From the IMG/VR virus record IMGVR_UViG_3300042465_001781, positions 1 to 61,730 of that record: DNA of 61,730 nucleotides, one strand, 5' to 3'. Within the stretch, counting starts at the first letter, position 1, and each line of letters begins with the position of its first letter. This document shows positions 1 through 61,730 of the stretch, piece by piece. The position numbers and the translations under genes are program-made. The stretch comes from a virus. The notes beneath the pieces were generated by a model. It saw only the letters and a list, made by a program, of their open reading frames with translations. It had not been told where the DNA came from and ran no database searches.

Positions 1-127
1 TCATCTCCTCCAACACAGCATTCGCTGTAAGCAAATCATCACTGACAAAAGTGGGCAGTGGGTTGTTTGTGCTGTATGCCCAAGACTCAAGTGCCGACAG
101 CAGCTTGAGAATGCGTAGTGCGTCTAG
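1..127. repeat. Terminal direct repeat, left copy
   Basis: These bases are identical to 61604-61730. The exact 127-base overlap equals a common largest assembler k-mer, so it most simply marks a circular contig and not a biological terminal repeat. One copy should be removed when the sequence is circularised. Confidence 0.95.
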
Positions 128-136
128 TTTGGTCAT
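1..136 (-). CDS. Small early protein, 5' part (gene crosses the contig junction)
   Basis: This is the start of a 51-residue protein beginning MTKLDALRIL. It starts at an ATG (134-136) preceded by AAGGAG and continues on the other end of the contig (61584-61730), where it ends in the TGA that overlaps the next ATG. It is acidic and probably helical. I do not recognise a family. The ATG overlaps the TGA of the gene upstream, as is usual in this operon. Confidence 0.7.
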   Translation of the reverse strand, partial: MTKLDALRILKLLSALESWAYSTNNPLPTFVSDDLLTANAVLEEM

Positions 137-309
137 GCTTGCTCCTTCTTCATAAAATCTTCGCATTTGCGCTTCCAGCCCCAAGAATCCTTGAGCCAAT
201 ACACGGGCGCATAAAACCGTGGCTTGTGCAGCATCGCACAGTTCAAAACTGGCTTAGGCAGCGCCCGCATGGTGGCGTGCTTGCACTCGTCACAGTGCTG
301 CGTTTTCAT
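133..309 (-). CDS. Small cysteine-containing early protein (58 aa)
   Basis: The protein starts MKTQHCDECKHA and has four cysteines (6, 9, 24, 49). The first two form a CxxC pair, which suggests a small metal-binding fold. The start lies in the cassette GGGGACAAGCATGA, a start context also used by other genes of this operon near 60.04 and 60.85 kb. Its stop overlaps the next start by ATGA. No function can be given. Confidence 0.65.
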   Translation of the reverse strand: MKTQHCDECKHATMRALPKPVLNCAMLHKPRFYAPVYWLKDSWGWKRKCEDFMKKEQA

Positions 310-469
310 GCTTGTCCCCTTTAATCTTTGTTGCCAGTACTCTGATGTACTCGCGGGCTTGTTCGGCAGGCACTTCTGAGTGGTAAAAGATCAGCGCAGC
401 TTCTACAAGCTGCTTGCTTTGGGGCGTGCTGGTAAACACCGCCCATAGGTAGTCTCGTTTTGCGCTCAT
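290..469 (-). CDS. Small early protein (59 aa)
   Basis: The protein begins MSAKRDYLWAVF and is rich in helix-forming residues (LVEAALIFYH, EQAREYIRVL). It overlaps the downstream gene by 20 bases in another frame, so the ribosome binding site of that gene lies inside this one. No family is recognised; the case for a real gene rests on the operon position and plausible composition. Confidence 0.55.
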   Translation of the reverse strand: MSAKRDYLWAVFTSTPQSKQLVEAALIFYHSEVPAEQAREYIRVLATKIKGDKHENAAL

Positions 470-693
470 GGTGCGTACCCGTCCGTGATGATTTTGTTCT
501 TGGCTTCTTCCAGCGCCCCGATCAGCGTGAGCCGGTCAGGGATAGAGGAGGTCTTGATCTTGAACTGCCCTCGGTCTTTCCAAAAGCACAGCACGATCAC
601 CGTGTCAGGGTTCTCGTCCAGCGCCTCGTGCAAGATCACTGCGGCTTGCTCTTTGTGATGATCGGTGATTGCCACGGGTGTTAACTTTGCCAT
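466..693 (-). CDS. Small early protein (75 aa)
   Basis: The chosen start gives MAKLTPVAITDHHKEQ; a start five codons earlier (MGVLS) is also possible because a GGGGG stretch lies 8 bases before the chosen ATG. The middle (AAVILHEALDENPDTVIVLCFWKD) looks like a helix followed by a beta strand, and the C-terminus is a helix (LIGALEEAKNKII). It is conserved-looking, but I cannot name a family. Confidence 0.65.
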   Translation of the reverse strand: MAKLTPVAITDHHKEQAAVILHEALDENPDTVIVLCFWKDRGQFKIKTSSIPDRLTLIGALEEAKNKIITDGYAP

Positions 694-695
694 GC

Positions 696-833
696 TCAAT
701 ACCCCCATCGAATACGGAAGCACACAAGGTAAAGGTGCAGCACAAATTCGTTGCCGCTGCTCACAAACCCTATGGCAAAGCACGGCCACTTGCGGGGCCA
801 AAACTCTGTTGTCAGGCGTAGGCTTTTTCTCAT
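696..833 (-). CDS. Very small early protein (45 aa)
   Basis: The ORF begins MRKSLRLTTEFWP and ends in an alternating hydrophobic/aromatic strand, EFVLHLYLVCFRIRWGY. A GGAAGAG ribosome binding site precedes the ATG, and the ATG overlaps the TGA of the upstream gene (TGATG). The spacing and composition argue for a real gene. Function unknown. Confidence 0.55.
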   Translation of the reverse strand: MRKSLRLTTEFWPRKWPCFAIGFVSSGNEFVLHLYLVCFRIRWGY

Positions 834-1102
834 CACTCTTCCCCCGTCAGGTTTCTAATCCCATCTTGCAGGCCAACTATTTGCTCGGCGCGGGTGACGA
901 GTATCTTGTGCAGCGTGTCGATCTCTGTGTGCAGGGCGGCAATTTCTGCACCCATACGCTGCATCTCCTCAACCAGCACAGCCTCGGTGTTGTAGTCTGG
1001 TTTGAATTGGTCAGGTTGCTGAGGTGTCCAAGGGCACATGCAGCCCGGCAATATGCTGCCGTGCATACCTTTAACCATTCCGCAATTGGGGCAGGTGTTC
1101 AT
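833..1102 (-). CDS. Small protein with N-terminal zinc-finger-like cysteines and a coiled coil (89 aa)
   Basis: The N-terminus, MNTCPNCGMVKGMHG, continues into a second cysteine pair (CMC), giving a possible zinc knuckle. Residues about 40-80 (EEMQRMGAEIAALHTEIDTL) form heptads typical of a short coiled coil. Stop and start overlap both neighbours. It probably binds metal and forms an oligomer; the role is unknown. Confidence 0.7.
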   Translation of the reverse strand: MNTCPNCGMVKGMHGSILPGCMCPWTPQQPDQFKPDYNTEAVLVEEMQRMGAEIAALHTEIDTLHKILVTRAEQIVGLQDGIRNLTGEE

Positions 1103-1251
1103 TTCTCTGTCTCCTGTTGTGGGAAGTAGCTCGTTATAAAACGCACAGATGTGTCACCATCTTTGACCAGCACCACCAGCGTGGCAGCGGTCAGATCGCT
1201 TCCATACACACTACGCAGCGCCTCCCAGACTTTTTGCATTTCGTTGTTCAT
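1099..1251 (-). CDS. Small early protein (50 aa)
   Basis: The start at MNNEMQKVWEALRSVYG was chosen because an earlier in-frame start would overlap the upstream membrane-protein gene by about 100 bases. The stop overlaps the next ATG by four bases. It appears to be a helix followed by beta strands (AATLVVLVKDG, SVRFITSYF). No family recognised. Confidence 0.55.
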   Translation of the reverse strand: MNNEMQKVWEALRSVYGSDLTAATLVVLVKDGDTSVRFITSYFPQQETEK

Positions 1252-1508
1252 ATCAGCAAGCTCCAAATCCAAACGCCAGTAAAGAACAGCGCCAAGCAGA
1301 TCACCGCCAGCACCCCCATAATGGCAGTCAGCATCACCGTGCCAACTGTCTGCCATGCCTCGGGCACAGGCTTGATGTCATCGGGCACGATGGGGTACGC
1401 CTTGATCTTGCGGCGCTCGACAACAGCGGTGTCGTACTTGCAGTCCCAGATGCACTCGGGCAAGTGCGGGCAGTCGATGCGGCCCGTGTCGCAGTAGCGT
1501 TTTGTCAT
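1248..1508 (-). CDS. Small membrane protein with cysteine-rich N-terminus (86 aa)
   Basis: The first 25 residues hold four cysteines (CDTGRIDCPHLPECIWDC). Residues about 55-86 form one long hydrophobic helix (MLTAIMGVLAVICLALFF) reaching the C-terminus, so a single membrane span is likely. It overlaps both neighbours. The role in early infection is unknown; a cell-envelope or superinfection role is possible but not shown. Confidence 0.7.
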   Translation of the reverse strand: MTKRYCDTGRIDCPHLPECIWDCKYDTAVVERRKIKAYPIVPDDIKPVPEAWQTVGTVMLTAIMGVLAVICLALFFTGVWIWSLLI

Positions 1509-1705
1509 TTTGTCCTCGCTTTCAGCATGGCGTCTGCTTGTGCGTATGCAAAATTGGCGATCTCATTTGGCATGTACTTCCAATCAGCCACCTCCAAAAT
1601 CAAAGCCTCCATCGCCTTGGCCGCAAAGTAATCGCGCAGGGTCATGCCTACATTGCAGCAGTCTCTGTCCAGCGGAAACGCTGGTCCGCCTGTTTCGTCA
1701 ATCAT
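1505..1705 (-). CDS. Conserved phage early protein with GMTLRDYFAAKAM motif (66 aa)
   Basis: It begins MIDETGGPAFPLDRD after AAGGAG and carries the GMTLRDYFAAKAMEAL helix that I know from many short phage proteins of unknown function. The C-terminus is a second helix (EIANFAYAQADAMLKAR). The longer reading frame upstream is discarded because it covers the next gene. The biochemical role is unknown. Confidence 0.75.
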   Translation of the reverse strand: MIDETGGPAFPLDRDCCNVGMTLRDYFAAKAMEALILEVADWKYMPNEIANFAYAQADAMLKARTK

Positions 1706-1716
1706 GCTTTTTCTCC

Positions 1717-1866
1717 TTACTTGAACCAAAGGTAGACACCGTGCAGGATGCCAATAGGGAACATGATTGCCCCCGCCACCAAGAACCCCCACAGTCCCTG
1801 CCCAAAGCAAGTGAAGATGTGCGTAAGCCATGCGATACAACATGCAATCCAAATCAAATCAATCAT
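1717..1866 (-). CDS. Small inner-membrane protein (49 aa)
   Basis: Two hydrophobic stretches, IWIACCIAWLTHIF and GFLVAGAIMFPIGILHGVYL, fill most of the protein, so one or two membrane spans are expected. An AAGGAG sits five bases before the ATG. It is one of several tiny membrane proteins in the leftward arm. No family assigned. Confidence 0.65.
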   Translation of the reverse strand: MIDLIWIACCIAWLTHIFTCFGQGLWGFLVAGAIMFPIGILHGVYLWFK

Positions 1867-2084
1867 GTCGTCTCCTTAACTTCTTCGGTGGTAGTCACAG
1901 CCATGTACGCCTTCAAACGCTTGACGCGATTCTTGTTGTAGGTCACCAATGCTTGGGCATACTCGACACCCGTCTCTGCGCGTAGCAGTGCCATCTCAGC
2001 CTCGGCAAGCTCCCACACAATGGCTTGCGCTGGTGTCACCGACTTGAGCATCAACTTTAATTCGTTCCATATTTCTCTAATCAT
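1863..2084 (-). CDS. Small helical early protein (73 aa)
   Basis: It starts MIREIWNELKLMLKSV and is almost entirely helix-forming, with a basic segment (NKNRVKRLKAYM). It overlaps both neighbours by four bases. It resembles generic phage helical adaptor proteins, but no function can be supported. Confidence 0.65.
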   Translation of the reverse strand: MIREIWNELKLMLKSVTPAQAIVWELAEAEMALLRAETGVEYAQALVTYNKNRVKRLKAYMAVTTTEEVKETT

Positions 2085-2293
2085 TTCTTTTCCTTGGTTA
2101 ACCTACGGAACCTAGCGATGTTGTTCTTTATCGCTCTCGGCTCATCCACGTTTCTAGTGAGGAACTGAGGCTCTGATATGCCATCGATCATCACCTTGTA
2201 ATGGGAACCCCCACGGGGCTCCACACTCACTACACAAAACCCAGCCTTCGCGTACTCGCTGAACTGCTTTCTTAGTTGTACTGAAACTTCCAT
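2081..2293 (-). CDS. Small basic early protein (70 aa)
   Basis: The protein contains RGGSHYKVMIDG and RAIKNNIARFRRL, a strand-hairpin followed by a basic helix. This is faintly reminiscent of HicA-like or dsRNA-binding-like mini-proteins, but I would not assign it. The start codon lies 8 bases after the palindrome at 2302-2313, so the gene is a probable member of the palindrome regulon. Confidence 0.65.
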   Translation of the reverse strand: MEVSVQLRKQFSEYAKAGFCVVSVEPRGGSHYKVMIDGISEPQFLTRNVDEPRAIKNNIARFRRLTKEKK

Positions 2294-2301
2294 AGCATCC
2301 C

Positions 2302-2313
2302 TAACAGTTGTTA
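2302..2313. promoter_or_regulatory. TAACA-NN-TGTTA palindrome
   Basis: The core is TAACAGTTGTTA. It lies between two leftward genes: it contains the TAA stop of the upstream 285-aa gene and sits 8 bases before the next start codon. Confidence 0.75.
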
Positions 2314-3168
2314 GCTATGCGGCTCATCAAGAACCACGACGAACGCATTCACGCTGACTCGACAACCTATGCCAGTTACCACTTGCTCATTCTCAACAAG
2401 TTTCAACAAACCCAGCTTGCCGCGAATGTGTTCAGGGAGCGTATTATCATCGTAGAGTTGTACATTGTCACCTGTCTTAACGACATAATTTTTATCAACT
2501 ACGATAACCATAGACACTTTATTGTGGTCAAACGCATCCTTGACCCCCTCCACAGTCAGCATCTCAGTCTTGAGAACGTCGTTGTCCTGCATCAGTGCGA
2601 TGGTTGGGCTATCGTGCTGCTGCGTTAGATGCAAGGCGAACTGCACTGCCCCTGCGCCTCTAGCAAACTCAACCATCTTTGCGTTGATGCTGTAGTCGTT
2701 CCGCTCGATAGTCCGTCGCTTGTTCCTGACGGCAAGATCAAGAATCACAGCGGCTTTGTGTTCAGACGCATTCAGGTGCTCCTGTGCATCAGGTTTGCCG
2801 AACATCTTCTTGATAGTCTGCAACGCCTTCTTCGGGTCTGATGTGAACATCTCATTGCTACGCTCCATCTTCTTGCCTATGCGGTCGTTGCTTATGCAGA
2901 ACCCATCCTTGCCACGGTTGTAGCCATAGGAGATAGTGCCGAGGTCAACCCCATCGTGAGTCACCCTGAACTTAATGACGGTGATCTGTTCCCGATAGCT
3001 GCTTGTTTGCCAATTGTGGGTAGTGAAAGTCCACAGCGGGTTGGATGCAGCTACGCTGACAATAAGATCGTTCAACCCCACGCTCTTTGTACTCATGGTG
3101 TAGTCGGGGTGTTGCTTGCGACACTCGTCACTGACCACTACGTTCGTCATGCTAAATAGATTACTCAT
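2311..3168 (-). CDS. Early protein of unknown function (285 aa)
   Basis: A soluble alpha/beta-looking protein starting MSNLFSMTNVVVSDEC. It has a basic central part (RNKRRTIERNDY) and several beta-strand segments near the C-terminus (VSMVIVVDKNYVVK, VSVNAFVVVLDEP). A ribosome binding site TTAGGAG follows the palindrome at 3182-3193, so the right half of the palindrome contributes to the initiation region. It is one of the larger genes in the block around the MoxR and VWA proteins, which suggests a shared process, but no domain is recognised. Confidence 0.75.
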   Translation of the reverse strand: MSNLFSMTNVVVSDECRKQHPDYTMSTKSVGLNDLIVSVAASNPLWTFTTHNWQTSSYREQITVIKFRVTHDGVDLGTISYGYNRGKDGFCISNDRIGKKMERSNEMFTSDPKKALQTIKKMFGKPDAQEHLNASEHKAAVILDLAVRNKRRTIERNDYSINAKMVEFARGAGAVQFALHLTQQHDSPTIALMQDNDVLKTEMLTVEGVKDAFDHNKVSMVIVVDKNYVVKTGDNVQLYDDNTLPEHIRGKLGLLKLVENEQVVTGIGCRVSVNAFVVVLDEPHS

Positions 3169-3181
3169 TCTTCGTTACTCC

Positions 3182-3193
3182 TAACAATTGTTA
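3182..3193. promoter_or_regulatory. TAACA-NN-TGTTA palindrome
   Basis: The core is TAACAATTGTTA, fully self-complementary. It lies 13 bases before the start of the 285-aa gene. On the coding strand it runs directly into TTAGGAG, so a protein bound here, or an RNA hairpin, would touch the ribosome binding site. Confidence 0.8.
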
Positions 3194-3198
3194 ATTCA

Positions 3199-4053
3199 TC
3201 ACCACTGGAACTTGCCAAGAATCGCATCGACCTTGGCCTTGACTTCCTCGCGCACCACTGCGCTCTCCTTGATGGACTCGATGTTCGCGCACAGCATGGC
3301 CGACTCCAACTGCCGACGTGCTTCCTCCAGCTTGGGGTCGTTGGTCACGTTCATCTTGCCAAGCAACTCGCACAACTCAAGCGGGTTGGTAATCAGCGAA
3401 TCGAAGTACCGCTTCTTCTCGTCGTCACCTTCCTTGTCGGTGAGCTTCTCAGAGATACCCACCAGCATGGTGTGCAGTCGGTCCCACGGCGCTTTCATCG
3501 CGTCGGCGAGCCGGTCGGTGTGCTGCTTCTCGTATGAGACACGCAACTCTTCCAAGTCGGTAGCCGACACATCCAAGCGGAAGTCACCCGACTCAGGGAT
3601 AGGGTCGATAGCCCTGCGGAACCCGAACTTCTGCCGCACTGCATCAAGCTCAGGGTAGTCGTCTGCTCGGTACATCGTGCCCAAGTTACTGGGTGCTTCA
3701 GCAACCAGACGCGGATACTCAACGAAGAAGTTGTCGCACATGAACTCGAACGTCTGCTCGTACCCGTTCATCGTCTGCTTGTACTCCATGAACAACTTAG
3801 TCGGCAACAGGCGCTGACCCTTGTCTGCCCACGGTAATGTGTGCGTGTTGTGGTACAGGCGAACTCGCGCTGCGAACTTCTCGATGTCCTTGCGTAAGGA
3901 CGTACCCGCGAACAAATTCTTCTTGGTCTGCGATGCGTCACGCACTGCTGATGCTCCCGTATTGACTTGCTCAGTCATCTCCCGGTCGATCTTGCTGGCG
4001 GGCCAGACGCTGATGTTCAACTCAACTAACACTGCTGATGCGCTAATACTCAT
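3199..4053 (-). CDS. Early protein of unknown function (284 aa)
   Basis: It begins MSISASAVLVELNISVWPAS and is largely helical with many charged residues; the C-terminus (VVREEVKAKVDAILGKF) looks amphipathic. The segment SVWPASKIDREMTEQVN is similar in style to proteins that accompany MoxR-type ATPases in aquatic phages, but this is a memory-based impression. A GGAGAAATG start context overlaps the repeat cassette shared with the two next genes upstream. No enzymatic motif is visible. Confidence 0.7.
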   Translation of the reverse strand: MSISASAVLVELNISVWPASKIDREMTEQVNTGASAVRDASQTKKNLFAGTSLRKDIEKFAARVRLYHNTHTLPWADKGQRLLPTKLFMEYKQTMNGYEQTFEFMCDNFFVEYPRLVAEAPSNLGTMYRADDYPELDAVRQKFGFRRAIDPIPESGDFRLDVSATDLEELRVSYEKQHTDRLADAMKAPWDRLHTMLVGISEKLTDKEGDDEKKRYFDSLITNPLELCELLGKMNVTNDPKLEEARRQLESAMLCANIESIKESAVVREEVKAKVDAILGKFQW

Positions 4054-4054
4054 T

Positions 4055-4273
4055 TCATTTCTCCGTTAAAAGTTTAATAAATCCCATCGCCGCCACCTGA
4101 GCTTCATCTTGCGTGGCGTACTCAACCCCTACAGGTATTGCCCTGTAGTTAACAAATACAATCGCCCCAAACCCATCTCCACGGGGCCTAACTTTTGCCA
4201 TAAACTCCCAATCCAACCCAGTCTTTGAACGTACGTAAAAATCCTTAGCGGCGTCGTTGCCTACCCAGCCCAT
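4055..4273 (-). CDS. Small FIKLL-tail protein, copy 1 (72 aa)
   Basis: It ends AAMGFIKLLTEK, nearly the same as the end of its upstream neighbour (ALGFIKLLMEK). The body has beta-strand segments (GFGAIVFVNYRAIPVGVEY). The same 30-base stop/ribosome-binding/start cassette is found at 4051-4080 and 4271-4300 with three mismatches, so tandem duplication is likely. Function unknown. Confidence 0.7.
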   Translation of the reverse strand: MGWVGNDAAKDFYVRSKTGLDWEFMAKVRPRGDGFGAIVFVNYRAIPVGVEYATQDEAQVAAMGFIKLLTEK

Positions 4274-4274
4274 G

Positions 4275-4514
4275 TCATTTCTCCATTAAAAGTTTGATAA
4301 ACCCCAGTGCTGTCTGTCGGCCCATAACAACTGTTAGGGTCTTCGTAGCTAGGTGTGGTGTACTGTGATCGTCCTCCACCACAGCCCACCTATTGCCACC
4401 CACGTTCACTATCCCGTACTTCCGTATGGGAGTCCTCAAGTCCCTAAAGTCATCAATCGGGTCGTAGTCGTACTGCCAGATGATGCTGCTGTATGAAAAG
4501 TATTCGGACGCCAT
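4275..4514 (-). CDS. Small FIKLL-tail protein, copy 2 (79 aa)
   Basis: The protein begins MASEYFSYSSIIWQYDYD, is unusually rich in tyrosine, and ends ALGFIKLLMEK like copy 1. A palindrome (4325-4336) lies inside its coding sequence, where it encodes part of TLTVVMG. This could be the remains of an intergenic operator captured by an extended gene, or an internal regulatory site. Function unknown. Confidence 0.7.
   Translation of the reverse strand: MASEYFSYSSIIWQYDYDPIDDFRDLRTPIRKYGIVNVGGNRWAVVEDDHSTPHLATKTLTVVMGRQTALGFIKLLMEK
4325..4336. promoter_or_regulatory. TAACA-NN-TGTTA palindrome inside a gene
   Basis: The core is TAACAACTGTTA. This copy lies within the coding region of the 79-aa protein, about 50 bases before the downstream start, so it is less clearly an operator than the intergenic copies. 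Confidence 0.55.
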
Positions 4515-4515
4515 T

Positions 4516-4764
4516 TCATTTCCCCCCTAAAAGTTTCATGTAGTTCTTCATCTCTCGCTCATTCAATCGCCCTACCAACTGCCAACCATATCTATCGTAA
4601 ATAGTCCACTTCCCATGCTTGCGTCTGGCGTAGTGGTAGGTCTTGCCCTCGCCGTCCATAATCATTTCGTAAATGCTCTTGCCCTGCACACGGATAGAAG
4701 CCGCAAGATTTTTTACGTAGTGGTCGCTAATGTCCTTGAACACTTCTTCTTGTAAGCTACCCAT
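4516..4764 (-). CDS. Small FIKLL-tail-like protein, copy 3 (82 aa)
   Basis: The start MGSLQEEVFKDISDHY was chosen because a strong GGAGG lies six bases upstream. The C-terminus, MKNYMKLLGGK, resembles the FIKLL-EK ends of copies 1 and 2. The centre (GKTYHYARRKHGKWTIYDRY) looks like a short beta-sheet with aromatic residues. The cassette after its stop is a diverged version of the repeated start cassette. Confidence 0.7.
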   Translation of the reverse strand: MGSLQEEVFKDISDHYVKNLAASIRVQGKSIYEMIMDGEGKTYHYARRKHGKWTIYDRYGWQLVGRLNEREMKNYMKLLGGK

Positions 4765-4765
4765 A

Positions 4766-4987
4766 TCAATCCTCCGGCTTGCCCGCCAACTTCGCCATGC
4801 TATAAAGCTCGTTGCCAATCATCTTCGCGTCAAATGTTGAGTCGTTCGGCCACACATGGTGAGTGCTCTCGTTGCCCGAACGATATTTGTGTACGTACCG
4901 CTCGGCCTTCTCAAGAATCTCCAGCACCTGCACCGCGTCCTTAGTCGGCATCACATAGTTGGCATATCCCAATTGGACAATCATCAT
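4766..4987 (-). CDS. Small early protein (73 aa)
   Basis: It begins MMIVQLGYANYVMPTKDAVQ after AAGGGG, with the palindrome at 4999-5010 just upstream. The pattern NYVMPTKDAVQVLEILEKAE suggests a strand plus a regulatory-type helix. The long upstream extension of the same frame is discarded because it lies antiparallel within the VWA gene in the wrong frame. Confidence 0.65.
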   Translation of the reverse strand: MMIVQLGYANYVMPTKDAVQVLEILEKAERYVHKYRSGNESTHHVWPNDSTFDAKMIGNELYSMAKLAGKPED

Positions 4988-4998
4988 TTCTTTCCCCT

Positions 4999-5010
4999 TA
5001 ACAATTGTTA
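4999..5010. promoter_or_regulatory. TAACA-NN-TGTTA palindrome
   Basis: The core is TAACAATTGTTA. It lies 11 bases before the start codon of the 73-aa gene and runs into its AAGGGG ribosome binding site on the coding strand. Confidence 0.8.
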
Positions 5011-5024
5011 GCCTGTCGGCTGCA

Positions 5025-6272
5025 TTAGTCACGAACGTGGATGGTCTTGCCATGCTCAGCCACCATGTCACCGCCACCGACGATGGCCCAAAGAATCGGC
5101 GCAGTCCAGTCGCTACCCCAATCACTACCGACATACCCATCGGTGAGAACGATGATGCACTCAGGCTGAATGCCCTCTTCCTTGAGATACCTAGAGACAC
5201 AACTTGGGCTCGTGCCTCCGCCGCCTCGTGGCTTCGTTGAGTCGATGATGTTCGCCACATCCGCATCAGTGTATTTTTCATGTGCTGCTACCTCACAGTC
5301 CCAATAAATCAAGTCGATCACGTCAGGGTTAACTTCCTCGGCCACGCCCTTCACTTCGGACAGGAACTCAGCTATCTGCTGACCGCCTATGGAGCCTGAC
5401 GTATCCACAGCGATGACAACATGGCCCACCTTCTCACCGATCAAGCTAGGCATGTAGATGCCAGTCGAAAGATGCCGACGATTAGGCCGACGCCACGATG
5501 ACGCATCCTTGGCTCTGCACGTAGCCTTAACGAACTCACGCAGCACCTCACGCCAGTTGACCCTCGGCTCCATCAACTCGGCAAGCTCTCGGTCCATACC
5601 ACCAGCGCTGCCACCTGCACGCTTGTCAGCCATCAAGCCCTGACGAATTGCTTGGTCGATGTCACGCTCAAGCTCCTTGGCTTCGGCCTCGGTCATGTTC
5701 TTAGCGCCTTCCCAGTCGTGCTCGTCAAGCCCACCATCACCACCTTCGCCGCTCCCATCGCTAGGCTCACCGCCTTCGCCGTCACCGTTACCACCACCGT
5801 TACCCTTGTCTTTCTGCTCCTGCTTGAGCAGGTCAAACACTTGTTTGGTGTTCATGCCGCGATACTTCTCATCGACCAGACCGATCTGCTTGCCGATGTT
5901 TGGACCCTCACGGAAGACAGGCATTGCGATGATCGAACCAGCCGGATCAAGGTCTTTGAGCATCAGGTTAATAACGTAGTCACAAGCCTGATTGGCAAGC
6001 TGATGATTCTCATCGTGCAGCTTCTTCCACGTAGTCAGGTGGCGATACATCTTGTGCGATGCTTCATGCGCGATAAGAAACGCTAACTCTGTGTCTCTTA
6101 GCTTAGCCACAAATCCACGGCCATACACCTCGTCACGTCCGTTAGTCTTAGCAGTCGGCGTAGTCTCATCGACTCGCGTTGTGCCTACCATCAACACACC
6201 AGACAGCAGTGCGAACTTGGGGCTGCGCATCAAACTGATCTTGGCTTTCTGTACTCGTCGTTCTTCTAACAT
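5025..6272 (-). CDS. Metallopeptidase-like plus von Willebrand factor A protein (415 aa), MoxR partner
   Basis: The N-terminal half carries HEASH at residues 69-73 in LIAHEASHKMYRHL, matching the putative metallopeptidase domain of the DUF2201_N family. A low-complexity Gly/Glu/Asp linker follows (about 155-185). The C-terminal part is a VWA-like domain with the metal-binding DTSGSIG motif at 290-296 (DxSxS) and LTDGYVGSD further on. VWA proteins of this type pair with MoxR ATPases, and a MoxR gene lies two genes upstream. The ATG lies inside the palindrome at 6267-6278. The pair probably acts as a chaperone or remodelling system on a host or phage protein; the target is unknown. Confidence 0.88.
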   Translation of the reverse strand: MLEERRVQKAKISLMRSPKFALLSGVLMVGTTRVDETTPTAKTNGRDEVYGRGFVAKLRDTELAFLIAHEASHKMYRHLTTWKKLHDENHQLANQACDYVINLMLKDLDPAGSIIAMPVFREGPNIGKQIGLVDEKYRGMNTKQVFDLLKQEQKDKGNGGGNGDGEGGEPSDGSGEGGDGGLDEHDWEGAKNMTEAEAKELERDIDQAIRQGLMADKRAGGSAGGMDRELAELMEPRVNWREVLREFVKATCRAKDASSWRRPNRRHLSTGIYMPSLIGEKVGHVVIAVDTSGSIGGQQIAEFLSEVKGVAEEVNPDVIDLIYWDCEVAAHEKYTDADVANIIDSTKPRGGGGTSPSCVSRYLKEEGIQPECIIVLTDGYVGSDWGSDWTAPILWAIVGGGDMVAEHGKTIHVRD

Positions 6273-6278
6273 TTGTTA
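6267..6278. promoter_or_regulatory. TAACA-NN-TGTTA palindrome containing a start codon
   Basis: The core on the coding strand is TAACAAATGTTA, and its central ATG is the start codon of the VWA/metallopeptidase gene. A GGAG lies just upstream of the palindrome. Confidence 0.8.
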
Positions 6279-6283
6279 GCTCC

Positions 6284-6631
6284 TTAAATTTTTCTATGTT
6301 GATACATGGCTTTAGTGAAAGCCTTAATCTCTTCCTGCCTCGCCGCGAACTTATCCTTAGCCATGCCTAGCAATAGGCGCAGCATCCCCGTCACCTCCTT
6401 CACATCGGTGTACTCACCTAGTACGTTCCTGTCAGGAGTAGCAAGAGCGGTATTTCTATTGCCCCACTCGATGATTGTGAATCTGACAACACCCCCTCCG
6501 AACATGCTCCGCTCAAGCACTACTTGAATGCTTGAGTTGGGTGTCGCGTACGTACTTAGTTGTTTCTGCAAGTACTCGACCTCCTCAAGCCCCAAGGGCC
6601 ATTGCTCTTTGGCTATCGGTGCGTATAACAT
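6284..6631 (-). CDS. Early protein of unknown function between MoxR and VWA genes (115 aa)
   Basis: The protein begins MLYAPIAKEQWPLGLEEVEYL; the ATG lies inside the palindrome at 6626-6637. The centre has beta-strand character (SIQVVLERSMFGGGVVRFTIIEWG) and the C-terminus is helical (MAKDKFAARQEEIKAF). Its position between the MoxR ATPase and the VWA protein makes it a candidate third subunit or adaptor of that system. No family is recognised. Confidence 0.7.
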   Translation of the reverse strand: MLYAPIAKEQWPLGLEEVEYLQKQLSTYATPNSSIQVVLERSMFGGGVVRFTIIEWGNRNTALATPDRNVLGEYTDVKEVTGMLRLLLGMAKDKFAARQEEIKAFTKAMYQHRKI

Positions 6632-6746
6632 TTGTTAGGCTCCACGTGATTCGTTTGTCCATGCGCTTGCGCTTGGTCCAGTAAGGCAACGCCCACTCCA
6701 CGTTGCTCTCCACTACGATCAACCGCCCGTTAAAAAAGACTCTCAC
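6585..6746 (-). CDS. Possible small overlapping gene after MoxR (53 aa)
   Basis: A GTG start overlaps the MoxR stop codon (GTGA) and reads MRVFFNGRLIVVESNVEWALP, a plausible strand-rich protein. The frame runs 47 bases into the next gene before stopping. Without it there would be about 110 unused bases after MoxR, unusual for this arm. The overlap makes it less certain than its neighbours. Confidence 0.4.
   Translation of the reverse strand: MRVFFNGRLIVVESNVEWALPYWTKRKRMDKRITWSLTNVIRTDSQRAMALGA
6626..6637. promoter_or_regulatory. TAACA-NN-TGTTA palindrome containing a start codon
   Basis: On the coding strand the core is TAACAAATGTTA; its ATG starts the 115-aa gene. It also lies inside the possible overlapping 53-codon frame. 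Confidence 0.75.
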
Positions 6747-7807
6747 AGCAGGTCTTGGTTCTTAGCAACCCACCCTGCGAACGCCTTGCTTGAGAACGCA
6801 ATGCTCTGCTTGCTCGTAGTCTTCGCCACGTTGATGGCAAACACCGCCTGCCACTCGGCCTCGAACCGCTCCAGATACTCCATGAACGGCGCGATGGTGT
6901 CCTTAGTGATACGCGATATCGCACCGAACACAACGATGGCACACGCGCCCGGACTTGTCGGTACTTTCGTACCCTTTGGGTCTTTGATGGTGTCGTCCCA
7001 CGTTGGGAGTTGGTCGGCGAACTCGATGTACGCCTGCATATCACGCGCACCGCTCTCGCCCAGTGCACCAGTCAACGCCGCGATCACTGCATCTGAGTCG
7101 TTAACCGCACGGGTCTTGACGATGTTCGATGCCGTCTCCAATGACCGTGGACTAACAAATGCTAGTTGGTTGCGCTTGGGGTTGTAGATGTACGGGTTGT
7201 CGGCCTGTGCTGCATCGGTGTAGCTTGCCAGTACGTGCGGATACTGGCTCACCCACGCACACACCTCGGGCGCTACGTCCTTACTGATAGCCCAGCTAAT
7301 CCACTGCTCAGCGTCTGGCTTCTGAATAGTCACCGGAACCAGTCGGTTGCGACTGTGCGCCTTCAAGCTATCGCCCACGCCGTCAGTGCTCAAGTTGCCC
7401 GTCAAAAACACAATATTCTGCTCGTGCAGTGAAATGTCACCCAGCCGTGGATTGGCCTTCTCAAGCATGGGGTGCAGCATGTTCTTCACTGGCTCAGCGC
7501 CTTTGGTGAACTCGTCGAGCATGATGACCAGTGGTTTCTTCTCGTGAATCTTGAACCGAGCGTTCGGGTAGTAGCGCGTGGTCTTGGTGTCGTGATCGAT
7601 CACCGGCATTGCAATGTCACCCAAGTCCATATTGGGTACGTCGATATAGGCATGGTCGAAGCCTAAGTCACCAGCGATCTGCTCTAACAGTGAAGACTTG
7701 CCGATGCCGGGCTCGCCTTGCAATAAGAACCGCAGGGTTGGGTTGGTGCGGATAAGAACACCCGCTTGCTTCAATGTCACCGACTTGCCAAACTTGATCT
7801 CAGCCAT
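6743..7807 (-). CDS. MoxR-family AAA+ ATPase (354 aa)
   Basis: Residues 31-39 (GEPGIGKSS) are the Walker A motif and residues 92-99 (PLVIMLDE) the Walker B motif. FLTGNLSTDGVGDS and SRNRLVPVTI match sensor and arginine-finger regions of MoxR-type AAA+ ATPases. Such proteins use ATP to remodel partner complexes and pair with VWA proteins, here encoded two genes downstream. The start at MAEIKFG was chosen because TTAGGAG lies eight bases upstream; the first ATG, nine codons earlier, lies in the palindrome at 7829-7840. It is the first gene behind the strong leftward promoter at 7902-7930. Confidence 0.9.
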   Translation of the reverse strand: MAEIKFGKSVTLKQAGVLIRTNPTLRFLLQGEPGIGKSSLLEQIAGDLGFDHAYIDVPNMDLGDIAMPVIDHDTKTTRYYPNARFKIHEKKPLVIMLDEFTKGAEPVKNMLHPMLEKANPRLGDISLHEQNIVFLTGNLSTDGVGDSLKAHSRNRLVPVTIQKPDAEQWISWAISKDVAPEVCAWVSQYPHVLASYTDAAQADNPYIYNPKRNQLAFVSPRSLETASNIVKTRAVNDSDAVIAALTGALGESGARDMQAYIEFADQLPTWDDTIKDPKGTKVPTSPGACAIVVFGAISRITKDTIAPFMEYLERFEAEWQAVFAINVAKTTSKQSIAFSSKAFAGWVAKNQDLL

Positions 7808-7828
7808 CTGATTACTCCTAATTGCGCC

Positions 7829-7840
7829 TAACATTTGTTA
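7829..7840. promoter_or_regulatory. TAACA-NN-TGTTA palindrome
   Basis: The core on the coding strand is TAACAAATGTTA. It lies in the 5' untranslated region of MoxR, 21 bases before the chosen start and about 60 bases downstream of the -10 box. Its ATG is an alternative in-frame start for MoxR. Confidence 0.8.
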
Positions 7841-7901
7841 GGACTTTACTAACACACAAAAAAATAAAAACACTCGGACACATCTAACCTACTCAACTTA
7901 T

Positions 7902-7930
7902 ATTATAACACATTGTTACACCTAGATCAA
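7902..7930 (-). promoter_or_regulatory. Leftward sigma70-type promoter P1 (MoxR)
   Basis: On the minus strand a TTGATC box (7925-7930) and a perfect TATAAT (7902-7907) are separated by 17 bases. The spacer ends in GTAACAATGTGT, and together with the -10 box this gives TAACA-NNN-TGTTA, a palindrome like the operator but with a 3-base centre. About 55 bases here are very similar to promoter P2 at 10330-10358. Confidence 0.8.
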
Positions 7931-7970
7931 TAGGAGGTCTCATTTCTAGTCATCGCCGATGACTAAGTGG

Positions 7971-7982
7971 TAACAATTGTTA
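7971..7982. promoter_or_regulatory. TAACA-NN-TGTTA palindrome
   Basis: The core is TAACAATTGTTA. It lies 8 bases after the end of the 342-aa gene and about 40 bases upstream of the -35 box of promoter P1. Confidence 0.75.
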
Positions 7983-7990
7983 GCGCTCTT

Positions 7991-9019
7991 TTATGCCAGT
8001 TCTTCGTACGCGCTCTTTAGCCAACTCATGTACTTGCGCGAACCCAACTCACCGAGGGGCAAGTCCACCCGCCGTATCGCCTCGTCGCTGTGCCACTTGT
8101 ACAGAACCTCCAGCATGTTCTTGCGTATGGCTACGGCTGAACATGCGATATTGCCACCCTGTGTCCGTTGCTGAACGCCTGACAGTGCACACATTAGCAT
8201 GAACGCCCCATAAAAAGAGGTGTGCTGCTTGTCGCTCGTGTCCGATATAAGGGCGATGAACTTAGTCACCGCGAACGAATAGTCGTTCCTGCTTCTGTCG
8301 TCCAAGCAACGGGCGAACTGATACACGCTACGGGGTGAGTTAATCGTTATCTCCATACCACCAGCTACGCTCTGCACTAATTCCCCCTCGGTGAACTTCA
8401 CTATCTCGCTGCCGTTGGCTTGGCCCCAATACCGCCCGTCAGCCTTCTCCTTGCGCAGTGCCACCATGCTGCCAAAGTACTTGATGAACTCGGCATAGCG
8501 TCGGCGAATTGCACTCGTGCCTGTTCGGTTAATCTCCAGCCTGTACTGCGGCTCACCATTGAGCACCTCGTACTGCCAGTATCTATTCCTGCGCATGAGC
8601 AGGGAAGTGGAATCCAAACTGTTTGAGCCCCGTGGGATTTCAAACCTGCCGTTGGCTGCGTGCAGCACCGTTGCCCCCTCGTGAGTGCTGACGCTAACAT
8701 TTGTTAGCCTACGAATGAACGCATGGGTGCTCTGTGTCACATACCCACCATCACGCACCGCTACAACGCCGTCGAACCTGAACCTAACCACGGTTGTGTT
8801 GTACAGCACGCAGTTGTATGACGGCTTGCACTCTCCATCGCTGCCGCCCTTGTCGTTCATCCAATGGCTCTTCGTTATGCTGAACCTATTAATGTCCCTG
8901 CGCTCACCCAGCGGTTTGCTGTGCTCACTGCGCCCACGGATGTGCTTAGTGTTCTCAAAGAACTTCTCTGCTGCGGCGTAGTCGGCGATAGTCGCCATTC
9001 TGTCTGTTGCTTTGCTCAT
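7991..9019 (-). CDS. Early protein of unknown function (342 aa)
   Basis: It begins MSKATDRMATIADYAAAEKFF and is rich in arginine and serine. Strand-like segments (VVRFRFDGVVAVRDGGYV) precede a helical C-terminal third (YSFAVTKFIALISD, MSWLKSAYEELA). It belongs with the two ~285-residue proteins as a large early protein of unknown role near the MoxR/VWA genes. A palindrome (8695-8706) lies inside it. Confidence 0.75.
   Translation of the reverse strand: MSKATDRMATIADYAAAEKFFENTKHIRGRSEHSKPLGERRDINRFSITKSHWMNDKGGSDGECKPSYNCVLYNTTVVRFRFDGVVAVRDGGYVTQSTHAFIRRLTNVSVSTHEGATVLHAANGRFEIPRGSNSLDSTSLLMRRNRYWQYEVLNGEPQYRLEINRTGTSAIRRRYAEFIKYFGSMVALRKEKADGRYWGQANGSEIVKFTEGELVQSVAGGMEITINSPRSVYQFARCLDDRSRNDYSFAVTKFIALISDTSDKQHTSFYGAFMLMCALSGVQQRTQGGNIACSAVAIRKNMLEVLYKWHSDEAIRRVDLPLGELGSRKYMSWLKSAYEELA
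8695..8706. promoter_or_regulatory. TAACA-NN-TGTTA palindrome inside a gene
   Basis: The core reads TAACATTTGTTA on the plus strand. It lies within the coding region of the 342-aa gene (residues around RRLTNVSVS), far from a start codon. Confidence 0.5.
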
Positions 9020-9031
9020 TTCATTCTCCCT

Positions 9032-9181
9032 TTATGCCATCTCGTATATCTTCACTCTCTTGAGGCTCGGGTATAGGCAGACGAACTTCTCCTTGGCCGT
9101 CACCCTGCTGCGTGCCTCAACCATGTCGGTCTCCCAGCGCTTGAACCGCGCACTCCAGCCGACTACTGCGTATCGCTTCAT
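9032..9181 (-). CDS. Small basic early protein (49 aa)
   Basis: It begins MKRYAVVGWSARFKRWETDM and ends YPSLKRVKIYEMA, with a GGAG six bases before the ATG. It is strongly basic and could bind nucleic acid. The stop lies shortly before the 342-aa gene. No family assigned. Confidence 0.6.
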   Translation of the reverse strand: MKRYAVVGWSARFKRWETDMVEARSRVTAKEKFVCLYPSLKRVKIYEMA

Positions 9182-9396
9182 AGGATTCTCCCCAGCTTGT
9201 TGCACACAAAGACCTTCATCGCTGCCATCGCTTGCTCATCCTTGCCCATGTGCAGCAGGTCGTAAATCTCACGGATACTGAGGTCGTCCGCAAGGCTTTC
9301 GCAGGACTCTGAACCCCGCTCGGCTAGCTCGTCGCGTAGCTCTCCATCAGAGAACTGACTGAGGTCTACTTCCACTTCTACAGTTACGTAGCTCAT
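9178..9396 (-). CDS. Small acidic early protein (72 aa)
   Basis: The start MSYVTVEVEVDLSQFSDGEL was chosen because AAGGAG precedes it; the longer frame overlaps the upstream gene. It is very acidic (GELRDELAERGSESCESLADD), followed by a helical C-terminus. The pattern resembles short acidic early phage proteins that may mimic DNA, but this is only a composition argument. Confidence 0.65.
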   Translation of the reverse strand: MSYVTVEVEVDLSQFSDGELRDELAERGSESCESLADDLSIREIYDLLHMGKDEQAMAAMKVFVCNKLGRIL

Positions 9397-9581
9397 GCTT
9401 TCTCCTTCATTAGTTTCTTGAATTGGTGCATAACGCTGTGCCTCCCCTTGGCGATGAACTCGTAGGTTGCTGGTTGGCTTTTGCCCCAAGAGTTGAACTC
9501 CTTCTCTTGAACAACGGCTAACTCAACAGAGTTAGAAAAGAACACACGGCACAGCACCCATACATCAGTCTTAAGGCACAC
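9393..9581 (-). CDS. Small early protein, GTG start (62 aa)
   Basis: A GTG preceded by GGAGG starts MCLKTDVWVLCRVFF. The C-terminus (VMHQFKKLMKEKA) resembles the FIKLL-EK ends of the proteins encoded at 4.05-4.77 kb, so it may be a distant paralogue. The stop overlaps the next ATG. Confidence 0.6.
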   Translation of the reverse strand: MCLKTDVWVLCRVFFSNSVELAVVQEKEFNSWGKSQPATYEFIAKGRHSVMHQFKKLMKEKA

Positions 9582-9642
9582 TTGCTTCCTCCAACTCGCG
9601 TACCTTGTCCCACTCAGCGGCTTTGTATTCTTCCCATGTCAT
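9571..9642 (-). CDS. Possible mini-gene (23 aa)
   Basis: A GGAG seven bases upstream of an ATG opens MTWEEYKAAEWDKVRELEEA, a short charged helix. The stop overlaps the next gene by 11 bases. It could be a real microprotein or a translational coupling leader for the next gene. Confidence 0.4.
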   Translation of the reverse strand: MTWEEYKAAEWDKVRELEEASVP

Positions 9643-9657
9643 GTCGTTGCTCCTTCC

Positions 9658-9873
9658 TTAACAGTTGTTAATTGCTGCGGCCAGAGTCAGCAACTCGGGG
9701 TCGATTAACTCCGGCTCACCAAACGCACCCATGTCGTTGTCCAGCAGGGCCAGCAACTCAGCAAACTCGCCCGATACCTCCTCGGCCAGTGATACATCAG
9801 GCTCATCACCCAGCAGCACCTGTGCGGCTAACTCTTGGGCGCGTTCCAACATAGCGGTAAGTCTTGTTTTCAT
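9658..9873 (-). CDS. Small acidic helical early protein (71 aa)
   Basis: It begins MKTRLTAMLERAQELAAQVL after AAGGA and is strongly acidic (EEVSGEFAELLALLDNDMG). The C-terminal codons for INNC and the stop are made by the palindrome at 9659-9670, so coding and regulatory information coincide. Function unknown. Confidence 0.65.
   Translation of the reverse strand: MKTRLTAMLERAQELAAQVLLGDEPDVSLAEEVSGEFAELLALLDNDMGAFGEPELIDPELLTLAAAINNC
9659..9670. promoter_or_regulatory. TAACA-NN-TGTTA palindrome
   Basis: The core is TAACAGTTGTTA on the plus strand. It overlaps the last codons of the 71-aa gene and precedes the AAGGAAGGAG region of the mini-gene. Confidence 0.7.
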
Positions 9874-9887
9874 TTTGTGTCCTTAGA

Positions 9888-9899
9888 TAACAGTTGTTA
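9888..9899. promoter_or_regulatory. TAACA-NN-TGTTA palindrome
   Basis: The core is TAACAGTTGTTA on the plus strand. It lies 14 bases before the start codon of the 71-aa acidic gene and just upstream of its AAGGA ribosome binding site. Confidence 0.8.
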
Positions 9900-9903
9900 G
9901 GTC

Positions 9904-10134
9904 TTACGACCGAGTTGATTTCTGGTTTGTGTCCAGCAGGGTTGTGCGTGCTGCTGCGGTTGTGACGAATTGGTAGTTACCCTTGGTGTACTCCTGCACC
10001 ACGCACCATGAGGCGCGTTCGGCTTTGGCTCGGTCTTCACCGCAGAACAGGCAACAGCGATAGCCCAGCGCCCAGCGCTCGACGGGGAACTCATCACCGC
10101 AGTCGGCGCACTCTTTCCAGTCCATGTTGCCCAT
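9904..10134 (-). CDS. Zinc-ribbon-like early protein (76 aa)
   Basis: The protein contains CADCGDEFPVERWALGYRCC and a further CxxC (CLFCGED), a four-cysteine ribbon pattern. The start MGNMDWKECADCG at 10134 has GGAGG eight bases upstream; an ATG six bases earlier (10140) overlaps the previous stop as ATGA and is also possible. It may be a DNA- or protein-binding adaptor. Confidence 0.65.
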   Translation of the reverse strand: MGNMDWKECADCGDEFPVERWALGYRCCLFCGEDRAKAERASWCVVQEYTKGNYQFVTTAAARTTLLDTNQKSTRS

Positions 10135-10136
10135 CT

Positions 10137-10244
10137 TCATGCCCTCCAGAACCAGATATCCAGACCGGCCACGATGAGGCACACGGCATAGATGAAGTAC
10201 AGGATGCGCTGGGCGGGGTTTAAGTTTGGTAGTTTGTCTGACAT
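10137..10244 (-). CDS. Mini membrane protein (35 aa)
   Basis: It reads MSDKLPNLNPAQRILYFIYA and continues as one hydrophobic span (VCLIVAGLDIWFW). It is the first gene behind promoter P2 and the palindrome at 10267-10278. A single-pass inner-membrane microprotein is likely. Function unknown. Confidence 0.55.
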   Translation of the reverse strand: MSDKLPNLNPAQRILYFIYAVCLIVAGLDIWFWRA

Positions 10245-10266
10245 TTTGTGTTTCCCTTGGTATGCC

Positions 10267-10278
10267 TAACAACTGTTA
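10267..10278. promoter_or_regulatory. TAACA-NN-TGTTA palindrome
   Basis: The core is TAACAACTGTTA. It lies in the transcript leader of promoter P2, about 22 bases before the first start codon. Confidence 0.8.
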
Positions 10279-10329
10279 GGGCTGCTGGATTCGGGCGCAG
10301 TGAGTCCGCTTTTTTCCCATCCAACTTAT

Positions 10330-10358
10330 ATTATAACACAAAGTTATGTCTAAATCAA
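10330..10358 (-). promoter_or_regulatory. Leftward sigma70-type promoter P2
   Basis: On the minus strand TTGATT (10353-10358) and TATAAT (10330-10335) are 17 bases apart. The spacer ends CATAACTTTGTGT, as in P1 and P3, and the flanking 20-30 bases are also similar to P1. It would drive the small genes at 9.2-10.2 kb. Confidence 0.8.
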
Positions 10359-10700
10359 TAGGAAGTCCCATTTTTAGCGATGGGCAATGACCAAAAGGGA
10401 TGTTACGAAATGGGGGCAGGGATTGTTATAATGTTACGCTTGACATTGTAAAACATAACAGAATATGTAACAAAAAGAACCCAGCATCCATGCGGGTTGC
10501 GGGGCGAAAATTGATGTATTGTTATAATGTTATATGATTTATAAGAAAGAGAGAGCCAGCCCAAAAAAGTTGCGTAATACAAATTGCGCTTGCTGCCTTG
10601 CGCGGCGCTTCAGATTTGACAGTGTTGGCGCTCTCAATTTCAAAATAAAACGTAACATGTAACAATAGGGGTTAAGTCGTTGATTTCATTGAAGAAAGTG

Positions 10701-10759
10701 TGTTACGAAAGTTTTTTGGCTTTGTAACATTGCCCCAAAACTGCCCAACTTTCGTAACA
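10701..10759. repeat. 13-bp perfect inverted repeat
   Basis: TGTTACGAAAGTT (10701-10713) is the exact reverse complement of AACTTTCGTAACA (10747-10759). The 33-base loop contains a GTAACA half-site. It could be a protein-binding site or an origin hairpin. Confidence 0.75.
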
Positions 10760-10762
10760 GAC

Positions 10763-10774
10763 TAACAAATGTTA
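10763..10774. promoter_or_regulatory. TAACA-NN-TGTTA palindrome
   Basis: The core is TAACAAATGTTA. It lies in non-coding DNA directly after the 13-bp inverted repeat, with no gene start nearby. Confidence 0.7.
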
Positions 10775-10847
10775 CATTCTGGATTTGACAATACCAGCAG
10801 TAGGGGTTAATTTAGAACATAACAATATAACAGTCCGACGACGATTT

Positions 10848-10883
10848 TGGCCGCTGACGCCGCCCGGAGAACTGGTATACACC
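10848..10883. repeat. 36-base direct repeat, copy 1
   Basis: It starts TGGCCGCTGACGCCGCCCGG and ends in GGTATACACC. It matches copy 2 at 35 of 36 positions. It is GC-rich within an AT-rich region. Confidence 0.85.
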
Positions 10884-10906
10884 GACTACTCAAGCATCCA
10901 GAAGCA

Positions 10907-10942
10907 TGGCCGCTGACGCCGCCCGGAGAACTGGTATAGACC
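10907..10942. repeat. 36-base direct repeat, copy 2
   Basis: It has the same sequence as copy 1 except one base (GGTATAGACC at the end). The copies start 59 bases apart with a unique 23-base spacer, and a palindrome follows at 10948-10959. It may be an iteron-like origin element or a protein-binding site. Confidence 0.85.
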
Positions 10943-10947
10943 AGCCC

Positions 10948-10959
10948 TAACAAATGTTA
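10948..10959. promoter_or_regulatory. TAACA-NN-TGTTA palindrome
   Basis: The core is TAACAAATGTTA. It lies 5 bases after the second 36-base repeat in non-coding DNA. Confidence 0.7.
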
Positions 10960-10983
10960 GGTCGGTCGAGAAAATCCGGACAC

Positions 10984-11006
10984 AAAAAAGCCCGCATAAA
11001 GCGGGC
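10984..11006 (-). terminator. Leftward intrinsic terminator
   Basis: GCCCGC and GCGGGC (10990-10995 and 11001-11006) form a 6-bp stem, followed in the leftward direction by six T residues. It is the second of two tandem terminators behind the 170-aa gene. Confidence 0.85.
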
Positions 11007-11019
11007 AGGTGCGGGCACG

Positions 11020-11041
11020 AAAAAACCCGCCGAAGCGGGTT
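11020..11041 (-). terminator. Leftward intrinsic terminator
   Basis: In the leftward direction AACCCGC-TTCG-GCGGGTT forms a tight tetraloop hairpin followed by a run of T residues. With the terminator at 10984-11006 it isolates the 170-aa gene as a separate transcript. Confidence 0.88.
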
Positions 11042-11050
11042 AGTGAAGAC

Positions 11051-11062
11051 TAACATATGTTA
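11051..11062. promoter_or_regulatory. TAACA-NN-TGTTA palindrome
   Basis: The core is TAACATATGTTA. It lies between two hairpins downstream of the 170-aa gene, so it is not near a start codon. Confidence 0.6.
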
Positions 11063-11078
11063 GGGGGCCGAAGCCCCC
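11063..11078. other. GGGGGC-CGAA-GCCCCC hairpin
   Basis: A 6-bp GC stem with a stable tetraloop directly after the stop of the 170-aa gene. The same 16 bases occur at 50137-50152. There is no T-run on the leftward side, so it may protect or process RNA instead of ending transcription alone. Confidence 0.65.
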
Positions 11079-11085
11079 TCCCGTT

Positions 11086-11598
11086 TTACTTGCCGCTGTC
11101 GATCATGGACAAGTCCATTCCAAACGCTGTCAGTGCTGAGCTAACATGAGTCAGAACCTGCGACTGTTTATCGCTCAGACTATCCTGACGCTTCAGGAAT
11201 TTGTACAGTGGCACCAGCGTATCCACAATACGAACATCAGCGGACTTGCCGTGCTTTGCGCCACCCTCAGATTCCGGGGCAGTACCAAACATGGCCTCAT
11301 TCCCGTATTTGCGAACCCGTGCCCATACTGTAGAAGGGTTCGGGTGCTTGCCATTATGGTGCGCTGCGTGCAGTGCTTTATAGAACAACTCTTTCTCAGC
11401 CTTGACCAACTTACCCGCGTCGCTGATGTCATTTGCTTCGAAGGCAAACCATTCCGTCACGAATGACTCATTTAAGACCAGAGCATAGTTACGCTCAGAC
11501 GATGCAGTCGCGCCGGACTTATCGGCCACCTCTTGGCGGGCGGCGGCGATAGCGGTGAGGTCAAATGGGATAGCACTAGAGACAATGGATACTGACAT
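11086..11598 (-). CDS. First leftward early protein, unknown function (170 aa)
   Basis: It begins MSVSIVSSAIPFDLTAIAAA after AAAGGG. It has a central basic, histidine-rich helix (FYKALHAAHHNGKHPNPSTV) that could bind nucleic acid, and a helical C-terminus. It has its own promoter (P3), a palindrome upstream and tandem terminators behind it, so it is transcribed as a single-gene unit next to the divergent region. This place is typical for an immediate-early regulator, but no known DNA-binding domain is evident. Confidence 0.75.
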   Translation of the reverse strand: MSVSIVSSAIPFDLTAIAAARQEVADKSGATASSERNYALVLNESFVTEWFAFEANDISDAGKLVKAEKELFYKALHAAHHNGKHPNPSTVWARVRKYGNEAMFGTAPESEGGAKHGKSADVRIVDTLVPLYKFLKRQDSLSDKQSQVLTHVSSALTAFGMDLSMIDSGK

Positions 11599-11653
11599 GA
11601 TACAAACCCTTTCAAGGTTTTATACTCGGGGACAATTCCCTTTGTATGACTGT

Positions 11654-11682
11654 ATTATATCACACAAAGTTATGTAATGCAA
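11654..11682 (-). promoter_or_regulatory. Leftward sigma70-type promoter P3
   Basis: On the minus strand TTGCAT (11677-11682) and TATAAT (11654-11659) are 17 bases apart. The spacer contains CATAACTTTGTGT, the same element as in P2. It drives the 170-aa gene; the palindrome at 11712-11723 lies 29 bases upstream. Confidence 0.8.
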
Positions 11683-11711
11683 GCAAAGCGGGGGACAATA
11701 AATAAAGGGCA

Positions 11712-11723
11712 TAACAATTGTTA
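11712..11723. promoter_or_regulatory. TAACA-NN-TGTTA palindrome
   Basis: The core is TAACAATTGTTA. It lies 29 bases upstream of the -35 box of promoter P3, in an activator-like position. Confidence 0.75.
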
Positions 11724-12018
11724 GGGCGGTACGGCAAGGCAAAACGGGTAAGGGTTAACCCCACTACCACCCCACCCACCGGAATACGGGGAAAGGTACC
11801 TAGGGTCCTATACACTGGGTTGCACTCAAACAATATTCATTTTTTAAAAACGGGGTACATATTTTGTGTTCTAAAAAACACCCCCCACCCCCTGACTTTT
11901 TCCAAGACTACATTTATTTTTACTTGGCTGAAAAAAACCCCCCGGCATCATTCCAAAAAGCAAACCCCCCACCCCCATATTTTTTCTGTTATAGTTCGGC
12001 CATCTTCCCGCTAACCCG

Positions 12019-12639
12019 GTGCCTATGATCTCTATTACGCCTGACGCGGATCATCCGATCCCTTTCGATATGTCCGAGGAGTTGCCCAACACTCTTGCGG
12101 AAAGCGTAGCTATTGCTGCCAATACGATAGACATGCTCGAACAGCTTGGCGGCAGCATAGATTTCAAGCCAGAAGATTTTGCCAAGGCGGCTACGCTCAT
12201 CAAGGGCGAGAACCAAACCCCGCAGGTAAAGAACATCACAAGTACCGGCACTGCCAAGGTGCTGTCCATTGCGGTTAAAGAGTACGACTTCCAAGTCTTC
12301 TCTGACGTGCAGCAAGCACGGAACTTCATCACGAACAAGTTGGTGGGGATCGCAGACTGCGGAGACCCCAAGCTAGAACTCAAAGCTCTTGAGCTACTCG
12401 GCAAACACTCAGACATTGGCCTCTTCACGGAGCGCAGCGAGATCACGGTGCATCACACTACAAGTGAGTCACTGGAGAACTCCATCAAGGAGCGGGTCAA
12501 GCGTCTGCTCAACGCAGAGGTGGTAGATATCTCCCCAATTGACGATTTGGACGAACAATTAGGCCCCATCACTGAGCCGGGGACGTTCAAAGAAGTCGAT
12601 ACAGAGTCTCTGGATACGCTAGAAGATACAAATGACTAG
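12019..12639 (+). CDS. terS: Probable terminase small subunit (206 aa)
   Basis: It lies directly before the large terminase gene and overlaps it by eight bases. The C-terminal half (ELKALELLGKHSDIGLFTER, then a variable tail with NSIKERVKRLL) resembles DNA-recognition terminase subunits of aquatic podoviruses. The reading frame can start at the GTG at 12019 or the ATG at 12025; no strong ribosome binding site decides. It would recognise the packaging site, which may be the C-tract region just upstream. Confidence 0.7.
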   Translation: MPMISITPDADHPIPFDMSEELPNTLAESVAIAANTIDMLEQLGGSIDFKPEDFAKAATLIKGENQTPQVKNITSTGTAKVLSIAVKEYDFQVFSDVQQARNFITNKLVGIADCGDPKLELKALELLGKHSDIGLFTERSEITVHHTTSESLENSIKERVKRLLNAEVVDISPIDDLDEQLGPITEPGTFKEVDTESLDTLEDTND

Positions 12640-14155
12640 CCAAGTCTCCCTCAAAGACATAAACACCCTGATTAACTCGGGGAGTCTGTCGGAGTCTGAC
12701 CTTCGGGTGCTTGATGCGCAGCTTGATAAGCTGGAGGAGCTAAAAACCAACGAGTTGATGCACGAGAAGTTCATCAAGTTCGTTGAGAAGATGTGGCCGA
12801 GCTTCATTTCCGGGCGTCACCACAAGCGGATGGCAGAAGCGTTCGAGCGCGTGGCGAATGGGTCATGCAAACGGCTCATCATCAACATGCCACCCCGGCA
12901 CACCAAGTCAGAATTCGCCTCTTATCTGCTACCAGCTTGGTTTTTGGGTAAAAATCCGGGCAAAAAGGTGATCCAAACGTCCCACACTGCCGAATTAGCG
13001 GTGGGTTTTGGCCGAAAAGTACGAAATCTTGTGGATACTGAGGCTTACCACGATGTTTTTCCGGGGTTAGCGCTGCAAAGCGACTCGAAAGCTGCCGGTC
13101 GGTGGAACACGTCCAAGGGCGGTGACTATTTCGCTATCGGTGTAGGCGGTGCGGTGACCGGAAAGGGTGCTGACCTGCTGATTATTGACGATCCGCACTC
13201 TGAACAAGAGGCTGCGATGGCAGCTACGAATCCGGAAGTCTACGACAAGGTGTATGAGTGGTACACATCCGGTCCTCGGCAGCGTCTTCAGCCGGGTGGG
13301 GCGATTGTTATTGTGATGACGCGCTGGGCACAGCGGGACTTGACTGGTCAGGTGCTGAAATCCGCCGCTCAGCGCACGGGTGAGGAGTGGGAGGTCATCG
13401 AGTTCCCTGCGATTCTTCCATCGGGCAACCCACTCTGGCCTGAGTTCTGGTCGCTTGAAGAGTTGGAGGCACTGCACGAAGAACTGCCGAACTCCAAGTG
13501 GCAAGCACAGTATCAGCAGAACCCCGTTGGTAACGAGTCGGCGATTGTCAAACGAGATTGGTGGCAGTGGTGGGAGCAGGACAATCCACCTGAGTGCGAG
13601 TACGTACTCCAGACATGGGACACGGCGTTCGAGAAACATCAGAGGGCCGACTACTCTGCTGGGACGACGTGGGGGGTTTTTACCAACGAAGAGGACATGA
13701 CCAAAAACATCATCCTGTTGAACACGTACAAGAAACGTGTCGAGTGGGTGGACTTGAAGCGCGATGTGCTCAAGGAGTACAACGACTTTGAGCCGGACGG
13801 TCTGCTCATTGAGAAGAAGGCCACGGGTGCACCGCTGATCTATGAATTGCGAGCGATGGGTATACCTGTCATGGAGTACACCCCCAGTAAAGGACAAGAC
13901 AAAATAGCCCGTTTGAACAGTGTTTCGGACATAATTGCGTCAGGTAAAGTATGGGTGCCACGTACACGTTGGGCAGAGGAACTCGTGGACGAGATTGCTG
14001 CGTTTCCGTCAGGCGAACACGATGACTTGGTTGACGCAACAACACTGGCGCTTATGCGGTTCAGGCAGGGTGGCTTTCTTCGTTTGCCGAGCGACGAGCC
14101 AGAAGAAGTTAAATGGTTCAAGGGCGCTCGCCGCGAAAAGTTTTACACAATTTAA
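12632..14155 (+). CDS. terL: Terminase large subunit (507 aa)
   Basis: The ATPase part has a Walker A-like motif at about 86-94 (MPPRHTKSE) and Walker B at 181-187 (DLLIIDD). The C-terminal RNase H-like nuclease begins with LQTWDTAFEKH and ends with EHDDLVDATTLALMRF, which supplies acidic metal ligands. This is the packaging motor that cuts and pumps DNA into the prohead through the portal encoded next. Full length and intact. Confidence 0.95.
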   Translation: MTSQVSLKDINTLINSGSLSESDLRVLDAQLDKLEELKTNELMHEKFIKFVEKMWPSFISGRHHKRMAEAFERVANGSCKRLIINMPPRHTKSEFASYLLPAWFLGKNPGKKVIQTSHTAELAVGFGRKVRNLVDTEAYHDVFPGLALQSDSKAAGRWNTSKGGDYFAIGVGGAVTGKGADLLIIDDPHSEQEAAMAATNPEVYDKVYEWYTSGPRQRLQPGGAIVIVMTRWAQRDLTGQVLKSAAQRTGEEWEVIEFPAILPSGNPLWPEFWSLEELEALHEELPNSKWQAQYQQNPVGNESAIVKRDWWQWWEQDNPPECEYVLQTWDTAFEKHQRADYSAGTTWGVFTNEEDMTKNIILLNTYKKRVEWVDLKRDVLKEYNDFEPDGLLIEKKATGAPLIYELRAMGIPVMEYTPSKGQDKIARLNSVSDIIASGKVWVPRTRWAEELVDEIAAFPSGEHDDLVDATTLALMRFRQGGFLRLPSDEPEEVKWFKGARREKFYTI

Positions 14156-14164
14156 GGAACGAAC

Positions 14165-16678
14165 ATGGCAATGAACAAAGGCTTATACGCCGCCCCTTTG
14201 GGACTCGACCAGATCGATAACGAAGAGCCCGATATTGAAATTGAAATCGAGGACCCAGAGGCTGTGCATATTGGCATCGGCGGCATGGAGATTGATATTG
14301 TTAAAGGTGAAGGCACCGCCGAAGAGTTTGACGCCAATTTGGCCGAGTTCATGGACGACAGCGTGCTGGGCACTTTGGGCAGTGAACTGATTGAGGACTT
14401 TGGCAAAGACATCATGGACCGCAAGGACTGGATGCAGACTTATGTTGATGGTCTGAAGTTACTGGGTCTGAAGTACGAAGAGCGCACTGAACCTTGGAAC
14501 GGAGCCTGTGGTGTATTCCACCCTATGCTGACTGAATCAGTCGTGCGCTTCCAGTCAGAGGCAATGATGGAGACGTTCCCAGCGATGGGTCCAGTCAAGA
14601 CACAGATTGTTGGTGCTATCGACAGACTCAAAGAAGAGTCCGCTGCTCGCGTGCGCGAGGATATGAATTATCAACTGACCGATGTGATGGTCGAGTATCG
14701 GCCTGAGCACGAGAAGATGTTGTGGTCGCTGCCACTGGCAGGCTCTGCGTTCAAGAAGGTGTATTACGACCCGAGCAAGGGTCGTCAGACTGCGATGTTT
14801 ATCAGCGCTGAAGATATCGTGGTGCCCTATGGCGCGTCGAGTCTTGAGTCCTCCGAGCGCGTTTCACATGTGATGCGCAAGACAAAGAACGAGTTGCTGA
14901 AGTTGATGGCGGCTGGGTTCTACATGGACGTGGAGTTGGGCGAGCCGAGCCACGAGTTGGACGATATTGAGAAGCAGAAGGCAGAAGAGACGGGCATGTC
15001 TGCCACTCAGGACGACAGGTTCCGTGTGCTTGAGATGCACGTTGATTTGGACCTTGAAGGGTTTGAGGACAAGGATAAGGACGGCGAGATGACAGGTATC
15101 GCCCTGCCGTACGTTGTCACTGTTGAGAAGGGCACGCGCAAAATTCTGGCTATTCGCCGCAATTGGTACGAGGACGATGTGCTAATGACCAAGCGTCAAC
15201 ACTTCGTGCACTACCAGTACATTCCGGGCTTTGGCTTCTACGGCTACGGTCTGATTCACCTGATCGGTGGCTACGCCAAGTCCTCGACAATGATCCTGCG
15301 TCAGTTGGTCGATGCAGGTACGCTGTCTAATCTGCCGGGTGGTCTGAAGTCCCGTGGTCTGCGTATCAAGGGTGATGACACACCAATTGCACCGGGTGAG
15401 TTCCGTGACGTGGACGTGCCGAGCGGCTCCATCCGTGACAACATTCTCCCGTTGCCGTACAAAGAGCCAAGCCAAGTTCTATTCACGCTGTTCCAGAACA
15501 TTGTGTCGGAAGGCCGTAGCTTTGCATCCAGCGGTGACATGAATGTGAGCGACATGAGCGCTCAAGCCCCAGTGGGCACAACTCTGGCTCTGCTGGAGCG
15601 GACGTTGAAAGTGATGACGGCTGTTCAGGCCCGCATCCACTACGCCATGAAGCAGGAATTCAAACTGCTCAAGGTCATCATCGCCGACTACACACCAGAA
15701 GAGTATGACTACGAGCCGGAAGATGCTGGTCGTCGTGCCAAGAAGGCCGACTACGACGCAGTGGAGGTTATCCCTGTCAGCGATCCAAACGCGGCCACGA
15801 TGGCTCAGAAGATTGTGCAGTACCAAGCTGTTCTCCAGCTTGCACAGTCAGCACCCCAGTTGTACAACCTCCCACTTCTGCACCGTCAGATGATTGAAGT
15901 GTTGGGCATCAAGAACGCCAATAAGCTTGTGCCTGTTGACGAAGATGCAGTGCCAACAGACCCGGTGCAGGAGAATCAGAACCTGCTGACTGGCAAGCCG
16001 GTCAAGGCGTTCATGGAGCAGAACCATCAGGCCCACTTGGGTGTGCACATGGGTGCGATGCAGGACCCCAAGATCATGCAGATCGTCGGTCAGAACCCAC
16101 AAGCACAGATGATTCAAGCTGCAATGATGGCTCACATTAACGAGCACATTGCGTTTGAGTACCGCCGTCAGATGGAAGAGAAGATGGGCATGGTCTTGCC
16201 AAGCGAAGAAGAAACCAAAAACATGCCGCCTGAAATGGCTGACCAGATAGCTGTCATGGCGGCTCAAGCATCACAGGCCATTCTTCAGAAGAACCAGCAG
16301 GAAGCACAACAGCAACAGGCCCAGCAGCAGATGCAGGACCCGGTTATCCAGATGCAGATGCAGGAACTTCAAATCAAGCAGGGCGAGCTTCAACTCAAAC
16401 AGCAAAAGCTCCAGATCGACGCAGCGTCCAAAGCCGACCAGCTTCGCATCGAAGAGTCACGCATCGAGTCTCAGAAAGAGATTGCAGCCATGCAGGTCAG
16501 CGCTACCGCCGCCGCTGCTAAAGACCGTATTGAGAAACAGCAAGAGCTTGAAGGTGCTCGTATGGGCATTGATATGGCAAAGCACCGCGCACAACAGGCT
16601 ACGCAACGTGCACAGCAGTCCGCTCAACGCACGCAGCAGCAACCCCAAAATCGTACGCCACGTACAAAAGGAGAATGA
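14165..16678 (+). CDS. Portal protein (837 aa)
   Basis: It follows the large terminase by nine bases and has the size of podovirus portals. RSFASSGDMNVSDMSAQAP and GTTLALLERTLKVMTAVQARI match the conserved portal core of these phages. The last ~130 residues are rich in Gln and form a long coiled coil (QIKQGELQLKQQKLQIDAA), as seen in P22-type portal barrels. It forms the ring at the unique capsid vertex. Confidence 0.88.
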   Translation: MAMNKGLYAAPLGLDQIDNEEPDIEIEIEDPEAVHIGIGGMEIDIVKGEGTAEEFDANLAEFMDDSVLGTLGSELIEDFGKDIMDRKDWMQTYVDGLKLLGLKYEERTEPWNGACGVFHPMLTESVVRFQSEAMMETFPAMGPVKTQIVGAIDRLKEESAARVREDMNYQLTDVMVEYRPEHEKMLWSLPLAGSAFKKVYYDPSKGRQTAMFISAEDIVVPYGASSLESSERVSHVMRKTKNELLKLMAAGFYMDVELGEPSHELDDIEKQKAEETGMSATQDDRFRVLEMHVDLDLEGFEDKDKDGEMTGIALPYVVTVEKGTRKILAIRRNWYEDDVLMTKRQHFVHYQYIPGFGFYGYGLIHLIGGYAKSSTMILRQLVDAGTLSNLPGGLKSRGLRIKGDDTPIAPGEFRDVDVPSGSIRDNILPLPYKEPSQVLFTLFQNIVSEGRSFASSGDMNVSDMSAQAPVGTTLALLERTLKVMTAVQARIHYAMKQEFKLLKVIIADYTPEEYDYEPEDAGRRAKKADYDAVEVIPVSDPNAATMAQKIVQYQAVLQLAQSAPQLYNLPLLHRQMIEVLGIKNANKLVPVDEDAVPTDPVQENQNLLTGKPVKAFMEQNHQAHLGVHMGAMQDPKIMQIVGQNPQAQMIQAAMMAHINEHIAFEYRRQMEEKMGMVLPSEEETKNMPPEMADQIAVMAAQASQAILQKNQQEAQQQQAQQQMQDPVIQMQMQELQIKQGELQLKQQKLQIDAASKADQLRIEESRIESQKEIAAMQVSATAAAAKDRIEKQQELEGARMGIDMAKHRAQQATQRAQQSAQRTQQQPQNRTPRTKGE

Positions 16679-16683
16679 TCTAA

Positions 16684-16881
16684 ATGGAAAACTATCGCGT
16701 GCTTGGGCACGTTGCTAAGGAGATTGACAAGCTCCGAGCCGACCAGATTAGCTTTTTAGTTGCTGGCAGCGTTAAAGATTTTGCCGAGTATCGGCATTTA
16801 TGCGGAGTCATCCGGGGTCTGACTTTCGCAGAAACTTTTGTCAACGACCTCGTGCAAAAAATGGAGACTAGTGATGACTGA
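16684..16881 (+). CDS. Small conserved head-region protein (65 aa)
   Basis: It begins MENYRVLGHVAKEIDKLRAD and looks fully helical. It sits between portal and the GroES-like gene and overlaps the latter by eight bases. Proteins of this size and place occur in many podoviruses without known function. Confidence 0.65.
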   Translation: MENYRVLGHVAKEIDKLRADQISFLVAGSVKDFAEYRHLCGVIRGLTFAETFVNDLVQKMETSDD

Positions 16882-17278
16882 TTTTGATCTCGCTGCGGTA
16901 GACCTCTCGGGTATCTTGAACAAGACGCCTGAGCAAAAAGCCAAGCAGTTGCCCGACCCTAAACGTTTTTTTGTTCTCTGTGTCATCCCCGATGCCGCTG
17001 AAGAGTTTGAAGACAGTACGCTAATTAAGTCCAGCCAAACCATGCACTACGAAGAGGTACTGACTCCCGTATTGTTTGTGGTCAAACTTGGCCCAGACGC
17101 TTACAAAGACCCGAGCCGATTCCCATCTGGGCCGTCGTGCAAGGAAGGTGATTTTGTCATCGTCCGCCCCAATTCAGGAACTCGCCTGAAAATTCATGGC
17201 CGTGAATTCCGCATCATCAACGATGACTCGGTTGAAGCAGTCGTGGAAGACCCGCGTGGTATTACGCGTGCATCGTAA
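16874..17278 (+). CDS. GroES-like co-chaperonin (134 aa)
   Basis: The C-terminal half aligns in pattern with Cpn10: PVLFVVKLGPDAYKD, then CKEGDFVIVRPNSGTRLKIH and FRIINDDSVEAVVED, equivalent to the GD-x-V...I..EE-x-I...D-I-x-A-V-x-E pattern of GroES. The start MTDFDLAAVDLSG was chosen because earlier residues overlap the upstream gene. It may replace host GroES to fold the capsid protein. The N-terminal half is less GroES-like, so a distant assembly factor remains possible. Confidence 0.6.
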   Translation: MTDFDLAAVDLSGILNKTPEQKAKQLPDPKRFFVLCVIPDAAEEFEDSTLIKSSQTMHYEEVLTPVLFVVKLGPDAYKDPSRFPSGPSCKEGDFVIVRPNSGTRLKIHGREFRIINDDSVEAVVEDPRGITRAS

Positions 17279-17289
17279 AGGAACTAATC

Positions 17290-18288
17290 ATGGCTACTAA
17301 AGTTGAAGACGACGATTTTGAGTTTTCTGACGAGCAGGAAACAAAAAAAGAAACAGCTAAGGCTGCTGCTGAAGATAATCTAAGTTTTGAGATTGAAGAT
17401 GACACTCCCGTTGAGGACCGTGGCCGCAAGCCCATGAAAGCTCCGCCGGAAGACCCGACGGAAGATGAATTGGCCTCTTACGACGAGAAGGTCAAGCAAC
17501 GCATCAACAAGTTCACTCGTGGCTATCACGACGAACGCCGAGCCAAGGAAGAAGCACTGCGGGAACGCCAAGCTGCTGAAGCCTATGCCCGTCAGATGTT
17601 GGACGAGAACAAGAAACTTCAACAGCAGCTTGCTACTGGCAGCGTGGCTTATATCGAGCAGTCAAAATCGTCTGCTGATATTGAGTTGAACGCGGCCAAG
17701 AAGAAATACAAAGAGGCTTATGACGCTGGGGACCCAGATTCTCTCGCCGACGCACAAGCTGAAATCACCCGTGCCACTCTGAAAGCAGAGCGCGTGCAGG
17801 CGATGAAGCCTATTGAGGTCGATGAGAAAGAGTACGCTCCGGCCCCCACAGCACCTAAGTTGGATACTCGCACCGCCAAATGGGTGCAAAATAACGACAG
17901 TTGGTGGGGTAAAGACGAAGAAATGACGATGGCAGCTACCGGGCTTGACAAAAAACTTGCGCGGGAGTATGGTCCTGAATATGTGGGTACTGAAGAGTAC
18001 TTTAAAACCATCGATAAAACGATGCGCAAACGATTTCCTGAGCATTTTGAAGATGTTCAGAGCGATGAGGAAGAAGACACTCCTCGGAGAAAAGTGTCAG
18101 AACCGGCTTACGAGGATGAAACCCCGCGCCGTGCAACAAAACCAAGCTCCGTTGTGGCTCCGGCTACACGTAGCACTCCGCCTAATCGCATTAAGTTGAA
18201 GGCATCCGAAGCAGCGATAGCTCGCCGTCTTGGGGTTCCGTTAGAACAGTATGCTAAACAGGTTGCTTTGCTGAAAAGAGGTGAATAA
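17290..18288 (+). CDS. Scaffolding-like protein (332 aa)
   Basis: It is highly charged with an acidic N-terminus, a long central coiled coil (RRAKEEALRERQAAEAYARQ) and a basic C-terminal region (RRATKPSS to RIKLKASEAAIARRLG). This architecture and the position two genes before the capsid gene fit the internal scaffold that guides prohead assembly. The stop overlaps the next ATG (AATAATGG context). Confidence 0.75.
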   Translation: MATKVEDDDFEFSDEQETKKETAKAAAEDNLSFEIEDDTPVEDRGRKPMKAPPEDPTEDELASYDEKVKQRINKFTRGYHDERRAKEEALRERQAAEAYARQMLDENKKLQQQLATGSVAYIEQSKSSADIELNAAKKKYKEAYDAGDPDSLADAQAEITRATLKAERVQAMKPIEVDEKEYAPAPTAPKLDTRTAKWVQNNDSWWGKDEEMTMAATGLDKKLAREYGPEYVGTEEYFKTIDKTMRKRFPEHFEDVQSDEEEDTPRRKVSEPAYEDETPRRATKPSSVVAPATRSTPPNRIKLKASEAAIARRLGVPLEQYAKQVALLKRGE

Positions 18289-18767
18289 TGGAAAACGCTA
18301 AAACTCCCGAAAAGGGACAAAACCGACTTGCCCGCGAATTGGATACCCGAGAAGCGTATGCACGCCCACAAGCGTGGCGTCCGCCGGAAGTCCTGCCTAG
18401 CCCAGACCCTCGTGAAGGTTGGTCTCACCGCTGGGTTCGTATGTCAACAAACGGTGTGGCCGATCCTAGTAACATTTCTTCTAAGCTCCGCGAAGGTTAC
18501 GAGCCCTGCAAAGGTGACGAGTACCCCGAGCTAATGATGCACGCTACTACTGAAGGTCGTTTCAAAGGCGGCATTGAAGTGGGTGGTTTGTTGCTCTGCC
18601 GCATCCCGGCTGAGTTTTTGGTCCAACGTGATAGACACTATTACGAAAAGAACAAAGCCCAAATGGAATCCGTGGACAACAATTTTCTTGGTGAGAGAGA
18701 CGGTCGATCAAATATGGCGTTATTCGCCGATAAAAAATCGAAAGTCACTTTCGGTTCTGGTTCTTAA
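18288..18767 (+). CDS. Head-region protein of unknown function (159 aa)
   Basis: It starts MENAKTPEKGQNRLARELDT and contains EGWSHRWVRMSTNGVADPSN and LCRIPAEFLVQRDRHYYEKN, motifs I associate with conserved proteins between scaffold and capsid in aquatic podoviruses. It has no visible membrane span or enzyme motif. A structural or assembly role is inferred from its place. Confidence 0.65.
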   Translation: MENAKTPEKGQNRLARELDTREAYARPQAWRPPEVLPSPDPREGWSHRWVRMSTNGVADPSNISSKLREGYEPCKGDEYPELMMHATTEGRFKGGIEVGGLLLCRIPAEFLVQRDRHYYEKNKAQMESVDNNFLGERDGRSNMALFADKKSKVTFGSGS

Positions 18768-18782
18768 TTTAGGAGTCCTTAA

Positions 18783-19385
18783 ATGGCATCTACTGCTTCT
18801 CCCTACGGGCTTCGTCCCGTTAATCGTACCGACGGCATGCCTTATGCTGGCGCTACGAGTCAGTTCCTGATCGACCCTGCTGGTGAAGCGACAAACCTGT
18901 TTTACGGGCAAGTCGTTATCATCGGTGCGGACGGTTATATCGCTCTGTCTACTGCTACCGGCGCAGACTTGACCACCAATAACCTTGGTGGAAATGAAAT
19001 GGGCGCTTGGGGCGTGTTCGTCGGTTGTTCTTTCGTTAACGCGCAAGGCCAACAAATGTTTAGCCAGTACTACCCTTCCGGCACAACCGGCGTGGTGACT
19101 GCGTATGTCATTACCGACGCTAGCGTGACGTTCCAAGCTCAACTGGACGGCGTTGCTGACCAGTCGGACCTCGGCGCGAACACTTTCTTTGCTGCTGTCC
19201 AGTCTACTTCTACAGGTTCTACCCGTTCAGGTAACTCGACCAGCGCACTGGAGTCAACCACTGTGACCACTGCCGCCGCGTTCAAAATCATTGGTTTCGC
19301 TTCCCCAGTGACCGATGCTTTCCCAGACGTGCTGGTTAAGTTCAATCCCGGCGCTTCTGCCTTTACTAACGCCGTTGGCATCTAA
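18783..19385 (+). CDS. Capsid-associated structural protein (200 aa)
   Basis: It begins MASTASPYGLRPVNRTDGMP and is rich in Ala, Thr, Ser and Gly with beta-strand character. It lies directly before the major capsid gene, so a decoration or head-stabilising protein is likely. I recognise the PYGLRPVN opening as typical for such phage head proteins but cannot prove the role. Confidence 0.65.
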   Translation: MASTASPYGLRPVNRTDGMPYAGATSQFLIDPAGEATNLFYGQVVIIGADGYIALSTATGADLTTNNLGGNEMGAWGVFVGCSFVNAQGQQMFSQYYPSGTTGVVTAYVITDASVTFQAQLDGVADQSDLGANTFFAAVQSTSTGSTRSGNSTSALESTTVTTAAAFKIIGFASPVTDAFPDVLVKFNPGASAFTNAVGI

Positions 19386-19396
19386 GGAGCACATAA

Positions 19397-20311
19397 ATGG
19401 CTATTTCACGCGCACAACTGCTTAAAGAATTGCTCCCCGGCCTGAACGCTTTGTTTGGTATGGAGTACGCTCGTTACGGCGAGCAGCATAAAGAAATCTA
19501 CGAAAGCGAAACCTCTGAGCGTTCGTTTGAAGAAGAGACAAAACTGTCCGGCTTCAACACCGCTCCGGTGAAGAACGAGGGCTCAGCCATTGCCTATGAC
19601 AATGCGCAAGAGGCTTGGTCTACTCGCTATACGCACGAAACCATCGCCCTTGGCTTCAGTATCACTGAAGAAGCTATCGAAGATAATCTCTACGACAGCC
19701 TGTCTTCACGCTACACCAAGTCGCTGGCTCGCGCTATGGCTAACACCAAACAGGTCAAGTCTGCTGCTGTCCTGAACAACGGTTTCACCAACAACTCCGC
19801 TTATTACGGTGGTGATGGCGTGCCTTTGTTCTCTACAGCGCACCCGCTGGTTTCTGGTGGTACCAACGCCAACGCCCCGTCAGTCGGTGTCGATTTGAAC
19901 GAGACTTCTTTGGAAGCCGCCGTTATTCAGATCGCTGCATGGACCGATGAGCGCGGTATGCTGATTGCTGCCAAGCCCCGCAAGATGATTGTTCCTCCTG
20001 CTCTGCAATTCGTTGCTACTCGTCTGTTGGAAACCAGCCTCCGTGTTGGCACCGCTGACAACGACATCAACGCAATCAAGAACAATGGTTCGGTCTCTGA
20101 AGGCTACACCATCAACAACTTCTTGACCGACACCAATGCTTGGTTCCTGACCACAGACGTGCCTAACGGTATGAAGCATTTTGTCCGCACCCCGCTGCAA
20201 AACAGCATGGACGGCGATTTCGACACCGGCAACGTGCGTTACAAGGCCCGCGAGCGTTATTCGTTCGGCTGGTCTGACCCACTGGGTATGTGGGGCTCGT
20301 CCGGTTCGTAA
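19397..20311 (+). CDS. Major capsid protein, Mu gpT-like (304 aa)
   Basis: GFSITEEAIEDNLYD, ALARAM-like SLARAMANTKQVKSAAVLNN and GGDGVPLFSTAHPLVSGG are hallmark segments of the Mu-like major head subunit gpT family, which has the HK97 fold. The length fits. An intrinsic terminator follows at once, and a promoter restarts transcription behind it, so capsid mRNA can be made separately. Confidence 0.9.
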   Translation: MAISRAQLLKELLPGLNALFGMEYARYGEQHKEIYESETSERSFEEETKLSGFNTAPVKNEGSAIAYDNAQEAWSTRYTHETIALGFSITEEAIEDNLYDSLSSRYTKSLARAMANTKQVKSAAVLNNGFTNNSAYYGGDGVPLFSTAHPLVSGGTNANAPSVGVDLNETSLEAAVIQIAAWTDERGMLIAAKPRKMIVPPALQFVATRLLETSLRVGTADNDINAIKNNGSVSEGYTINNFLTDTNAWFLTTDVPNGMKHFVRTPLQNSMDGDFDTGNVRYKARERYSFGWSDPLGMWGSSGS

Positions 20312-20351
20312 TTGACCGGCAGGCTGGGTGGGGGGTTCCCCGCCGTCCACT

Positions 20352-20377
20352 AAAAGGCTCCTTCGGGAGCCTTTTTT
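20352..20377 (+). terminator. Rightward intrinsic terminator after capsid gene
   Basis: AAGGCTCC-TTCG-GGAGCCTT forms an 8-bp stem with a TTCG loop, followed by a run of six T. It is nearly symmetrical (A-run before), so it may work in both directions. Confidence 0.9.
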
Positions 20378-20381
20378 GTTG

Positions 20382-20409
20382 TTGACAGAATTTGTAGTTG
20401 GTGTATATT
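20382..20409 (+). promoter_or_regulatory. Rightward sigma70-type promoter behind the capsid gene
   Basis: A perfect TTGACA (20382-20387) and TATATT (20404-20409) are separated by 16 bases. It starts only five bases after the terminator T-run and would drive the genes from 20.5 kb on. Confidence 0.75.
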
Positions 20410-20498
20410 GCAGCTATTCCGGGCCTTCCGGTGTATCAGACAGTCCCGGCTGACGACATGCAGACTGATACGCCCAACTTGCATGTAAGGACCAAATC

Positions 20499-21071
20499 AT
20501 GGCATTGACCACATTCTCCGGCCCAGTCTCTTCCCTCAACGGTTTTATCACCACGATTTCCAATTCTTCCACTGGTGCCTCCGCCTTTAATGCGGGTGCA
20601 ACTGCCGTCACGATGACAGGTGTTGGAGGCACGGGCGGGCGCACGCTGTTCCAGATGGGCACTAACGTCGCTCTGGGTTCGTTTTCTAACGCGCTGAAAG
20701 CCGAAGTCACTTACGGTGCTACTGGCCGCACGACTGGTCTGGGTTCAGCCTTTGTTGCTGAGTTGACCCTTTCTGCCGGTACTACTTCTGGCACCTACGC
20801 TCCTGTTGAAATCGAGTTGAACGCTGGCACTGGCGCTTCTACTGGCGGAGCAACTTCAATGATTTACGCTTCGGTTAACGGCGATGGCGCTGCTACTGTT
20901 GACACCAACGGCTACCTGCTGAATCTGGCGGGCGTGACTGTTGCTGCTGCCAAATTGGCTGCTACTGGCACAATTACCAACGTCAACGAAATTACGCACG
21001 GCCTTCGTGTAAAAATTGCTGGCAGTGACTACTACCTGCTGGCCGCTACTGCCGCTAACTTCAACGCCTAA
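20499..21071 (+). CDS. Structural protein, decoration- or fibre-like (190 aa)
   Basis: It is rich in Ala, Thr, Gly and Ser (TGASAFNAGATAVTMTGVGG) with expected beta structure and no charged clusters. As the first gene behind its own promoter it is probably made in quantity. A head-decoration or head-fibre protein is a reasonable inference; no family is certain. Confidence 0.6.
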   Translation: MALTTFSGPVSSLNGFITTISNSSTGASAFNAGATAVTMTGVGGTGGRTLFQMGTNVALGSFSNALKAEVTYGATGRTTGLGSAFVAELTLSAGTTSGTYAPVEIELNAGTGASTGGATSMIYASVNGDGAATVDTNGYLLNLAGVTVAAAKLAATGTITNVNEITHGLRVKIAGSDYYLLAATAANFNA

Positions 21072-21235
21072 TGGCTGCGTTGGATAAGGACTACCTGTTG
21101 GGTTTGAGGAATCAGGCGCTTGAGCAAAGGCAAAAGTATCTGGACCTTATCCAACAGGCTAACGGAGCAATCGCAATGGTGGATGTTTTGTTGACCGAAT
21201 TAGATCGACCATCAGCAGAGCATAAAGAGGATTAA
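21071..21235 (+). CDS. Small coiled-coil protein (54 aa)
   Basis: The ATG overlaps the upstream stop (TAATG). The protein begins MAALDKDYLLGLRNQALEQR and is one amphipathic helix with heptad spacing (YLDLIQQANGAIAMVDVLLT). It is probably a real gene because start, spacing and stop fit the neighbours exactly. Function unknown. Confidence 0.65.
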   Translation: MAALDKDYLLGLRNQALEQRQKYLDLIQQANGAIAMVDVLLTELDRPSAEHKED

Positions 21236-21237
21236 TT

Positions 21238-21549
21238 ATGTCAATGCAAACAGACGTACTGCTGACCCAACCCCTTGGCAGTTCAAATACGTTTAAAACT
21301 CAGTCCGGCGCTGTTTTAGGCCCCTGCCGCATTAAAGCAATATACGGTACTTCCGCCGCTTTGGCGGGCACGGTTGTGCTGTATGACGGTGCTAGCAATG
21401 CGGGAAAAGCTATTGGGACGATCAGCACACCAACGGCTGCAAACGGCGGTACGTACTACCTGCTGCTGCCGGGTGAAGGCATACTGGCACGCACAGGTGT
21501 GTACGCGGTAATCACCAATGTTGATTCGGCGATGCTTGTTTATGGCTAA
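21238..21549 (+). CDS. Small structural protein (103 aa)
   Basis: It begins MSMQTDVLLTQPLGSSNTFK and has a beta-rich pattern (RIKAIYGTSAALAGTVVLYD). It lies two bases after the previous stop. Proteins of this type are common in aquatic phage head-tail blocks with unknown role. Confidence 0.6.
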   Translation: MSMQTDVLLTQPLGSSNTFKTQSGAVLGPCRIKAIYGTSAALAGTVVLYDGASNAGKAIGTISTPTAANGGTYYLLLPGEGILARTGVYAVITNVDSAMLVYG

Positions 21550-21856
21550 AACCCCAGCATGGACACGCAAAGAGGGCAAGTCAGAGAAGGGCGGCTTGAA
21601 CGCGAAGGGCCGTGCCTCGGCCAAAGCGCAAGGCATGAACTTGAAGCCTCCCCAACCCGAGGGCGGCAGCAGGCGCGACTCTTTCTGCGCCCGGATGGAG
21701 GGCATGAAGAAGAAGCTCACCAGCGCCAAAACAGCCAAAGACCCGGACAGCCGTATTAACAAAAGCCTACGGGCATGGAACTGCGCTGAAGGTGGATATG
21801 TATCTACAGCAGATGGTGTAGCCCAGCGCGGGAAAACCCGTGGAAAGATGTGCTGA
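21542..21856 (+). CDS. Basic protein of DUF6321-like family (104 aa)
   Basis: It contains TRKEGKSEKGGLNAKGRASA, SFCARMEGMKKKLTSAKTA and DPDSRINKSLRAWNC, a signature I know from cyanophages and other aquatic phages (DUF6321-type). The C-terminus (TADGVAQRGKTRGKMC) carries the motif shared with several neighbours. It is lysine- and glycine-rich, so binding to DNA or another acidic surface in the virion is possible. Confidence 0.7.
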   Translation: MAKTPAWTRKEGKSEKGGLNAKGRASAKAQGMNLKPPQPEGGSRRDSFCARMEGMKKKLTSAKTAKDPDSRINKSLRAWNCAEGGYVSTADGVAQRGKTRGKMC

Positions 21857-21857
21857 T

Positions 21858-22100
21858 ATGAGTACGCCAGAAATCCTTACCGCTCGTGAACTTGCCACCC
21901 ATGCTGCTGATATCAAGCACATGCAGGAAGACATGGACAAGATGCTTGAGAGCATGAAATCCATGCAGGTCACGCTGACATCCATAAACTCCACCCTGTC
22001 TGAAGCCAAAGGTGGCTGGAAAGTGCTGATGTTGGTTGGCGGTGCAGCCGGTACGGTTGGCGCAGGTATTGTCCAGTTAGTTCATTGGTGGAGTAAATAA
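21858..22100 (+). CDS. Small membrane protein, holin-like (80 aa)
   Basis: A coiled-coil N-terminus (MQEDMDKMLESMKSMQVTLT) is followed by one hydrophobic span (VLMLVGGAAGTVGAGIVQLV) and a short WWSK tail. This resembles XhlA-like holin-associated proteins. It lies far from the endolysin, so a virion-membrane role is also possible. Confidence 0.55.
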   Translation: MSTPEILTARELATHAADIKHMQEDMDKMLESMKSMQVTLTSINSTLSEAKGGWKVLMLVGGAAGTVGAGIVQLVHWWSK

Positions 22101-22585
22101 TGCCAGCGACAAGTAAAAAACAAAAGGCGTTTATGGACGCCGCAGCCCACAACCCAGCATTTGCCAAGAAGGCGGGTGTGCCAGTAGCGGTTGCTAAAGA
22201 TTTTAGCAAGGAAAGCAAAGGCATCAAGTTTGGTGGCCCAAAGACCAGACCTGATCTTCAGAAGGTAAACGAGCCAAAAACTCGTCAAGGTAAGACTGAA
22301 CTTTTTTCAAAAGGTGGCGACATGAAAGAATCCAAAGCAATGATGAAGAAGGAAGTTAGCTTTATGAAAAAAGCTGGCGCTCCCAAATCCATGATTAAGC
22401 ACGAGAAAGCCGAAGCTGGCATGAAAAAAGGCGGTATGCCTCCTGCTCTGGCTAAACATGCAGCCAAACCCGCTTCTGTTGCCCACAAGGGTCTCAAGTC
22501 CGGTGGCGCAGTTAACGGCATTGCCACCAAGGGTAAAACCAAGGGTACGATGATTAAAATGGCTCGCGGCGGTAAGTCCTGCTAA
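22100..22585 (+). CDS. Lysine-rich structural protein, DUF3008-like N-terminus (161 aa)
   Basis: MPATSKKQKAFMDAAAHNPA is the opening of DUF3008-like phage proteins. The rest is extremely rich in Lys, Gly and Ala and ends NGIATKGKTKGTMIKMARGG, the shared C-terminal motif. The start overlaps the previous stop (TAATG). A DNA-interacting internal or connector protein is plausible, not shown. Confidence 0.65.
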   Translation: MPATSKKQKAFMDAAAHNPAFAKKAGVPVAVAKDFSKESKGIKFGGPKTRPDLQKVNEPKTRQGKTELFSKGGDMKESKAMMKKEVSFMKKAGAPKSMIKHEKAEAGMKKGGMPPALAKHAAKPASVAHKGLKSGGAVNGIATKGKTKGTMIKMARGGKSC

Positions 22586-22599
22586 TCTAAGGAGCCATC

Positions 22600-23364
22600 A
22601 TGGCAAGCAAAAAAACGGGCCGTTTGGCCGGACTCGCAGCACTGGCTGGCGCAGCTTATCTGGCTAACAAAAAAGGTATGTTTGGCGGTAAGGGCGAAGG
22701 TAAGGGCGATACAAGTACCGCAGCGGACCGCGAAGACGCTGAAATGGGCGCGGCAATGAGGGCTAATGCAGCCTCCAAAAGCAAATCTGATGATTTCAGC
22801 ATGGCTGGCGAAGGTGGCTTTGATGCTCCTGCGGACATGAGCCGTGTTGAGCGTACTGGCACGCCAGCGGCAGTAGCTACTCGCCCTGCAACACCTACCG
22901 CAACCCCACGGGCTGAACGATTCGCCCCTAGCGGCTCTCCTGTACTTAGCAGCGGTGCTGGCAGTGGTGGCCCAAGAACAATTGGGCTTGGCCGTTCTAG
23001 CGGTCGTGGTGGTGCTGAAGCCGGTGAAGAAGCCGCTTATAAATCAGCTAAACAAGCCCAAGCACTTAAAGACTTCAGTGCCAAACGTCCCGGCATCATG
23101 GCTCGTATGCGCGAGAAAGACAAAGCAATGATGGAAGACGGCGGCAAGTCGATGGTAGATCGCCAAGATGCCGGAGCCAAGAAAGCAGGTCTCAGCGTTG
23201 ACGATTACTACAAGAGCGGCAAAGCTCAAATTGACAAGCAGGATGAAACATTTAAGCGTGGTGGTGTTATCAAGAAGATGGCTTCTGGCGGCATGACCTC
23301 TTCAGCCTCTAAACGTGCAGATGGTATCGCCACTAAAGGCAAAACTCGTGGAAAGATTTGCTAA
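22600..23364 (+). CDS. Basic low-complexity structural protein (254 aa)
   Basis: A hydrophobic Ala-rich N-terminus (AGLAALAGAAYLANKKG) precedes a disordered Gly/Ala/Ser region and a C-terminus ending RADGIATKGKTRGKIC. The last part is nearly the same as the end of its neighbours. The N-terminal segment could insert into a membrane, as in ejection proteins. No family recognised. Confidence 0.65.
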   Translation: MASKKTGRLAGLAALAGAAYLANKKGMFGGKGEGKGDTSTAADREDAEMGAAMRANAASKSKSDDFSMAGEGGFDAPADMSRVERTGTPAAVATRPATPTATPRAERFAPSGSPVLSSGAGSGGPRTIGLGRSSGRGGAEAGEEAAYKSAKQAQALKDFSAKRPGIMARMREKDKAMMEDGGKSMVDRQDAGAKKAGLSVDDYYKSGKAQIDKQDETFKRGGVIKKMASGGMTSSASKRADGIATKGKTRGKIC

Positions 23365-23366
23365 TC

Positions 23367-23579
23367 ATGGCAACTAAAGAAGAACTCCTGCAAGCGGCTA
23401 AAGACGCTAAAGACCAGCCTAAGATCGACGCGGCGTATAGCGCTTCGCTGACTAGCACTGAAGAAAAACCAGCGGCAAAGCCAGCCCCCGCACCTAAGCC
23501 CAAGAAAATGGCTAAAGGCGGCGTAACTCGTGCTGATGGCTGCATCTCCAAGGGCCATACAAAAGGTCGGATGGTATGA
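23367..23579 (+). CDS. Small basic protein with shared C-terminal motif (70 aa)
   Basis: The start MATKEELLQAAKDAKDQPKI directly follows the upstream stop. A Pro/Ala/Lys linker (EKPAAKPAPAPKPKKMAKGG) leads to RADGCISKGHTKGRMV, a variant of the shared motif. Function unknown. Confidence 0.65.
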   Translation: MATKEELLQAAKDAKDQPKIDAAYSASLTSTEEKPAAKPAPAPKPKKMAKGGVTRADGCISKGHTKGRMV

Positions 23580-23854
23580 GGCCGAGCCGTGGCATGGGGG
23601 ACATCAACCCCAAGAAGATGCCCAAAGCCCGAGTCGTGAAGAAGCGGGACGGCGATTACCCAGTGGATATGTACGCCGAAGGCGGCAGTGTCAATGCGGC
23701 TGGCAATTACACGAAGCCAGAACTGCGTAAGCGTATCGTGAGCCAAGTCAAAGCCGCCGCGACTCATGGCACGGGGGCAGGCCAGTGGAGCGCGAGAAAA
23801 GCCCAGCTTGTGGCTAAGAAGTACAAAGCCGCAGGCGGTTCGTACAAGGACTAA
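23576..23854 (+). CDS. DUF5872-like protein (92 aa)
   Basis: The C-terminal half (KPELRKRIVSQVKAAATHGT, then GQWSARKAQLVAKKYKAAGG) matches the DUF5872 pattern found in phages and large viruses. MYAEGGSVNAAG in the middle recalls the AEGGE segments of the ejection proteins. The start overlaps the previous stop. Function unknown. Confidence 0.7.
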   Translation: MRPSRGMGDINPKKMPKARVVKKRDGDYPVDMYAEGGSVNAAGNYTKPELRKRIVSQVKAAATHGTGAGQWSARKAQLVAKKYKAAGGSYKD

Positions 23855-23855
23855 A

Positions 23856-24089
23856 GTGAAAGCACCGCAGAAATCCCTCAAGGACTGGGGCGACCAGAAG
23901 TGGCGCACCAAGTCTGGCAAACCGTCTTCCAAGACGGGGGAGCGGTATTTGCCTGAGAAAGCCATACAATCACTTAGCCCTGCCGAGTACGCTGCAACCA
24001 CAAAGGCCAAGCGTACAGGTAAAGCAGCAGGCAAGCAGTTTGTGGCGCAGCCCAAGCGTATTGCAAAGAAAACAGCAGGGTTTAGATAA
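23856..24089 (+). CDS. Basic conserved protein, GTG start (77 aa)
   Basis: GTG at 23856 follows the previous stop by one base and reads MKAPQKSLKDWGDQKWRTKS. The segment KPSSKTGERYLPEKAIQSLS and the tail AGKQFVAQPKRIAKKTAG are typical of a small conserved aquatic phage family. It is strongly basic. The stop overlaps the next ATG. Confidence 0.65.
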   Translation: MKAPQKSLKDWGDQKWRTKSGKPSSKTGERYLPEKAIQSLSPAEYAATTKAKRTGKAAGKQFVAQPKRIAKKTAGFR

Positions 24090-24778
24090 TGGCAACCTCC
24101 GGCACCACAGCATTTAACCTAGACCTCGTTGAGTTGGTCGAGGAGGCGTTTGAGCGTTGCGGTGGTGAACTGCGCACGGGTTACGACCTCAAAACAGCGC
24201 GGCGTTCTTTGAACCTGCTGTTCGCCGACTGGGCTAATCGCGGCATCAACATGTGGACGTTTGAGCAAGGCTCAATTACGTTGGTTCCGGGCACGGCGAC
24301 ATACAACCTGCCCACAGACACCGTTGACCTCTTGGAGCACGTTATTCGTACGGGTGCAGGCAATGCAGCCACACAGGCCGATCTTACGATTACACGCATT
24401 AGCGTCTCCACATACGCTACGCTGCCTAACAAGCTCCAGCAAGCTCGCCCTATCCAAGTATGGATTGAGCGCTTGGACACCCCGCGCATCACTGTGTGGC
24501 CTGTCCCTGATGCCAGCCAGACCTACACCTTTGTGTACTGGCGCTTGAAGAGAATTGATGATGCTGGTAGCGGTGTGAACACAATGGATATCCCGTTTCG
24601 GTTCCTGCCCTGTATGGTGGCTGGCTTGGCCTACTACTTGGCTATGAAAGTGCCGGGTGGCACTGAGCGTCTGATGGTGCTCAAACAGCAGTATGACGAA
24701 GCTTGGGCTCTCGCTGCGGAAGAAGATCGTGAAAAAGCTGCGGTGCGCTTTGTGCCGCGCCAGATGTTTATAAATTGA
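24089..24778 (+). CDS. Head-to-tail connector protein, P22 gp4-like (229 aa)
   Basis: DLVEEAFERCGGELRTGYDL-like and TARRSLNLLFADWANRGINM at the N-terminus, then GTATYNLPTDTVDLLEHVI, match the head-completion/adaptor proteins of P22-like and aquatic podoviruses. It probably binds below the portal and closes the packaged head. Length fits this group. Confidence 0.6.
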   Translation: MATSGTTAFNLDLVELVEEAFERCGGELRTGYDLKTARRSLNLLFADWANRGINMWTFEQGSITLVPGTATYNLPTDTVDLLEHVIRTGAGNAATQADLTITRISVSTYATLPNKLQQARPIQVWIERLDTPRITVWPVPDASQTYTFVYWRLKRIDDAGSGVNTMDIPFRFLPCMVAGLAYYLAMKVPGGTERLMVLKQQYDEAWALAAEEDREKAAVRFVPRQMFIN

Positions 24779-24779
24779 C

Positions 24780-25172
24780 ATGGGCAATAGGTTTGCCAGT
24801 GGTAAGAATGCAATTAGCGAATGTGACCGCTGTGGGCAACGCTATAAGCTAAAACTGCTGAAAAAAGAAGTTGTCAAGACTAAGACGTACAATTTGCTTG
24901 TGTGTCCAGAGTGCTGGGACCCAGATCAACCACAATTGCAATTGGGTATGTACCCAGTTAGCGACCCACAAGGCTTGCGTGATCCCCGCCCAGACCGTAG
25001 CTACGTAGCTTCTGGACTCTTGGCAGACGGCAATCAAGGTGAGGGTAGCCGGAATATCCAGTGGGGCTGGAACCCAGTAGGTGGGTCTAGGTTTTTCGAT
25101 GATGCACTAACGCCGAATCTCTTGGCTTTAGCGGCACAAGTTGGTACAGTAACGATACAGATTGGAGCTTAA
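24780..25172 (+). CDS. Zinc-ribbon structural protein (130 aa)
   Basis: CDRCGQRYKLKLLKKEVVKT followed by LLVCPECWDPDQPQ gives two CxxC pairs about 26 residues apart, a clear zinc ribbon. LGMYPVSDPQGLRDPRPD is conserved in related phages in my memory. Its position between two connector genes suggests a role at the neck. Function otherwise unknown. Confidence 0.75.
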   Translation: MGNRFASGKNAISECDRCGQRYKLKLLKKEVVKTKTYNLLVCPECWDPDQPQLQLGMYPVSDPQGLRDPRPDRSYVASGLLADGNQGEGSRNIQWGWNPVGGSRFFDDALTPNLLALAAQVGTVTIQIGA

Positions 25173-25173
25173 A

Positions 25174-25362
25174 ATGGCGTTCACAAAATCCGCAGATGGC
25201 ATAGCCTCCAAAGGCAAGACCAAGGGTAAAAACCTTGGCGATAGTGGCCCGACAGTTTCTATCCAAAAAGGTGGCAAGGGCGGCGCTGGCGGCAAGACTG
25301 ATGCCGACATGCTTAAACTTGGCCGTGGTCTGGCTAAAGTTGCAAACCAAAAGCGAGGCTAA
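25174..25362 (+). CDS. Small Gly/Lys-rich protein with shared motif (62 aa)
   Basis: The start MAFTKSADGIASKGKTKGKN has GGAG eight bases upstream. Here the shared motif (ADGIASKGKTKGK) is N-terminal, not C-terminal. The rest is Gly/Lys-rich (IQKGGKGGAGGKTDAD). Function unknown. Confidence 0.6.
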   Translation: MAFTKSADGIASKGKTKGKNLGDSGPTVSIQKGGKGGAGGKTDADMLKLGRGLAKVANQKRG

Positions 25363-25364
25363 TC

Positions 25365-25637
25365 ATGGCTAAATTCAGCATGAAAAAAGACGGCAAAGAA
25401 GTTGGCCCAGCTAGCGTATACGCCAAGCCCCACACTATGGACGGCAAGGCTGGTACGGGTGCCAAAGTTATGCAAGACCCGAACAAACTTGCTGCCGACA
25501 AAATGACAAAGCAAACAGCTACACCCCGTGTAAGTATGGGTGACCCCGCTGCCGATAATGTCAAAACCTCGGGCATTAAAATCCGTGGCACTGGCTGCGC
25601 TACCAAGGGCTTGATGGCTCGCGGGCCGATGGCATAA
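25365..25637 (+). CDS. Small basic structural protein (90 aa)
   Basis: It begins MAKFSMKKDGKEVGPASVYA and ends IRGTGCATKGLMARGPMA, a diverged form of the shared motif. I know the KEVG-x-A-x-VYA...RGPMA pattern from small aquatic phage proteins. Role unknown. Confidence 0.65.
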   Translation: MAKFSMKKDGKEVGPASVYAKPHTMDGKAGTGAKVMQDPNKLAADKMTKQTATPRVSMGDPAADNVKTSGIKIRGTGCATKGLMARGPMA

Positions 25638-25640
25638 AGT

Positions 25641-26333
25641 ATGAACTATACGCAGCTTGTCGCGGCCATTGAGTCGTACACGGAGAATCAGTTCCCAGCC
25701 ACAACTCTGGCGGACGGCTCCACCGTGTCCAGCACACAACAGATTAACCGTCTGATTGAGCAGGCCGAGCAGCGTATATACAACTCAGTGCAGTTCCCGT
25801 CGATTCGCAAGAACGTGACTGGCAGCATCACAGCCAACAACAAGTACTTGGCTTGTCCGAGTGACTTTCTGGCGGTGTACTCCATTGCGGTCATTGATGC
25901 ACTCGGGGTGTACGAGTTCTTGCTGAACAAGGATGTGAACTTCATCCGCCAAGCATATCCACAGCCAACAGACACGGCGCAGCCCAAGTACTACGCTTTG
26001 TTTGGACCACAGACCAATGACCCAAATGAGTTGACGTTCATCCTTGGCCCAACTCCAAACCTGACGTACGGCGTCGAACTGCACTATTACTACTACCCTG
26101 AGTCGATTACCGTAGCTGCCTCGGGTCAAACGTGGTTGGGTGATAACTTTGACTCCGTGCTGCTGTATGGCAGCTTGGTTGAGGCGTACACGTACATGAA
26201 AGGCGAAACCGATCTGGTCACCCTTTACAACACCAAGTACAACGAAGCTCTCGCACTTGCAAAACGTCTGGGTGATGGTATGGAGCGTCAAGACGCCTAC
26301 CGCAGTGGACAAGTTAGGATCGCAGTAACATGA
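25641..26333 (+). CDS. Tail tubular / adaptor protein, SU10 adaptor-like (230 aa)
   Basis: It begins MNYTQLVAAIESYTENQFPA, followed by INRLIEQAEQRIYNSVQFPS and LACPSDFLAVYSIAV, which match the gp11-like/SU10 adaptor proteins that link portal to nozzle. GVELHYYYYPESI is typical. It should form a ring in the short tail. The start is preceded by the upstream stop by three bases. Confidence 0.7.
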   Translation: MNYTQLVAAIESYTENQFPATTLADGSTVSSTQQINRLIEQAEQRIYNSVQFPSIRKNVTGSITANNKYLACPSDFLAVYSIAVIDALGVYEFLLNKDVNFIRQAYPQPTDTAQPKYYALFGPQTNDPNELTFILGPTPNLTYGVELHYYYYPESITVAASGQTWLGDNFDSVLLYGSLVEAYTYMKGETDLVTLYNTKYNEALALAKRLGDGMERQDAYRSGQVRIAVT

Positions 26334-26776
26334 CCATCGCACAAACCGCAACGACGAGCTTCAAAGTTGAACTGCTTCAGGCAATTCACAGCTTTGGCCC
26401 TACGTCACCCGACACGTTCAAAATTGCGCTGTACACAGCGGCCTCAAGTGTTGGCCCAACAACGACTGTGTACACAACGACGGCTGAAGTCGTGGGTGCT
26501 GGCTATACGGCTGGCGGCAATACGCTGGTCATCTCCACAAGCCCAACGTCTGGTAACAACAACCTGAGTGTGCCCACGGCGTTCATCAGCTTTGCCAACT
26601 CATCTTGGCCCGGTTCGACATTTACAGCCCGTGGCGCACTGATCTACAACAGCACTGAGGGCAACAAGTCCGTAGCGGTGCTGGATTTCGGTGCAGACAA
26701 GACAGTCAGCAATGACACCTTCCAAGTTATTTTCCCCACTGCCGATGCCACCAGTGCAATCGTGCGAATCAGCTAA
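26330..26776 (+). CDS. Structural protein, tail or fibre associated (148 aa)
   Basis: It is rich in Thr, Ser and Ala with beta-strand segments (TFKIALYTAASSVGPTTTVY, ARGALIYNSTEGNKSVAVLD). The segment FKVELLQAIHSFGPTSPDTF followed by strands is a recurrent phage tail protein pattern. It overlaps the adaptor gene by four bases (ATGA). Confidence 0.65.
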   Translation: MTIAQTATTSFKVELLQAIHSFGPTSPDTFKIALYTAASSVGPTTTVYTTTAEVVGAGYTAGGNTLVISTSPTSGNNNLSVPTAFISFANSSWPGSTFTARGALIYNSTEGNKSVAVLDFGADKTVSNDTFQVIFPTADATSAIVRIS

Positions 26777-26788
26777 ACAGGAGCTACC

Positions 26789-27361
26789 ATGCCAATCGAA
26801 AACAGCCAAACCCAAGACGCCGTGCAAGCAGGCATGGTCGCTAACAAAACGGCCACGGAGCAAATGGGCGCTGGCGGCGTGTATTCCGTCGAGTGCGTAG
26901 GCGCTGACGGTCAGGTCAAGTGGACCGACACGTTCCACAATCTCGTGATGAACGAGGGCGTGCAGGACATGAACACCAAGTACTTCAAGGGCGCTACGTA
27001 CACTGCGGCGTTCTTTTTGGGTCTTGTCACTGGCCCCGGTTCCGGCACTACGTACGCTGCTGGTAACACCCTAGCAGTTCATGCGGGTTGGGTTGAAAAC
27101 ACTGACTACACTGGTGCTCGCAAGGCCGTTACGTTTGGCACGGCAACTACGGCCAACCCTTCGGTAATTACCAACTCTGCTTCGCCCTCATCGTTTGCTA
27201 TGAACGCCACGGCTACGATTGCTGGTGCCTTCCTGTGTACCGTGGATAGCGGTACATCTGGTATTCTGTTTTCCGCTGGAGACTTCACTGGCGGCGACAA
27301 GTTCGTAGACAGCGGCGACACACTGAACGTCACATACACATTCTCCCTGACTGCTACCTAA
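26789..27361 (+). CDS. Structural protein, tail associated (190 aa)
   Basis: MPIENSQTQDAVQAGMVANK leads into VYSVECVGADGQVKWTDTFH and LVMNEGVQDMNTKYFKG, motifs of conserved phage tail-region proteins. The C-terminal half is beta-rich (GDKFVDSGDTLNVTYTFSLT). Its place among fibre genes suggests an exterior tail component. Confidence 0.65.
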   Translation: MPIENSQTQDAVQAGMVANKTATEQMGAGGVYSVECVGADGQVKWTDTFHNLVMNEGVQDMNTKYFKGATYTAAFFLGLVTGPGSGTTYAAGNTLAVHAGWVENTDYTGARKAVTFGTATTANPSVITNSASPSSFAMNATATIAGAFLCTVDSGTSGILFSAGDFTGGDKFVDSGDTLNVTYTFSLTAT

Positions 27362-27372
27362 AAGGCGGCTAG

Positions 27373-28065
27373 GTGTTTGGCTACGCTACATTCGCTAACT
27401 CCCCGTTTGCTGCACTTGGCGCAACGGGGGTTGTGTATAACGTGGCGGTTGATGAGGCAGGCGCTGTTATAGCAAGCTCGGAGTCGGCCAACGCGGTGTT
27501 TTTAGCTTCTCAAGCGGAAGCGGCCTCAACGTCCGGCGTGTTCAACACGCTGAACAACATCTTCAACAATGTGATCTCCGAGGCAGGGTCGGGTTCCTCG
27601 ACGCAGACGGCGCAAGCAGCTTTGGTTACCTTTCTTGCAGAAGTCGCTTCGGCCCAAGCCGCCCAAACAGTCATTGCAACGATGTTGGCAAGCCAAGCAG
27701 AGGGCGTTACGGCACTTGCTACGCCCACGGCAAATTCGGTGCTCCTTGCAGCAATCTTGGAAGCCGCATCGGGAGCGGATGCAAACACGGGTAGCAAGCT
27801 GGTCGTTGCCAGTATTTCTGAAGCGGCGTCTGGCGCGGGCGTGTTTGCTGCAAGCGCGGTGTTTTCCGGAACAGTAGCGGAAGTGGCGTCTGCTGTTGCA
27901 GCCTTTACGGTAGTGCGACAAGCAAATGTGTACCCAACGGGCGTTCAGCTTTATGTCTACATTGGTGGCGTTCTTGTGTGGGCAACCATTGATGACAGTC
28001 AGACGCCAAACTGGCAAAATATAGACGACACGCAGACACCCGGCTGGACCATCCTGCCATCGTAA
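27373..28065 (+). CDS. Alanine-rich repeat protein, tail fibre-like, GTG start (230 aa)
   Basis: A GTG with AAAGG upstream starts MFGYATFANSPFAALGATGV. Residues about 25-190 consist of eight imperfect repeats of about 21-22 residues around SEAASG, QAEAAS or AEVASA. The C-terminus has IDDSQTPNWQNIDDTQTPGW, a short tandem repeat. This looks like a repetitive trimeric shaft; variation in repeat number between relatives is likely. Confidence 0.6.
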   Translation: MFGYATFANSPFAALGATGVVYNVAVDEAGAVIASSESANAVFLASQAEAASTSGVFNTLNNIFNNVISEAGSGSSTQTAQAALVTFLAEVASAQAAQTVIATMLASQAEGVTALATPTANSVLLAAILEAASGADANTGSKLVVASISEAASGAGVFAASAVFSGTVAEVASAVAAFTVVRQANVYPTGVQLYVYIGGVLVWATIDDSQTPNWQNIDDTQTPGWTILPS

Positions 28066-28074
28066 GGAATAAAA

Positions 28075-30219
28075 ATGGCAATCGTTGTAAAAGACCGAGT
28101 AAAAGTCGTATCCACCACCACTGGCACAAGTGACTTTACGCTTGGTAGCGCGTCTCTCGGGTTCCAGTCCTTCGCAGTCATTGGCGACGGTAACGAGACG
28201 TATTACGCGGCTGTTGACCCAATTACGGGCGACTTTGAAGTAGGCATCGGCACGTACACCACCGCAGGCCCGACGCTCACACGCACCACAATTCTTGAGT
28301 CCAGCGCAGCAGGCGCAAAGGTCTCGTTTGGCTCCGGCTCCAAGGACGTGTTTGTAACGTACCCAGCAGAGCGTTCGGTGTACTTGGACACTGCGGGTGC
28401 GTACCCCGTTCAGAGTACGTTTAATGCGCTAACCGCCGCATCCATTGGGCTGACAACAGGCACAATTTCTACTCAACCCGGCGCTGGAACAGACATCGCC
28501 AACAAAACCTACGTGGATACCGTTGCAGCGCAGAGCCTGACATACCACGCTCCCGTGTTTGTAGAGTCACCGAGTACTGTGGGTAACCTGAATGCCACGT
28601 ACAACCAGCCCGGCGGCGCTACTGTGGGTGTCGGTGCAACTCTGACCAATAACGGGACAAAAGCTGCGTTGGTAATCGACAACGTGCTGATGACAACCAC
28701 CAAGCGGGTACTGATCTACAACCAGACCAATGCGTTTGAGAATGGCGTTTACACGGTCACCACGGTGGGTACACCTGACCCCGGCGGCACTAACTGGGTG
28801 CTGACTCGCGCAACGGATGCAGATACCTACGCCCCGGCTGACCCTGATGCGCTTGGTCAAGGTGATGCGTTTTTTGTCACCGCTGGTGACACGGGGGCGG
28901 GTGAGCTTTACGCTTGCAATACAGTTGGAACCATTACCTTTGGCACAACGGCGATTACGTTTGTGCAGATCAGCGCTTCGATCCCATACCTTGCTGGCAC
29001 GGGCCTGAACCTAAACCCAGCCACGACGTTCAACATCTCCAATGTGGGTACAGCGGGCACTTACGGATCATCATCTAACGTCCCTGTCTTTGTCACCAAC
29101 GCGCAGGGTCAGGTAACCAGCGTCACGAACACAGGCATCGCCATCACATCGTCAGCAGTCTCCGGTCTGGCTGCATCGGCTACAACGGACACGACCAACG
29201 CATCGAATATTTCCAACGGGACCCTTCCAGTCGCTAGGCTTTCCGGCTCCTACACAGGCATTACCGGGGTTGGCGCATTGGCAGCAGGATCGTTGGCTTC
29301 TGGCTTTACCGCAGTCTCAGCCCCACTGGGCGGCACGGGTTTTTCGTCTTACGCTGTTGGCGACCTGATTTACGCAGACACCACGACTTCTTTTGCCAAG
29401 CTGGCCGACGTAGCTGTCGGTAACGCCCTAATCTCTGGTGGTGTTGGTTCGGCCCCAAGCTACGGCAAGATTGGTCTGGCGACTCATGTTAGCGGCACCC
29501 TGCCCGTAGCTAACGGCGGTACAGGGGTTACGTCTTCAACCGGCTCAGGTTCTAACGTACTGTCCGACAGCCCAACTTTAGTGACTCCTGCGCTGGGCAC
29601 GCCGTCAGCTTTGGTCGGCACAAACATCACGGGTACAGCCACAGCCTTCACGGCCAGCAACGTCACCACAAATGCCAACTTGACCGGCGATGTCACTTCG
29701 GTTGGGAACGCCACGACACTGGCAACCGTCAACTCAAACGTCGGCTCATTTACAAGTGCAAGCATAACCGTCAATGCCAAAGGCTTGATTACCGCCGCCT
29801 CTAGCGGCGCAGGCGCGTCCCCCGGCGGTTCAACAACACAGGTTCAGTACAACAACGCAGGTGTTTTTGCAGGCTCTGCCAACTTGACGTTCAACGGCAC
29901 TAACCTGACTTGCGGCGGTACTGTAACGGCCAACTCGGATGAGCGCCTCAAAACCAACTGGCGCGACCTGCCGGAAGATTTTGTAGCCCAACTGGCGGGA
30001 GTCAAACACGGTGTTTATGACCGTACCGACATCGAAGCAACTCAAGTTGGCGTTTCGGCACAGTCGCTGCAAACCTTGTTGGAGCAGGCTGTTTTGACCG
30101 ACGCGGATGGCACTCTGTCTGTAGCCTATGGCAATGCAGCGCTTGTTGCCTGCATTCAGCTAGCCCAGAAAGTTGTCGCGCTAGAGCAAACCGTGGCAAA
30201 ATTGACCAAAGGCACATAA
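28075..30219 (+). CDS. Tail fibre/spike with C-terminal S74 intramolecular chaperone (714 aa)
   Basis: The body is a repetitive beta-rich shaft with GGTGV and TPALGTPSALVGTNITGTAT modules typical of phage fibres. Residues from about 620 (NSDERLKTNWRDL) form a peptidase S74 chaperone domain, with the Ser-Asp and downstream Lys expected for self-cleavage. The chaperone helps trimerisation and then cuts itself off. The fibre probably contacts the host surface. Confidence 0.85.
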   Translation: MAIVVKDRVKVVSTTTGTSDFTLGSASLGFQSFAVIGDGNETYYAAVDPITGDFEVGIGTYTTAGPTLTRTTILESSAAGAKVSFGSGSKDVFVTYPAERSVYLDTAGAYPVQSTFNALTAASIGLTTGTISTQPGAGTDIANKTYVDTVAAQSLTYHAPVFVESPSTVGNLNATYNQPGGATVGVGATLTNNGTKAALVIDNVLMTTTKRVLIYNQTNAFENGVYTVTTVGTPDPGGTNWVLTRATDADTYAPADPDALGQGDAFFVTAGDTGAGELYACNTVGTITFGTTAITFVQISASIPYLAGTGLNLNPATTFNISNVGTAGTYGSSSNVPVFVTNAQGQVTSVTNTGIAITSSAVSGLAASATTDTTNASNISNGTLPVARLSGSYTGITGVGALAAGSLASGFTAVSAPLGGTGFSSYAVGDLIYADTTTSFAKLADVAVGNALISGGVGSAPSYGKIGLATHVSGTLPVANGGTGVTSSTGSGSNVLSDSPTLVTPALGTPSALVGTNITGTATAFTASNVTTNANLTGDVTSVGNATTLATVNSNVGSFTSASITVNAKGLITAASSGAGASPGGSTTQVQYNNAGVFAGSANLTFNGTNLTCGGTVTANSDERLKTNWRDLPEDFVAQLAGVKHGVYDRTDIEATQVGVSAQSLQTLLEQAVLTDADGTLSVAYGNAALVACIQLAQKVVALEQTVAKLTKGT

Positions 30220-30220
30220 C

Positions 30221-31024
30221 ATGGCAAGCACATTCTCCCCCGATCTTCGGATCGAACTCATTGGCGCTGGCGACCAAGCCGGTACGTGGGGAACTACGAC
30301 CAATACCAACCTCGGCACGCTAATCGAAGACGCGATTTCGGGCTACGTTACGGTGTCCGTTACCTCGGCCAACCAAGCATTCACTGCACTGGACGGGGCC
30401 GCTGACCAAGCTCGGAACGCCACTATTGCACTGACTACCACTACCGGCGCAAACTTTGCTATATACGCCCCACCAGCGTCCAAACAGTACGTCATCTACA
30501 ACACCACTGCCTACACAGCTACGGTCTACAACTCTACTGTGCTGGGCAACACGACGGCAGCGGGTCTGGGAGTTGCAGTGGCGGCAGGCACAAAAGTAGC
30601 AATGTTCAGTAACGGGACTAATTTCCGCTCTGTTGATGCTGCGAGCTTTTCCGGCGTTCTTCCAGTTGTCAACGGAGGCACCGGAATCACAACCTCCACA
30701 GGCACAGGCTCCGTAGTCCTGAGTACAAGCCCCACGTTGGTAACTCCCGCTTTGGGAACACCATCGGCTCTAGTCGGCACAAACATCACAGGCACAGCGG
30801 CGGGCTTGAGCATTGGCGGAAACGCAGCTACGGCCACACTGGCTACGAACGCTACGAACGCCACCACGGCAGCGGCGGCAACTACGTTGGTTACGGCAGG
30901 GTTTTCAATCGTAGAATCTGGCGGTAAGTTACTGTTTAAGTATGGCGCAACAACTATTGCGTCCATGAGTTCGGCTGGAGTTATTACTGCTATCAGCGAT
31001 ATTGAAGCTGGCGGCACACCTTAA
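30221..31024 (+). CDS. Tail fibre-related protein (267 aa)
   Basis: It starts MASTFSPDLRIELIGAGDQA and shares the module LSTSPTLVTPALGTPSALVG plus NITGTA with the preceding fibre. The N-terminus (GAGDQAGTWGTTTNTNLGTL) is a common phage fibre attachment motif. It lacks an S74 end. It may be a second fibre or a partner of the 714-aa protein. Confidence 0.7.
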   Translation: MASTFSPDLRIELIGAGDQAGTWGTTTNTNLGTLIEDAISGYVTVSVTSANQAFTALDGAADQARNATIALTTTTGANFAIYAPPASKQYVIYNTTAYTATVYNSTVLGNTTAAGLGVAVAAGTKVAMFSNGTNFRSVDAASFSGVLPVVNGGTGITTSTGTGSVVLSTSPTLVTPALGTPSALVGTNITGTAAGLSIGGNAATATLATNATNATTAAAATTLVTAGFSIVESGGKLLFKYGATTIASMSSAGVITAISDIEAGGTP

Positions 31025-31033
31025 AGGAAAAAT

Positions 31034-31444
31034 ATGTCAACACTTACTACAGCGGGTATTACTTTTGGGGATGCCACAAATCAAACTACAGCGGCGACGG
31101 CAGCGGCTTTGGTAACTACAACCAATGTGCTTAATGCTACTGCGGGAGCTTCAACGGGAGCGGTTGGCACTTATGCCTTTCTTGGGAATAACTCTAATGC
31201 CTCGGTAAGTGCCGGGTCTACATATGCCGGGTCTGGTTTACGCTATGCAGCTTTGCAGCGCAGCAGTGGGTGTGCTGGTAGATCAATTTGGAGCTATACC
31301 GGCGGCGTTTCGGTTGGAAGTGTACAACCGTCAGTACCAGCAGCGCCAGCGGGAACGTGGCGAGCGATGGGGTATGGCGGTGGGGGTAGTCTGGGATGCT
31401 GTCAAAACTATGCCCCTGCCACTTTATTTCTTCGTATTTCTTAA
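31034..31444 (+). CDS. Tail fibre tip-like protein (136 aa)
   Basis: MSTLTTAGITFGDATNQTTA is a common fibre-module opening. The C-terminus (GTWRAMGYGGGGSLGCCQNY) is glycine- and aromatic-rich like receptor-binding tips. It is small, so it may assemble onto the larger fibres. The GGAAAAATATG context gives an adequate ribosome site. Confidence 0.6.
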   Translation: MSTLTTAGITFGDATNQTTAATAAALVTTTNVLNATAGASTGAVGTYAFLGNNSNASVSAGSTYAGSGLRYAALQRSSGCAGRSIWSYTGGVSVGSVQPSVPAAPAGTWRAMGYGGGGSLGCCQNYAPATLFLRIS

Positions 31445-31453
31445 GGATTTATT

Positions 31454-31714
31454 GTGCAATCAACTCTCACATCCCTAACAAGCCCAGTTTGGTCAAACGC
31501 AGAACATACTGCAATTGACTGTTTGATTACAACATCACAGTTTGGCAATGAAATATTGCCGTTTACTGCTGACCAAAATGATATTGAGCCACATGGCCGC
31601 GCAATCTTTGCCGATATTGTTGCCGGTGCTTACGGTGCGATTGGTGAGTATGTTGCTCCACCAGAGCCAGTTATCCAAGAGCAACCGACAACCACAGGTT
31701 CGCAAACGCTATGA
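31454..31714 (+). CDS. Small tail-region protein, GTG start (86 aa)
   Basis: A GTG after AAGGA starts MQSTLTSLTSPVWSNAEHTA. DCLITTSQFGNEILPFTADQ followed by EPHGRAIFADIVAGAYG resembles the C-terminal part of phage tail fibre assembly or DUF4376-like proteins. It may assist fibre folding. Confidence 0.6.
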   Translation: MQSTLTSLTSPVWSNAEHTAIDCLITTSQFGNEILPFTADQNDIEPHGRAIFADIVAGAYGAIGEYVAPPEPVIQEQPTTTGSQTL

Positions 31715-31989
31715 CACCCGCTGCACCCAAACACATGGTTACCTATGACGGCGCGTCATTGAATATATTCCACTGCGATAAAGGTCAAGGCTTGCCGCGC
31801 CATGAGCATGTTTACTCGCACCTTACCATGTGCCATGCGGGTAGCTGCACTGTCCGTAAGGAAGGCCGTGAGCTTGTAATGACGAAAGACACGCAGCCTG
31901 TAAACCTGACGGCAAACGAGTGGCATGAGATCGAGGCGTTGGAAGACGGCACCGTGTTTGTCAATGTGTTTGCAGAAGGCAAGGCATAA
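31711..31989 (+). CDS. Small cupin-like protein (92 aa)
   Basis: The pattern RHEHVYSHLTMCHAGSCTVR, then LVMTKDTQPVNLTANEWHEI, matches a single cupin barrel: HxH...H in motif 1, glycine in the turn, a proline-bearing stretch, and a histidine in WHEIE (motif 2). Such domains bind a metal or small ligand. In the tail module it may be a structural protein or modify a surface glycan; activity is not proven. Confidence 0.7.
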   Translation: MTPAAPKHMVTYDGASLNIFHCDKGQGLPRHEHVYSHLTMCHAGSCTVRKEGRELVMTKDTQPVNLTANEWHEIEALEDGTVFVNVFAEGKA

Positions 31990-31994
31990 CGTGC

Positions 31995-32123
31995 ATGGAC
32001 GCCCTGCCACCCCCACCTCCGGCAGTGCAAGCTCCCGCGCCAGTATTTGAGTGCGTGAGGTGGAGTTGGTCGTCTGATCGTTTGCTGGTCTGGTGTTTGC
32101 AGTGGCGGGAAAGAAAGAAGTGA
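31995..32123 (+). CDS. Small protein overlapping the next gene (42 aa)
   Basis: MDALPPPPPAVQAPAPVFEC is proline-rich, followed by VRWSWSSDRLLVWCLQWRER. The TGA overlaps the GTG of the next gene (GTGA). Similar proline-then-CVRW mini-proteins occur before lysis genes in aquatic phages, to my memory. A spanin-like role cannot be claimed since no signal or lipobox is clear. Confidence 0.5.
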   Translation: MDALPPPPPAVQAPAPVFECVRWSWSSDRLLVWCLQWRERKK

Positions 32124-32608
32124 TTGATCCCTTCACCGCGCTTGCGGCAATCCAGACAGCAGTAAAGCTCGTCAAGACCGCAGCGCAAACGGTCAAGGAT
32201 GTGGAGTCGCTCGGGCCGGTACTGGGTAAGTTCTTCAGCGCCAAGTCGGACGCCATCAAGGTTGTTCAGCAGTCAAAGACCAGCGGCTTCAAGGGTTCGG
32301 CAATGGGTAAAGCCATTGAGTTGGAGCTTGCCATCGAGTCCGCTCGTGCCTTTGAGGAAGAGATAAAAATGCTCTTTTTCCAGAGCAACAAGATGGACGT
32401 GTGGGCCAAGATTCTGGCCCGTGCTGCAAGTATTGACAAAGAAGCAGCGCATGACGCAAGGCGGCAGCGCGAAGCTGCGGCCCGCCACAAGAAAGAAATG
32501 GACGAGATCATTACTCTTGTCCTGATGTTCGTGGTTCTGGCGCTGGTCTGCGGCGGTGTCGGCTGGATCATCTACAAAGCTGTGCAAGAGTGCGGCGGCA
32601 AATGTTAA
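32120..32608 (+). CDS. Membrane protein of the lysis region (162 aa)
   Basis: The GTG start at 32120 (MIDPFTALAAIQTAVKLVKT) overlaps the previous stop; longer GTG starts exist upstream. A helical N-terminal part with glycine-rich turn is followed by charged coiled coil (DKEAAHDARRQREAAARHKK) and one C-terminal membrane span (LVLMFVVLALVCGGVGWIIY). Its place before holin and endolysin suggests a lysis or spanin-like role. Confidence 0.6.
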   Translation: MIDPFTALAAIQTAVKLVKTAAQTVKDVESLGPVLGKFFSAKSDAIKVVQQSKTSGFKGSAMGKAIELELAIESARAFEEEIKMLFFQSNKMDVWAKILARAASIDKEAAHDARRQREAAARHKKEMDEIITLVLMFVVLALVCGGVGWIIYKAVQECGGKC

Positions 32609-32619
32609 AAAGGTAAATT

Positions 32620-33114
32620 ATGGATACCCTCCTTGCTCTACTCAAAGGCGCAGCCCCAATGCTGGCTACCGTTGTGGCTGGCCCACTGGGTGGTAAGGCC
32701 GTTTCAATGCTGGCGGAAAAGTTCGGCGTTGAAGATACTGTTGCTGCGGTGGCTGAGGCCATTGCGGGTGACCCACAAGCCGCCCAAAAGCTGGCTGAGA
32801 TCGACCTGAAACAATTTGAAGCCGAGGCCGCAGACCGCGACAGCGCTCGTGATCGTGAAGTCGGCATGGCGGCAGCTAATGCAACCCCGTTGGCCCAGTT
32901 GGTTGTCCCGATCTTGGCCCTCGGCACGGTTGCCATGACGTTTATGTTTATCGCTGCCCTGCTGTTCTTGGAGATCAAGACCGAGCAGCAGCAACTCATC
33001 ATCTTTGCGCTGGGCTACGCCACCGCTGCCGCACAGCAGGTTCTGTCCTACTACTTCGGCTCCAGCAAGTCCAGCCAAGACAAAACCGCAGCCATGACGA
33101 AAGCAAGTAAATGA
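32620..33114 (+). CDS. Holin, 3TM gene-transfer-agent type (164 aa)
   Basis: The protein has hydrophobic segments at LVVPILALGTVAMTFMFIAA, FLEIKTEQQQLIIFALGYAT and an Ala-rich N-terminal helix. Layout and the charged linker (EAEAADRDSARDREVG) fit the GTA_holin_3TM family. The endolysin starts four bases before its end. It should open the inner membrane at lysis. Confidence 0.75.
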   Translation: MDTLLALLKGAAPMLATVVAGPLGGKAVSMLAEKFGVEDTVAAVAEAIAGDPQAAQKLAEIDLKQFEAEAADRDSARDREVGMAAANATPLAQLVVPILALGTVAMTFMFIAALLFLEIKTEQQQLIIFALGYATAAAQQVLSYYFGSSKSSQDKTAAMTKASK

Positions 33115-33623
33115 AAGAGAACTTCCCCGCAGCCCTGCAAGCCCTGTTGAAACACGAGGGCGGCTACGTTAATCACCCCAGCGATCCGGGCGGCATGACC
33201 AACCTCGGCGTTACCAAGCGCGTCTGGGAGGAGTGGGTCGGCCACGAGGTAGACGAAAAGCAGATGCGTGCGCTTACCCCTGAGCTTGTTGCCCCCTTGT
33301 ACAAGAAGAAGTACTGGGATAAGGTCTGCGGTGACGAGTTACCAACAGGTTTGGACTTGGCTGTGTTTGATCTGGCCGTTAACTCAGGTCCGGGCCGCGC
33401 TGCCAAGATGCTGCAAAAGATACTGGGCGTGACCCAAGATGGCGCTATCGGCCCGCAAACCATTGCCAAAGCACTAAATGTTGATAGCAGTAAACTCATA
33501 GCCGACTACAATGCTGAGAGGCTGGCGTTCTTGCAAGCCCTACCCACATGGGGCACCTTCGGCAAGGGTTGGGGTCGCCGCGTTGCTGAAGTTACTGAGC
33601 AAGCCACCCACATGACCGCGTAA
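33111..33623 (+). CDS. Endolysin, glycoside hydrolase 108 type (170 aa)
   Basis: HEGGYVNHPSDPGGMTNLGV near the N-terminus carries the GH108 catalytic Glu (residue 16) and conserved context. Residues 60-170 (GLDLAVFDLAVNSGPGRAAK, DGAIGPQTIAKAL) fit the C-terminal peptidoglycan-binding domain PG_binding_3. It cleaves glycan strands of the wall after the holin opens the membrane. No signal peptide. Confidence 0.9.
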   Translation: MKENFPAALQALLKHEGGYVNHPSDPGGMTNLGVTKRVWEEWVGHEVDEKQMRALTPELVAPLYKKKYWDKVCGDELPTGLDLAVFDLAVNSGPGRAAKMLQKILGVTQDGAIGPQTIAKALNVDSSKLIADYNAERLAFLQALPTWGTFGKGWGRRVAEVTEQATHMTA

Positions 33624-33632
33624 GGAGCCAAC

Positions 33633-35564
33633 GTGCCTCTACAAAAACTCCAGTTCCGCCCCGGTATCAACCGAGAATCCACCACGCTTGCCAATGAGGG
33701 CGGCTGGTTTGAGAGCGACAAGATTCGTTTTCGTTCGGGTTCGGCTGAAAAGATTGGCGGCTGGGTTCAGGACGTGGGCCGTTCAAACGCTGCGCTACAA
33801 CCGCCAACAGGCTCATTCTGGGGAGTCTGCCGCGCATTGTGGAATTGGATTACGCTGTCCAGCTACAACTTGCTAGGTGTTGGCACCAACCTCAAATACT
33901 ACATCCAGAACGGCACGGGCGGTTTCTTTTACGACATCACGCCGATTAGAGCTACCACCGCCGCTGGCGATGTAACTTTTGCAGCCACCAACGGCTCTAC
34001 GACCTTGACGGTTACCGACACCGCGCATGGAGCGCAGGCTGGGGATTTTGTAACGTACAGCGGCGCGGTCAGCTTGGGCGGGGTCATCACGGCCACTATC
34101 CTCAACGCCGAGTTCCAAGTCGTTTCAGTTACCAGCACGAGTATCTACACCGTCACTTCCAGCGTAGCAGCAAATGCTTCGGACGTGGGCAATGGCGGCG
34201 CTGCTGTGGTTGGCGCGTATCAAATCACGACAGGCTCCGACGTTAATACAGTCAGCGTTGGTTGGGGTTCTGGGGGTTGGAGCGGCGTCACAACCGGATA
34301 CACATCTACGGGCTGGGGTTCTCCGTCTTCTGCGGGTCTGGGTCTTGGTGTGCAGCTTCGGCTCTGGAGTCAGGCCAACTACGGGCAGAATTTGATCTTC
34401 AACCCCCGTGGTGGCGCTTTATATTACTGGGCTGTTAATGCCAACCCCAACATATTTGATCGAGGCGTGCAGATTACGGCCGCAGACGCGCCTACGGTGT
34501 GCAACTTCGTCATGGTGTCGGATGCTTCCCGCTTTGTGCTTTCGTTTGGCGTAAATGACTACGGCTCTGCCGTACAAAATCCTATGCTTGTGCGCTGGTC
34601 AGATCAGGAAGACTACACAAGCTGGACCCCCGCAATTACCAATCAGGCAGGTAGCTACCAACTGAGCCACGGTTCAACTGTTGTTACAGCATCACAGGCG
34701 CGGCAAGAAATTCTGGTGTGGACTGACTCGGCCCTGTATTCAATGCAGTACCTCGGCCCCCCGTTTGTCTGGGGCTTTCAGATTCTTGCGGACAACCTGT
34801 CAATTGCCAGTCCTAACGCAGTGGCTACAGCCAACAACATCACCTACTGGATGGGTGTGGATAAGTTTTACGTGTACTCTGGCCGCGTTGAAACGCTTCC
34901 TTGTACTCTGCGCTCGTTTGTCTACAACGACATTAATATGTCTCAGGCAGCGCAGTTCTTTGCCGGGACCAACGAGGGTTTTAATGAGGTCTGGTGGTAC
35001 TACTGCTCGGCCAACTCCACCACCATCGACAGGTATGTGGTGTACAACTACCTTGAGCGCATCTGGTACTACGGCACGCTTAACCGCACAGCTTGGCTAG
35101 ACAGCGCCCTGCGCGTGGAGCCTATGGCAACTACTTACGGCAACCAGCTTGTGTACCACGAGACTGGCGTAGACGACGGCACAACCAACCCACCTTCGCC
35201 TATTACTGCGTATGTGCAGTCTTCCGACTTTGACATCGGGGACGGCCACAACTTTGGCTTTGTCTGGCGGATCATCCCGGACGTGACCTTTGACGGTTCC
35301 ACGGTAAATGCCCCCGCGCTGGACTTCACGGTTCGGCCACGGCAATTCCCCGGCTCCAACTACGGCACTTCAAACAACCCCGCCGTTACAAGCGCCCAGT
35401 CTTATGCTGGTCAGCGTACGTACAACGTACAGCAGTTTACCGAACAGGTCTATGTTCGGATTCGGGGTCGTCAGATGGCGTTCAAAGTTGGCTCCGCGGC
35501 GCTGGGTACGGCGTGGCAGTTGGGTGTCCCCCGAATTGAAGTGCGTCCGGACGGCAGGAAGTAA
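33633..35564 (+). CDS. Tail hub / tubular protein, GTG start (643 aa)
   Basis: MPLQKLQFRPGINRESTTLA opens a family of podovirus tail nozzle proteins; WFESDKIRFRSGSAEKIGGW is a conserved segment. YKVYSGR-like KFYVYSGRVETLPCTL and WYYGTLNRTAW recall P22 gp10 and tubular B-type proteins. The beta-propeller-like repeats of aromatic strands fit. GTG start after AAGGAGCC. Confidence 0.7.
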   Translation: MPLQKLQFRPGINRESTTLANEGGWFESDKIRFRSGSAEKIGGWVQDVGRSNAALQPPTGSFWGVCRALWNWITLSSYNLLGVGTNLKYYIQNGTGGFFYDITPIRATTAAGDVTFAATNGSTTLTVTDTAHGAQAGDFVTYSGAVSLGGVITATILNAEFQVVSVTSTSIYTVTSSVAANASDVGNGGAAVVGAYQITTGSDVNTVSVGWGSGGWSGVTTGYTSTGWGSPSSAGLGLGVQLRLWSQANYGQNLIFNPRGGALYYWAVNANPNIFDRGVQITAADAPTVCNFVMVSDASRFVLSFGVNDYGSAVQNPMLVRWSDQEDYTSWTPAITNQAGSYQLSHGSTVVTASQARQEILVWTDSALYSMQYLGPPFVWGFQILADNLSIASPNAVATANNITYWMGVDKFYVYSGRVETLPCTLRSFVYNDINMSQAAQFFAGTNEGFNEVWWYYCSANSTTIDRYVVYNYLERIWYYGTLNRTAWLDSALRVEPMATTYGNQLVYHETGVDDGTTNPPSPITAYVQSSDFDIGDGHNFGFVWRIIPDVTFDGSTVNAPALDFTVRPRQFPGSNYGTSNNPAVTSAQSYAGQRTYNVQQFTEQVYVRIRGRQMAFKVGSAALGTAWQLGVPRIEVRPDGRK

Positions 35565-35567
35565 GCA

Positions 35568-36938
35568 ATGACTTTGATCGTCACCTCTGATTTTGAACTC
35601 AACAGGGTAGTTGCGCCAAGCCTACCGGCGGCTCCTGTCGAATACGAACGGCTGTACCAAGAGCAGTACTCAAACATTTTGCGGCTGTATTTCAACCGTC
35701 TAGACAACCTTCTGGGGCAACTTGTGGCAACCATTGATACCCTTCCCGTCTCTATCGGCGGCACCAATGTAGACGCTTTTGGGCGAATCCGGGTCAGCCA
35801 GCCCTACACGCTGTTTGACAGCCAAAACCGCTACGCTATTGACACGCAATACGACACCGCTTTGACTGGGACGGGGGCCACTGCCTACCAAGTAAACGAA
35901 TCCGCAGTCAATTTGTCCGTCACTGCCGGTGGCGTTGGCTCCGTGGTCCGCCAGACATTCCGCAGCTTTCCTTACCAGCCGGGCAAAGGCTTGCTGGTGC
36001 TGGCTACCTTCTGTATGGATGGCAGTATGAGTTTAAATCTGACCCAGCGGGTTGGCTACTTCAACACGCAAAACGGCGTATTCTTCCAGCGCATCGACGG
36101 TACAAACTCGTTTGTCCTGCGCTCCAATATTACTGGAACCCCAAGCGACGCTCGGTCGATTCCTCAAAGTGCTTGGAACGGCGACAAGTTAGATGGCACA
36201 GGCGCATCAGGGATTACCCTAGATTCCGCCAAGTCTCAAATTCTTTGGATGGACTTTGAGTGGTTGGGCGTCGGCTCGGTGCGCTGCGGCTTCATCATCA
36301 ATGGCGAGTACATCGTCTGCCACACATTTACCAACGCCAACGAGATCACCGCCACGTACATGACTACGGCTATTTTGCCTGTGCGGTATGAGATTACTTC
36401 CACTTCGGCGGTTGCTGCCACGCTCAAGCAGATATGCTCTTCGGTCATGTCTGAGGGCGGATATAACGCTCAATCAGCGAACTACACAGCAGCGAGGACA
36501 ACTGAACTGACTGGGTTTAGCTCTACTTTCGTCCCTCTGATATCCATCCGTCTGGCAACAGGCAGGCTCGGCGCTGTGGTGCTTTTGACCAAGGGTCAGG
36601 CTTTTCCCACTGTCACCCAGAACTACGAGGTCGTCATTCTCAAAAACGCTACGTTGACTGGCCCGTCTTGGGCGGCAGCTGTTTCCTCCAACGTGGAGTT
36701 TGACCAGACGGCTACAGCGCTTACTGGCGGAGTGGTCGTAGACCAAGAATACATATCCTCCACTTCCCAGAACAGAAGCGCTGCTCGGGTGGATGTGGGC
36801 TATAACTGGGACTTGCAGTTAGGTGCATCTCTTACCGACGTAAGTGACGTTTACACGCTTGCCATCCGCACCTTGGACGCAACCCCTACCGGGGACGCTT
36901 GGGGGGCCATTTCCTTCTACGACCTGACTACCCAATAA
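35568..36938 (+). CDS. Tail structural protein (456 aa)
   Basis: It begins MTLIVTSDFELNRVVAPSLP and has a helical N-terminal anchor (LYQEQYSNILRLYFNRLDNL) followed by a beta-rich body (GRIRVSQPYTLFDSQNRYAI, FRSFPYQPGKGLLVLATF). This resembles conserved phage fibre or capsid-surface proteins. It is probably attached to the tail hub encoded just upstream. Confidence 0.65.
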   Translation: MTLIVTSDFELNRVVAPSLPAAPVEYERLYQEQYSNILRLYFNRLDNLLGQLVATIDTLPVSIGGTNVDAFGRIRVSQPYTLFDSQNRYAIDTQYDTALTGTGATAYQVNESAVNLSVTAGGVGSVVRQTFRSFPYQPGKGLLVLATFCMDGSMSLNLTQRVGYFNTQNGVFFQRIDGTNSFVLRSNITGTPSDARSIPQSAWNGDKLDGTGASGITLDSAKSQILWMDFEWLGVGSVRCGFIINGEYIVCHTFTNANEITATYMTTAILPVRYEITSTSAVAATLKQICSSVMSEGGYNAQSANYTAARTTELTGFSSTFVPLISIRLATGRLGAVVLLTKGQAFPTVTQNYEVVILKNATLTGPSWAAAVSSNVEFDQTATALTGGVVVDQEYISSTSQNRSAARVDVGYNWDLQLGASLTDVSDVYTLAIRTLDATPTGDAWGAISFYDLTTQ

Positions 36939-36985
36939 GCACCCGCCGTGATACCATCCAAACACCCCCGATTCCAGAGGCAACC

Positions 36986-38320
36986 ATGAATCAAACTGCA
37001 CAAGGACTTGCTGCGCTTGGCAGAGGGCCAGACACCCAACTCGTCCACATGGCTCCGGGCGAAGTTAAGAGCCTTCAGCAATTGGCTATGGCCCACGGTG
37101 GCTCCCTTACCACCAACCCAGAAACAGGTCTGCCAGAGGCGGGCTTTTTGTCGTCCATCTTGCCGATGGTTATTGGTGCAGGTCTGACCGCTGCTTCAGG
37201 TGGTGCACTTACTCCCATGATGGCCGCGATGATGACCGGCGGTGGGTATGGCCTTGCTACAGGCAGCCTGAAAAAAGGTCTGATGGCAGGTTTTGGTGCT
37301 TATGGTGGTGCTGGTATTGGCAGTGCTTTGACTGGGGCTGGGGCAACACAAGGACTCATAGCTGGGGATGCAGCTTCTCAAGCGGCTATGGGCGGGGCAA
37401 GCAACGCCAAGGATTTGCTTTTGGCTCGGGGGGCTGAAACTGCGGCTCCGGGTATGTTCGGCAATGCAGCGGGTAATCTGAGCAACATGGGTGCCGGTAT
37501 CACAGGGTTAGGTTCAGAAGCCGGTCGTGGTGCGTTCATGTCTCAGATTGGCGGGGCCAAAGGTTTGGGTATGGCGGGACTCGCTGCTGCTGCCCCAATG
37601 CTGATGGATACAACCACCAAGCAGCCAGAAATAAAGACCGACGCCAATATAGGGCAGCGGTACAGCTATGCTCCCGGTGCTGTTGGTCCAACTCCTCCGC
37701 CTGATGTGCCCGGTTACGGAAACCAAGGCCAGAACTTCGGTCGAGAGCAGACATACTTCCGCCCACAGTACGCACAAATCGACAACGAAGCGGCTAGAAA
37801 ATTGTACGGTTTTGCTGCTGGCGGTCCTGTCGAGGCTATGTCAAATGCAAACGCAATCGGTGCCAATACGGGCTACCCACAAGCAGACATTCGCACGGGC
37901 GCGTACGCTACGCCATACCAGCAGCCAATGGCTCAGAACGTGGTGACCGGAGTGCAGGGCGCAGGCATTGACCAATATACCGGCCAGATGGCGTTTGCTG
38001 AAGGCGGCGAAGCAATGGCTAAAGGTGGCATCTCCCATCTCGGTGACTATTCCGACGGTGGCAGGCTTTTGCGCGGCCCCGGTGATGGCGTTTCGGATGA
38101 CATCCCTGCCACTATCGGTAAGAAGCAGCCTGCTCGGCTTGCCGACGGTGAATTTGTGGTTCCTGCGCGTATTGTGTCTGAACTGGGTAATGGCTCGACT
38201 GAAGCTGGTGCTCGTAAGCTGTACGCCATGATGGATCGGGTGCAGAAGACTCGGGGTAAGACAGTAGGTAAAGGCAAAGTGGCTACAAATAGCCGTGCGG
38301 CTCGGCATCTGCCAGCATGA
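36986..38320 (+). CDS. Internal virion / ejection protein candidate (444 aa)
   Basis: The start MNQTAQGLAALGRGPDTQLV follows an AGAGG. Residues about 60-150 are very hydrophobic and Gly/Ala-rich (MAAMMTGGGYGLATGSLKKG), suited to insert in membranes. The C-terminal part has AEGGEAMAKGGISHLGDYSD and ARLADGEFVVPARIVSELGN, a segment conserved in aquatic phages. With the next genes it forms the ejection apparatus. Confidence 0.65.
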   Translation: MNQTAQGLAALGRGPDTQLVHMAPGEVKSLQQLAMAHGGSLTTNPETGLPEAGFLSSILPMVIGAGLTAASGGALTPMMAAMMTGGGYGLATGSLKKGLMAGFGAYGGAGIGSALTGAGATQGLIAGDAASQAAMGGASNAKDLLLARGAETAAPGMFGNAAGNLSNMGAGITGLGSEAGRGAFMSQIGGAKGLGMAGLAAAAPMLMDTTTKQPEIKTDANIGQRYSYAPGAVGPTPPPDVPGYGNQGQNFGREQTYFRPQYAQIDNEAARKLYGFAAGGPVEAMSNANAIGANTGYPQADIRTGAYATPYQQPMAQNVVTGVQGAGIDQYTGQMAFAEGGEAMAKGGISHLGDYSDGGRLLRGPGDGVSDDIPATIGKKQPARLADGEFVVPARIVSELGNGSTEAGARKLYAMMDRVQKTRGKTVGKGKVATNSRAARHLPA

Positions 38321-38745
38321 ATATGTTCTTGGTTCCAGTCGGGCAGGTCTATACAGTACTCACACCACTGCTGCCCTACTTGCTGGAATCCGCAGAATGG
38401 ACAAAAGGCAGAGCTAACGCTGACGATTTAATTCGCCTTGTTGTTACTGGACAGATGCAGTTGTGGGTAGTTATGGACGAAAATACAGTTCTAGGCCACA
38501 CCATCACAGAAATTAAACAGTACCCACAGTGCAAGATGCTGACCATTCAGTATTGCGCTATGAAGCCGGGTACGTTAGAAGAAGTAGAAGACCACATGCA
38601 GGACTTGGCGAGTCGATTTGCCAAAGATGCAGGTTGCGCAGGGGTTGAATTTATTGGGCGTCCGGGTTGGCGCAGTACAGCAAATAAGTACGGGTACAGC
38701 ACGCAAAGCGTTACATACCAGAAGTTTTTTAAGGATGAGCTATGA
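38317..38745 (+). CDS. GNAT-fold-like protein in the ejection block (142 aa)
   Basis: WVVMDENTVLGHTITEIKQY followed by MLTIQYCAMKPGTLEEVEDH and DAGCAGVEFIGRPGWRSTAN follows the beta-alpha pattern of GNAT acetyltransferases, though the usual acetyl-CoA Q/RxxGxG/A loop is not obvious. T7-like phages have a related small internal virion protein (gp13-like) at this place. A structural role is more likely than catalysis. Confidence 0.6.
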   Translation: MNMFLVPVGQVYTVLTPLLPYLLESAEWTKGRANADDLIRLVVTGQMQLWVVMDENTVLGHTITEIKQYPQCKMLTIQYCAMKPGTLEEVEDHMQDLASRFAKDAGCAGVEFIGRPGWRSTANKYGYSTQSVTYQKFFKDEL

Positions 38746-41054
38746 GCTACTCACGTCGGCAACTTTACGCATTTGGCGAACCCCTCGGCGAATCTATTAC
38801 TCGTAAAGAGGGTGGTCGTGTTGTTTGCGGTGATGGCGGCGGCGGTAGTTCTGCTCCATCTACAACTACGCAAGTATCCGAACTCCCAGATTGGGCTAAA
38901 GGTTACGCCAAAGATACGTTGGCTAAGACCGCCGCGTTGACAGATGTAAACCAGAACCCGTATCAAGCCTACGGTGCGGAACGCATTGCTGGTTTTAGCC
39001 CGATGCAGCAGCAAGCACAGCAAAAAGCCGCCGGTATGCAGACTTCGGGTGCTACTGGTTTTGGTACTCAACTCGCGGGCGCAGCGGGCCTCGGCGCTCT
39101 TGGCGCTAGTTACGACCCTACGCAATTCCAAGCTGGGCAATTTGGTGGGCAAGAAGCGCAGCAGTACATGTCTCCGTACATGCAGAATGTTGTTGATATC
39201 CAGCAGCGTGAAGCTCAACGTCAGGGCGATATTGCAGGCACTCAGCGCGGCGCTCAAGCTGTAAAGTCTGGTGCGTTTGGTGGTGGTCGTCAAGCCATCA
39301 TGGAAGCCGAAGCCGCCCGTAATCTGGCAACCCAGAAGGGCGATATCCAAGCGCAGGGTTTGCAGTCGTCGTACCAACAGGCTCAGGCGCAGTTCAATGC
39401 AGACCAAGCCCGCCGTATGCAGGCGCAGCAGTTGGCAGAGCAGTCCAAGCAGTACGGTGCTGGTTACGGTATGCAGGGTCTTCAGACTGCCCTCCAAGGT
39501 GCGGGTCAGTTGGGTGCACTCGGCCAGCAAGAGTTTGGTCAGGGCATGGACATTAATAAGCTGCAAGCTGGTTACGGTGCTCAGCAGCAGGCTCTACAAC
39601 AACAGGGTCTGACTCAGGCGTATCAAGACTTCCAGAACCAGCAGAACTACCCGTACAAGCAGTTGGGCTTCATGTCTGACATGATTCGTGGTTTGCCGCT
39701 CGGTCAGCAGTCTACGCAGCAAGTGTACGAAGCTGAACCCGGTATGGCTCAGCAGATCGGCTCTATTGGTATGGGCGCTATGGGCCTGTCCAAGTTCATG
39801 GCTGAAGGCGGCGAAGTTAAGAGCTACAAAGTCGGTGGCGGTGTAGACAGCCAAGAAAACGTAGCCGACATCGTTGACTCGTTGTCCCCGCAGCAGATGG
39901 CTAAAGGACTGGAGGCTGCACAAGCCCGTGGTGACATGAACCAGATCAGAGCCATCCAAGATGAGATGGGGTTTCAAGCCTCGCTCAAGCGTGGTCTGGC
40001 TGGCACTGTGACTCCTGACATGGCCCAGCGTATGGCTGGCGGCGGCGCTGTTGCGTTTGCTAAGGGTGGCACTCCTTCTATCAGCGAAGCACTTGAGCGT
40101 ATGCGTAGCGCCGGTAGCTACACCCCACCTACTTCTGAAGAAACCGTATCCGGTATACAGGCTCAGATGCCCGGACTTAAAAGTCTATACGGCGAGAGCA
40201 AAACCGCTCCATATACGGAAGAAGTTAAAGCTGAACGCGCAGCACTCAAAGCTGGTCGGCCTGAAGACGAAGCTGCTGGTTGGTTTGCCGGTGCTGAAGG
40301 AATGCTCAAAGGTCGGGGTATTGCCGCTGGTCTTGCAAATGCGCTGCCTGCCTTCGGCAAAGAAGTAATCAAGATGAAGCAGGAAAACCGTAAAGCCGAT
40401 CAGCTTCTGCGTGCTTCTGAGATTCAATTGGCTACCGCAGATCAAGCCCGTGCTGATGGCATGGTCGGCAAAGCTACAGAGCTTGAAAACAAAGCTCAGA
40501 CTATGGCCCAGAAAGCCGCTGAGATGAAAAGCAACGTGGCTGAGAAAGAAGCGACGATTGCCGCAACTATCCGTGGTCAGGATGTGCAGGCTGCTACCAG
40601 CGCAGCGGCGTCCGCGAAGCCGACGGACTTGGACAAGCAGACACGCATCCGCTACGAAGCTGCGTTGGAAGCAGGAGAGCCAGCAAACAAAGCCACTATG
40701 TCCAAGGCTGCTCAGCAAGCAGCAAGCGATCTGGGTCGGTATCCCGGTGAGCAACGGGCTGCGGCTGCGGAAGATAAACTGAACCAAGCTGCGTTGCAAA
40801 AAGCGCGGGAAGCTGTGGACAGCGCAAAGATGTACGACCCTGCTTGGAAGGCCGCAAAAACTGCTAAAGACTCTGTGGCTATGGAGCGGCGCGAGAGTGA
40901 GATGATTGCGCAGCGTATGAAAGCCCCCGCTACTGGTGCCGCCGCTGCTCCGTCTACCACCCCAATTAAAATTGCTAACAAAGCTGAGTTTGATAAACTG
41001 CCAAGCGGTACATCATTTATCGCACCTGATGGTTCGATCCGCACTAAACCGTAA
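38742..41054 (+). CDS. Internal virion / ejection protein, Gln-rich (770 aa)
   Basis: It starts four bases before the GNAT-like stop. A glutamine/alanine-rich helical body (QQQAQQKAAGMQTSGATGFG, LAEQSKQYGAGYGMQGLQTA) is followed by FMAEGGEVKSYKVGGG and AFAKGGTPSISEALERM, then a coiled coil (ELENKAQTMAQKAAEMKSN). This matches internal proteins ejected by podoviruses to build a channel through the envelope. Confidence 0.7.
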   Translation: MSYSRRQLYAFGEPLGESITRKEGGRVVCGDGGGGSSAPSTTTQVSELPDWAKGYAKDTLAKTAALTDVNQNPYQAYGAERIAGFSPMQQQAQQKAAGMQTSGATGFGTQLAGAAGLGALGASYDPTQFQAGQFGGQEAQQYMSPYMQNVVDIQQREAQRQGDIAGTQRGAQAVKSGAFGGGRQAIMEAEAARNLATQKGDIQAQGLQSSYQQAQAQFNADQARRMQAQQLAEQSKQYGAGYGMQGLQTALQGAGQLGALGQQEFGQGMDINKLQAGYGAQQQALQQQGLTQAYQDFQNQQNYPYKQLGFMSDMIRGLPLGQQSTQQVYEAEPGMAQQIGSIGMGAMGLSKFMAEGGEVKSYKVGGGVDSQENVADIVDSLSPQQMAKGLEAAQARGDMNQIRAIQDEMGFQASLKRGLAGTVTPDMAQRMAGGGAVAFAKGGTPSISEALERMRSAGSYTPPTSEETVSGIQAQMPGLKSLYGESKTAPYTEEVKAERAALKAGRPEDEAAGWFAGAEGMLKGRGIAAGLANALPAFGKEVIKMKQENRKADQLLRASEIQLATADQARADGMVGKATELENKAQTMAQKAAEMKSNVAEKEATIAATIRGQDVQAATSAAASAKPTDLDKQTRIRYEAALEAGEPANKATMSKAAQQAASDLGRYPGEQRAAAAEDKLNQAALQKAREAVDSAKMYDPAWKAAKTAKDSVAMERRESEMIAQRMKAPATGAAAAPSTTPIKIANKAEFDKLPSGTSFIAPDGSIRTKP

Positions 41055-41062
41055 GGCACACT

Positions 41063-44000
41063 ATGGCAAACAATTGGTGGGAAGAAGCACCGCTGGCAGA
41101 ACAAAAATCTGACGAGTGGTGGCAAGCAGCACCACTTGCTAAAGCCGCAGAAAAAGAAGAGCGCCCTGAAGATCAGTCCATCCTTCGCAGCGTAGCCGAC
41201 ATCCCACTTAAAGGTGTGTCTGGTGCAGTCACGGGCGTGCGCCTTATTGCCGACGCATTTGGTGCGGGTAACGAAGTGTCGAACACTCTCAAGGGTGCTG
41301 AAGATTGGGTTGGCGCTCTCTATAGCGCACAGTCCAAAAAGGATTCCAAAGAAGTCGCCCGCATTATGAAGGATGCCGAAGACAAAGGCATGGGCGAACA
41401 AGTCGCTGCGGCTATCAAAGCATTCTCCGTTGCCCCTGTAGACCTCGTTTCCAATGCGTTGGGTACATCAGCCCCCGCTATCATTGCTGGCCTTGGCGCT
41501 ACGTTGTTTGGTGCACCTGTGCTTGTGGGTACAGGTATAGCTGCCGGTGTCGGCTCAACTATGGGTGCAGGTACGGTTAAGGGCTCCATCTACGATGCGG
41601 TCAAAGAAGAACTTGCTAAGACGGATATGCCACCCGAGCAAGTAGAAGCTCGCGCTAAGTTGGCTCAAGACTACGATGGTCAGAACCTCGGGCTCATTCT
41701 TACTGGCGCTGCCCTCGGTGGCATTGGTGCGACTACCGGCTTTGAACCTGCCGCTGCTCGTCAACTAGCTAAACAAATTGCTACAAAAGGAGCGAAAGCT
41801 GAAGCCGTGGCTATTGCAGCTAAAGAAGCTACAGAAGAAGCGGCCAAACGTGGTGTCATCAAGCAAGGTGCTGTAACAGGCGCAAAAGAGTTTGCTGGTG
41901 AAGCGGCGGAAGCAGGGCAAGAACAAGCAGCGCAAAACATTGCACTTCAGCGGGAAGGTTTCGACGTACCTACTATGCGTGGTGTAGTGGGCGCAGCTAC
42001 CCTTGAGGGTATGGCTGGCCTTGGTTTGGGTGCTGTCGGCGGTGGTCGAGAAGCTGCTCGGGCCAGAAAAGAATTGGAGCTTGAAAAAGCTGCCGCAACG
42101 ATTGATGCGGTTAACAGAGGCACGACCACAACAGTGCGGCCCCCAGCAGCAGAGGGCGAAGCACCTACCGTCGAAACTGTGCCTGCTGGTCAGCCAGACC
42201 CAGAGCGCGTGGCTCAGCTTGCCACCGTATTTAAGGAGATGAAGCTTTCAAATCCTGAAGAAGCCGCTATTGAACAGGCCACTGTAGAAGCCGTAGAGGA
42301 CCAAGAATATGCGAGTGCCCAGAGAGAAGCTCAAGGAGCAGCAACTGCTGTCGGACCTGTCGTCGAACCAAGTGGAGTTGGCGCTGGAGTGGCTGCACAG
42401 CCCGGTACAGAGCCCGCCCCCGGAGGAGTTGGAGTCCCTGAGCCAACTGGAATGGTTTCTGCTGGACCGGATGTTGGCGAGCCTGTTGCACGAGAAGCAG
42501 CAGAACCGGCTGCACTGACTCCCCTTGAGACCGCAATCGCCGAAGCCGACAAGATAGCCACTGAGCAATTCCAGCCTGTCGAAGAAGCCATCGCTGAGTT
42601 GCAGACGCCTGAAGCTGCGCCTGTTGCGGAAGAAGCTGTGCCTGAAGCTGTGCCTGTTGCGGAAGAGGTTGCGCCTGAAGCTGCGTTGGAAATAGCACCA
42701 GATGCTACGACCCAAGAGATAGCAGAACAAGTTGAAGTTACACCCGAAGTTGCTAAGACTGTTGCCGACATCGAAGCTGCCTCCACAGCAGTAGTCACCC
42801 CCGAAGCCCCGAAGAAAGGGCGTGGTCGTCCTGCGCTTACTGAAGAACAGCGGATAGCCAACCGTGCTGCTACTAAGGCTGCGTACAGGAACAAGGGCAA
42901 AGCTGCCGCCGCTGTGTCGTCCACAACTGACACGGCCATCGAAGCACTCAACACAGCCCTTGCTCCTATTGACGAAGCAAAGATTGAGACTGACGAGCAA
43001 CTGTCAGAAGCTGAGACAAACAAGCGGGTTGATAAGGTCAAGGCCATCAAGGCACTGCTCACGCTGCAAGAGTCTCTTCCAGCAACGGACACTGCACGGG
43101 GTCGCATAACTGCTGCCCTTAAAAACTCAGCAATCAGCGCAAAAGAAATCGCTGACGTAAGAACTGGTATGGCGTACGAGAAGAGCAAAGTTTCTCGCTC
43201 TGAAAAAGGTGGCAAAGCCGACCAGCCAGACGAAGGCTTCTCCAAAGCCACTACCGGAACGCAGGCACTTGCACGGGTCATAAAGACCGGCGACGCATTC
43301 CAAAAGTTTATCGCTCAGCGTTTGCGCGGCTTTGTTAAAGATGTAGAGTTCATCGTCATTGAAAAAGGTGACCCTGTTCCAGAACAGCTTCGCCGGAACA
43401 TGAACGACTGGAACGCCGCACGAGGGTTGTTCATTGAAGACCTACCTGCTAAAACTCGCAGGGTCTATGTGCGTGGTGCTAGCTTCGGGGCCGACCAAGG
43501 TGTAAACAACATCACAGTGCTGCATGAGTTGCTGCACGCTGCCACAAATCAAAAGCTATCCCTTGGCCTAGCGGCTATAGCCAATAAATTTTCCCCCGAT
43601 GCGCTGTTGACTAGGGCTACGCGAGCGTTTACCCGCGTGATGATGAACGCAAGTGATGCGTATGAAACTATGGATGCAGCGGGTAAAGTGCCTGATGACC
43701 TCCGTGCGTTGGTGGAATCCACTCTAGACATAGACGAGAACGGTAAGCCATACTTTAAGATTTTTGAATTGCATCAAGAGTTCTTGGCCTACGGCATGAC
43801 TGAGCCTGTGATGCAAAAGTTTTTGATGACCGTAGATGCTACGCAGGCTAAGGGCTCGGCATTCAACCGTTTTGTCCGTGCCATGATGGAATTCTTTGGG
43901 GTCGGCGAAAAAGACTTTAGCGCCATGACCGACTTGGTATTGATTACCGACAAGATTCTCACGGCACAGAAGACACCCACCATGCAGAAGCTGGAGCGGA

Positions 44001-47000
44001 TTGAGCGTGGCGAAAGCTATGAGCAAGTCTTTGCCTCGGCTAAACAGACCCGTGCAAAAGTTGACAAGACCGTTGAGAAGCTGGAGAAATCTACCTTTGC
44101 CGATAGCATTAAGTCGGGCGGCACCATCGAGCAGTTGGTGGGTATGCGCAACATGGAGCAGTTCCTTGACGTGCTTACAGATAGCAAAGTCTGGTTGAAA
44201 GACAACGTGATGCAGCAGTTGCTCCCAGCGTTGCAGACTGAAGCTCTTGTGCGGTGGGCGGGCAAACTTGGCATTGGCGGCATAAAAGAAACGTGGGCTG
44301 GCATCAACAAGATGAACGCCATGCGTAACAAGGCTAAGAACGCCATATTTGAAACCGCTGAAGACCTAAACAACCTCGCAGCAAAAGACGCCAAGCAGTA
44401 CATAGCGCTTGGCAATGTGATGCACTACTCAACGATCACATCGAAGGACCCCAATAAGGTTACGATAGATCGAAATCTGACTGAGTTGTGGGGCCGACTG
44501 ACTCCAGAAAACAAGAAGCTCTACAACAAGGTGCGCGAGTTCTACGCAGATAACCACAAGGCGTATCACGCAGTCCTTGAAGAGCAGATTGAAGCGTCCG
44601 GCCTGCCCGGTAGCGCCAGCGACCCTAAGTCGCCAAAAGGTAAGTTGATTGCCTCCATCAAGCAGATGTACGAGGACGGCACGAAGCTGTATCCGTACTT
44701 CCCACTGATGCGCTACGGGCAGTACTGGGTGCGCGTGGGCAAGGGCAAAGCTCGTGAGTTCCACATGTTTGAGAGCCAGTTCGACCGCGATAACTTTGTG
44801 AAAGATCGCGTTGAACAACTGAACGCTGAGACCGGCAACACGCGCACTAAAGCTGAGATGATGGGGGGTGGTGATATTGACGAAGGCAACGACCTGTCTA
44901 GCGCACGTAAGAACGATGTAGCTGCCAGTGAGATGCTGAAAGAAATCTTCAACACGCTTGAGGCTAAGCCTGTGACCAGCGTCACTGATGACTTCGGTAA
45001 TGTCGTCGGCAGTACGGCTACTTTGAACATGGACAAGCTCAAGGATGACATCTACCAGATGTACTTGCAGACTCTTCCAGACCGCAACTTCCGTAGGCAG
45101 TTCATGCACCGCCAAGGTGTAGCTGGCTTCTCAGGTGACATTCACCGCAACTTCGTGGCTACTGGTACGAACATGGCAAACCAGATTGCGCGTATCAAGT
45201 ACGGCCCTGAAGTCATGCGTAGCCTTGAGACTGCCACTGCTTCCCTAGAAGGTAACCCAGACAAAGCACGGCTGGGTGATTTTGTTTCGGAGATGCGCTT
45301 GCGGGCGGAAGAACAAGTGCGACCTTCCTCAGAAGATAGTCTTGGATTCCAAGTGTCCAACCTTGCGAACACTACCGCCTTCTTGTGGATGATGACCTCC
45401 ATTAAGACTGTGGTGGCCCAGTTCACCGCTGTGCCTATCTTCGTTGCCCCAGTGCTTGCATCTAAACACGGCACTGTCAAAACCGCCGCTGCACTTGCTA
45501 AGTCACTGAATGTGTTCAACGGTGTCGGTGTGACCAAGACTAACCCTGATGGGTCTACGAGCTACACGATGCCGAGCATGTCGCAGCTTAAAGGTCTGAC
45601 GGCAGATGAGAAGCTGGCTACCCAGTACATGCAGGACTTCGGTATCAGCGATACCACGATGGCCTTTGACTTGGGTAACCGCCGTGACGTGCCGACTAAG
45701 TTGGGGCAGAGCAAAGCTCGCCGTATCGCCAAGGCTACTACCAACACAATGACTGCGCTGTTCCACCACTCGGAGCGGATGATTCGTGAAGTGACCTTTA
45801 TGACTTCGTACCGTCTTAACCGAGAGAAACTTGGAGATATACCCGGTGCACATGAGTCTGCGCTAGAAGCAGCTACGCAAGAAAGCCACGAAGCGCTTGG
45901 TAACTACCACGCATCGAATCGCCCACGGGGCCTTGCGGCAAGCAAATCGCGTGAAGTGCTTATCAACGCTAGCAGTCCAGTCGGTCGCAGTCTTTTGCAG
46001 TTTAAGATGTTCCCGGCGTTTGTGACTACGTACTTCATCCGTAATGCGTACAACATGTTTAAGGGTTTGACTCCTGAAGATCGCAAGCAAGCAAAGGTTC
46101 AATTGTTGGGTTCACTCGGCATGTCGTATGCACTGGCTGGCTACGTCGGCATCCCCGGCATCAGTATGGCTATGGGTGTGTTGCAGGGTTTGCTGAACGC
46201 CAGAAAAGACGATGATGAGGATGACCCGCTTGAGGGCCGCGACCTTGAGTTCTGGTTCCGCAACGTGTGGCTCCCTCAGACTTTTGGAAACGTAAAAGTT
46301 GGCGGTCATACGCTTGACGAGTTTCTGGATAAGGGTTTGATTACTGGTCTGACTGGCTACGACATTACCAGTAGCATGTCGATGAACAACATGTGGTTCC
46401 CAGACGTTAAGGAGCAAGCTACTGCCCAAGCCGAAGTAATTGACTACGGAGTGTCTTTGCTCGGCCCCAGTGCCTCACTTGTAAAGCAAGCGGCAAAAGG
46501 TGTTGACTACTTCAGCCAAGGCAAGATTCTTCAGGGTATGGAGCAGTGGGCTCCGGCACTCTTCCGTGCTCCGTTGACCGCTGTTCGGTATAGCCGAGAA
46601 GGTGCACAGACTACTACAGGTGCATCTATCAAGGACGCTGAAGAGTTCACCATCGGGCAGTTGATGGCGCAGTCGGCGGGCTTTGCTACTGAAGGACTTC
46701 AGGCTCGGCGTGAGGCCATCTTCAAAATCCAAGGTTTGATGTTGGAAGCTAAGCGTGAACGCTCAGACTCACTTGCTAGGTTGGATTTGGAAATTACCAA
46801 AGGTTCTGACGATGCTGTTGAGAAGGCTATCGACAAGATCATCAAGTACAACAGCAAGAACTACTGGGACCCAATCACATCAGACCAGATCAGCCAGTCC
46901 ACCAAAAAACGTATGGAGCGCAGGTTGATGTCTGATCGTGGATTCCCAATCGACAAGAAGTACTATCCGCAAGTCATGGACCTGCTGGAGCCAAGCTCCA

Positions 47001-47029
47001 AGAAACTGGAACGCGAAGTCAGCAAATAA
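41063..47029 (+). CDS. Giant internal virion protein with HELLH motif (1988 aa)
   Basis: The N-terminus has a tandem Trp motif (NNWWEEAPLA, DEWWQAAPLA). A hydrophobic Gly/Ala region (about 130-170) is followed by a Glu/Ala/Pro/Val-rich linker and an AT-hook-like stretch (KKGRGRPALTEEQR). ITVLHELLHAATNQK places HExxH at residues 821-825, a zinc metallopeptidase-like site. The rest is helical, with membrane-like stretches near the C-terminus (SMAMGVLQGLL). It probably enters the cell with the DNA and may open the envelope. Confidence 0.8.
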   Translation: MANNWWEEAPLAEQKSDEWWQAAPLAKAAEKEERPEDQSILRSVADIPLKGVSGAVTGVRLIADAFGAGNEVSNTLKGAEDWVGALYSAQSKKDSKEVARIMKDAEDKGMGEQVAAAIKAFSVAPVDLVSNALGTSAPAIIAGLGATLFGAPVLVGTGIAAGVGSTMGAGTVKGSIYDAVKEELAKTDMPPEQVEARAKLAQDYDGQNLGLILTGAALGGIGATTGFEPAAARQLAKQIATKGAKAEAVAIAAKEATEEAAKRGVIKQGAVTGAKEFAGEAAEAGQEQAAQNIALQREGFDVPTMRGVVGAATLEGMAGLGLGAVGGGREAARARKELELEKAAATIDAVNRGTTTTVRPPAAEGEAPTVETVPAGQPDPERVAQLATVFKEMKLSNPEEAAIEQATVEAVEDQEYASAQREAQGAATAVGPVVEPSGVGAGVAAQPGTEPAPGGVGVPEPTGMVSAGPDVGEPVAREAAEPAALTPLETAIAEADKIATEQFQPVEEAIAELQTPEAAPVAEEAVPEAVPVAEEVAPEAALEIAPDATTQEIAEQVEVTPEVAKTVADIEAASTAVVTPEAPKKGRGRPALTEEQRIANRAATKAAYRNKGKAAAAVSSTTDTAIEALNTALAPIDEAKIETDEQLSEAETNKRVDKVKAIKALLTLQESLPATDTARGRITAALKNSAISAKEIADVRTGMAYEKSKVSRSEKGGKADQPDEGFSKATTGTQALARVIKTGDAFQKFIAQRLRGFVKDVEFIVIEKGDPVPEQLRRNMNDWNAARGLFIEDLPAKTRRVYVRGASFGADQGVNNITVLHELLHAATNQKLSLGLAAIANKFSPDALLTRATRAFTRVMMNASDAYETMDAAGKVPDDLRALVESTLDIDENGKPYFKIFELHQEFLAYGMTEPVMQKFLMTVDATQAKGSAFNRFVRAMMEFFGVGEKDFSAMTDLVLITDKILTAQKTPTMQKLERIERGESYEQVFASAKQTRAKVDKTVEKLEKSTFADSIKSGGTIEQLVGMRNMEQFLDVLTDSKVWLKDNVMQQLLPALQTEALVRWAGKLGIGGIKETWAGINKMNAMRNKAKNAIFETAEDLNNLAAKDAKQYIALGNVMHYSTITSKDPNKVTIDRNLTELWGRLTPENKKLYNKVREFYADNHKAYHAVLEEQIEASGLPGSASDPKSPKGKLIASIKQMYEDGTKLYPYFPLMRYGQYWVRVGKGKAREFHMFESQFDRDNFVKDRVEQLNAETGNTRTKAEMMGGGDIDEGNDLSSARKNDVAASEMLKEIFNTLEAKPVTSVTDDFGNVVGSTATLNMDKLKDDIYQMYLQTLPDRNFRRQFMHRQGVAGFSGDIHRNFVATGTNMANQIARIKYGPEVMRSLETATASLEGNPDKARLGDFVSEMRLRAEEQVRPSSEDSLGFQVSNLANTTAFLWMMTSIKTVVAQFTAVPIFVAPVLASKHGTVKTAAALAKSLNVFNGVGVTKTNPDGSTSYTMPSMSQLKGLTADEKLATQYMQDFGISDTTMAFDLGNRRDVPTKLGQSKARRIAKATTNTMTALFHHSERMIREVTFMTSYRLNREKLGDIPGAHESALEAATQESHEALGNYHASNRPRGLAASKSREVLINASSPVGRSLLQFKMFPAFVTTYFIRNAYNMFKGLTPEDRKQAKVQLLGSLGMSYALAGYVGIPGISMAMGVLQGLLNARKDDDEDDPLEGRDLEFWFRNVWLPQTFGNVKVGGHTLDEFLDKGLITGLTGYDITSSMSMNNMWFPDVKEQATAQAEVIDYGVSLLGPSASLVKQAAKGVDYFSQGKILQGMEQWAPALFRAPLTAVRYSREGAQTTTGASIKDAEEFTIGQLMAQSAGFATEGLQARREAIFKIQGLMLEAKRERSDSLARLDLEITKGSDDAVEKAIDKIIKYNSKNYWDPITSDQISQSTKKRMERRLMSDRGFPIDKKYYPQVMDLLEPSSKKLEREVSK

Positions 47030-47057
47030 AAAAGCCCCCGGTTTTTACGCCGGGGGC
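47028..47057 (-). terminator. Leftward-directed terminator at the convergent junction
   Basis: GCCCCCGG (47034-47041) and CCGGGGGC (47050-47057) form an 8-bp stem. Reading leftward it is followed by six T residues; reading rightward there is no T-run. It should stop early-arm transcripts before they run antisense into the ejection genes, and may partly stop the late arm. Confidence 0.8.
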
Positions 47058-47099
47058 AATGTGGCTAGAGGACCACCAAGGAGACGGCTCCAGTCTACT

Positions 47100-47294
47100 C
47101 TAGGTGCGCCACACGCGCAATCCCTTGATACCTTCTACGATCACCACCTTGGTGATGATCTGGATTTTCAGTCGGCGACACGTAACTGCTAGGGCTTCCC
47201 TTGCCTCCCTGTGGTTGATGCAGGGGACAAAGAAAGAGTAGCCGGGCCTGAACTTGGCCCAGTTAATCCTGTACGCTACTGTCTCGATCTTCAT
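47100..47294 (-). CDS. Small conserved early protein (64 aa)
   Basis: The start MKIETVAYRINWAKFRPGYS was chosen to limit overlap with the primase end. SFFVPCINHREAREALAVTC followed by LKIQIITKVVIVEGIKGLRV is a compact pattern known to me from small phage proteins encoded after replication genes. It is the last gene of the leftward arm. Function unknown. Confidence 0.7.
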   Translation of the reverse strand: MKIETVAYRINWAKFRPGYSFFVPCINHREAREALAVTCRRLKIQIITKVVIVEGIKGLRVWRT

Positions 47295-50109
47295 TTGCAG
47301 GTGCTGCGGCTTCTTCAAGGAATCCAAAGTGCGTACTATCAAATTGCAACACGCGAACTGCTGGTGAGATTACCCTCATGCCTTTGGACATGCGCTTGTT
47401 GACGGCTTCAATAAACACCCCAGAGGTCTTGAGTTGTTGCAGCAATTCCTTGTAGTTGATCTGTGACTTGACGCAGTAGTCCTTGAATTGCTTGGCCGCG
47501 ATGAACAAGCACTTGGTGTCCGGCTCAAAGCGGATAAGTAGCTCACCTTTAGGTTCTTGCGTAGGCATAGCTACCAAAGTGCTCCGGGCATCAATCTCGC
47601 CGTTAACCACCAGCAGATTGTTAAGGTAGGCGTTAACGAATTCGCCGACGATGGCGTCTGGGTTTGACTGCGGTGGGGCAACGTCTTCACGCATCTCGCC
47701 GAGCATCTTGACCATCCACTTGTAGACTTCCTTCATGTCGTAGTTGTGCAGACCGAGGCTACGGGAGATCAAACCACCAGCGATGTTGCAAGCAGCAACG
47801 GCAGACCAGAATCGTTCACGGGAGGTGAACTGCACTTCCTTATCAATACGCGCCTGAACTTGGCGGATGAGGTCTTTGACTTCCTCAAGGTTGTCCACCA
47901 GATACTTGGCGTAGATTTCTCCGGCAAAGCCGTAGTTGTTCATAAGCTGGTGGTCAAACATCTGCTTGCCCTCTTCGACGCTGATGATCGTAGTCGGCGC
48001 AATCTTGTACTCCAGCAGACGCATGGACTCACCATCTGGGGAATTCTTAGCCGAGCCAAGTTTCTCGTAGAAGCTAGCGTTAGCGGATGCCAGCGTTATG
48101 CCCTGCCAGCTTGTGTGATTGACGCGCTCTTCGTTGGTCTGGGACTTCATGCGGTTCTTGCCGCGACCCTGAGAAATGCTGTATGCCAGATCAGAGAACT
48201 CCATCGGGCTGGTGTTTGTAATCTCGTCGATGGTGTTGGGCAGGTTGTTCATCACGCCGAGCCGGTGCATCTTCACGTTGTATGTGTCTTTCCACATACA
48301 GGCAAGCTCCTTGGAGTGCCCCCAGATACTGTTGCACATGTAGAGTGCTGTTGACTTGCCTGAGCCTGATGACTTGTGAATGACGTTGATGATCGCGCCG
48401 CTCATGCCCGTGAACTTGAGCAGTGGAGAGCCGAACCCTGTGAGTGCAGCAAACGCATGTGGCTCAAGACCCGGCCTAGCGTACATGTTGAACACTTCTT
48501 TCCACGCTTCAAACGAGCCAGTCGGCGTCATCTTGTCGGCAACGGTCTTGGTCGTGTTCGATGGCGGGCTGTAGAACGTGCCGTCCTTTGTGACTTCCCT
48601 GTCGCCAATGATGAACTTACTGTCGTTGTCCACCCATCCAAATTGTGTTCTCATAACTTCCGCTTTCTTTACGTATTGGAGTGATTTCATAAAAGTAATA
48701 ATGAAATACATTAGGTTCTCTAGCTGCTTAGGGTGCGCTGCCACACCTTGATGCGCCAATGCTTCCCTGAGTTTTTCCTTGACTGCAATGGACGCCAGTG
48801 GGATAACAAACTCTTTGACGCCATCCATCGGCAGGTGCAGCCGAAACAACGCAGTCTCACCAAGCTCTGGGTCTTTCATGCGCTTGACCACGTACAGGTC
48901 ATGCTCGTACACCATCTCTGGTTCGTCTTCTTCGTCTTGGGCTTTCTTCCAAATGCCGCCGTTAGTTGGTCTGATGAAAGGAAATGGGTACTCAGGGATG
49001 TAGTGCGTTACTCCAGTGTCCGCATCCGGCAGTACGTACTCACCATCTTCTACTTCAGACTCAGCCAACTCCATGCCGAGCACGATGGGGGATTTGATCT
49101 TGCCTTTGTGCTTGCAGTTGTCGCAGCCGGTCTTGTTCTGTTTCTCAAACGTAGCGCAGTGGTGTGGGCCACCGCCGCTAATCAGGTTCTTGATCTTTTC
49201 ATCTACTTCAGCAGGGTTATAGCCGGGGTGTTGGTCCGACATCATGTGCGCTGCTTTATCAACGTCAACGCAGAACGCAGCAATCGAAAGGGCTGAACGC
49301 CACAACGGTTCTTCTATTGAGGCTTGGTTCTGGAATGCTTCAAGCAGTTGGTTACAGCCATCGCCGTTCGCCGACCGCATCATAATTGTCTTGAACCGTT
49401 TGACCCTGCTGCCCATCATTGCTTCCATCATCGGGCTGACGGAGCGTGGCAGGAAATCTGGTCGGTCTGGTTTTGCGTCGGTTGCGCCAAGCAACTCTTT
49501 GACATACGCATAAGTCATGCGCACAGTCTCTGCACTGATTACAGTGACTTCTTTCTGCGCATCATATTTAAAATTGAACGTACCGGGGACACGAAGGATT
49601 CGGGATGCTTCAAAAACAGATGAGTCTACGATCAGACCGTTTTCACTGCACAACTCACACAAGCGTTCAGACAAGGGCTCCCACTCTGCGCGGGTCAGTG
49701 TCTCTTCAAGCAGCCAGTAGGCATGTACTCCGTAGCCGGAGTTAACGAGGATTGGTTTGGGCAAGCCGACTGTGGTGCAAAACTTCTCAAGCTCGTCAAG
49801 ACCAGTCTGCTGGTCCAGATATCCCTTGACCACACCTTTGTCGTCTGGCACACCCTTGGTAGCGCCGCAATCAATGTCCACCCATAGGGCGCGTATATGC
49901 GTGACGTTATCGTGGTTTCGCTTGTTCAGTGGGCCGTACTTGGCGCACCCGAAGTAGGCATCAATTCCGTTGGCTACATGCTCTGCAAATACTTCCGCTG
50001 CTTCTTCTCTCGTGTCTACAAATCTTTGGTCCGGATAACGCCCAATGCCCATCACGCAGTACCGACCTTCTACTGGCAGTACCGCGTCAAGCAAATCAAA
50101 ATTGGACAT
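47263..50109 (-). CDS. Primase-helicase with DUF927-type ATPase (948 aa)
   Basis: The N-terminal third has ALWVDIDCG (74-82) and NSGYGVHAYWLL (123-134), fitting an archaeo-eukaryotic-type primase (RepB/PrimPol family). A cysteine cluster (C318, C329, C332) follows. The C-terminal part has Walker A KSSGSGKST (579-587) within a DUF927-like helicase domain. It should unwind and prime DNA for the phage polymerase. It begins 56 bases after the HTH gene, with a hairpin between. Confidence 0.8.
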   Translation of the reverse strand: MSNFDLLDAVLPVEGRYCVMGIGRYPDQRFVDTREEAAEVFAEHVANGIDAYFGCAKYGPLNKRNHDNVTHIRALWVDIDCGATKGVPDDKGVVKGYLDQQTGLDELEKFCTTVGLPKPILVNSGYGVHAYWLLEETLTRAEWEPLSERLCELCSENGLIVDSSVFEASRILRVPGTFNFKYDAQKEVTVISAETVRMTYAYVKELLGATDAKPDRPDFLPRSVSPMMEAMMGSRVKRFKTIMMRSANGDGCNQLLEAFQNQASIEEPLWRSALSIAAFCVDVDKAAHMMSDQHPGYNPAEVDEKIKNLISGGGPHHCATFEKQNKTGCDNCKHKGKIKSPIVLGMELAESEVEDGEYVLPDADTGVTHYIPEYPFPFIRPTNGGIWKKAQDEEDEPEMVYEHDLYVVKRMKDPELGETALFRLHLPMDGVKEFVIPLASIAVKEKLREALAHQGVAAHPKQLENLMYFIITFMKSLQYVKKAEVMRTQFGWVDNDSKFIIGDREVTKDGTFYSPPSNTTKTVADKMTPTGSFEAWKEVFNMYARPGLEPHAFAALTGFGSPLLKFTGMSGAIINVIHKSSGSGKSTALYMCNSIWGHSKELACMWKDTYNVKMHRLGVMNNLPNTIDEITNTSPMEFSDLAYSISQGRGKNRMKSQTNEERVNHTSWQGITLASANASFYEKLGSAKNSPDGESMRLLEYKIAPTTIISVEEGKQMFDHQLMNNYGFAGEIYAKYLVDNLEEVKDLIRQVQARIDKEVQFTSRERFWSAVAACNIAGGLISRSLGLHNYDMKEVYKWMVKMLGEMREDVAPPQSNPDAIVGEFVNAYLNNLLVVNGEIDARSTLVAMPTQEPKGELLIRFEPDTKCLFIAAKQFKDYCVKSQINYKELLQQLKTSGVFIEAVNKRMSKGMRVISPAVRVLQFDSTHFGFLEEAAAPANEDRDSSVQD

Positions 50110-50136
50110 AGGGTTTCTTTAGGAAATAGCTACGCA

Positions 50137-50152
50137 GGGGGCCGAAGCCCCC
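50137..50152. other. GGGGGC-CGAA-GCCCCC hairpin
   Basis: The 16 bases are identical to 11063-11078. It lies between the HTH gene and the primase-helicase gene without a leftward T-run, so it may adjust expression of the two by RNA processing or partial termination. Confidence 0.6.
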
Positions 50153-50165
50153 CTTGTGGCACGGA

Positions 50166-50405
50166 TTATTGGGTCTTCTTCAGGCGGGGGAGCATCCGCT
50201 CAATCGCTATTGCATGTGCTTGGCTCGGGGTTGTTGCACCCCAGAACCAGTTGTATATCGTCGCTCGGCTCACGTTGAACCTCGCAGCAATTACATTCAC
50301 AGGAATATCGAGCGCGATGCACTTACGCCCAAGGAGTACACCCCACGATTGCTCATCGGCTTCTTTGTTAGCTTCGACCAATCGTTGGCTGTATCCGTAG
50401 CTCAT
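50166..50405 (-). CDS. Cro/C1-type helix-turn-helix regulator (79 aa)
   Basis: LGRKCIALDIPVNVIAARFN followed by VSRATIYNWFWG is a helix-turn-helix with the recognition helix at about residues 45-56. Its size is that of Cro-type dimers. It lies in the replication block downstream of the ssDNA-binding gene. It is the best visible candidate for a protein binding the TAACA-NN-TGTTA sites, but nothing proves this. Confidence 0.8.
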   Translation of the reverse strand: MSYGYSQRLVEANKEADEQSWGVLLGRKCIALDIPVNVIAARFNVSRATIYNWFWGATTPSQAHAIAIERMLPRLKKTQ

Positions 50406-50408
50406 TGC

Positions 50409-51305
50409 TTAGTCCTCCTTCGACCAAGCGTCAATAACCGAACCCAAGTCCTTCTTGGTCACAGCCGTAGGCTCAGCCTTTTTGCTTTCGCGCTTTGTGG
50501 GCTCGGCAACTTCCTCGGCCTCAACTTTAGGAGCAGCAGCTTTCGGGGCAGGGATATCCAATGCAGCACGACCAGACATATCTGCTTGGTACGGAGTCAT
50601 GGTGACCATCTTCTGCACTTCAGGCTTCTGTGCAACTACGCTGGTAACCGAGTACTCAGCCTTGTTGATGAAGCGAGTCGGCGTGAACAGCACGGACTGG
50701 TTGTCGTTGTTTTCGTTGAAGCTCAGTTGAGTCACAACGTAGTCCAAGCTCTTGCCGTTGTTGGCGAGGTACTTGGTGTAGCTCTCAAAGGGGTGCGTGT
50801 TACCGATGCTGTCACCGAACAACGACTTGGATGCCAAGTTCATTTGGTAGATTTCACCTTCGAGTGATGTACCAAAGTCTTCGACCAGAGTCATAGCGAT
50901 GCGGCGTGAGTAACGGCAAGCCTTAGAACTGCCTTGGCCCGAACCCTTGATGTTCTGAGCGCAGGTATCGCAGCGTGTAGACTGCGGAGCAGTAGAGCCA
51001 GCGTCAGGAGCATTGCCATCGTTGGAGAAGCAGTCCGGTGCAGTCGGCTCGGCATCAGGTGTCCACTGCTTAGCGTAGAAGATACGGCCAACTTTGGGGG
51101 AGGCGTTAACGATCACTACATCCATAGTGCCTTTGACCTTACCCATTTCTTCGCCGCCGACTGTCTTGCGGAAAATGCCGTTCTTGGGCACGATACGCTT
51201 AACGCCAGTACGACCAGCAAGTGCTTTGGTGAGGTCAGAAACACCTGCGGTTTGCAGGAAGTCGGGGAGGTCTTGATTCAAAATTGTGAGGTTGCTCATT
51301 TTCAT
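50409..51305 (-). CDS. Probable ssDNA-binding protein (298 aa)
   Basis: It starts MKMSNLTILNQDLPDFLQ; the second ATG (51299) has better spacing to AAGGA. A central cysteine set (CFSND..., RCDTCAQNI..., KACRYSRR) may bind zinc. The C-terminus is a flexible Ala/Pro/Lys/Glu region ending in an acidic tail (GSVIDAWSKED), typical for phage ssDNA-binding proteins that recruit partners. The position between replication genes supports this. Confidence 0.6.
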   Translation of the reverse strand: MKMSNLTILNQDLPDFLQTAGVSDLTKALAGRTGVKRIVPKNGIFRKTVGGEEMGKVKGTMDVVIVNASPKVGRIFYAKQWTPDAEPTAPDCFSNDGNAPDAGSTAPQSTRCDTCAQNIKGSGQGSSKACRYSRRIAMTLVEDFGTSLEGEIYQMNLASKSLFGDSIGNTHPFESYTKYLANNGKSLDYVVTQLSFNENNDNQSVLFTPTRFINKAEYSVTSVVAQKPEVQKMVTMTPYQADMSGRAALDIPAPKAAAPKVEAEEVAEPTKRESKKAEPTAVTKKDLGSVIDAWSKED

Positions 51306-51718
51306 TTGTCCTTAGAACGTCTAACAGAAACGGTGTACTCGCTTTCGACATTCAAGCCCATAGGCAGAACGTCTGGATTCTCGTAGAGGAAGTCCTTCAT
51401 GTTTGTTTGATGAAGTCGTTTCTCCAACAGGCCAAATGCACCATGCTTCTCGATGAAGTCGTACATTGAATCCCAATCGCTCGTCCAGTACCGTGACTTA
51501 ACTGTACGAATGATTGTGCCGTGTGGTGTTCGGATGCTGTCAGCACCCATCTCTTTGCAGGTGTCCAGCATCTGCGTTGCAAGCACTGTTAGCTGGTCCT
51601 CAAGCTCTTTGTCTTGCTCTTCAAAAGCCCGCTTCTTGTCGGCCCTAGCGTCTCTGATCTTGATGTAGATCGAGGTTAGCTGGTCCAAGTCTACAGGGGC
51701 TGTAGTCTCGTCATTCAT
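51302..51718 (-). CDS. Conserved early protein next to the ssDNA-binding gene (138 aa)
   Basis: The protein contains IYIKIRDARADKKRAFEEQD, a coiled coil, then GADSIRTPHGTIIRTVKSRY and LPMGLNVESEYTVSVRRSKD. This N-terminal helix plus C-terminal beta domain resembles Gp157- or Gam-like phage proteins. It starts behind the structured leader and the palindrome at 51729-51740 with TTAGGAG, and its stop overlaps the next ATG. It may protect or process DNA ends. Confidence 0.7.
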   Translation of the reverse strand: MNDETTAPVDLDQLTSIYIKIRDARADKKRAFEEQDKELEDQLTVLATQMLDTCKEMGADSIRTPHGTIIRTVKSRYWTSDWDSMYDFIEKHGAFGLLEKRLHQTNMKDFLYENPDVLPMGLNVESEYTVSVRRSKDK

Positions 51719-51838
51719 CTAATGCTCCTAACAATTGTTAATGGGTGTGAGCGGATGTTGGTCACATAAAGCAGTGTTTGCTTCAACCATGAAAGGAAAC
51801 CTACAACGGCGCTAACCCGTTACCCAACATCCACTCAC
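51719..51838 (-). promoter_or_regulatory. Structured 5' leader of the ssDNA-binding operon, with short upstream frame
   Basis: In the leftward transcript the first bases (from 51838) pair with 51761-51747 to form a 15-bp stem with one G-U pair, enclosing about 62 bases. Inside, AACGG and CCGTT can form a smaller hairpin. A 20-codon reading frame starts at 51790 (MVEANTALCDQHPLTPINNC) and ends within the palindrome. This could be an attenuator or RNA element; no known riboswitch is recognised. Confidence 0.5.
51729..51740. promoter_or_regulatory. TAACA-NN-TGTTA palindrome
   Basis: The core is TAACAATTGTTA. It lies 11 bases before the start codon of the 138-aa gene, at the end of the structured leader, and runs into TTAGGAG. 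It is one of only two copies seen in the right-hand part of the leftward arm. Confidence 0.8.
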
Positions 51839-51845
51839 GAAAACA

Positions 51846-51873
51846 AGTCTACCACAGCTTTGTACATTGTCAA
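51846..51873 (-). promoter_or_regulatory. Leftward sigma70-type promoter of the ssDNA-binding operon
   Basis: On the minus strand a perfect TTGACA (51868-51873) and TAGACT (51846-51851) are 16 bases apart. The -35 box overlaps the stop codon of the SNF2 gene. The predicted start falls at the first base of the leader stem. Confidence 0.7.
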
Positions 51874-53255
51874 GGGGTGTCGTCAAGAATTTGACGATAA
51901 AGATCAATTATTTTTTGGTGGCTGTTCACGTTGCCGCGCAGCATGGAGTACATCTTGCGTTCAGCCGAGCTACCCATGATGTGGTGGATGGTCATTGGGT
52001 TGACCTGTCCGGGCCTGTCGATACGTGCGTTTGCTTGCAGATATGTCTCAACGCTAGAGCAGGGAGCGTACCAGATGATCGTGTCGGCGGCAGTTAGGGT
52101 AAGCCCGTGTGATGCAGCTTGGGGCTGGATGATGAGCACCTTGATCTTGTCAGTCTCTTGAAAGTCTTTGACGATATCACTGCGGCGGTTCACTGGCACT
52201 GCGCCGTTTATGACTTCGCAGGGAATCTTGCTTTTCTCCAAGTGCCGCTTGAGCAACTCAATCGTGTGCGTGAAGGGTACGAACACCAGCACCTTGTGGC
52301 TGCACTCGTCAATGATTTCCTGCACCACGTTGAGCCGGTTGGATACATCGAACTCCAGCACTTCGCCTTGGTCTGTGTACACAGCGCCGCCTGATATCTG
52401 GAGCAGCTTGTTAGTCTTGGCAGCGGCATTGACCGCAGAGACTTCTTCACCCGCAGCCTCAATCAGCAACTCTTTGACCAGCATAATGTAATACGCTTTT
52501 TGTTGCGGTGTCAGCGGTGCATCTCGGTCGGCGAACGTAACCGGAGGCAAGTCCAAGCACTGCGCCTTCTCAAACCGAATCGCTGGCTGCAATGCCTTGT
52601 GCACCGTTTGGTTCGCTGTAGGCTTTGGAGCCCACTTGAACGTGGTGATCTTATTCATCACCGAGTCGCGGTACTGACCAAAGAAGTGCGGCACTCCCTT
52701 GGGATTGACCAGCTTGGCTAGCCCATACGCATCTACAGGGGACTGTGCGGCAGGTGTACCCGTCAGCATCCACAGACCTTTTACCGTCTTGTTTATGTCG
52801 CGTAGTACTTTCCAGCGTTCTGTTTGTGCGTTCTTATACGCAGAGGCTTCATCTACAACGATGAGGTCAAAGCCACCGTCGATGATTTCTTTCTTCACGA
52901 TAGCTACGCCATCAAAGTTGATGACCACGAACTCAGTGCCCCCGGCAATAATCTCTTTGCGCTTACGTGCGCTGCCATAAGCTACATCAACTGTGCGGTG
53001 TATGGCGAACTTGAACAAGTCCTGCTGCCATGCTGACTTCATAATCGACAGTGGGCAGATGACCAGCACTCGCTTCACTACGCCAAGATTCATCAAGTGA
53101 TCGACCGCCCAGATAACCGACGCTGTTTTACCCGTGCCTTGCTCGTTGAAGCAAAAGGCTTTGGGGTTGCTGATTAGAAATTCAGCGGTTACTTTCTGGT
53201 GATCGAACGGTGTGAACCCATGTGGCCGAGGCCACGTATACGTATCAAGGCTCAT
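51870..53255 (-). CDS. SNF2-family DEAD/DEAH-like helicase (461 aa)
   Basis: Residues 38-45 (EQGTGKTA) are Walker A and 135-138 (DEAS) the Walker B box; WMLTGTPAAQSPVDAYG is motif III. The C-terminal helicase half shows VLVFVPFTHTIELL, IIQPQAASHGLTLTAADT and QANARIDRPGQ (motif VI). It is a short SNF2 translocase, probably working on DNA during replication or recombination. Full-length for phage members of this family. Confidence 0.9.
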   Translation of the reverse strand: MSLDTYTWPRPHGFTPFDHQKVTAEFLISNPKAFCFNEQGTGKTASVIWAVDHLMNLGVVKRVLVICPLSIMKSAWQQDLFKFAIHRTVDVAYGSARKRKEIIAGGTEFVVINFDGVAIVKKEIIDGGFDLIVVDEASAYKNAQTERWKVLRDINKTVKGLWMLTGTPAAQSPVDAYGLAKLVNPKGVPHFFGQYRDSVMNKITTFKWAPKPTANQTVHKALQPAIRFEKAQCLDLPPVTFADRDAPLTPQQKAYYIMLVKELLIEAAGEEVSAVNAAAKTNKLLQISGGAVYTDQGEVLEFDVSNRLNVVQEIIDECSHKVLVFVPFTHTIELLKRHLEKSKIPCEVINGAVPVNRRSDIVKDFQETDKIKVLIIQPQAASHGLTLTAADTIIWYAPCSSVETYLQANARIDRPGQVNPMTIHHIMGSSAERKMYSMLRGNVNSHQKIIDLYRQILDDTP

Positions 53256-53436
53256 TTTCTCTCTTTGGTTTTAATCTAACGCACATCGTATTTTTGTTAA
53301 TCTCCACCTTCCCCGCTTCTAAAAGTCGCGTATGGATGGGGTCAACTTCTTGTTCTCCGGTGGGGCCATACATAAGGTCATACCAAGGCACCCAGCCTCT
53401 ACCGTACTTCAATAGCCAAATCTGCTCGTCCGTCAT
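53245..53436 (-). CDS. Small early protein (63 aa)
   Basis: MTDEQIWLLKYGRGWVPWYD is aromatic and looks like a small winged or helical domain; the C-terminus is basic (VRLKPKRENEP). It overlaps its neighbours by four and eleven bases. Function unknown. Confidence 0.65.
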   Translation of the reverse strand: MTDEQIWLLKYGRGWVPWYDLMYGPTGEQEVDPIHTRLLEAGKVEINKNTMCVRLKPKRENEP

Positions 53437-53747
53437 TTCTTTTTACGTTCTTTCGTGCTGGTCTCCGTAACCAGCTTGTGTTGGGAGTCGCGCTTGAACG
53501 AACGGTTCTTAGCTACAGCTTCAACACGCACGCCATCTTTGTTAGTGCCACCCTTGGACAGCGCCTTAACGTGGGCAATATCTTTACCTGCTCTGGAATC
53601 GGCAGTGCCGTCCTTGTTCTTGTCTGGGTGCTTCTTGTCGTACTCTTCGCGGGCACGCTGGCGCTCCATGCGGTCGGGCAGTTCGCCTCGGGCAACTTGC
53701 TGGGCGTACTCTTTTTTGTAGGGGCGGGGTTTGTTTACGTAGGGCAT
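53433..53747 (-). CDS. HNH-like nuclease candidate (104 aa)
   Basis: Residues about 55-80 (GKDIAHVKALSKGGTNKDGV, then NRSFKRDS) follow the D-I-x-H...GG-x-N...N pattern of HNH endonucleases, and the rest is strongly basic. Related basic proteins occur beside Pol A in aquatic podoviruses. The lack of CxxC zinc pairs makes it a minimal HNH, so activity is uncertain. Confidence 0.6.
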   Translation of the reverse strand: MPYVNKPRPYKKEYAQQVARGELPDRMERQRAREEYDKKHPDKNKDGTADSRAGKDIAHVKALSKGGTNKDGVRVEAVAKNRSFKRDSQHKLVTETSTKERKKK

Positions 53748-53749
53748 GG

Positions 53750-54421
53750 TTAGCTCCGGTTGTGTTCACAGGTTTTGATCGAGCAGAATCTGCACAGTGG
53801 GCCGCTGATTGGGTTCCACACGCCGTTCTCTCGGGCTGCTTCGATACGCGCAACATCAAGTGCTGGCTTCTCAAGGTACTTCTCTTTCATCTCAGCGTGG
53901 TGCTTGGCCTTGATGAACTCTTTGCTCACCACAAACAGCAGTGCCGACTTGATCGTTTTGATCTTAGGGTACTTGGCAAAGATAGCCGCAGCCACCAAGT
54001 CCAACTGCTTCACGTCTGCGTAACGGGCATTCTTGCTAGTCTTGTAGTCAACAGAGTGTGCGATGCCGTTCTCTTCGTCGAGCACAACCAAGTCGGCGAT
54101 ACCGTGCCACCAAACATCGTCGGCGTGAAACTCACAGGGCTGCAAGTCTTTGGTCAGGCCCAACATTACTTCGCACAACTTCTCGCCGGGGATAGCGTTG
54201 AGTTGGTCGAGCATGTCCTTCATGTACTCAAACTGCGGCGGTACGGGAACCCCATCACGGATGTACTCTTCTGCTACCGTATGCGCAGACTTGCCGTAGA
54301 GCGTGGCTACAGTGTCTGGCTCCCGCACGTCCTTGAGAATCTTCGTGTGGTAGTACTTCCTCGGGCACTGCTGAAATGTCTTCAGGCTACTGAATGACCA
54401 GACGATTGGCTGCGTACTCAC
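53750..54421 (-). CDS. PD-(D/E)XK exonuclease, Cas4/RecB-like, with Fe-S type cysteines (223 aa)
   Basis: SFSSLKTFQQCPRKYY (C19) opens the family. D110 (GIADLV), then D125 and K127 (SVDYKTSK), form the nuclease core. Three cysteines at the end (CRFCSIKTCEHN: C210, C213, C218) join C19 as a likely 4Fe-4S cluster. It should act in recombination or DNA end processing with the SNF2 helicase and ssDNA-binding protein. Confidence 0.88.
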   Translation of the reverse strand: MSTQPIVWSFSSLKTFQQCPRKYYHTKILKDVREPDTVATLYGKSAHTVAEEYIRDGVPVPPQFEYMKDMLDQLNAIPGEKLCEVMLGLTKDLQPCEFHADDVWWHGIADLVVLDEENGIAHSVDYKTSKNARYADVKQLDLVAAAIFAKYPKIKTIKSALLFVVSKEFIKAKHHAEMKEKYLEKPALDVARIEAARENGVWNPISGPLCRFCSIKTCEHNRS

Positions 54422-54618
54422 TTCGCCCGCTCCTGCATGTCCTTGATGGAGTTAATCATCAGCTTCGTCTCGGCCAAGGCAGCGAACCCTTGCTCAATGG
54501 CCTCTTCGTAATCCCTCTTCAGCATCGCATCGTGCGCTGCTTTCAAAGCCATCTCAGCCAACATGCAAGGCCGTGCGTAATCAACAATCGCCATAACTAG
54601 CTCCATATCCTGTTTCAC
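54418..54618 (-). CDS. Small helical early protein (66 aa)
   Basis: MKQDMELVMAIVDYARPCML and MLKRDYEEAIEQGFAALAET are amphipathic helices. It overlaps the polymerase end by 38 bases and the nuclease start by four. An internal start at MELVM would shorten the overlap. Function unknown. Confidence 0.55.
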   Translation of the reverse strand: MKQDMELVMAIVDYARPCMLAEMALKAAHDAMLKRDYEEAIEQGFAALAETKLMINSIKDMQERAK

Positions 54619-56404
54619 AATTAAGGGGTAGCTCCAACCCCCATGAGGGTCGGATTCGCATACAGAGCTCGACGTATTCCTTCCCTGTTTCAGCTTCAGC
54701 GATTGGAACTAGGGAGCCCACGGCATCATGCACCGTTATAACGACACGGTACTTGCGGTCCACGGCAAGCATCTGCTCACCAATGATAATCCGGGCTAAC
54801 GCTTGGCACACGTTCTCAATTACCTTGCCGCCATATATCCGATTAGGTATAACAGCGCGGCCTTTCTTGGTGTCGTATACAAGCTCGTTCTTGCCGTTGT
54901 CGTCTTGGTGCTTACGCAAGTTGGGGTACTTCAAGTACAGCCCGTTCGGCAGGAGGATGCCCTTGCGTCCCTCGATCTTGAGTACTCCGTTGCGCCCGAG
55001 CGTGGTGCTCTGGTTGTCCATGATGGCATCCAAAATCTTACCGGCTTCTCTCCACAGCGCCGTGATCTTGGGGTAAGTTCTCCGGTATACGTCGATGATG
55101 TTCTGAGCTTCATCTAGCGTAATAGTCACACCGAAGTTCTTCAGTTGGGTCATAAACTTGACAGCACCCATGCCATAACCGCACCCAAGAATCGTGGTCT
55201 TACCCACGAAGCGTTCACGGGTGTCAGCCTTGGTGATTGTCCGGCCATAGATAGCCGAAGCCATGATGCAGTACACATCCTCGTCACGATCAAAAGCGGC
55301 GACCAAATCTTCCTGCCCAGCCAGCCATGCCAGCGTACGGGCTTCAATCTGAGAAGAGTCCGAGTCCATGAAAACGTAGCCAGTCGGCGCAAGGATGGCG
55401 TGCTTCAGGGGCGAAGTGCGGGGCAGATTCTGTAGGTTGAGCTTGTCATCACCACCCCAACGGCCTGTGTGGGCAGCGTAATAACGAAGGGGAACTGGCA
55501 TGGGTCCACGATCAGCAATCCCAAGGAACCTCGCAGTCCGTGTCTCTTCCAGCGTAGACTTAACACCCAGTCGAGCAGCCACAATCGCCTGTACGATCAC
55601 GTTCTCGTGCTCCAATAACGCCTTGAAGCCCTCGTCATTCTTAGCGAAGGCATAAGTACCCTTGCCCGTAGTCGGACTGATCTTCATCGGCGGCTCTACG
55701 CCAAGAGACAGAAGCACGCTGGCGAGTTTGGGGTTGCTCATCAGATCGTCCTTGTCAATGAGCATCTTGCTCATCAGCATTTCTTTCTTCTCCCTAACAA
55801 TTGTTAGATGGTCGGTGAGCACCCGCTTGTCCAACTGCAACACTGGCTCGGTGAACATACGCACAGTCAGGTCGATGAGACGCAACTCCACGCCGGGGAA
55901 CCCCTCGCTCATGTGCCCGAACAACTTCCACGTCATAGCTACATCGTTCTTGCAGTAGCCGCCGTAGTCGGCAAGTTCTTCAGGGGTGAAGGTGTCTCTG
56001 AAGTAGTTGATGTACTGCTTGACCTGCTCACCCTTAACGCCCACACCGTAGTGCTCGGCAAGCACAGCCAAGCTGCCGCCGACCTCAGTGCCATGCAGCG
56101 CACGTCCCATCGACAGTGTGTCCAGCCAGCCCTTCGGCTTGATACCAAAATGGTGGCTCAGGATGAACCCATCGAACACGGCGTTGTGCGCCAGTGCAAG
56201 TGACTCGCTCCAATCAAATTGCTTCAGGAACGCAGCAGTCTCGATCATGGAACCACTGAACCACTGAGGCTCATCATTCTCTATCTGTACTGCAACACCG
56301 ATAACTTCAAAGCGGGGGTCACGTACGTACTCTTCTGTCGTCTGCTTGGCAAAGCCAAGGTCACCGCCGTAGGCAGTCTCAAAGTCAATCGTAATAATCT
56401 TCAT
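54581..56404 (-). CDS. Family A DNA polymerase with 3'-5' exonuclease (607 aa)
   Basis: The exonuclease part has D7-F8-E9 (TIDFET), HNAVFD and YCKNDVAMTW. Polymerase motif A is DSDSSQIEARTLAWLAG, motif B KTTILGCGYGMG, and motif C TVHDAVG, where the usual HDE or HDS is HDA. It is short like other phage Pol A enzymes and has no 5'-3' exonuclease. A palindrome (55795-55806) lies inside the gene. It replicates the phage genome. Confidence 0.95.
   Translation of the reverse strand: MKIITIDFETAYGGDLGFAKQTTEEYVRDPRFEVIGVAVQIENDEPQWFSGSMIETAAFLKQFDWSESLALAHNAVFDGFILSHHFGIKPKGWLDTLSMGRALHGTEVGGSLAVLAEHYGVGVKGEQVKQYINYFRDTFTPEELADYGGYCKNDVAMTWKLFGHMSEGFPGVELRLIDLTVRMFTEPVLQLDKRVLTDHLTIVREKKEMLMSKMLIDKDDLMSNPKLASVLLSLGVEPPMKISPTTGKGTYAFAKNDEGFKALLEHENVIVQAIVAARLGVKSTLEETRTARFLGIADRGPMPVPLRYYAAHTGRWGGDDKLNLQNLPRTSPLKHAILAPTGYVFMDSDSSQIEARTLAWLAGQEDLVAAFDRDEDVYCIMASAIYGRTITKADTRERFVGKTTILGCGYGMGAVKFMTQLKNFGVTITLDEAQNIIDVYRRTYPKITALWREAGKILDAIMDNQSTTLGRNGVLKIEGRKGILLPNGLYLKYPNLRKHQDDNGKNELVYDTKKGRAVIPNRIYGGKVIENVCQALARIIIGEQMLAVDRKYRVVITVHDAVGSLVPIAEAETGKEYVELCMRIRPSWGLELPLNCETGYGASYGDC
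55795..55806. promoter_or_regulatory. TAACA-NN-TGTTA palindrome inside the polymerase gene
   Basis: The core is TAACAATTGTTA. On the coding strand it encodes part of HLTIVREKKEM. It is far from any start codon, so its use is unclear. Confidence 0.5.
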
Positions 56405-56850
56405 TTGAAAAAGCTCTTCAAGTAGTCGCTCGGGAAATTTTGCTGAACGCCTATGCCGTTCATGCTGTTACTCGCGTACTGCTGCCCAAGTGCATTGTTT
56501 TGTTGATTTGCTCGTTCCATGTCCATCTTCAGTTGTTGTGTCTGAGTCCGGATAACGGCTTTTTGGCCGAGGACGCCCGCAATACTAGCGCCAGTGCCGC
56601 CGTATTGAACTTTCTCGTATTCGTGCTCTGGCTCTTCCAGCAGCGAGTGCAGTATGGAATTGTTTATCTCGGCTCGGCGCACGTAGGCCACCCCCTCCGC
56701 CAGCAGCTTAAGTTCGTCCTCGGTCAAAACTTCTTTGACCCCCTCCCGCCAAAGAAAGTCCCACTTGTATGTATTCGCAAAGAACTCGGACGGGTTTGTT
56801 TTCATACGCCCCAGCAAAGCCGTCAGTGCGGCGCTTAAATCAAATGTCAT
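56401..56850 (-). CDS. Early protein before the polymerase gene (149 aa)
   Basis: MTFDLSAALTALLGRMKTNP leads into a charged helical part (EGVAYVRRAEINNSILHSLL) and a Gln/Asn-rich C-terminus (MERANQQNNALGQQYASNSM). It overlaps both neighbours by four bases. It may be a polymerase accessory protein by context only. Confidence 0.65.
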   Translation of the reverse strand: MTFDLSAALTALLGRMKTNPSEFFANTYKWDFLWREGVKEVLTEDELKLLAEGVAYVRRAEINNSILHSLLEEPEHEYEKVQYGGTGASIAGVLGQKAVIRTQTQQLKMDMERANQQNNALGQQYASNSMNGIGVQQNFPSDYLKSFFK

Positions 56851-57143
56851 TTCATGTTCTCCAATACAGCTTCTAAAACTTTTTGTGTGATCGGGTCATC
56901 AGAGACTACAAGTGCTCTACCACCAGCAGCTTCAATGTCCCGCATGTTCTTCTCCTGCAAGGCCGTCGGCACGCCCTTACCAGCCTTGGCTTCGATGGCT
57001 AGGAACTCACCGTTAACGCAGCATAGGAAGTCGGGCACTCCACTGTTACCGAACCCCGTGCCAATCGGCATCGCGTAGTACGCACCATGCTCTTTAAGAA
57101 TCTTCTTTATCTTCTCTTTGACCTTGCCCTCTGGTGTCATCAT
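56847..57143 (-). CDS. VRR-NUC domain nuclease (98 aa)
   Basis: GTGFGNSGVPDFLCCVNGEF with D38 and FLAIEAKAGKG with E51 and K53 form the VRR-NUC active-site pattern (GVPD...E-x-K). Stand-alone VRR-NUC proteins resolve branched DNA, for example Holliday junctions. The start codon lies within the -10 box of a strong promoter, an odd arrangement described under findings. Confidence 0.9.
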   Translation of the reverse strand: MMTPEGKVKEKIKKILKEHGAYYAMPIGTGFGNSGVPDFLCCVNGEFLAIEAKAGKGVPTALQEKNMRDIEAAGGRALVVSDDPITQKVLEAVLENMK

Positions 57144-57166
57144 AGCCTCTAATTGTACTTTGTCAA
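57139..57166 (-). promoter_or_regulatory. Leftward sigma70-type promoter overlapping the VRR-NUC start
   Basis: On the minus strand TTGACA (57161-57166) and TATGAT (57139-57144) are separated by 16 bases. The first ATG of the VRR-NUC gene is part of the -10 box. Confidence 0.7.
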
Positions 57167-57255
57167 TAGGTAAAGGTGGGGGTACTCGCTGCGTCTGTAC
57201 TTGCTACTCGGCCACAAGAATTACGCAGTTACAGCATCCGCTTTCCCCCCGAAAC

Positions 57256-57495
57256 TCATGGGTTCAATTCATCTACCGCGCCAAATTTGCCGCGAGGGTG
57301 CAGCATAAGGACTGCCTTAGTAGCACCAGCTACGACCAACTCCTCCGCAGTCCATCGTGTCTGGTTGAGCCGTGGGTAGCCCGGACCTACAAAGATCGAA
57401 TCGTTCCTGTAGTGGGGCACGTATGTGACTCCCCTAGCTTGGTAGACGTGGGTCTGGACAAGCGGCACTGCATCAGCATTTTTATGTTTGGTCAT
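57256..57495 (-). CDS. Small early protein (79 aa)
   Basis: It begins MTKHKNADAVPLVQTHVYQA with AAGGAG five bases before the ATG. The middle (GVTYVPHYRNDSIFVGPGYP) looks beta-rich. About 110 bases of leader and promoter follow it. No family assigned. Confidence 0.65.
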   Translation of the reverse strand: MTKHKNADAVPLVQTHVYQARGVTYVPHYRNDSIFVGPGYPRLNQTRWTAEELVVAGATKAVLMLHPRGKFGAVDELNP

Positions 57496-57504
57496 GTCAA
57501 CTCC

Positions 57505-58050
57505 TTAAACTTCTTTGCCGAACTCAAGGCGGTCGGCGACCAGCTTGGCGTACCCTGCGATATCAACCCAGCTATCAGCGTAGTCAGGGTCACCGTTCAC
57601 GATGCGGCCCAGCTTGTGGCAGATCATGTCGAGGGCTTCGGCTTGGTCAAGAGCAAACGACTTGTCGTGGCGAACAGCGTGTTCATGCAAAACGCGCTTG
57701 AGTTTCTGCGTGAGGGTAGCGTGGTCAATAAACTTGCCGTACTTGCTGCCTCGCTCGGCCAGTGTTGCGTCGATACCTTCAAGTGCCTTCGGTGCAGCGG
57801 TGCGGTCACGGCCTTGGGTAGCTTTGAACACCAACTCCTCCATCTCTGCCGTGGTCATTTTTGTCGCGGTATCAATAGATGTGTTGGAGCTAACAGTTGT
57901 TCCGGTTTTCCAATCGTCTTTCTTCATCTTCCCTTTGATCGTGCAGACGTAGGCATAAGACGCTTTGGTGGCCGCGCACACATCACGCAGGGTCGCGTTC
58001 GGGTTCTTGGCAATGTAGTTACGGACGGTTTGTGCTTTAGATTTTTTCAC
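57505..58050 (-). CDS. DUF6378-like protein with N-terminal HTH (181 aa)
   Basis: The N-terminus (VRNYIAKNPNATLRDVCAAT, KASYAYVCTIKGKM) looks like a helix-turn-helix. The C-terminal domain, from ERGSKYGKFIDHATLTQKLK to EALDMICHKLGRIVNGDPDY and DSWVDIAGYAKLV, matches the DUF6378 pattern common in phages. A near-palindrome TAACAGTTGTTC (57891-57902) lies inside. A DNA-binding regulator or nucleotide-handling role is possible. Confidence 0.75.
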   Translation of the reverse strand: MKKSKAQTVRNYIAKNPNATLRDVCAATKASYAYVCTIKGKMKKDDWKTGTTVSSNTSIDTATKMTTAEMEELVFKATQGRDRTAAPKALEGIDATLAERGSKYGKFIDHATLTQKLKRVLHEHAVRHDKSFALDQAEALDMICHKLGRIVNGDPDYADSWVDIAGYAKLVADRLEFGKEV

Positions 58051-58258
58051 TTGGGTTTCCTTGGTTGGTTATGTTGTTAACGTAGTCGGCAAGAATTTCT
58101 CTGATCTTGGCTTGCTTCGAGTGAGGGTGGTGCTTAGCCAAATAGTCCAGCACCTCCTTCGGTAGTCGCAAGCTCACGCATACAAGAGTAGGCTTCTTGC
58201 TAGGGCCTCTTCCTTTGCGCTTCTTCTCTGGCTTCAAAAACTCAATCCCTGTTGTCAT
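58037..58258 (-). CDS. Ribbon-helix-helix or BrnA-like small protein (73 aa)
   Basis: A basic N-terminus (KPEKKRKGRGPSKKPT) is followed by a strand and two helices (LVCVSLRLPKEVLDYLAKHH, SKQAKIREILADYV), the layout of ribbon-helix-helix DNA-binding proteins. It is a second candidate for a phage regulator. It overlaps both neighbours. Confidence 0.65.
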   Translation of the reverse strand: MTTGIEFLKPEKKRKGRGPSKKPTLVCVSLRLPKEVLDYLAKHHPHSKQAKIREILADYVNNITNQGNPSEKI

Positions 58259-58572
58259 GTCTGCTCCTTTTTAACTTTGTTGTAGATGGTGAACGTCTTT
58301 GGTTTCATGGCAATCACGGCTGCGGTTTTGCTGGAAATGCCAAGGGTTCCGTAGTGTGGGTCTGTCTCGCGCTTCTTCTCAACGGCTTTAGACGCGGCCT
58401 CACTGCGCTTGTAGTCACCGGGCGGCAGCAGGGGCTTGCCACCACGGCGCTCTTTCTCTTCTTCGGTGAAGCGCATGTATTCAAACGCATTGGCTAGGGG
58501 CTTGGGGGCGAGGTCTTTCAAAACAAAACATCCTTTGATGGGGTCATAACGGGACAGGGTGGCTAGTGTCAT
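58255..58572 (-). CDS. Early protein of unknown function (105 aa)
   Basis: The start MTLATLSRYDPIKGCFVLKD has GGAG seven bases upstream, better than a start 32 codons earlier. LAPKPLANAFEYMRFTEEEK and GTLGISSKTAAVIAMKPKTF suggest a small mixed fold with basic C-terminus. Function unknown. Confidence 0.65.
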   Translation of the reverse strand: MTLATLSRYDPIKGCFVLKDLAPKPLANAFEYMRFTEEEKERRGGKPLLPPGDYKRSEAASKAVEKKRETDPHYGTLGISSKTAAVIAMKPKTFTIYNKVKKEQT

Positions 58573-58750
58573 TTGCTTTCTCCTTGGCTGCGCGGTTTTT
58601 GTTGGAGCCGCCGTGCGTCTTGCTCGGTACGATTGACTCCTCGGTTGTAAACGTGTGTTCATTGGCACACTTCCTTCGGCGCTGTACAGAGCCGCCGTTG
58701 TTCTTTGTCTGCTCGACTGTTGTCCATGTGTTACAGGTTGGGCACTTCAT
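58544..58750 (-). CDS. Zinc-ribbon protein, NrdR-like N-terminus (68 aa)
   Basis: MKCPTCNTWTTVEQTKNNGG and VQRRRKCANEHTFTTEE resemble the zinc ribbon of NrdR (CPxC...RRRxC...FTT-x-E), with one ligand position occupied by His. The ATP-cone of true NrdR is absent. A small DNA- or RNA-binding protein is likely. Confidence 0.65.
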   Translation of the reverse strand: MKCPTCNTWTTVEQTKNNGGSVQRRRKCANEHTFTTEESIVPSKTHGGSNKNRAAKEKANDTSHPVPL

Positions 58751-59114
58751 ATCGTTTCTTAGGCAGGGGACACCAGTGTGTGAAGAAGCTAGTATCGGCT
58801 TGCAGGACGCTGTACTGGGCTACGCCTCCGATGGACAGCAGTTGCAGCTTGACACTACGCGGCGTGTCCTTGTCGATGGGCATCCAGTAAGTGTCCGTTG
58901 ATACCGCCACAGCGTGGTTGGTGCTGATGGTGTGAGTAGGTGCAGTCTCTCCCGCTGTCACGCATTTGCCGCCCGCGTTTGGCGTACTTACCGGCTCGGT
59001 AGGAAATCCGTAAAAAGCCTGTGAACCGGCTGCAACTGGTGGTGTGCATGTGTGAATCGTGGTCATGTCACCCGTGCGTTTGCCGCACCTTGGGCAGAAG
59101 TTATTGTCGCTCAT
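58731..59114 (-). CDS. Early protein with zinc-ribbon start (127 aa)
   Basis: The start MSDNNFCPRCGKRTGDMTTI has GGAG eight bases upstream. CPRCGKR with IHTC gives a half zinc ribbon. The C-terminal part has aromatic strands (STDTYWMPIDKDTPRSVKLQ, FFTHWCPLP) as in small phage proteins of the DUF551 kind. Function unknown. Confidence 0.65.
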   Translation of the reverse strand: MSDNNFCPRCGKRTGDMTTIHTCTPPVAAGSQAFYGFPTEPVSTPNAGGKCVTAGETAPTHTISTNHAVAVSTDTYWMPIDKDTPRSVKLQLLSIGGVAQYSVLQADTSFFTHWCPLPKKRYEVPNL

Positions 59115-59479
59115 GTGTTCTTCTCCGGTCTTTGTTCGTAACAATTCATCCCCATAAAGTCATCGGGGTGGAACAGCAGCTTGGGCATCGTTTGGCACTC
59201 GCCCTGTAGCATCCCGTCTTTTCTTGGCTCATGCTTCACGCGAACAAGGTGCTTGCAGGTATTGCAGTTAGCCTCGCTCTCGTCAAAATTGCGCTTGGAC
59301 TTCTTAAAGAAGGGCAGTGCAGTCGGGTGGCACACGTATGTACCGTTGACCTGTGGTACACATGGCCCCAAGAAGATGGACTCTTCACGCGACACCTTCA
59401 GACCTGTGTACTGGCAGGTGTACAACCCTTCAGCATCTGGCTCGTTGAGTATCGGCTTGCCGTTCGGCGCTCGCATCAT
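59111..59479 (-). CDS. Early protein with cysteine pairs (122 aa)
   Basis: The start MMRAPNGKPILNEPDAEGLY was chosen because AAGGAG lies shortly upstream and its ATG overlaps the upstream stop. Cysteine motifs include CQYTG, NCNTCKHLVRV and a late GECQTMP, suggesting metal binding. Function unknown. Confidence 0.65.
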   Translation of the reverse strand: MMRAPNGKPILNEPDAEGLYTCQYTGLKVSREESIFLGPCVPQVNGTYVCHPTALPFFKKSKRNFDESEANCNTCKHLVRVKHEPRKDGMLQGECQTMPKLLFHPDDFMGMNCYEQRPEKNT

Positions 59480-59637
59480 TTCTTCTTCTCCTTGGGCCAT
59501 GTTTCCTCGACCTGTCCGCACATCCCCTCGGGTGTAAGCGATTTAATGCAGGGCTTCTCGCTGACCGCGCATATCAAGACGACTGCGTGCTTGGTGCGTA
59601 CTTTCTGGAAGTAAATACATTTCAGGCAAGGCTTCAT
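59476..59637 (-). CDS. Small cysteine-rich early protein (53 aa)
   Basis: MKPCLKCIYFQKVRTKHAVV opens with CxxC and has further cysteines at CAVSEKPC and MCGQ, a likely zinc-binding mini-fold. GGAG lies eight bases upstream of the ATG, and the ATG and TGA overlap both neighbours by ATGA. Function unknown. Confidence 0.65.
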   Translation of the reverse strand: MKPCLKCIYFQKVRTKHAVVLICAVSEKPCIKSLTPEGMCGQVEETWPKEKKK

Positions 59638-59840
59638 ATGATCTTCTCCCTGAGTTCTCTGTAGAAACGAGTTTTTTCATCTTCCACTTTCCAATACCGC
59701 TTGGGGATATCAAACGTACACGTAAACGCAGACCACCACAAACGCAGGGTGACAGTCCCCTTTGAGTCGTAGTTGGCAAACTCAACCCCAAAGCTGGGGG
59801 TGATACCAATGCGCCGATGGAAATTAAAGTGTGCTGTCAT
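59634..59840 (-). CDS. Small early protein (68 aa)
   Basis: MTAHFNFHRRIGITPSFGVE and VTLRLWWSAFTCTFDIPKRY look like a small beta-sandwich or barrel with many aromatic residues. Start and stop overlap neighbours by four bases each. No family known to me. Confidence 0.65.
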   Translation of the reverse strand: MTAHFNFHRRIGITPSFGVEFANYDSKGTVTLRLWWSAFTCTFDIPKRYWKVEDEKTRFYRELREKII

Positions 59841-60043
59841 GTGTTCTTCTCCTCAACCATCGCTTTGCTGATTGCCAAATCAATGTCTGAATCAAACTTA
59901 GCAAAGTGTTCCTCGGCTATTGTCTGTGCAAAGGCTTGCTTGATTGCAATCAGGGCATCAAGTCTGCGCCGTTTAAAGTTGGAATGTTCAAGGTTTTCCA
60001 GCGCCTCAAGCGCCAGCTTCAGTGCTTCTTGTTCTTTAGTCAT
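59837..60043 (-). CDS. Small helical early protein, MTKEQEALKL type (68 aa)
   Basis: The protein begins MTKEQEALKLALEALENLEH, a start found in many phage ORFs of this size. Its first codons and leader are duplicated at the next gene upstream as an exact 35-base repeat (60013-60047 and 60642-60676). It is helical and acidic. Function unknown. Confidence 0.65.
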   Translation of the reverse strand: MTKEQEALKLALEALENLEHSNFKRRRLDALIAIKQAFAQTIAEEHFAKFDSDIDLAISKAMVEEKNT

Positions 60044-60047
60044 GCTT
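60013..60047. repeat. 35-base direct repeat, copy 1
   Basis: Identical to 60642-60676. It covers the start codon and first ten or so codons (MTKEQEALKL) of the 68-aa gene. Recombination between the copies would delete 629 bp in frame. Confidence 0.9.
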
Positions 60048-60672
60048 GTCCTTCGGCTTTTATGGCTCGGTCAATTGCCTCATCCAAGTTTGGGCCGCGA
60101 ATGTCTCGCAGACCCATGTGCCAGTAATGATTGCCACCCATGTCCAGCGACATTGCACGGGCCATACCCTTGATGTGTTGATAGCGGGCAGCATCCTTCT
60201 GCTCTGGCTGTGCCAAGGCGGCTTTAAGCAACCCATCGACGGCCCTGCACAGGTTGTAAAGCTGCTCCGGTAGACGTGCGCCAAATACTTCTAGGCCGCC
60301 TTCCGGTGTTGCATACCCTAATTTTGTCAGCGTTGCCTTGAGTCGTTCAAGCAGATCGACAGTGATTCCGTTATCGTCAGGCTGCACAGGTGCTGGCTGC
60401 GCTGCGGGTGGGGTGGCGGCCTGAGATTGGTAATGCTCGTAGGCTCGGCCAAGTTCTGCGCGGATGTAGTCTTGCCACCACTCCACATTTCCGCCGCCGT
60501 AGTCGTTCAATAGACCAGCGTCATATTCATCAAGGGCCACCGACTCCTGCACTGGCTGTGCCAAGGCTCGGTCAATGATCGAAATCATTTTTCCTGCGCT
60601 GACAGGTCGGTCAGCGGGGCGCTCTGCAATCCAGTCACGCACCAGCTTCAGTGCTTCTTGTTCTTTAGTCAT
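60040..60672 (-). CDS. Early protein of unknown function (210 aa)
   Basis: MTKEQEALKLVRDWIAERPA shares its first residues with the next gene. A Gln/Ala/Pro linker (SQAATPPAAQPAPVQPDD) separates it from a C-terminal domain DAARYQHIKGMARAMSLDMG, HYWHMGLRDIRGPNLDEAID, a pattern common in phage proteins of unknown role. It ends AEGQA, whose codons supply the next ribosome site. Confidence 0.65.
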   Translation of the reverse strand: MTKEQEALKLVRDWIAERPADRPVSAGKMISIIDRALAQPVQESVALDEYDAGLLNDYGGGNVEWWQDYIRAELGRAYEHYQSQAATPPAAQPAPVQPDDNGITVDLLERLKATLTKLGYATPEGGLEVFGARLPEQLYNLCRAVDGLLKAALAQPEQKDAARYQHIKGMARAMSLDMGGNHYWHMGLRDIRGPNLDEAIDRAIKAEGQA

Positions 60673-60676
60673 GCTT
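60642..60676. repeat. 35-base direct repeat, copy 2
   Basis: Identical to 60013-60047, covering the start of the 210-aa gene. The two genes share the N-terminal peptide because of this repeat. Confidence 0.9.
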
Positions 60677-60855
60677 CACTTCCCCCAAAACATATGAAAC
60701 GGAAAATCTCGCTCGGTGTAGTCACGCTTTTCAAGACTAGGTGCATACTCCCATGCGTAAAAATCTGACATGTGTAACCCTTTGTTGCTTGGTTGATATA
60801 ACACTCGGCGGTAACCAAGAAAATTCATAAAGTGCCACCAAATCCAATAGGTCAT
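60676..60855 (-). CDS. Small aromatic early protein (59 aa)
   Basis: MTYWIWWHFMNFLGYRRVLY is extremely rich in Trp, Tyr and Phe and could lie on or in a membrane. The C-terminal half is charged (YAPSLEKRDYTERDFPFHMF). The start cassette GGGGACAAGCATGA is the same as at 304-318. Function unknown. Confidence 0.6.
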   Translation of the reverse strand: MTYWIWWHFMNFLGYRRVLYQPSNKGLHMSDFYAWEYAPSLEKRDYTERDFPFHMFWGK

Positions 60856-61205
60856 GCTTGTCCCCTTGCTCGGATGGCAGCTTCAATACCCGCGCTTGCC
60901 GCTTGCTCGCCTTCCCATCGGCCAACAATTTGCGGCGCGGGGTTCTTACTGACGATTGGACGGCTTGGTCCGTAATCTGCCGCCACCCTTGCACACGCCT
61001 CGTTCTCAAAGGCCACCATCTTCTTGCACATCAGCGTCCATGAGGTATTGGCTCGGGCGTTGGCGGCTTCTGTGGCTGCTTCTTCGACAAGGGCGGCGAA
61101 GGCTTCAAGCCACGCCATTGTTTCGTGATTGAGACAATACGGCTCGCTAAGATTGGCTTTAGGGTCGGCCTCCCGCGCCATGTGGATGATGTCTTCTTTG
61201 TTCAT
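60852..61205 (-). CDS. Early protein of unknown function (117 aa)
   Basis: The start MNKEDIIHMAREADPKANLS was chosen at the ATGA overlap with the upstream stop. It is helical (MAWLEAFAALVEEAATEAAN) and ends AAIRARGQA, like the end of the 210-aa protein. It is similar in style to phage proteins that begin MN-x-E-D-I...ARE. Function unknown. Confidence 0.65.
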   Translation of the reverse strand: MNKEDIIHMAREADPKANLSEPYCLNHETMAWLEAFAALVEEAATEAANARANTSWTLMCKKMVAFENEACARVAADYGPSRPIVSKNPAPQIVGRWEGEQAASAGIEAAIRARGQA

Positions 61206-61217
61206 GCGTCCACCCAC
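61201..61217. repeat. 17-base start cassette repeat, copy 1
   Basis: TTCATGCGTCCACCCAC is repeated exactly at 61407-61423. In both places it encodes WVDA, the stop and the next start codon of two successive genes. Confidence 0.85.
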
Positions 61218-61411
61218 TTCTGTTCAATCGAGCACCATGTGACATGGGAACACCATGTGAGGCAATACCCACCTACAACATCGTCAAGCTGCCCCGCAAG
61301 GCGATAGTAGTTGCCGTCTTTAAACGCCATCAGTTGCTCGTCGTGGTCTAGCTCAACAGTAACTCGGCGGCGGCGCTTCAATGTGGCGATTTCGTCTTTG
61401 ATAACTTTCAT
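61202..61411 (-). CDS. Small early protein ending KWVDA (69 aa)
   Basis: MKVIKDEIATLKRRRRVTVE is basic at first, then has strand segments (QLMAFKDGNYYRLAGQLDD) and a Cys/Trp-rich end (LTWCSHVTWCSIEQKWVDA). The WVDA end is shared with the gene upstream. Function unknown. Confidence 0.6.
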   Translation of the reverse strand: MKVIKDEIATLKRRRRVTVELDHDEQLMAFKDGNYYRLAGQLDDVVGGYCLTWCSHVTWCSIEQKWVDA

Positions 61412-61423
61412 GCGTCCACCCAC
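61407..61423. repeat. 17-base start cassette repeat, copy 2
   Basis: Identical to 61201-61217; it covers the end of the 59-aa gene and the start of the 69-aa gene. Confidence 0.85.
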
Positions 61424-61587
61424 ACCCAGCCAAGCACCAGACGCACACCCATGCGGTGAATCCAGCGCGGTTTCTTCGGTAGGTTAAAAAGAATCCAGCC
61501 ATCATCGGCCTCGTCACCCATGCGGTAGCCGCCAACAGGCGGGGGCGGGGTGCGTATCTTGAGACTTCCTGTGTCGTATGTGTTCAT
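61408..61587 (-). CDS. Small early protein ending VWVDA (59 aa)
   Basis: MNTYDTGSLKIRTPPPPVGG is followed by DDGWILFNLPKKPRWIHRMG and a hydrophobic end (VRLVLGWVWVDA). GGAG precedes the ATG, and both ends overlap neighbours by ATGA. Function unknown. Confidence 0.6.
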   Translation of the reverse strand: MNTYDTGSLKIRTPPPPVGGYRMGDEADDGWILFNLPKKPRWIHRMGVRLVLGWVWVDA

Positions 61588-61730
61588 TTCTCCTCCCTCA
61601 AAATCATCTCCTCCAACACAGCATTCGCTGTAAGCAAATCATCACTGACAAAAGTGGGCAGTGGGTTGTTTGTGCTGTATGCCCAAGACTCAAGTGCCGA
61701 CAGCAGCTTGAGAATGCGTAGTGCGTCTAG
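61584..61730 (-). CDS. Small early protein, 3' part (gene crosses the contig junction)
   Basis: This holds all but the first three codons of the 51-residue protein that begins at 136 on the other end. It ends VLEEMILREEK with a TGA overlapping the next ATG. The unbroken frame across the junction supports a circular genome. Confidence 0.7.
   Translation of the reverse strand, partial: LDALRILKLLSALESWAYSTNNPLPTFVSDDLLTANAVLEEMILREEK
61604..61730. repeat. Terminal direct repeat, right copy
   Basis: Identical to 1-127. See the left copy. Confidence 0.95.

Follow-up and report, generated by a model that had tools for sequence, protein, structure and literature searches.

A MoxR-type AAA+ ATPase and a protein joining a metallopeptidase-like domain to a VWA domain are encoded close together in a viral genome (IMG/VR record IMGVR_UViG_3300042465_001781, positions 1 to 61,730; these 61,730 nucleotides are called the window here). 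The original prediction, made from the sequence, combined both with an intervening 115-aa protein and three flanking proteins into one module of six genes. This raises two questions: which of these genes really belong together, and on what kind of target would their products act? The carrier phage belongs to an uncultured family of metagenome contigs only. It has no close cultured relative, the nearest cultured-phage DNA polymerase being 38 % identical, and it is not filed in Schitoviridae.

The MoxR ATPase and its VWA/zincin-like partner

The genes of the block and the motifs of the two recognisable proteins are the following:

2311..3168, minus strand: 285-aa fast-evolving protein, after the 284-aa gene
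3199..4053, minus strand: 284-aa third core partner, possibly remotely DUF3150-like
4055..4987, minus strand: four small ORFs between the VWA and 284-aa genes (4055-4273, 4275-4514, 4516-4764 and 4766-4987)
5025..6272, minus strand: 415-aa protein with a DUF2201_N zincin-like metallopeptidase domain and a VWA (MIDAS) domain, N4 gp25-like, phrog_1314
5391..5405, minus strand: MIDAS motif DTSGS of the VWA protein (D290, S292, S294)
6054..6068, minus strand: HEASH (HExxH) motif of the VWA protein
6284..6631, minus strand: 115-aa protein, between the MoxR and VWA genes
6743..7834, minus strand: MoxR-type AAA+ ATPase, 363 aa, N4 gp24-like, phrog_1297 (Pfam and PHROG matches, alignment)
7511..7528, minus strand: Walker B motif VIMLDE, MoxR residues 103-108
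7694..7717, minus strand: Walker A motif GEPGIGKS, MoxR residues 40-47
7991..9019, minus strand: 342-aa protein, encoded upstream of MoxR; lineage-limited, with weak conservation

All six predicted open reading frames were confirmed at these coordinates on the minus strand, including the 115-aa frame in its place between MoxR and VWA, which gave no Pfam match above the cut-off. The proteins of 284, 285 and 342 aa had been described as unrecognised, and indeed none of them has a significant Pfam match, but at least four further small genes in the gap between the VWA and 284-aa genes had been overlooked. The two of these nearest the 284-aa gene have a common C-terminus, GFIKLLxEK.

The ATPase carries both Walker motifs intact, as predicted, and is matched by the Pfam models AAA (E=6e-6) and AAA_5 (E=1e-5) and by phrog_1297 (E=2e-47). 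Alignment of 20 homologues including N4 gp24 revealed invariant residues G43/G45/K46/S47, D107/E108, N147, R164 and R230, so that Walker A, Walker B, the sensor and arginine residues and the AAA_5/AAA match together place the protein in the MoxR class. Its profile also matched the AAA domain of Midasin, and the protein is matched by 379 phage records. M10 is a possible alternative start.

The predicted fusion of a HEASH metallopeptidase-like domain with a VWA domain was likewise borne out. Pfam assigns the N-terminal part to the 'putative metallopeptidase' domain DUF2201_N (PF13203; E=1e-31, 110 bits against a cut-off of 23), in agreement with the HExxH motif, and the C-terminal part to the VWA-like domain DUF2201 (E=2e-14); the MIDAS is complete, with DTSGS, GGGT and TD, T354 and D378 completing the motif. 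H69, E70 and H73 of the HExxH motif are invariant in the homologues and are followed by H78 and N94-x-A-x-D98-x-x-x-N102. The HExxH, the N-A-D-N motif and the MIDAS are kept in all 11 aligned homologues from phages and plasmids. The motif check excluded the VBP32 protein: the candidate 'VWA' there proved to be the wrong gene, aligned at 19 % and without the motifs. In a structure model the VWA domain resembles the MIDAS domain of Midasin, and the zincin half gave no PDB fold match in the model search. No proteolytic activity of the DUF2201_N family has been shown in the literature searched.

The original prediction missed that phages were already known to carry this MoxR-VWA pair. The VWA protein matches phrog_1314 (E=6e-94) and 776 phage records, and phrog_1297 and phrog_1314 lie in neighbouring genes, as do gp24 and gp25 of N4, which belong to the Schitoviridae core: the same two families, nearly full length, adjacent and in the same order, but at only 18-33 % identity, and with a dCTP deaminase as the next gene in N4. 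The pair is thus core in hundreds of phages and often mislabelled in databases as 'HNH endonuclease', the name given to phrog_1314; no HNH was among the Pfam hits of the window protein, whose domains are zincin-like and VWA. In group 2.2 jumbo phages, too, a MoxR protein accompanies a vWA domain fused to an N-terminal metallopeptidase, and the passage describing the pair mentions no third partner (Iyer et al., 2021; PMC7824862).

Beyond phages, the combination of a MoxR-class ring with a VWA/MIDAS partner is also found in RavA-ViaA, NorQ-NorD and Midasin, which differ in gene context. The module might, like NorQD or CobST, be a chaperone that inserts a cofactor or metal and matures a phage or plasmid metalloenzyme, as characterised MoxR-VWA pairs act in this way (PMC13036017). 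The conserved HExxH site could carry a metal, and the VWA protein of the IncA plasmid pRA1 matches CobT. However, neither CobT nor CobT_C was among the Pfam hits of the window VWA protein, which sets it apart from the CobS-CobT chelatases, and no partner metalloenzyme gene was recognised beside the module in phages or plasmids. We regard this role as very unlikely.

A three-gene core with companions

Gene neighbourhoods were compared in relatives found with three different seeds. Among 80 relatives seeded with the VWA protein, the 284-aa and 285-aa genes were each present in 79 and MoxR in 74, in one order and on one strand; where MoxR was missing, the contig ends about 0.7 kb or less from VWA. 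Seeding with the 284-aa protein recovered MoxR and VWA in 34/34 relatives whose contig was long enough and the 285-aa gene in 70/70, and a terminase seed, which is independent of the module, recovered MoxR and VWA in 20/20. The 342-aa gene was found upstream of MoxR in 33/80 (VWA-seeded) and 29/34 (284-aa-seeded) relatives, and homologues of the 115-aa protein in only 21/80. The claim that the six genes form one system therefore held for the 284- and 285-aa genes within the family, but not for the 342- and 115-aa genes.

A similar division is seen in the rate of evolution: within the family, MoxR, VWA and the 284-aa protein change slowly, sharing about 54-90 % identity with the window sequences, whereas the 285- and 342-aa proteins retain about 18-48 %. 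Two of 25 members of the 342-aa family matched DarA_N, but at E=0.014 this was not significant and was discarded.

Outside the phage family, MoxR, VWA and the 284-aa gene alone stay together. Profile searches (E 1e-40 to 2e-50) identified a 284-aa homologue that adjoins MoxR and VWA or lies between them on plasmids of Rhodovastum, B. vietnamiensis G4 and Simplicispira and in cyanophage MinM2, and the same arrangement occurs on Cupriavidus and Variovorax plasmids and a Bryobacterales contig. Altogether, the homologue is present in 41 plasmid records, 16 of them typed as conjugative, and a contig search with a single plasmid 284-like protein returned two loci. The Burkholderiales megaplasmids pBVIE02 and pRK1-1 encode three homologous proteins, but in the order MoxR-284-VWA instead of MoxR-VWA-284, and without homologues of the 285-, 342- or 115-aa proteins; the 285-aa protein was not found at the loci checked on plasmids and in other phages. 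Thus, of the genes put to the neighbourhood test that had been set beforehand, MoxR, VWA and 284-aa stay together beyond the family and 285-, 342- and 115-aa do not. Co-occurrence within and outside the family shows that the six genes do not form a single system: they comprise a transferable core of three genes, one family-specific companion (285-aa) and two optional genes (342- and 115-aa).

The pair itself was already known; what is new is its third core partner, the 284-aa protein, whose gene accompanies MoxR and VWA, equally conserved, in every relative with a long enough contig. It is not required by every MoxR-VWA pair, since a profile check found no homologue at the N4, VBP32, nACB1 and pSYSA loci. 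Judged from profile comparisons, the protein may be a very remote relative of DUF3150, with homology below the Pfam cut-off. The window protein had no DUF3150 (PF11348) hit above the curated cut-off, one of 23 relatives matched at E=5e-4, and the Cupriavidus homologue reached 22.1 bits (cut-off 24.9). An hhalign comparison of the 284-aa profile with a single true DUF3150 protein was collinear over 181 columns at E=0.084, not significant on its own. The structure model was of low confidence (pLDDT 70) and found no PDB match. The name DUF3150 on 284-aa homologues is a database annotation only, and no mention of DUF3150 was found in the literature searched.

Promoters and a palindrome at gene starts

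Upstream of and within the block, the following regulatory elements were identified:

3182..3193, no strand: palindrome in contact with the Shine-Dalgarno sequence of the 285-aa gene, immediately before that gene
6267..6278, no strand: palindrome TAACANNTGTTA overlapping the VWA start codon
6626..6637, no strand: palindrome overlapping the 115-aa gene start codon
7829..7840, no strand: palindrome overlapping the first MoxR start codon
7902..7930, minus strand: sigma-70-type promoter TTGATC-N17-TATAAT (10/12), with TAACA-N3-TGTTA in the spacer, directly upstream of MoxR
10330..10358, minus strand: another promoter, nearly identical (TTGATT-N17-TATAAT), ahead of the early block

The palindrome occurs 18 times, compared with 0.04 copies expected from mononucleotide shuffles. 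Its form is CTAACA-Nk-TGTTAG, in which the spacer measures 1, 2 or 3 nt and is largely constant within one genome. It is a conserved regulon mark. Candidate binders are two proteins encoded elsewhere in the window, a 79-aa HTH protein (50166-50405) and a 73-aa RHH-like protein (58037-58258). The claim that all six genes share the palindrome or its promoter was correct for the starts of VWA, 115-aa, MoxR (where it encloses the first ATG) and 285-aa, but not for those of the 284- and 342-aa genes. Two sigma-70-type promoters precede the module, which is on the opposite strand from the terminase gene and the structural genes; promoter type and strand suggest early expression. The original prediction was right in that the module, with its active site intact, is conserved enough to matter and belongs to a block that has host-type promoters and points away from those genes.

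A remodelling machine of mobile DNA?

We infer, at even chances, that the module is an early-expressed three-part remodelling machine of mobile DNA, built from MoxR, the VWA-zincin protein and the DUF3150-like protein, that acts on a host or DNA-metabolism complex. MoxR would form an ATP-driven AAA+ ring on which the VWA protein docks as an adaptor, its Mg-binding MIDAS binding either the client or the ring, and the zincin-type HExxH domain would sit where it can cleave or grip whatever the ring draws in. NorQD, a MoxR-VWA pair with a cryo-EM structure, acts through force on its VWA protein (PMC13036017). In the proposed machine, the 284-aa protein could serve as a dedicated third subunit or as an adaptor for the client, and the 285-aa protein as a fast-evolving, family-specific accessory. 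The job would be remodelling or proteolytic processing soon after entry, not confined to virion building. In the literature searched, neither an interaction or activity of the module nor a client for it was found.

For the homologous pair of the group 2.2 jumbo phages, a published account proposes virion assembly and structural-protein processing, citing archaeal-virus tail assembly by a MoxR-VWA pair (PMC7824862). Applied to the window, MoxR-VWA would fold or assemble tail or capsid proteins, which the zincin domain trims; that the module is universal in this phage family and the pair core in N4-like phages (PMC4193335) would fit. In contrast, the MoxR-284-VWA module is also encoded on conjugative plasmids, which make no virion, the window module belongs to the non-structural arm and has promoters of the sigma-70 type, and gp24 and gp25 are middle, not late, genes in N4 (PMC4193335). 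Because plasmids share the module, a purely virion-assembly role is unlikely, and the job probably serves mobile DNA at large, beyond the building of particles. Plasmid and phage copies may differ in their job.

Phages and conjugative plasmids also face the same defences, and the ring could extract a host defence or nucleoid protein that the zincin domain destroys. The invariant HExxH would suit such a counter-defence or host-takeover protease, and its variable neighbours (285, 342, 115 and the small genes) look like a zone of rapidly evolving host interactions. The three core proteins, however, evolve slowly (54-90 % identity), unlike typical anti-defence genes, and match no known anti-defence family. 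PADLOC returned weak P-loop matches only, and an anti-phage defence system was rejected on the same grounds. We consider this explanation improbable.

Returning to the remodelling machine, a third subunit common to phages and plasmids suggests a target that matters when phages and plasmids alike become established, and it singles out the three proteins concerned. A looser parallel exists on pRA1, where an AAA_5/CbbQ ATPase, a true DUF3150 protein and a CobT-like VWA protein surround Red-type bet-exo genes in one locus. Its AAA+ and VWA subfamilies are different ones, its VWA protein lacks a DUF2201_N match, and its DUF3150 protein is only remotely like the 284-aa protein. As no alignment between the VWA proteins of pRA1 and the window was detectable, we treat the triad as a parallel and do not claim homology throughout. 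Tentatively, these machines of phages and conjugative megaplasmids, with the IncA AAA+/DUF3150/CobT parallel, might form a distinct mobile-element class that helps incoming DNA to become established, replicate or recombine, with the DUF3150-like protein as hallmark subunit. In nACB1, the MoxR and VWA genes adjoin helicase and DNA polymerase genes.

Six-gene block and the known MoxR-VWA pair

All six ORFs of the original prediction, which had proposed a single MoxR-VWA system, are present on the minus strand: MoxR (6743-7834), the 415-aa VWA protein (5025-6272) and the proteins named here by length, 284 (3199-4053), 285 (2311-3168), 342 (7991-9019) and 115 (6284-6631). The space separating VWA from 284 holds at least four small genes that had been missed. 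As predicted, both Walker motifs of MoxR are intact (A, GEPGIGKS; B, VIMLDE), and profile searches matched the protein to AAA, AAA_5 and phrog_1297. The expected fusion of a metallopeptidase-like with a VWA domain was borne out by Pfam matches to DUF2201_N (E=1e-31) and the DUF2201 VWA-like domain (E=2e-14), by HEASH and by a complete MIDAS; the protein also matched phrog_1314 (E=6e-94). The Pfam search returned no significant family for the 115-, 284-, 285- and 342-aa proteins.

The MoxR-VWA pair is already known in phages. Matches to VWA occur in 776 phage records and matches to MoxR in 379. Many of these are N4-like phages, in which the pair constitutes the middle-transcribed core genes 24 and 25 (PMC4193335). 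Many GenBank phage records give the phrog_1314 protein the name 'HNH endonuclease', 'homing endonuclease' or 'DNA repair ATPase', apparently an annotation error.

A conserved core shared with plasmids

A VWA-seeded search of IMG/VR yielded 80 loci with constant gene order and strand. Both 284 and 285 occurred in 79/80 and MoxR in 74/80, VWA lying close to the contig edge in the remainder; 342 was present in 33/80 and 115 in 21/80. Seeding with 284 recovered MoxR and VWA in all 34 loci having 5 kb upstream and 285 in all 70 having 1.5 kb downstream. With terminase as seed, which does not presuppose the module, both MoxR and VWA were found in all 20 loci that extend 8.9 kb upstream; 284 was seen in 13, and in the other seven VWA sits so close to the locus edge that 284 would fall outside. 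Identity of relatives to the window was about 54-90% for MoxR, VWA and 284, and about 18-48% for 285 and 342. Judged by these counts and identities, MoxR, VWA and 284 form a slowly evolving core, 285 is a fast but constant companion, and 342 and 115 are optional. The six-gene interpretation is supported in part, the underlying observation being confirmed.

Outside the phage family, the 284-family profile picked up an ORF lying within the MoxR-VWA pair or next to it on Rhodovastum, B. vietnamiensis G4 and Simplicispira plasmids and in cyanophage MinM2; plasmids of Cupriavidus and Variovorax and a Bryobacterales contig have homologues in the same position. Altogether, 41 plasmid records (16 typed conjugative) and only three isolated phages carry a 284 homologue. 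The profile search found none at the N4, VBP32, nACB1, Acinetobacter pRBH2-3 and pSYSA loci, and 285, 342 and 115 were found at no locus examined outside the family. The three-part composition and its sharing with plasmids are new; the pair itself is not.

Database annotation names the MinM2 and Cupriavidus 284 homologues 'DUF3150'. Because the Cupriavidus protein scored 22.1 bits against PF11348 (cut-off 24.9), 1/23 phage members matched (E=5e-4) and the window protein did not, we classify 284 from its sequence as DUF3150-like and not as a DUF3150 member. On the IncA plasmid pRA1 (14829-22294 of its locus, L164), an AAA_5/CbbQ ATPase, bet, exo, DUF3150 and a CobT-like VWA form one run. Compared with the module, a true DUF3150 and the CobT-like VWA and ATPase here adjoin Red-type recombination genes (bet-exo); homology between the pRA1 and window VWA proteins was not detected. 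The run is a parallel AAA+/DUF3150/VWA set and ties such sets to DNA recombination genes.

Active sites and possible function

VWA residues H69, E70, H73, H78, N94, D98 and N102, as well as MIDAS D290/S292/S294, T354 and D378, are conserved in homologues from phages, plasmids and cyanobacteria, an argument that both the zinc site and the MIDAS work. In the structure model, the VWA half is similar to the MIDAS domain of Midasin (8ql1, E=3e-4), with a NorQD entry among weaker matches; the zincin half had no PDB match. The NorQD pair illustrates how a ring of this kind applies force to its VWA protein (PMC13036017). The MoxR ring may work in a similar way, with a pull or twist on the VWA protein or its client, while the zincin domain would cut or grip; we infer both steps, and likewise the role of the 284 protein.

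The same pair, MoxR with a metallopeptidase-vWA protein, was described in jumbo phages of group 2.2 by Iyer and colleagues, who propose a role in virion assembly (PMC7824862). As the job of the module this has become less likely, although it may hold for some phages, because the module lies on the strand opposite to terminase and structural genes, its N4 counterpart is middle-transcribed (PMC4193335), plasmids carry it yet build no virion, and it is downstream of two sigma-70-type promoters:

7902-7930, minus strand: predicted sigma-70-type promoter, near-identical to 10330-10358
10330-10358, minus strand: predicted sigma-70-type promoter, near-identical to 7902-7930

Palindromes, candidate regulators and small genes

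The window holds 18 copies of TAACA-N2-TGTTA (0.04 expected). CTAACA-Nk-TGTTAG lies near early-gene start codons, both in the window (2302-11723, 51729, 55795) and in the relatives' loci (L001-L163). The arms are constant across the family and k is 1, 2 or 3 nt, largely fixed per genome (in 102 loci, the dominant spacing accounts for 1214 sites and other spacings for 67), with two spacings mixed in some genomes; in one lineage (L053, L056, L057), CTGACA-N2-TGTCAG replaces the usual palindrome. The palindrome overlaps the VWA start codon in 54/70 relatives (offsets -5 to -7) and, in 54/60, precedes the MoxR start by no more than 60 nt; it is uncommon where 284 (12/81) and 342 (2/41) begin. The sites suggest a phage-wide regulon of operators or stoperators, in an arrangement that we take to resemble the stoperators of mycobacteriophage L5. 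Candidates for the palindrome-binding regulator are two proteins conserved in 17/17 long relatives:

50166-50405, minus strand: 79-aa HTH protein, phage repressor family (weak match, E=0.001)
58037-58258, minus strand: 73-aa RHH-like protein

Within the 342 gene, the palindrome at 8695-8706 holds the ATG of a putative 99-aa ORF (8401-8700) in a different frame. Several small early proteins (2081-2293, 4055-4273, 4275-4514, 4516-4764 and 9393-9581) end in an F-x-KLL-x-EK-like motif. Those of 4055-4273 and 4275-4514 are significantly alike (0/200 shuffles) and the likeness of the other three is borderline; they are possibly a small paralogous family.
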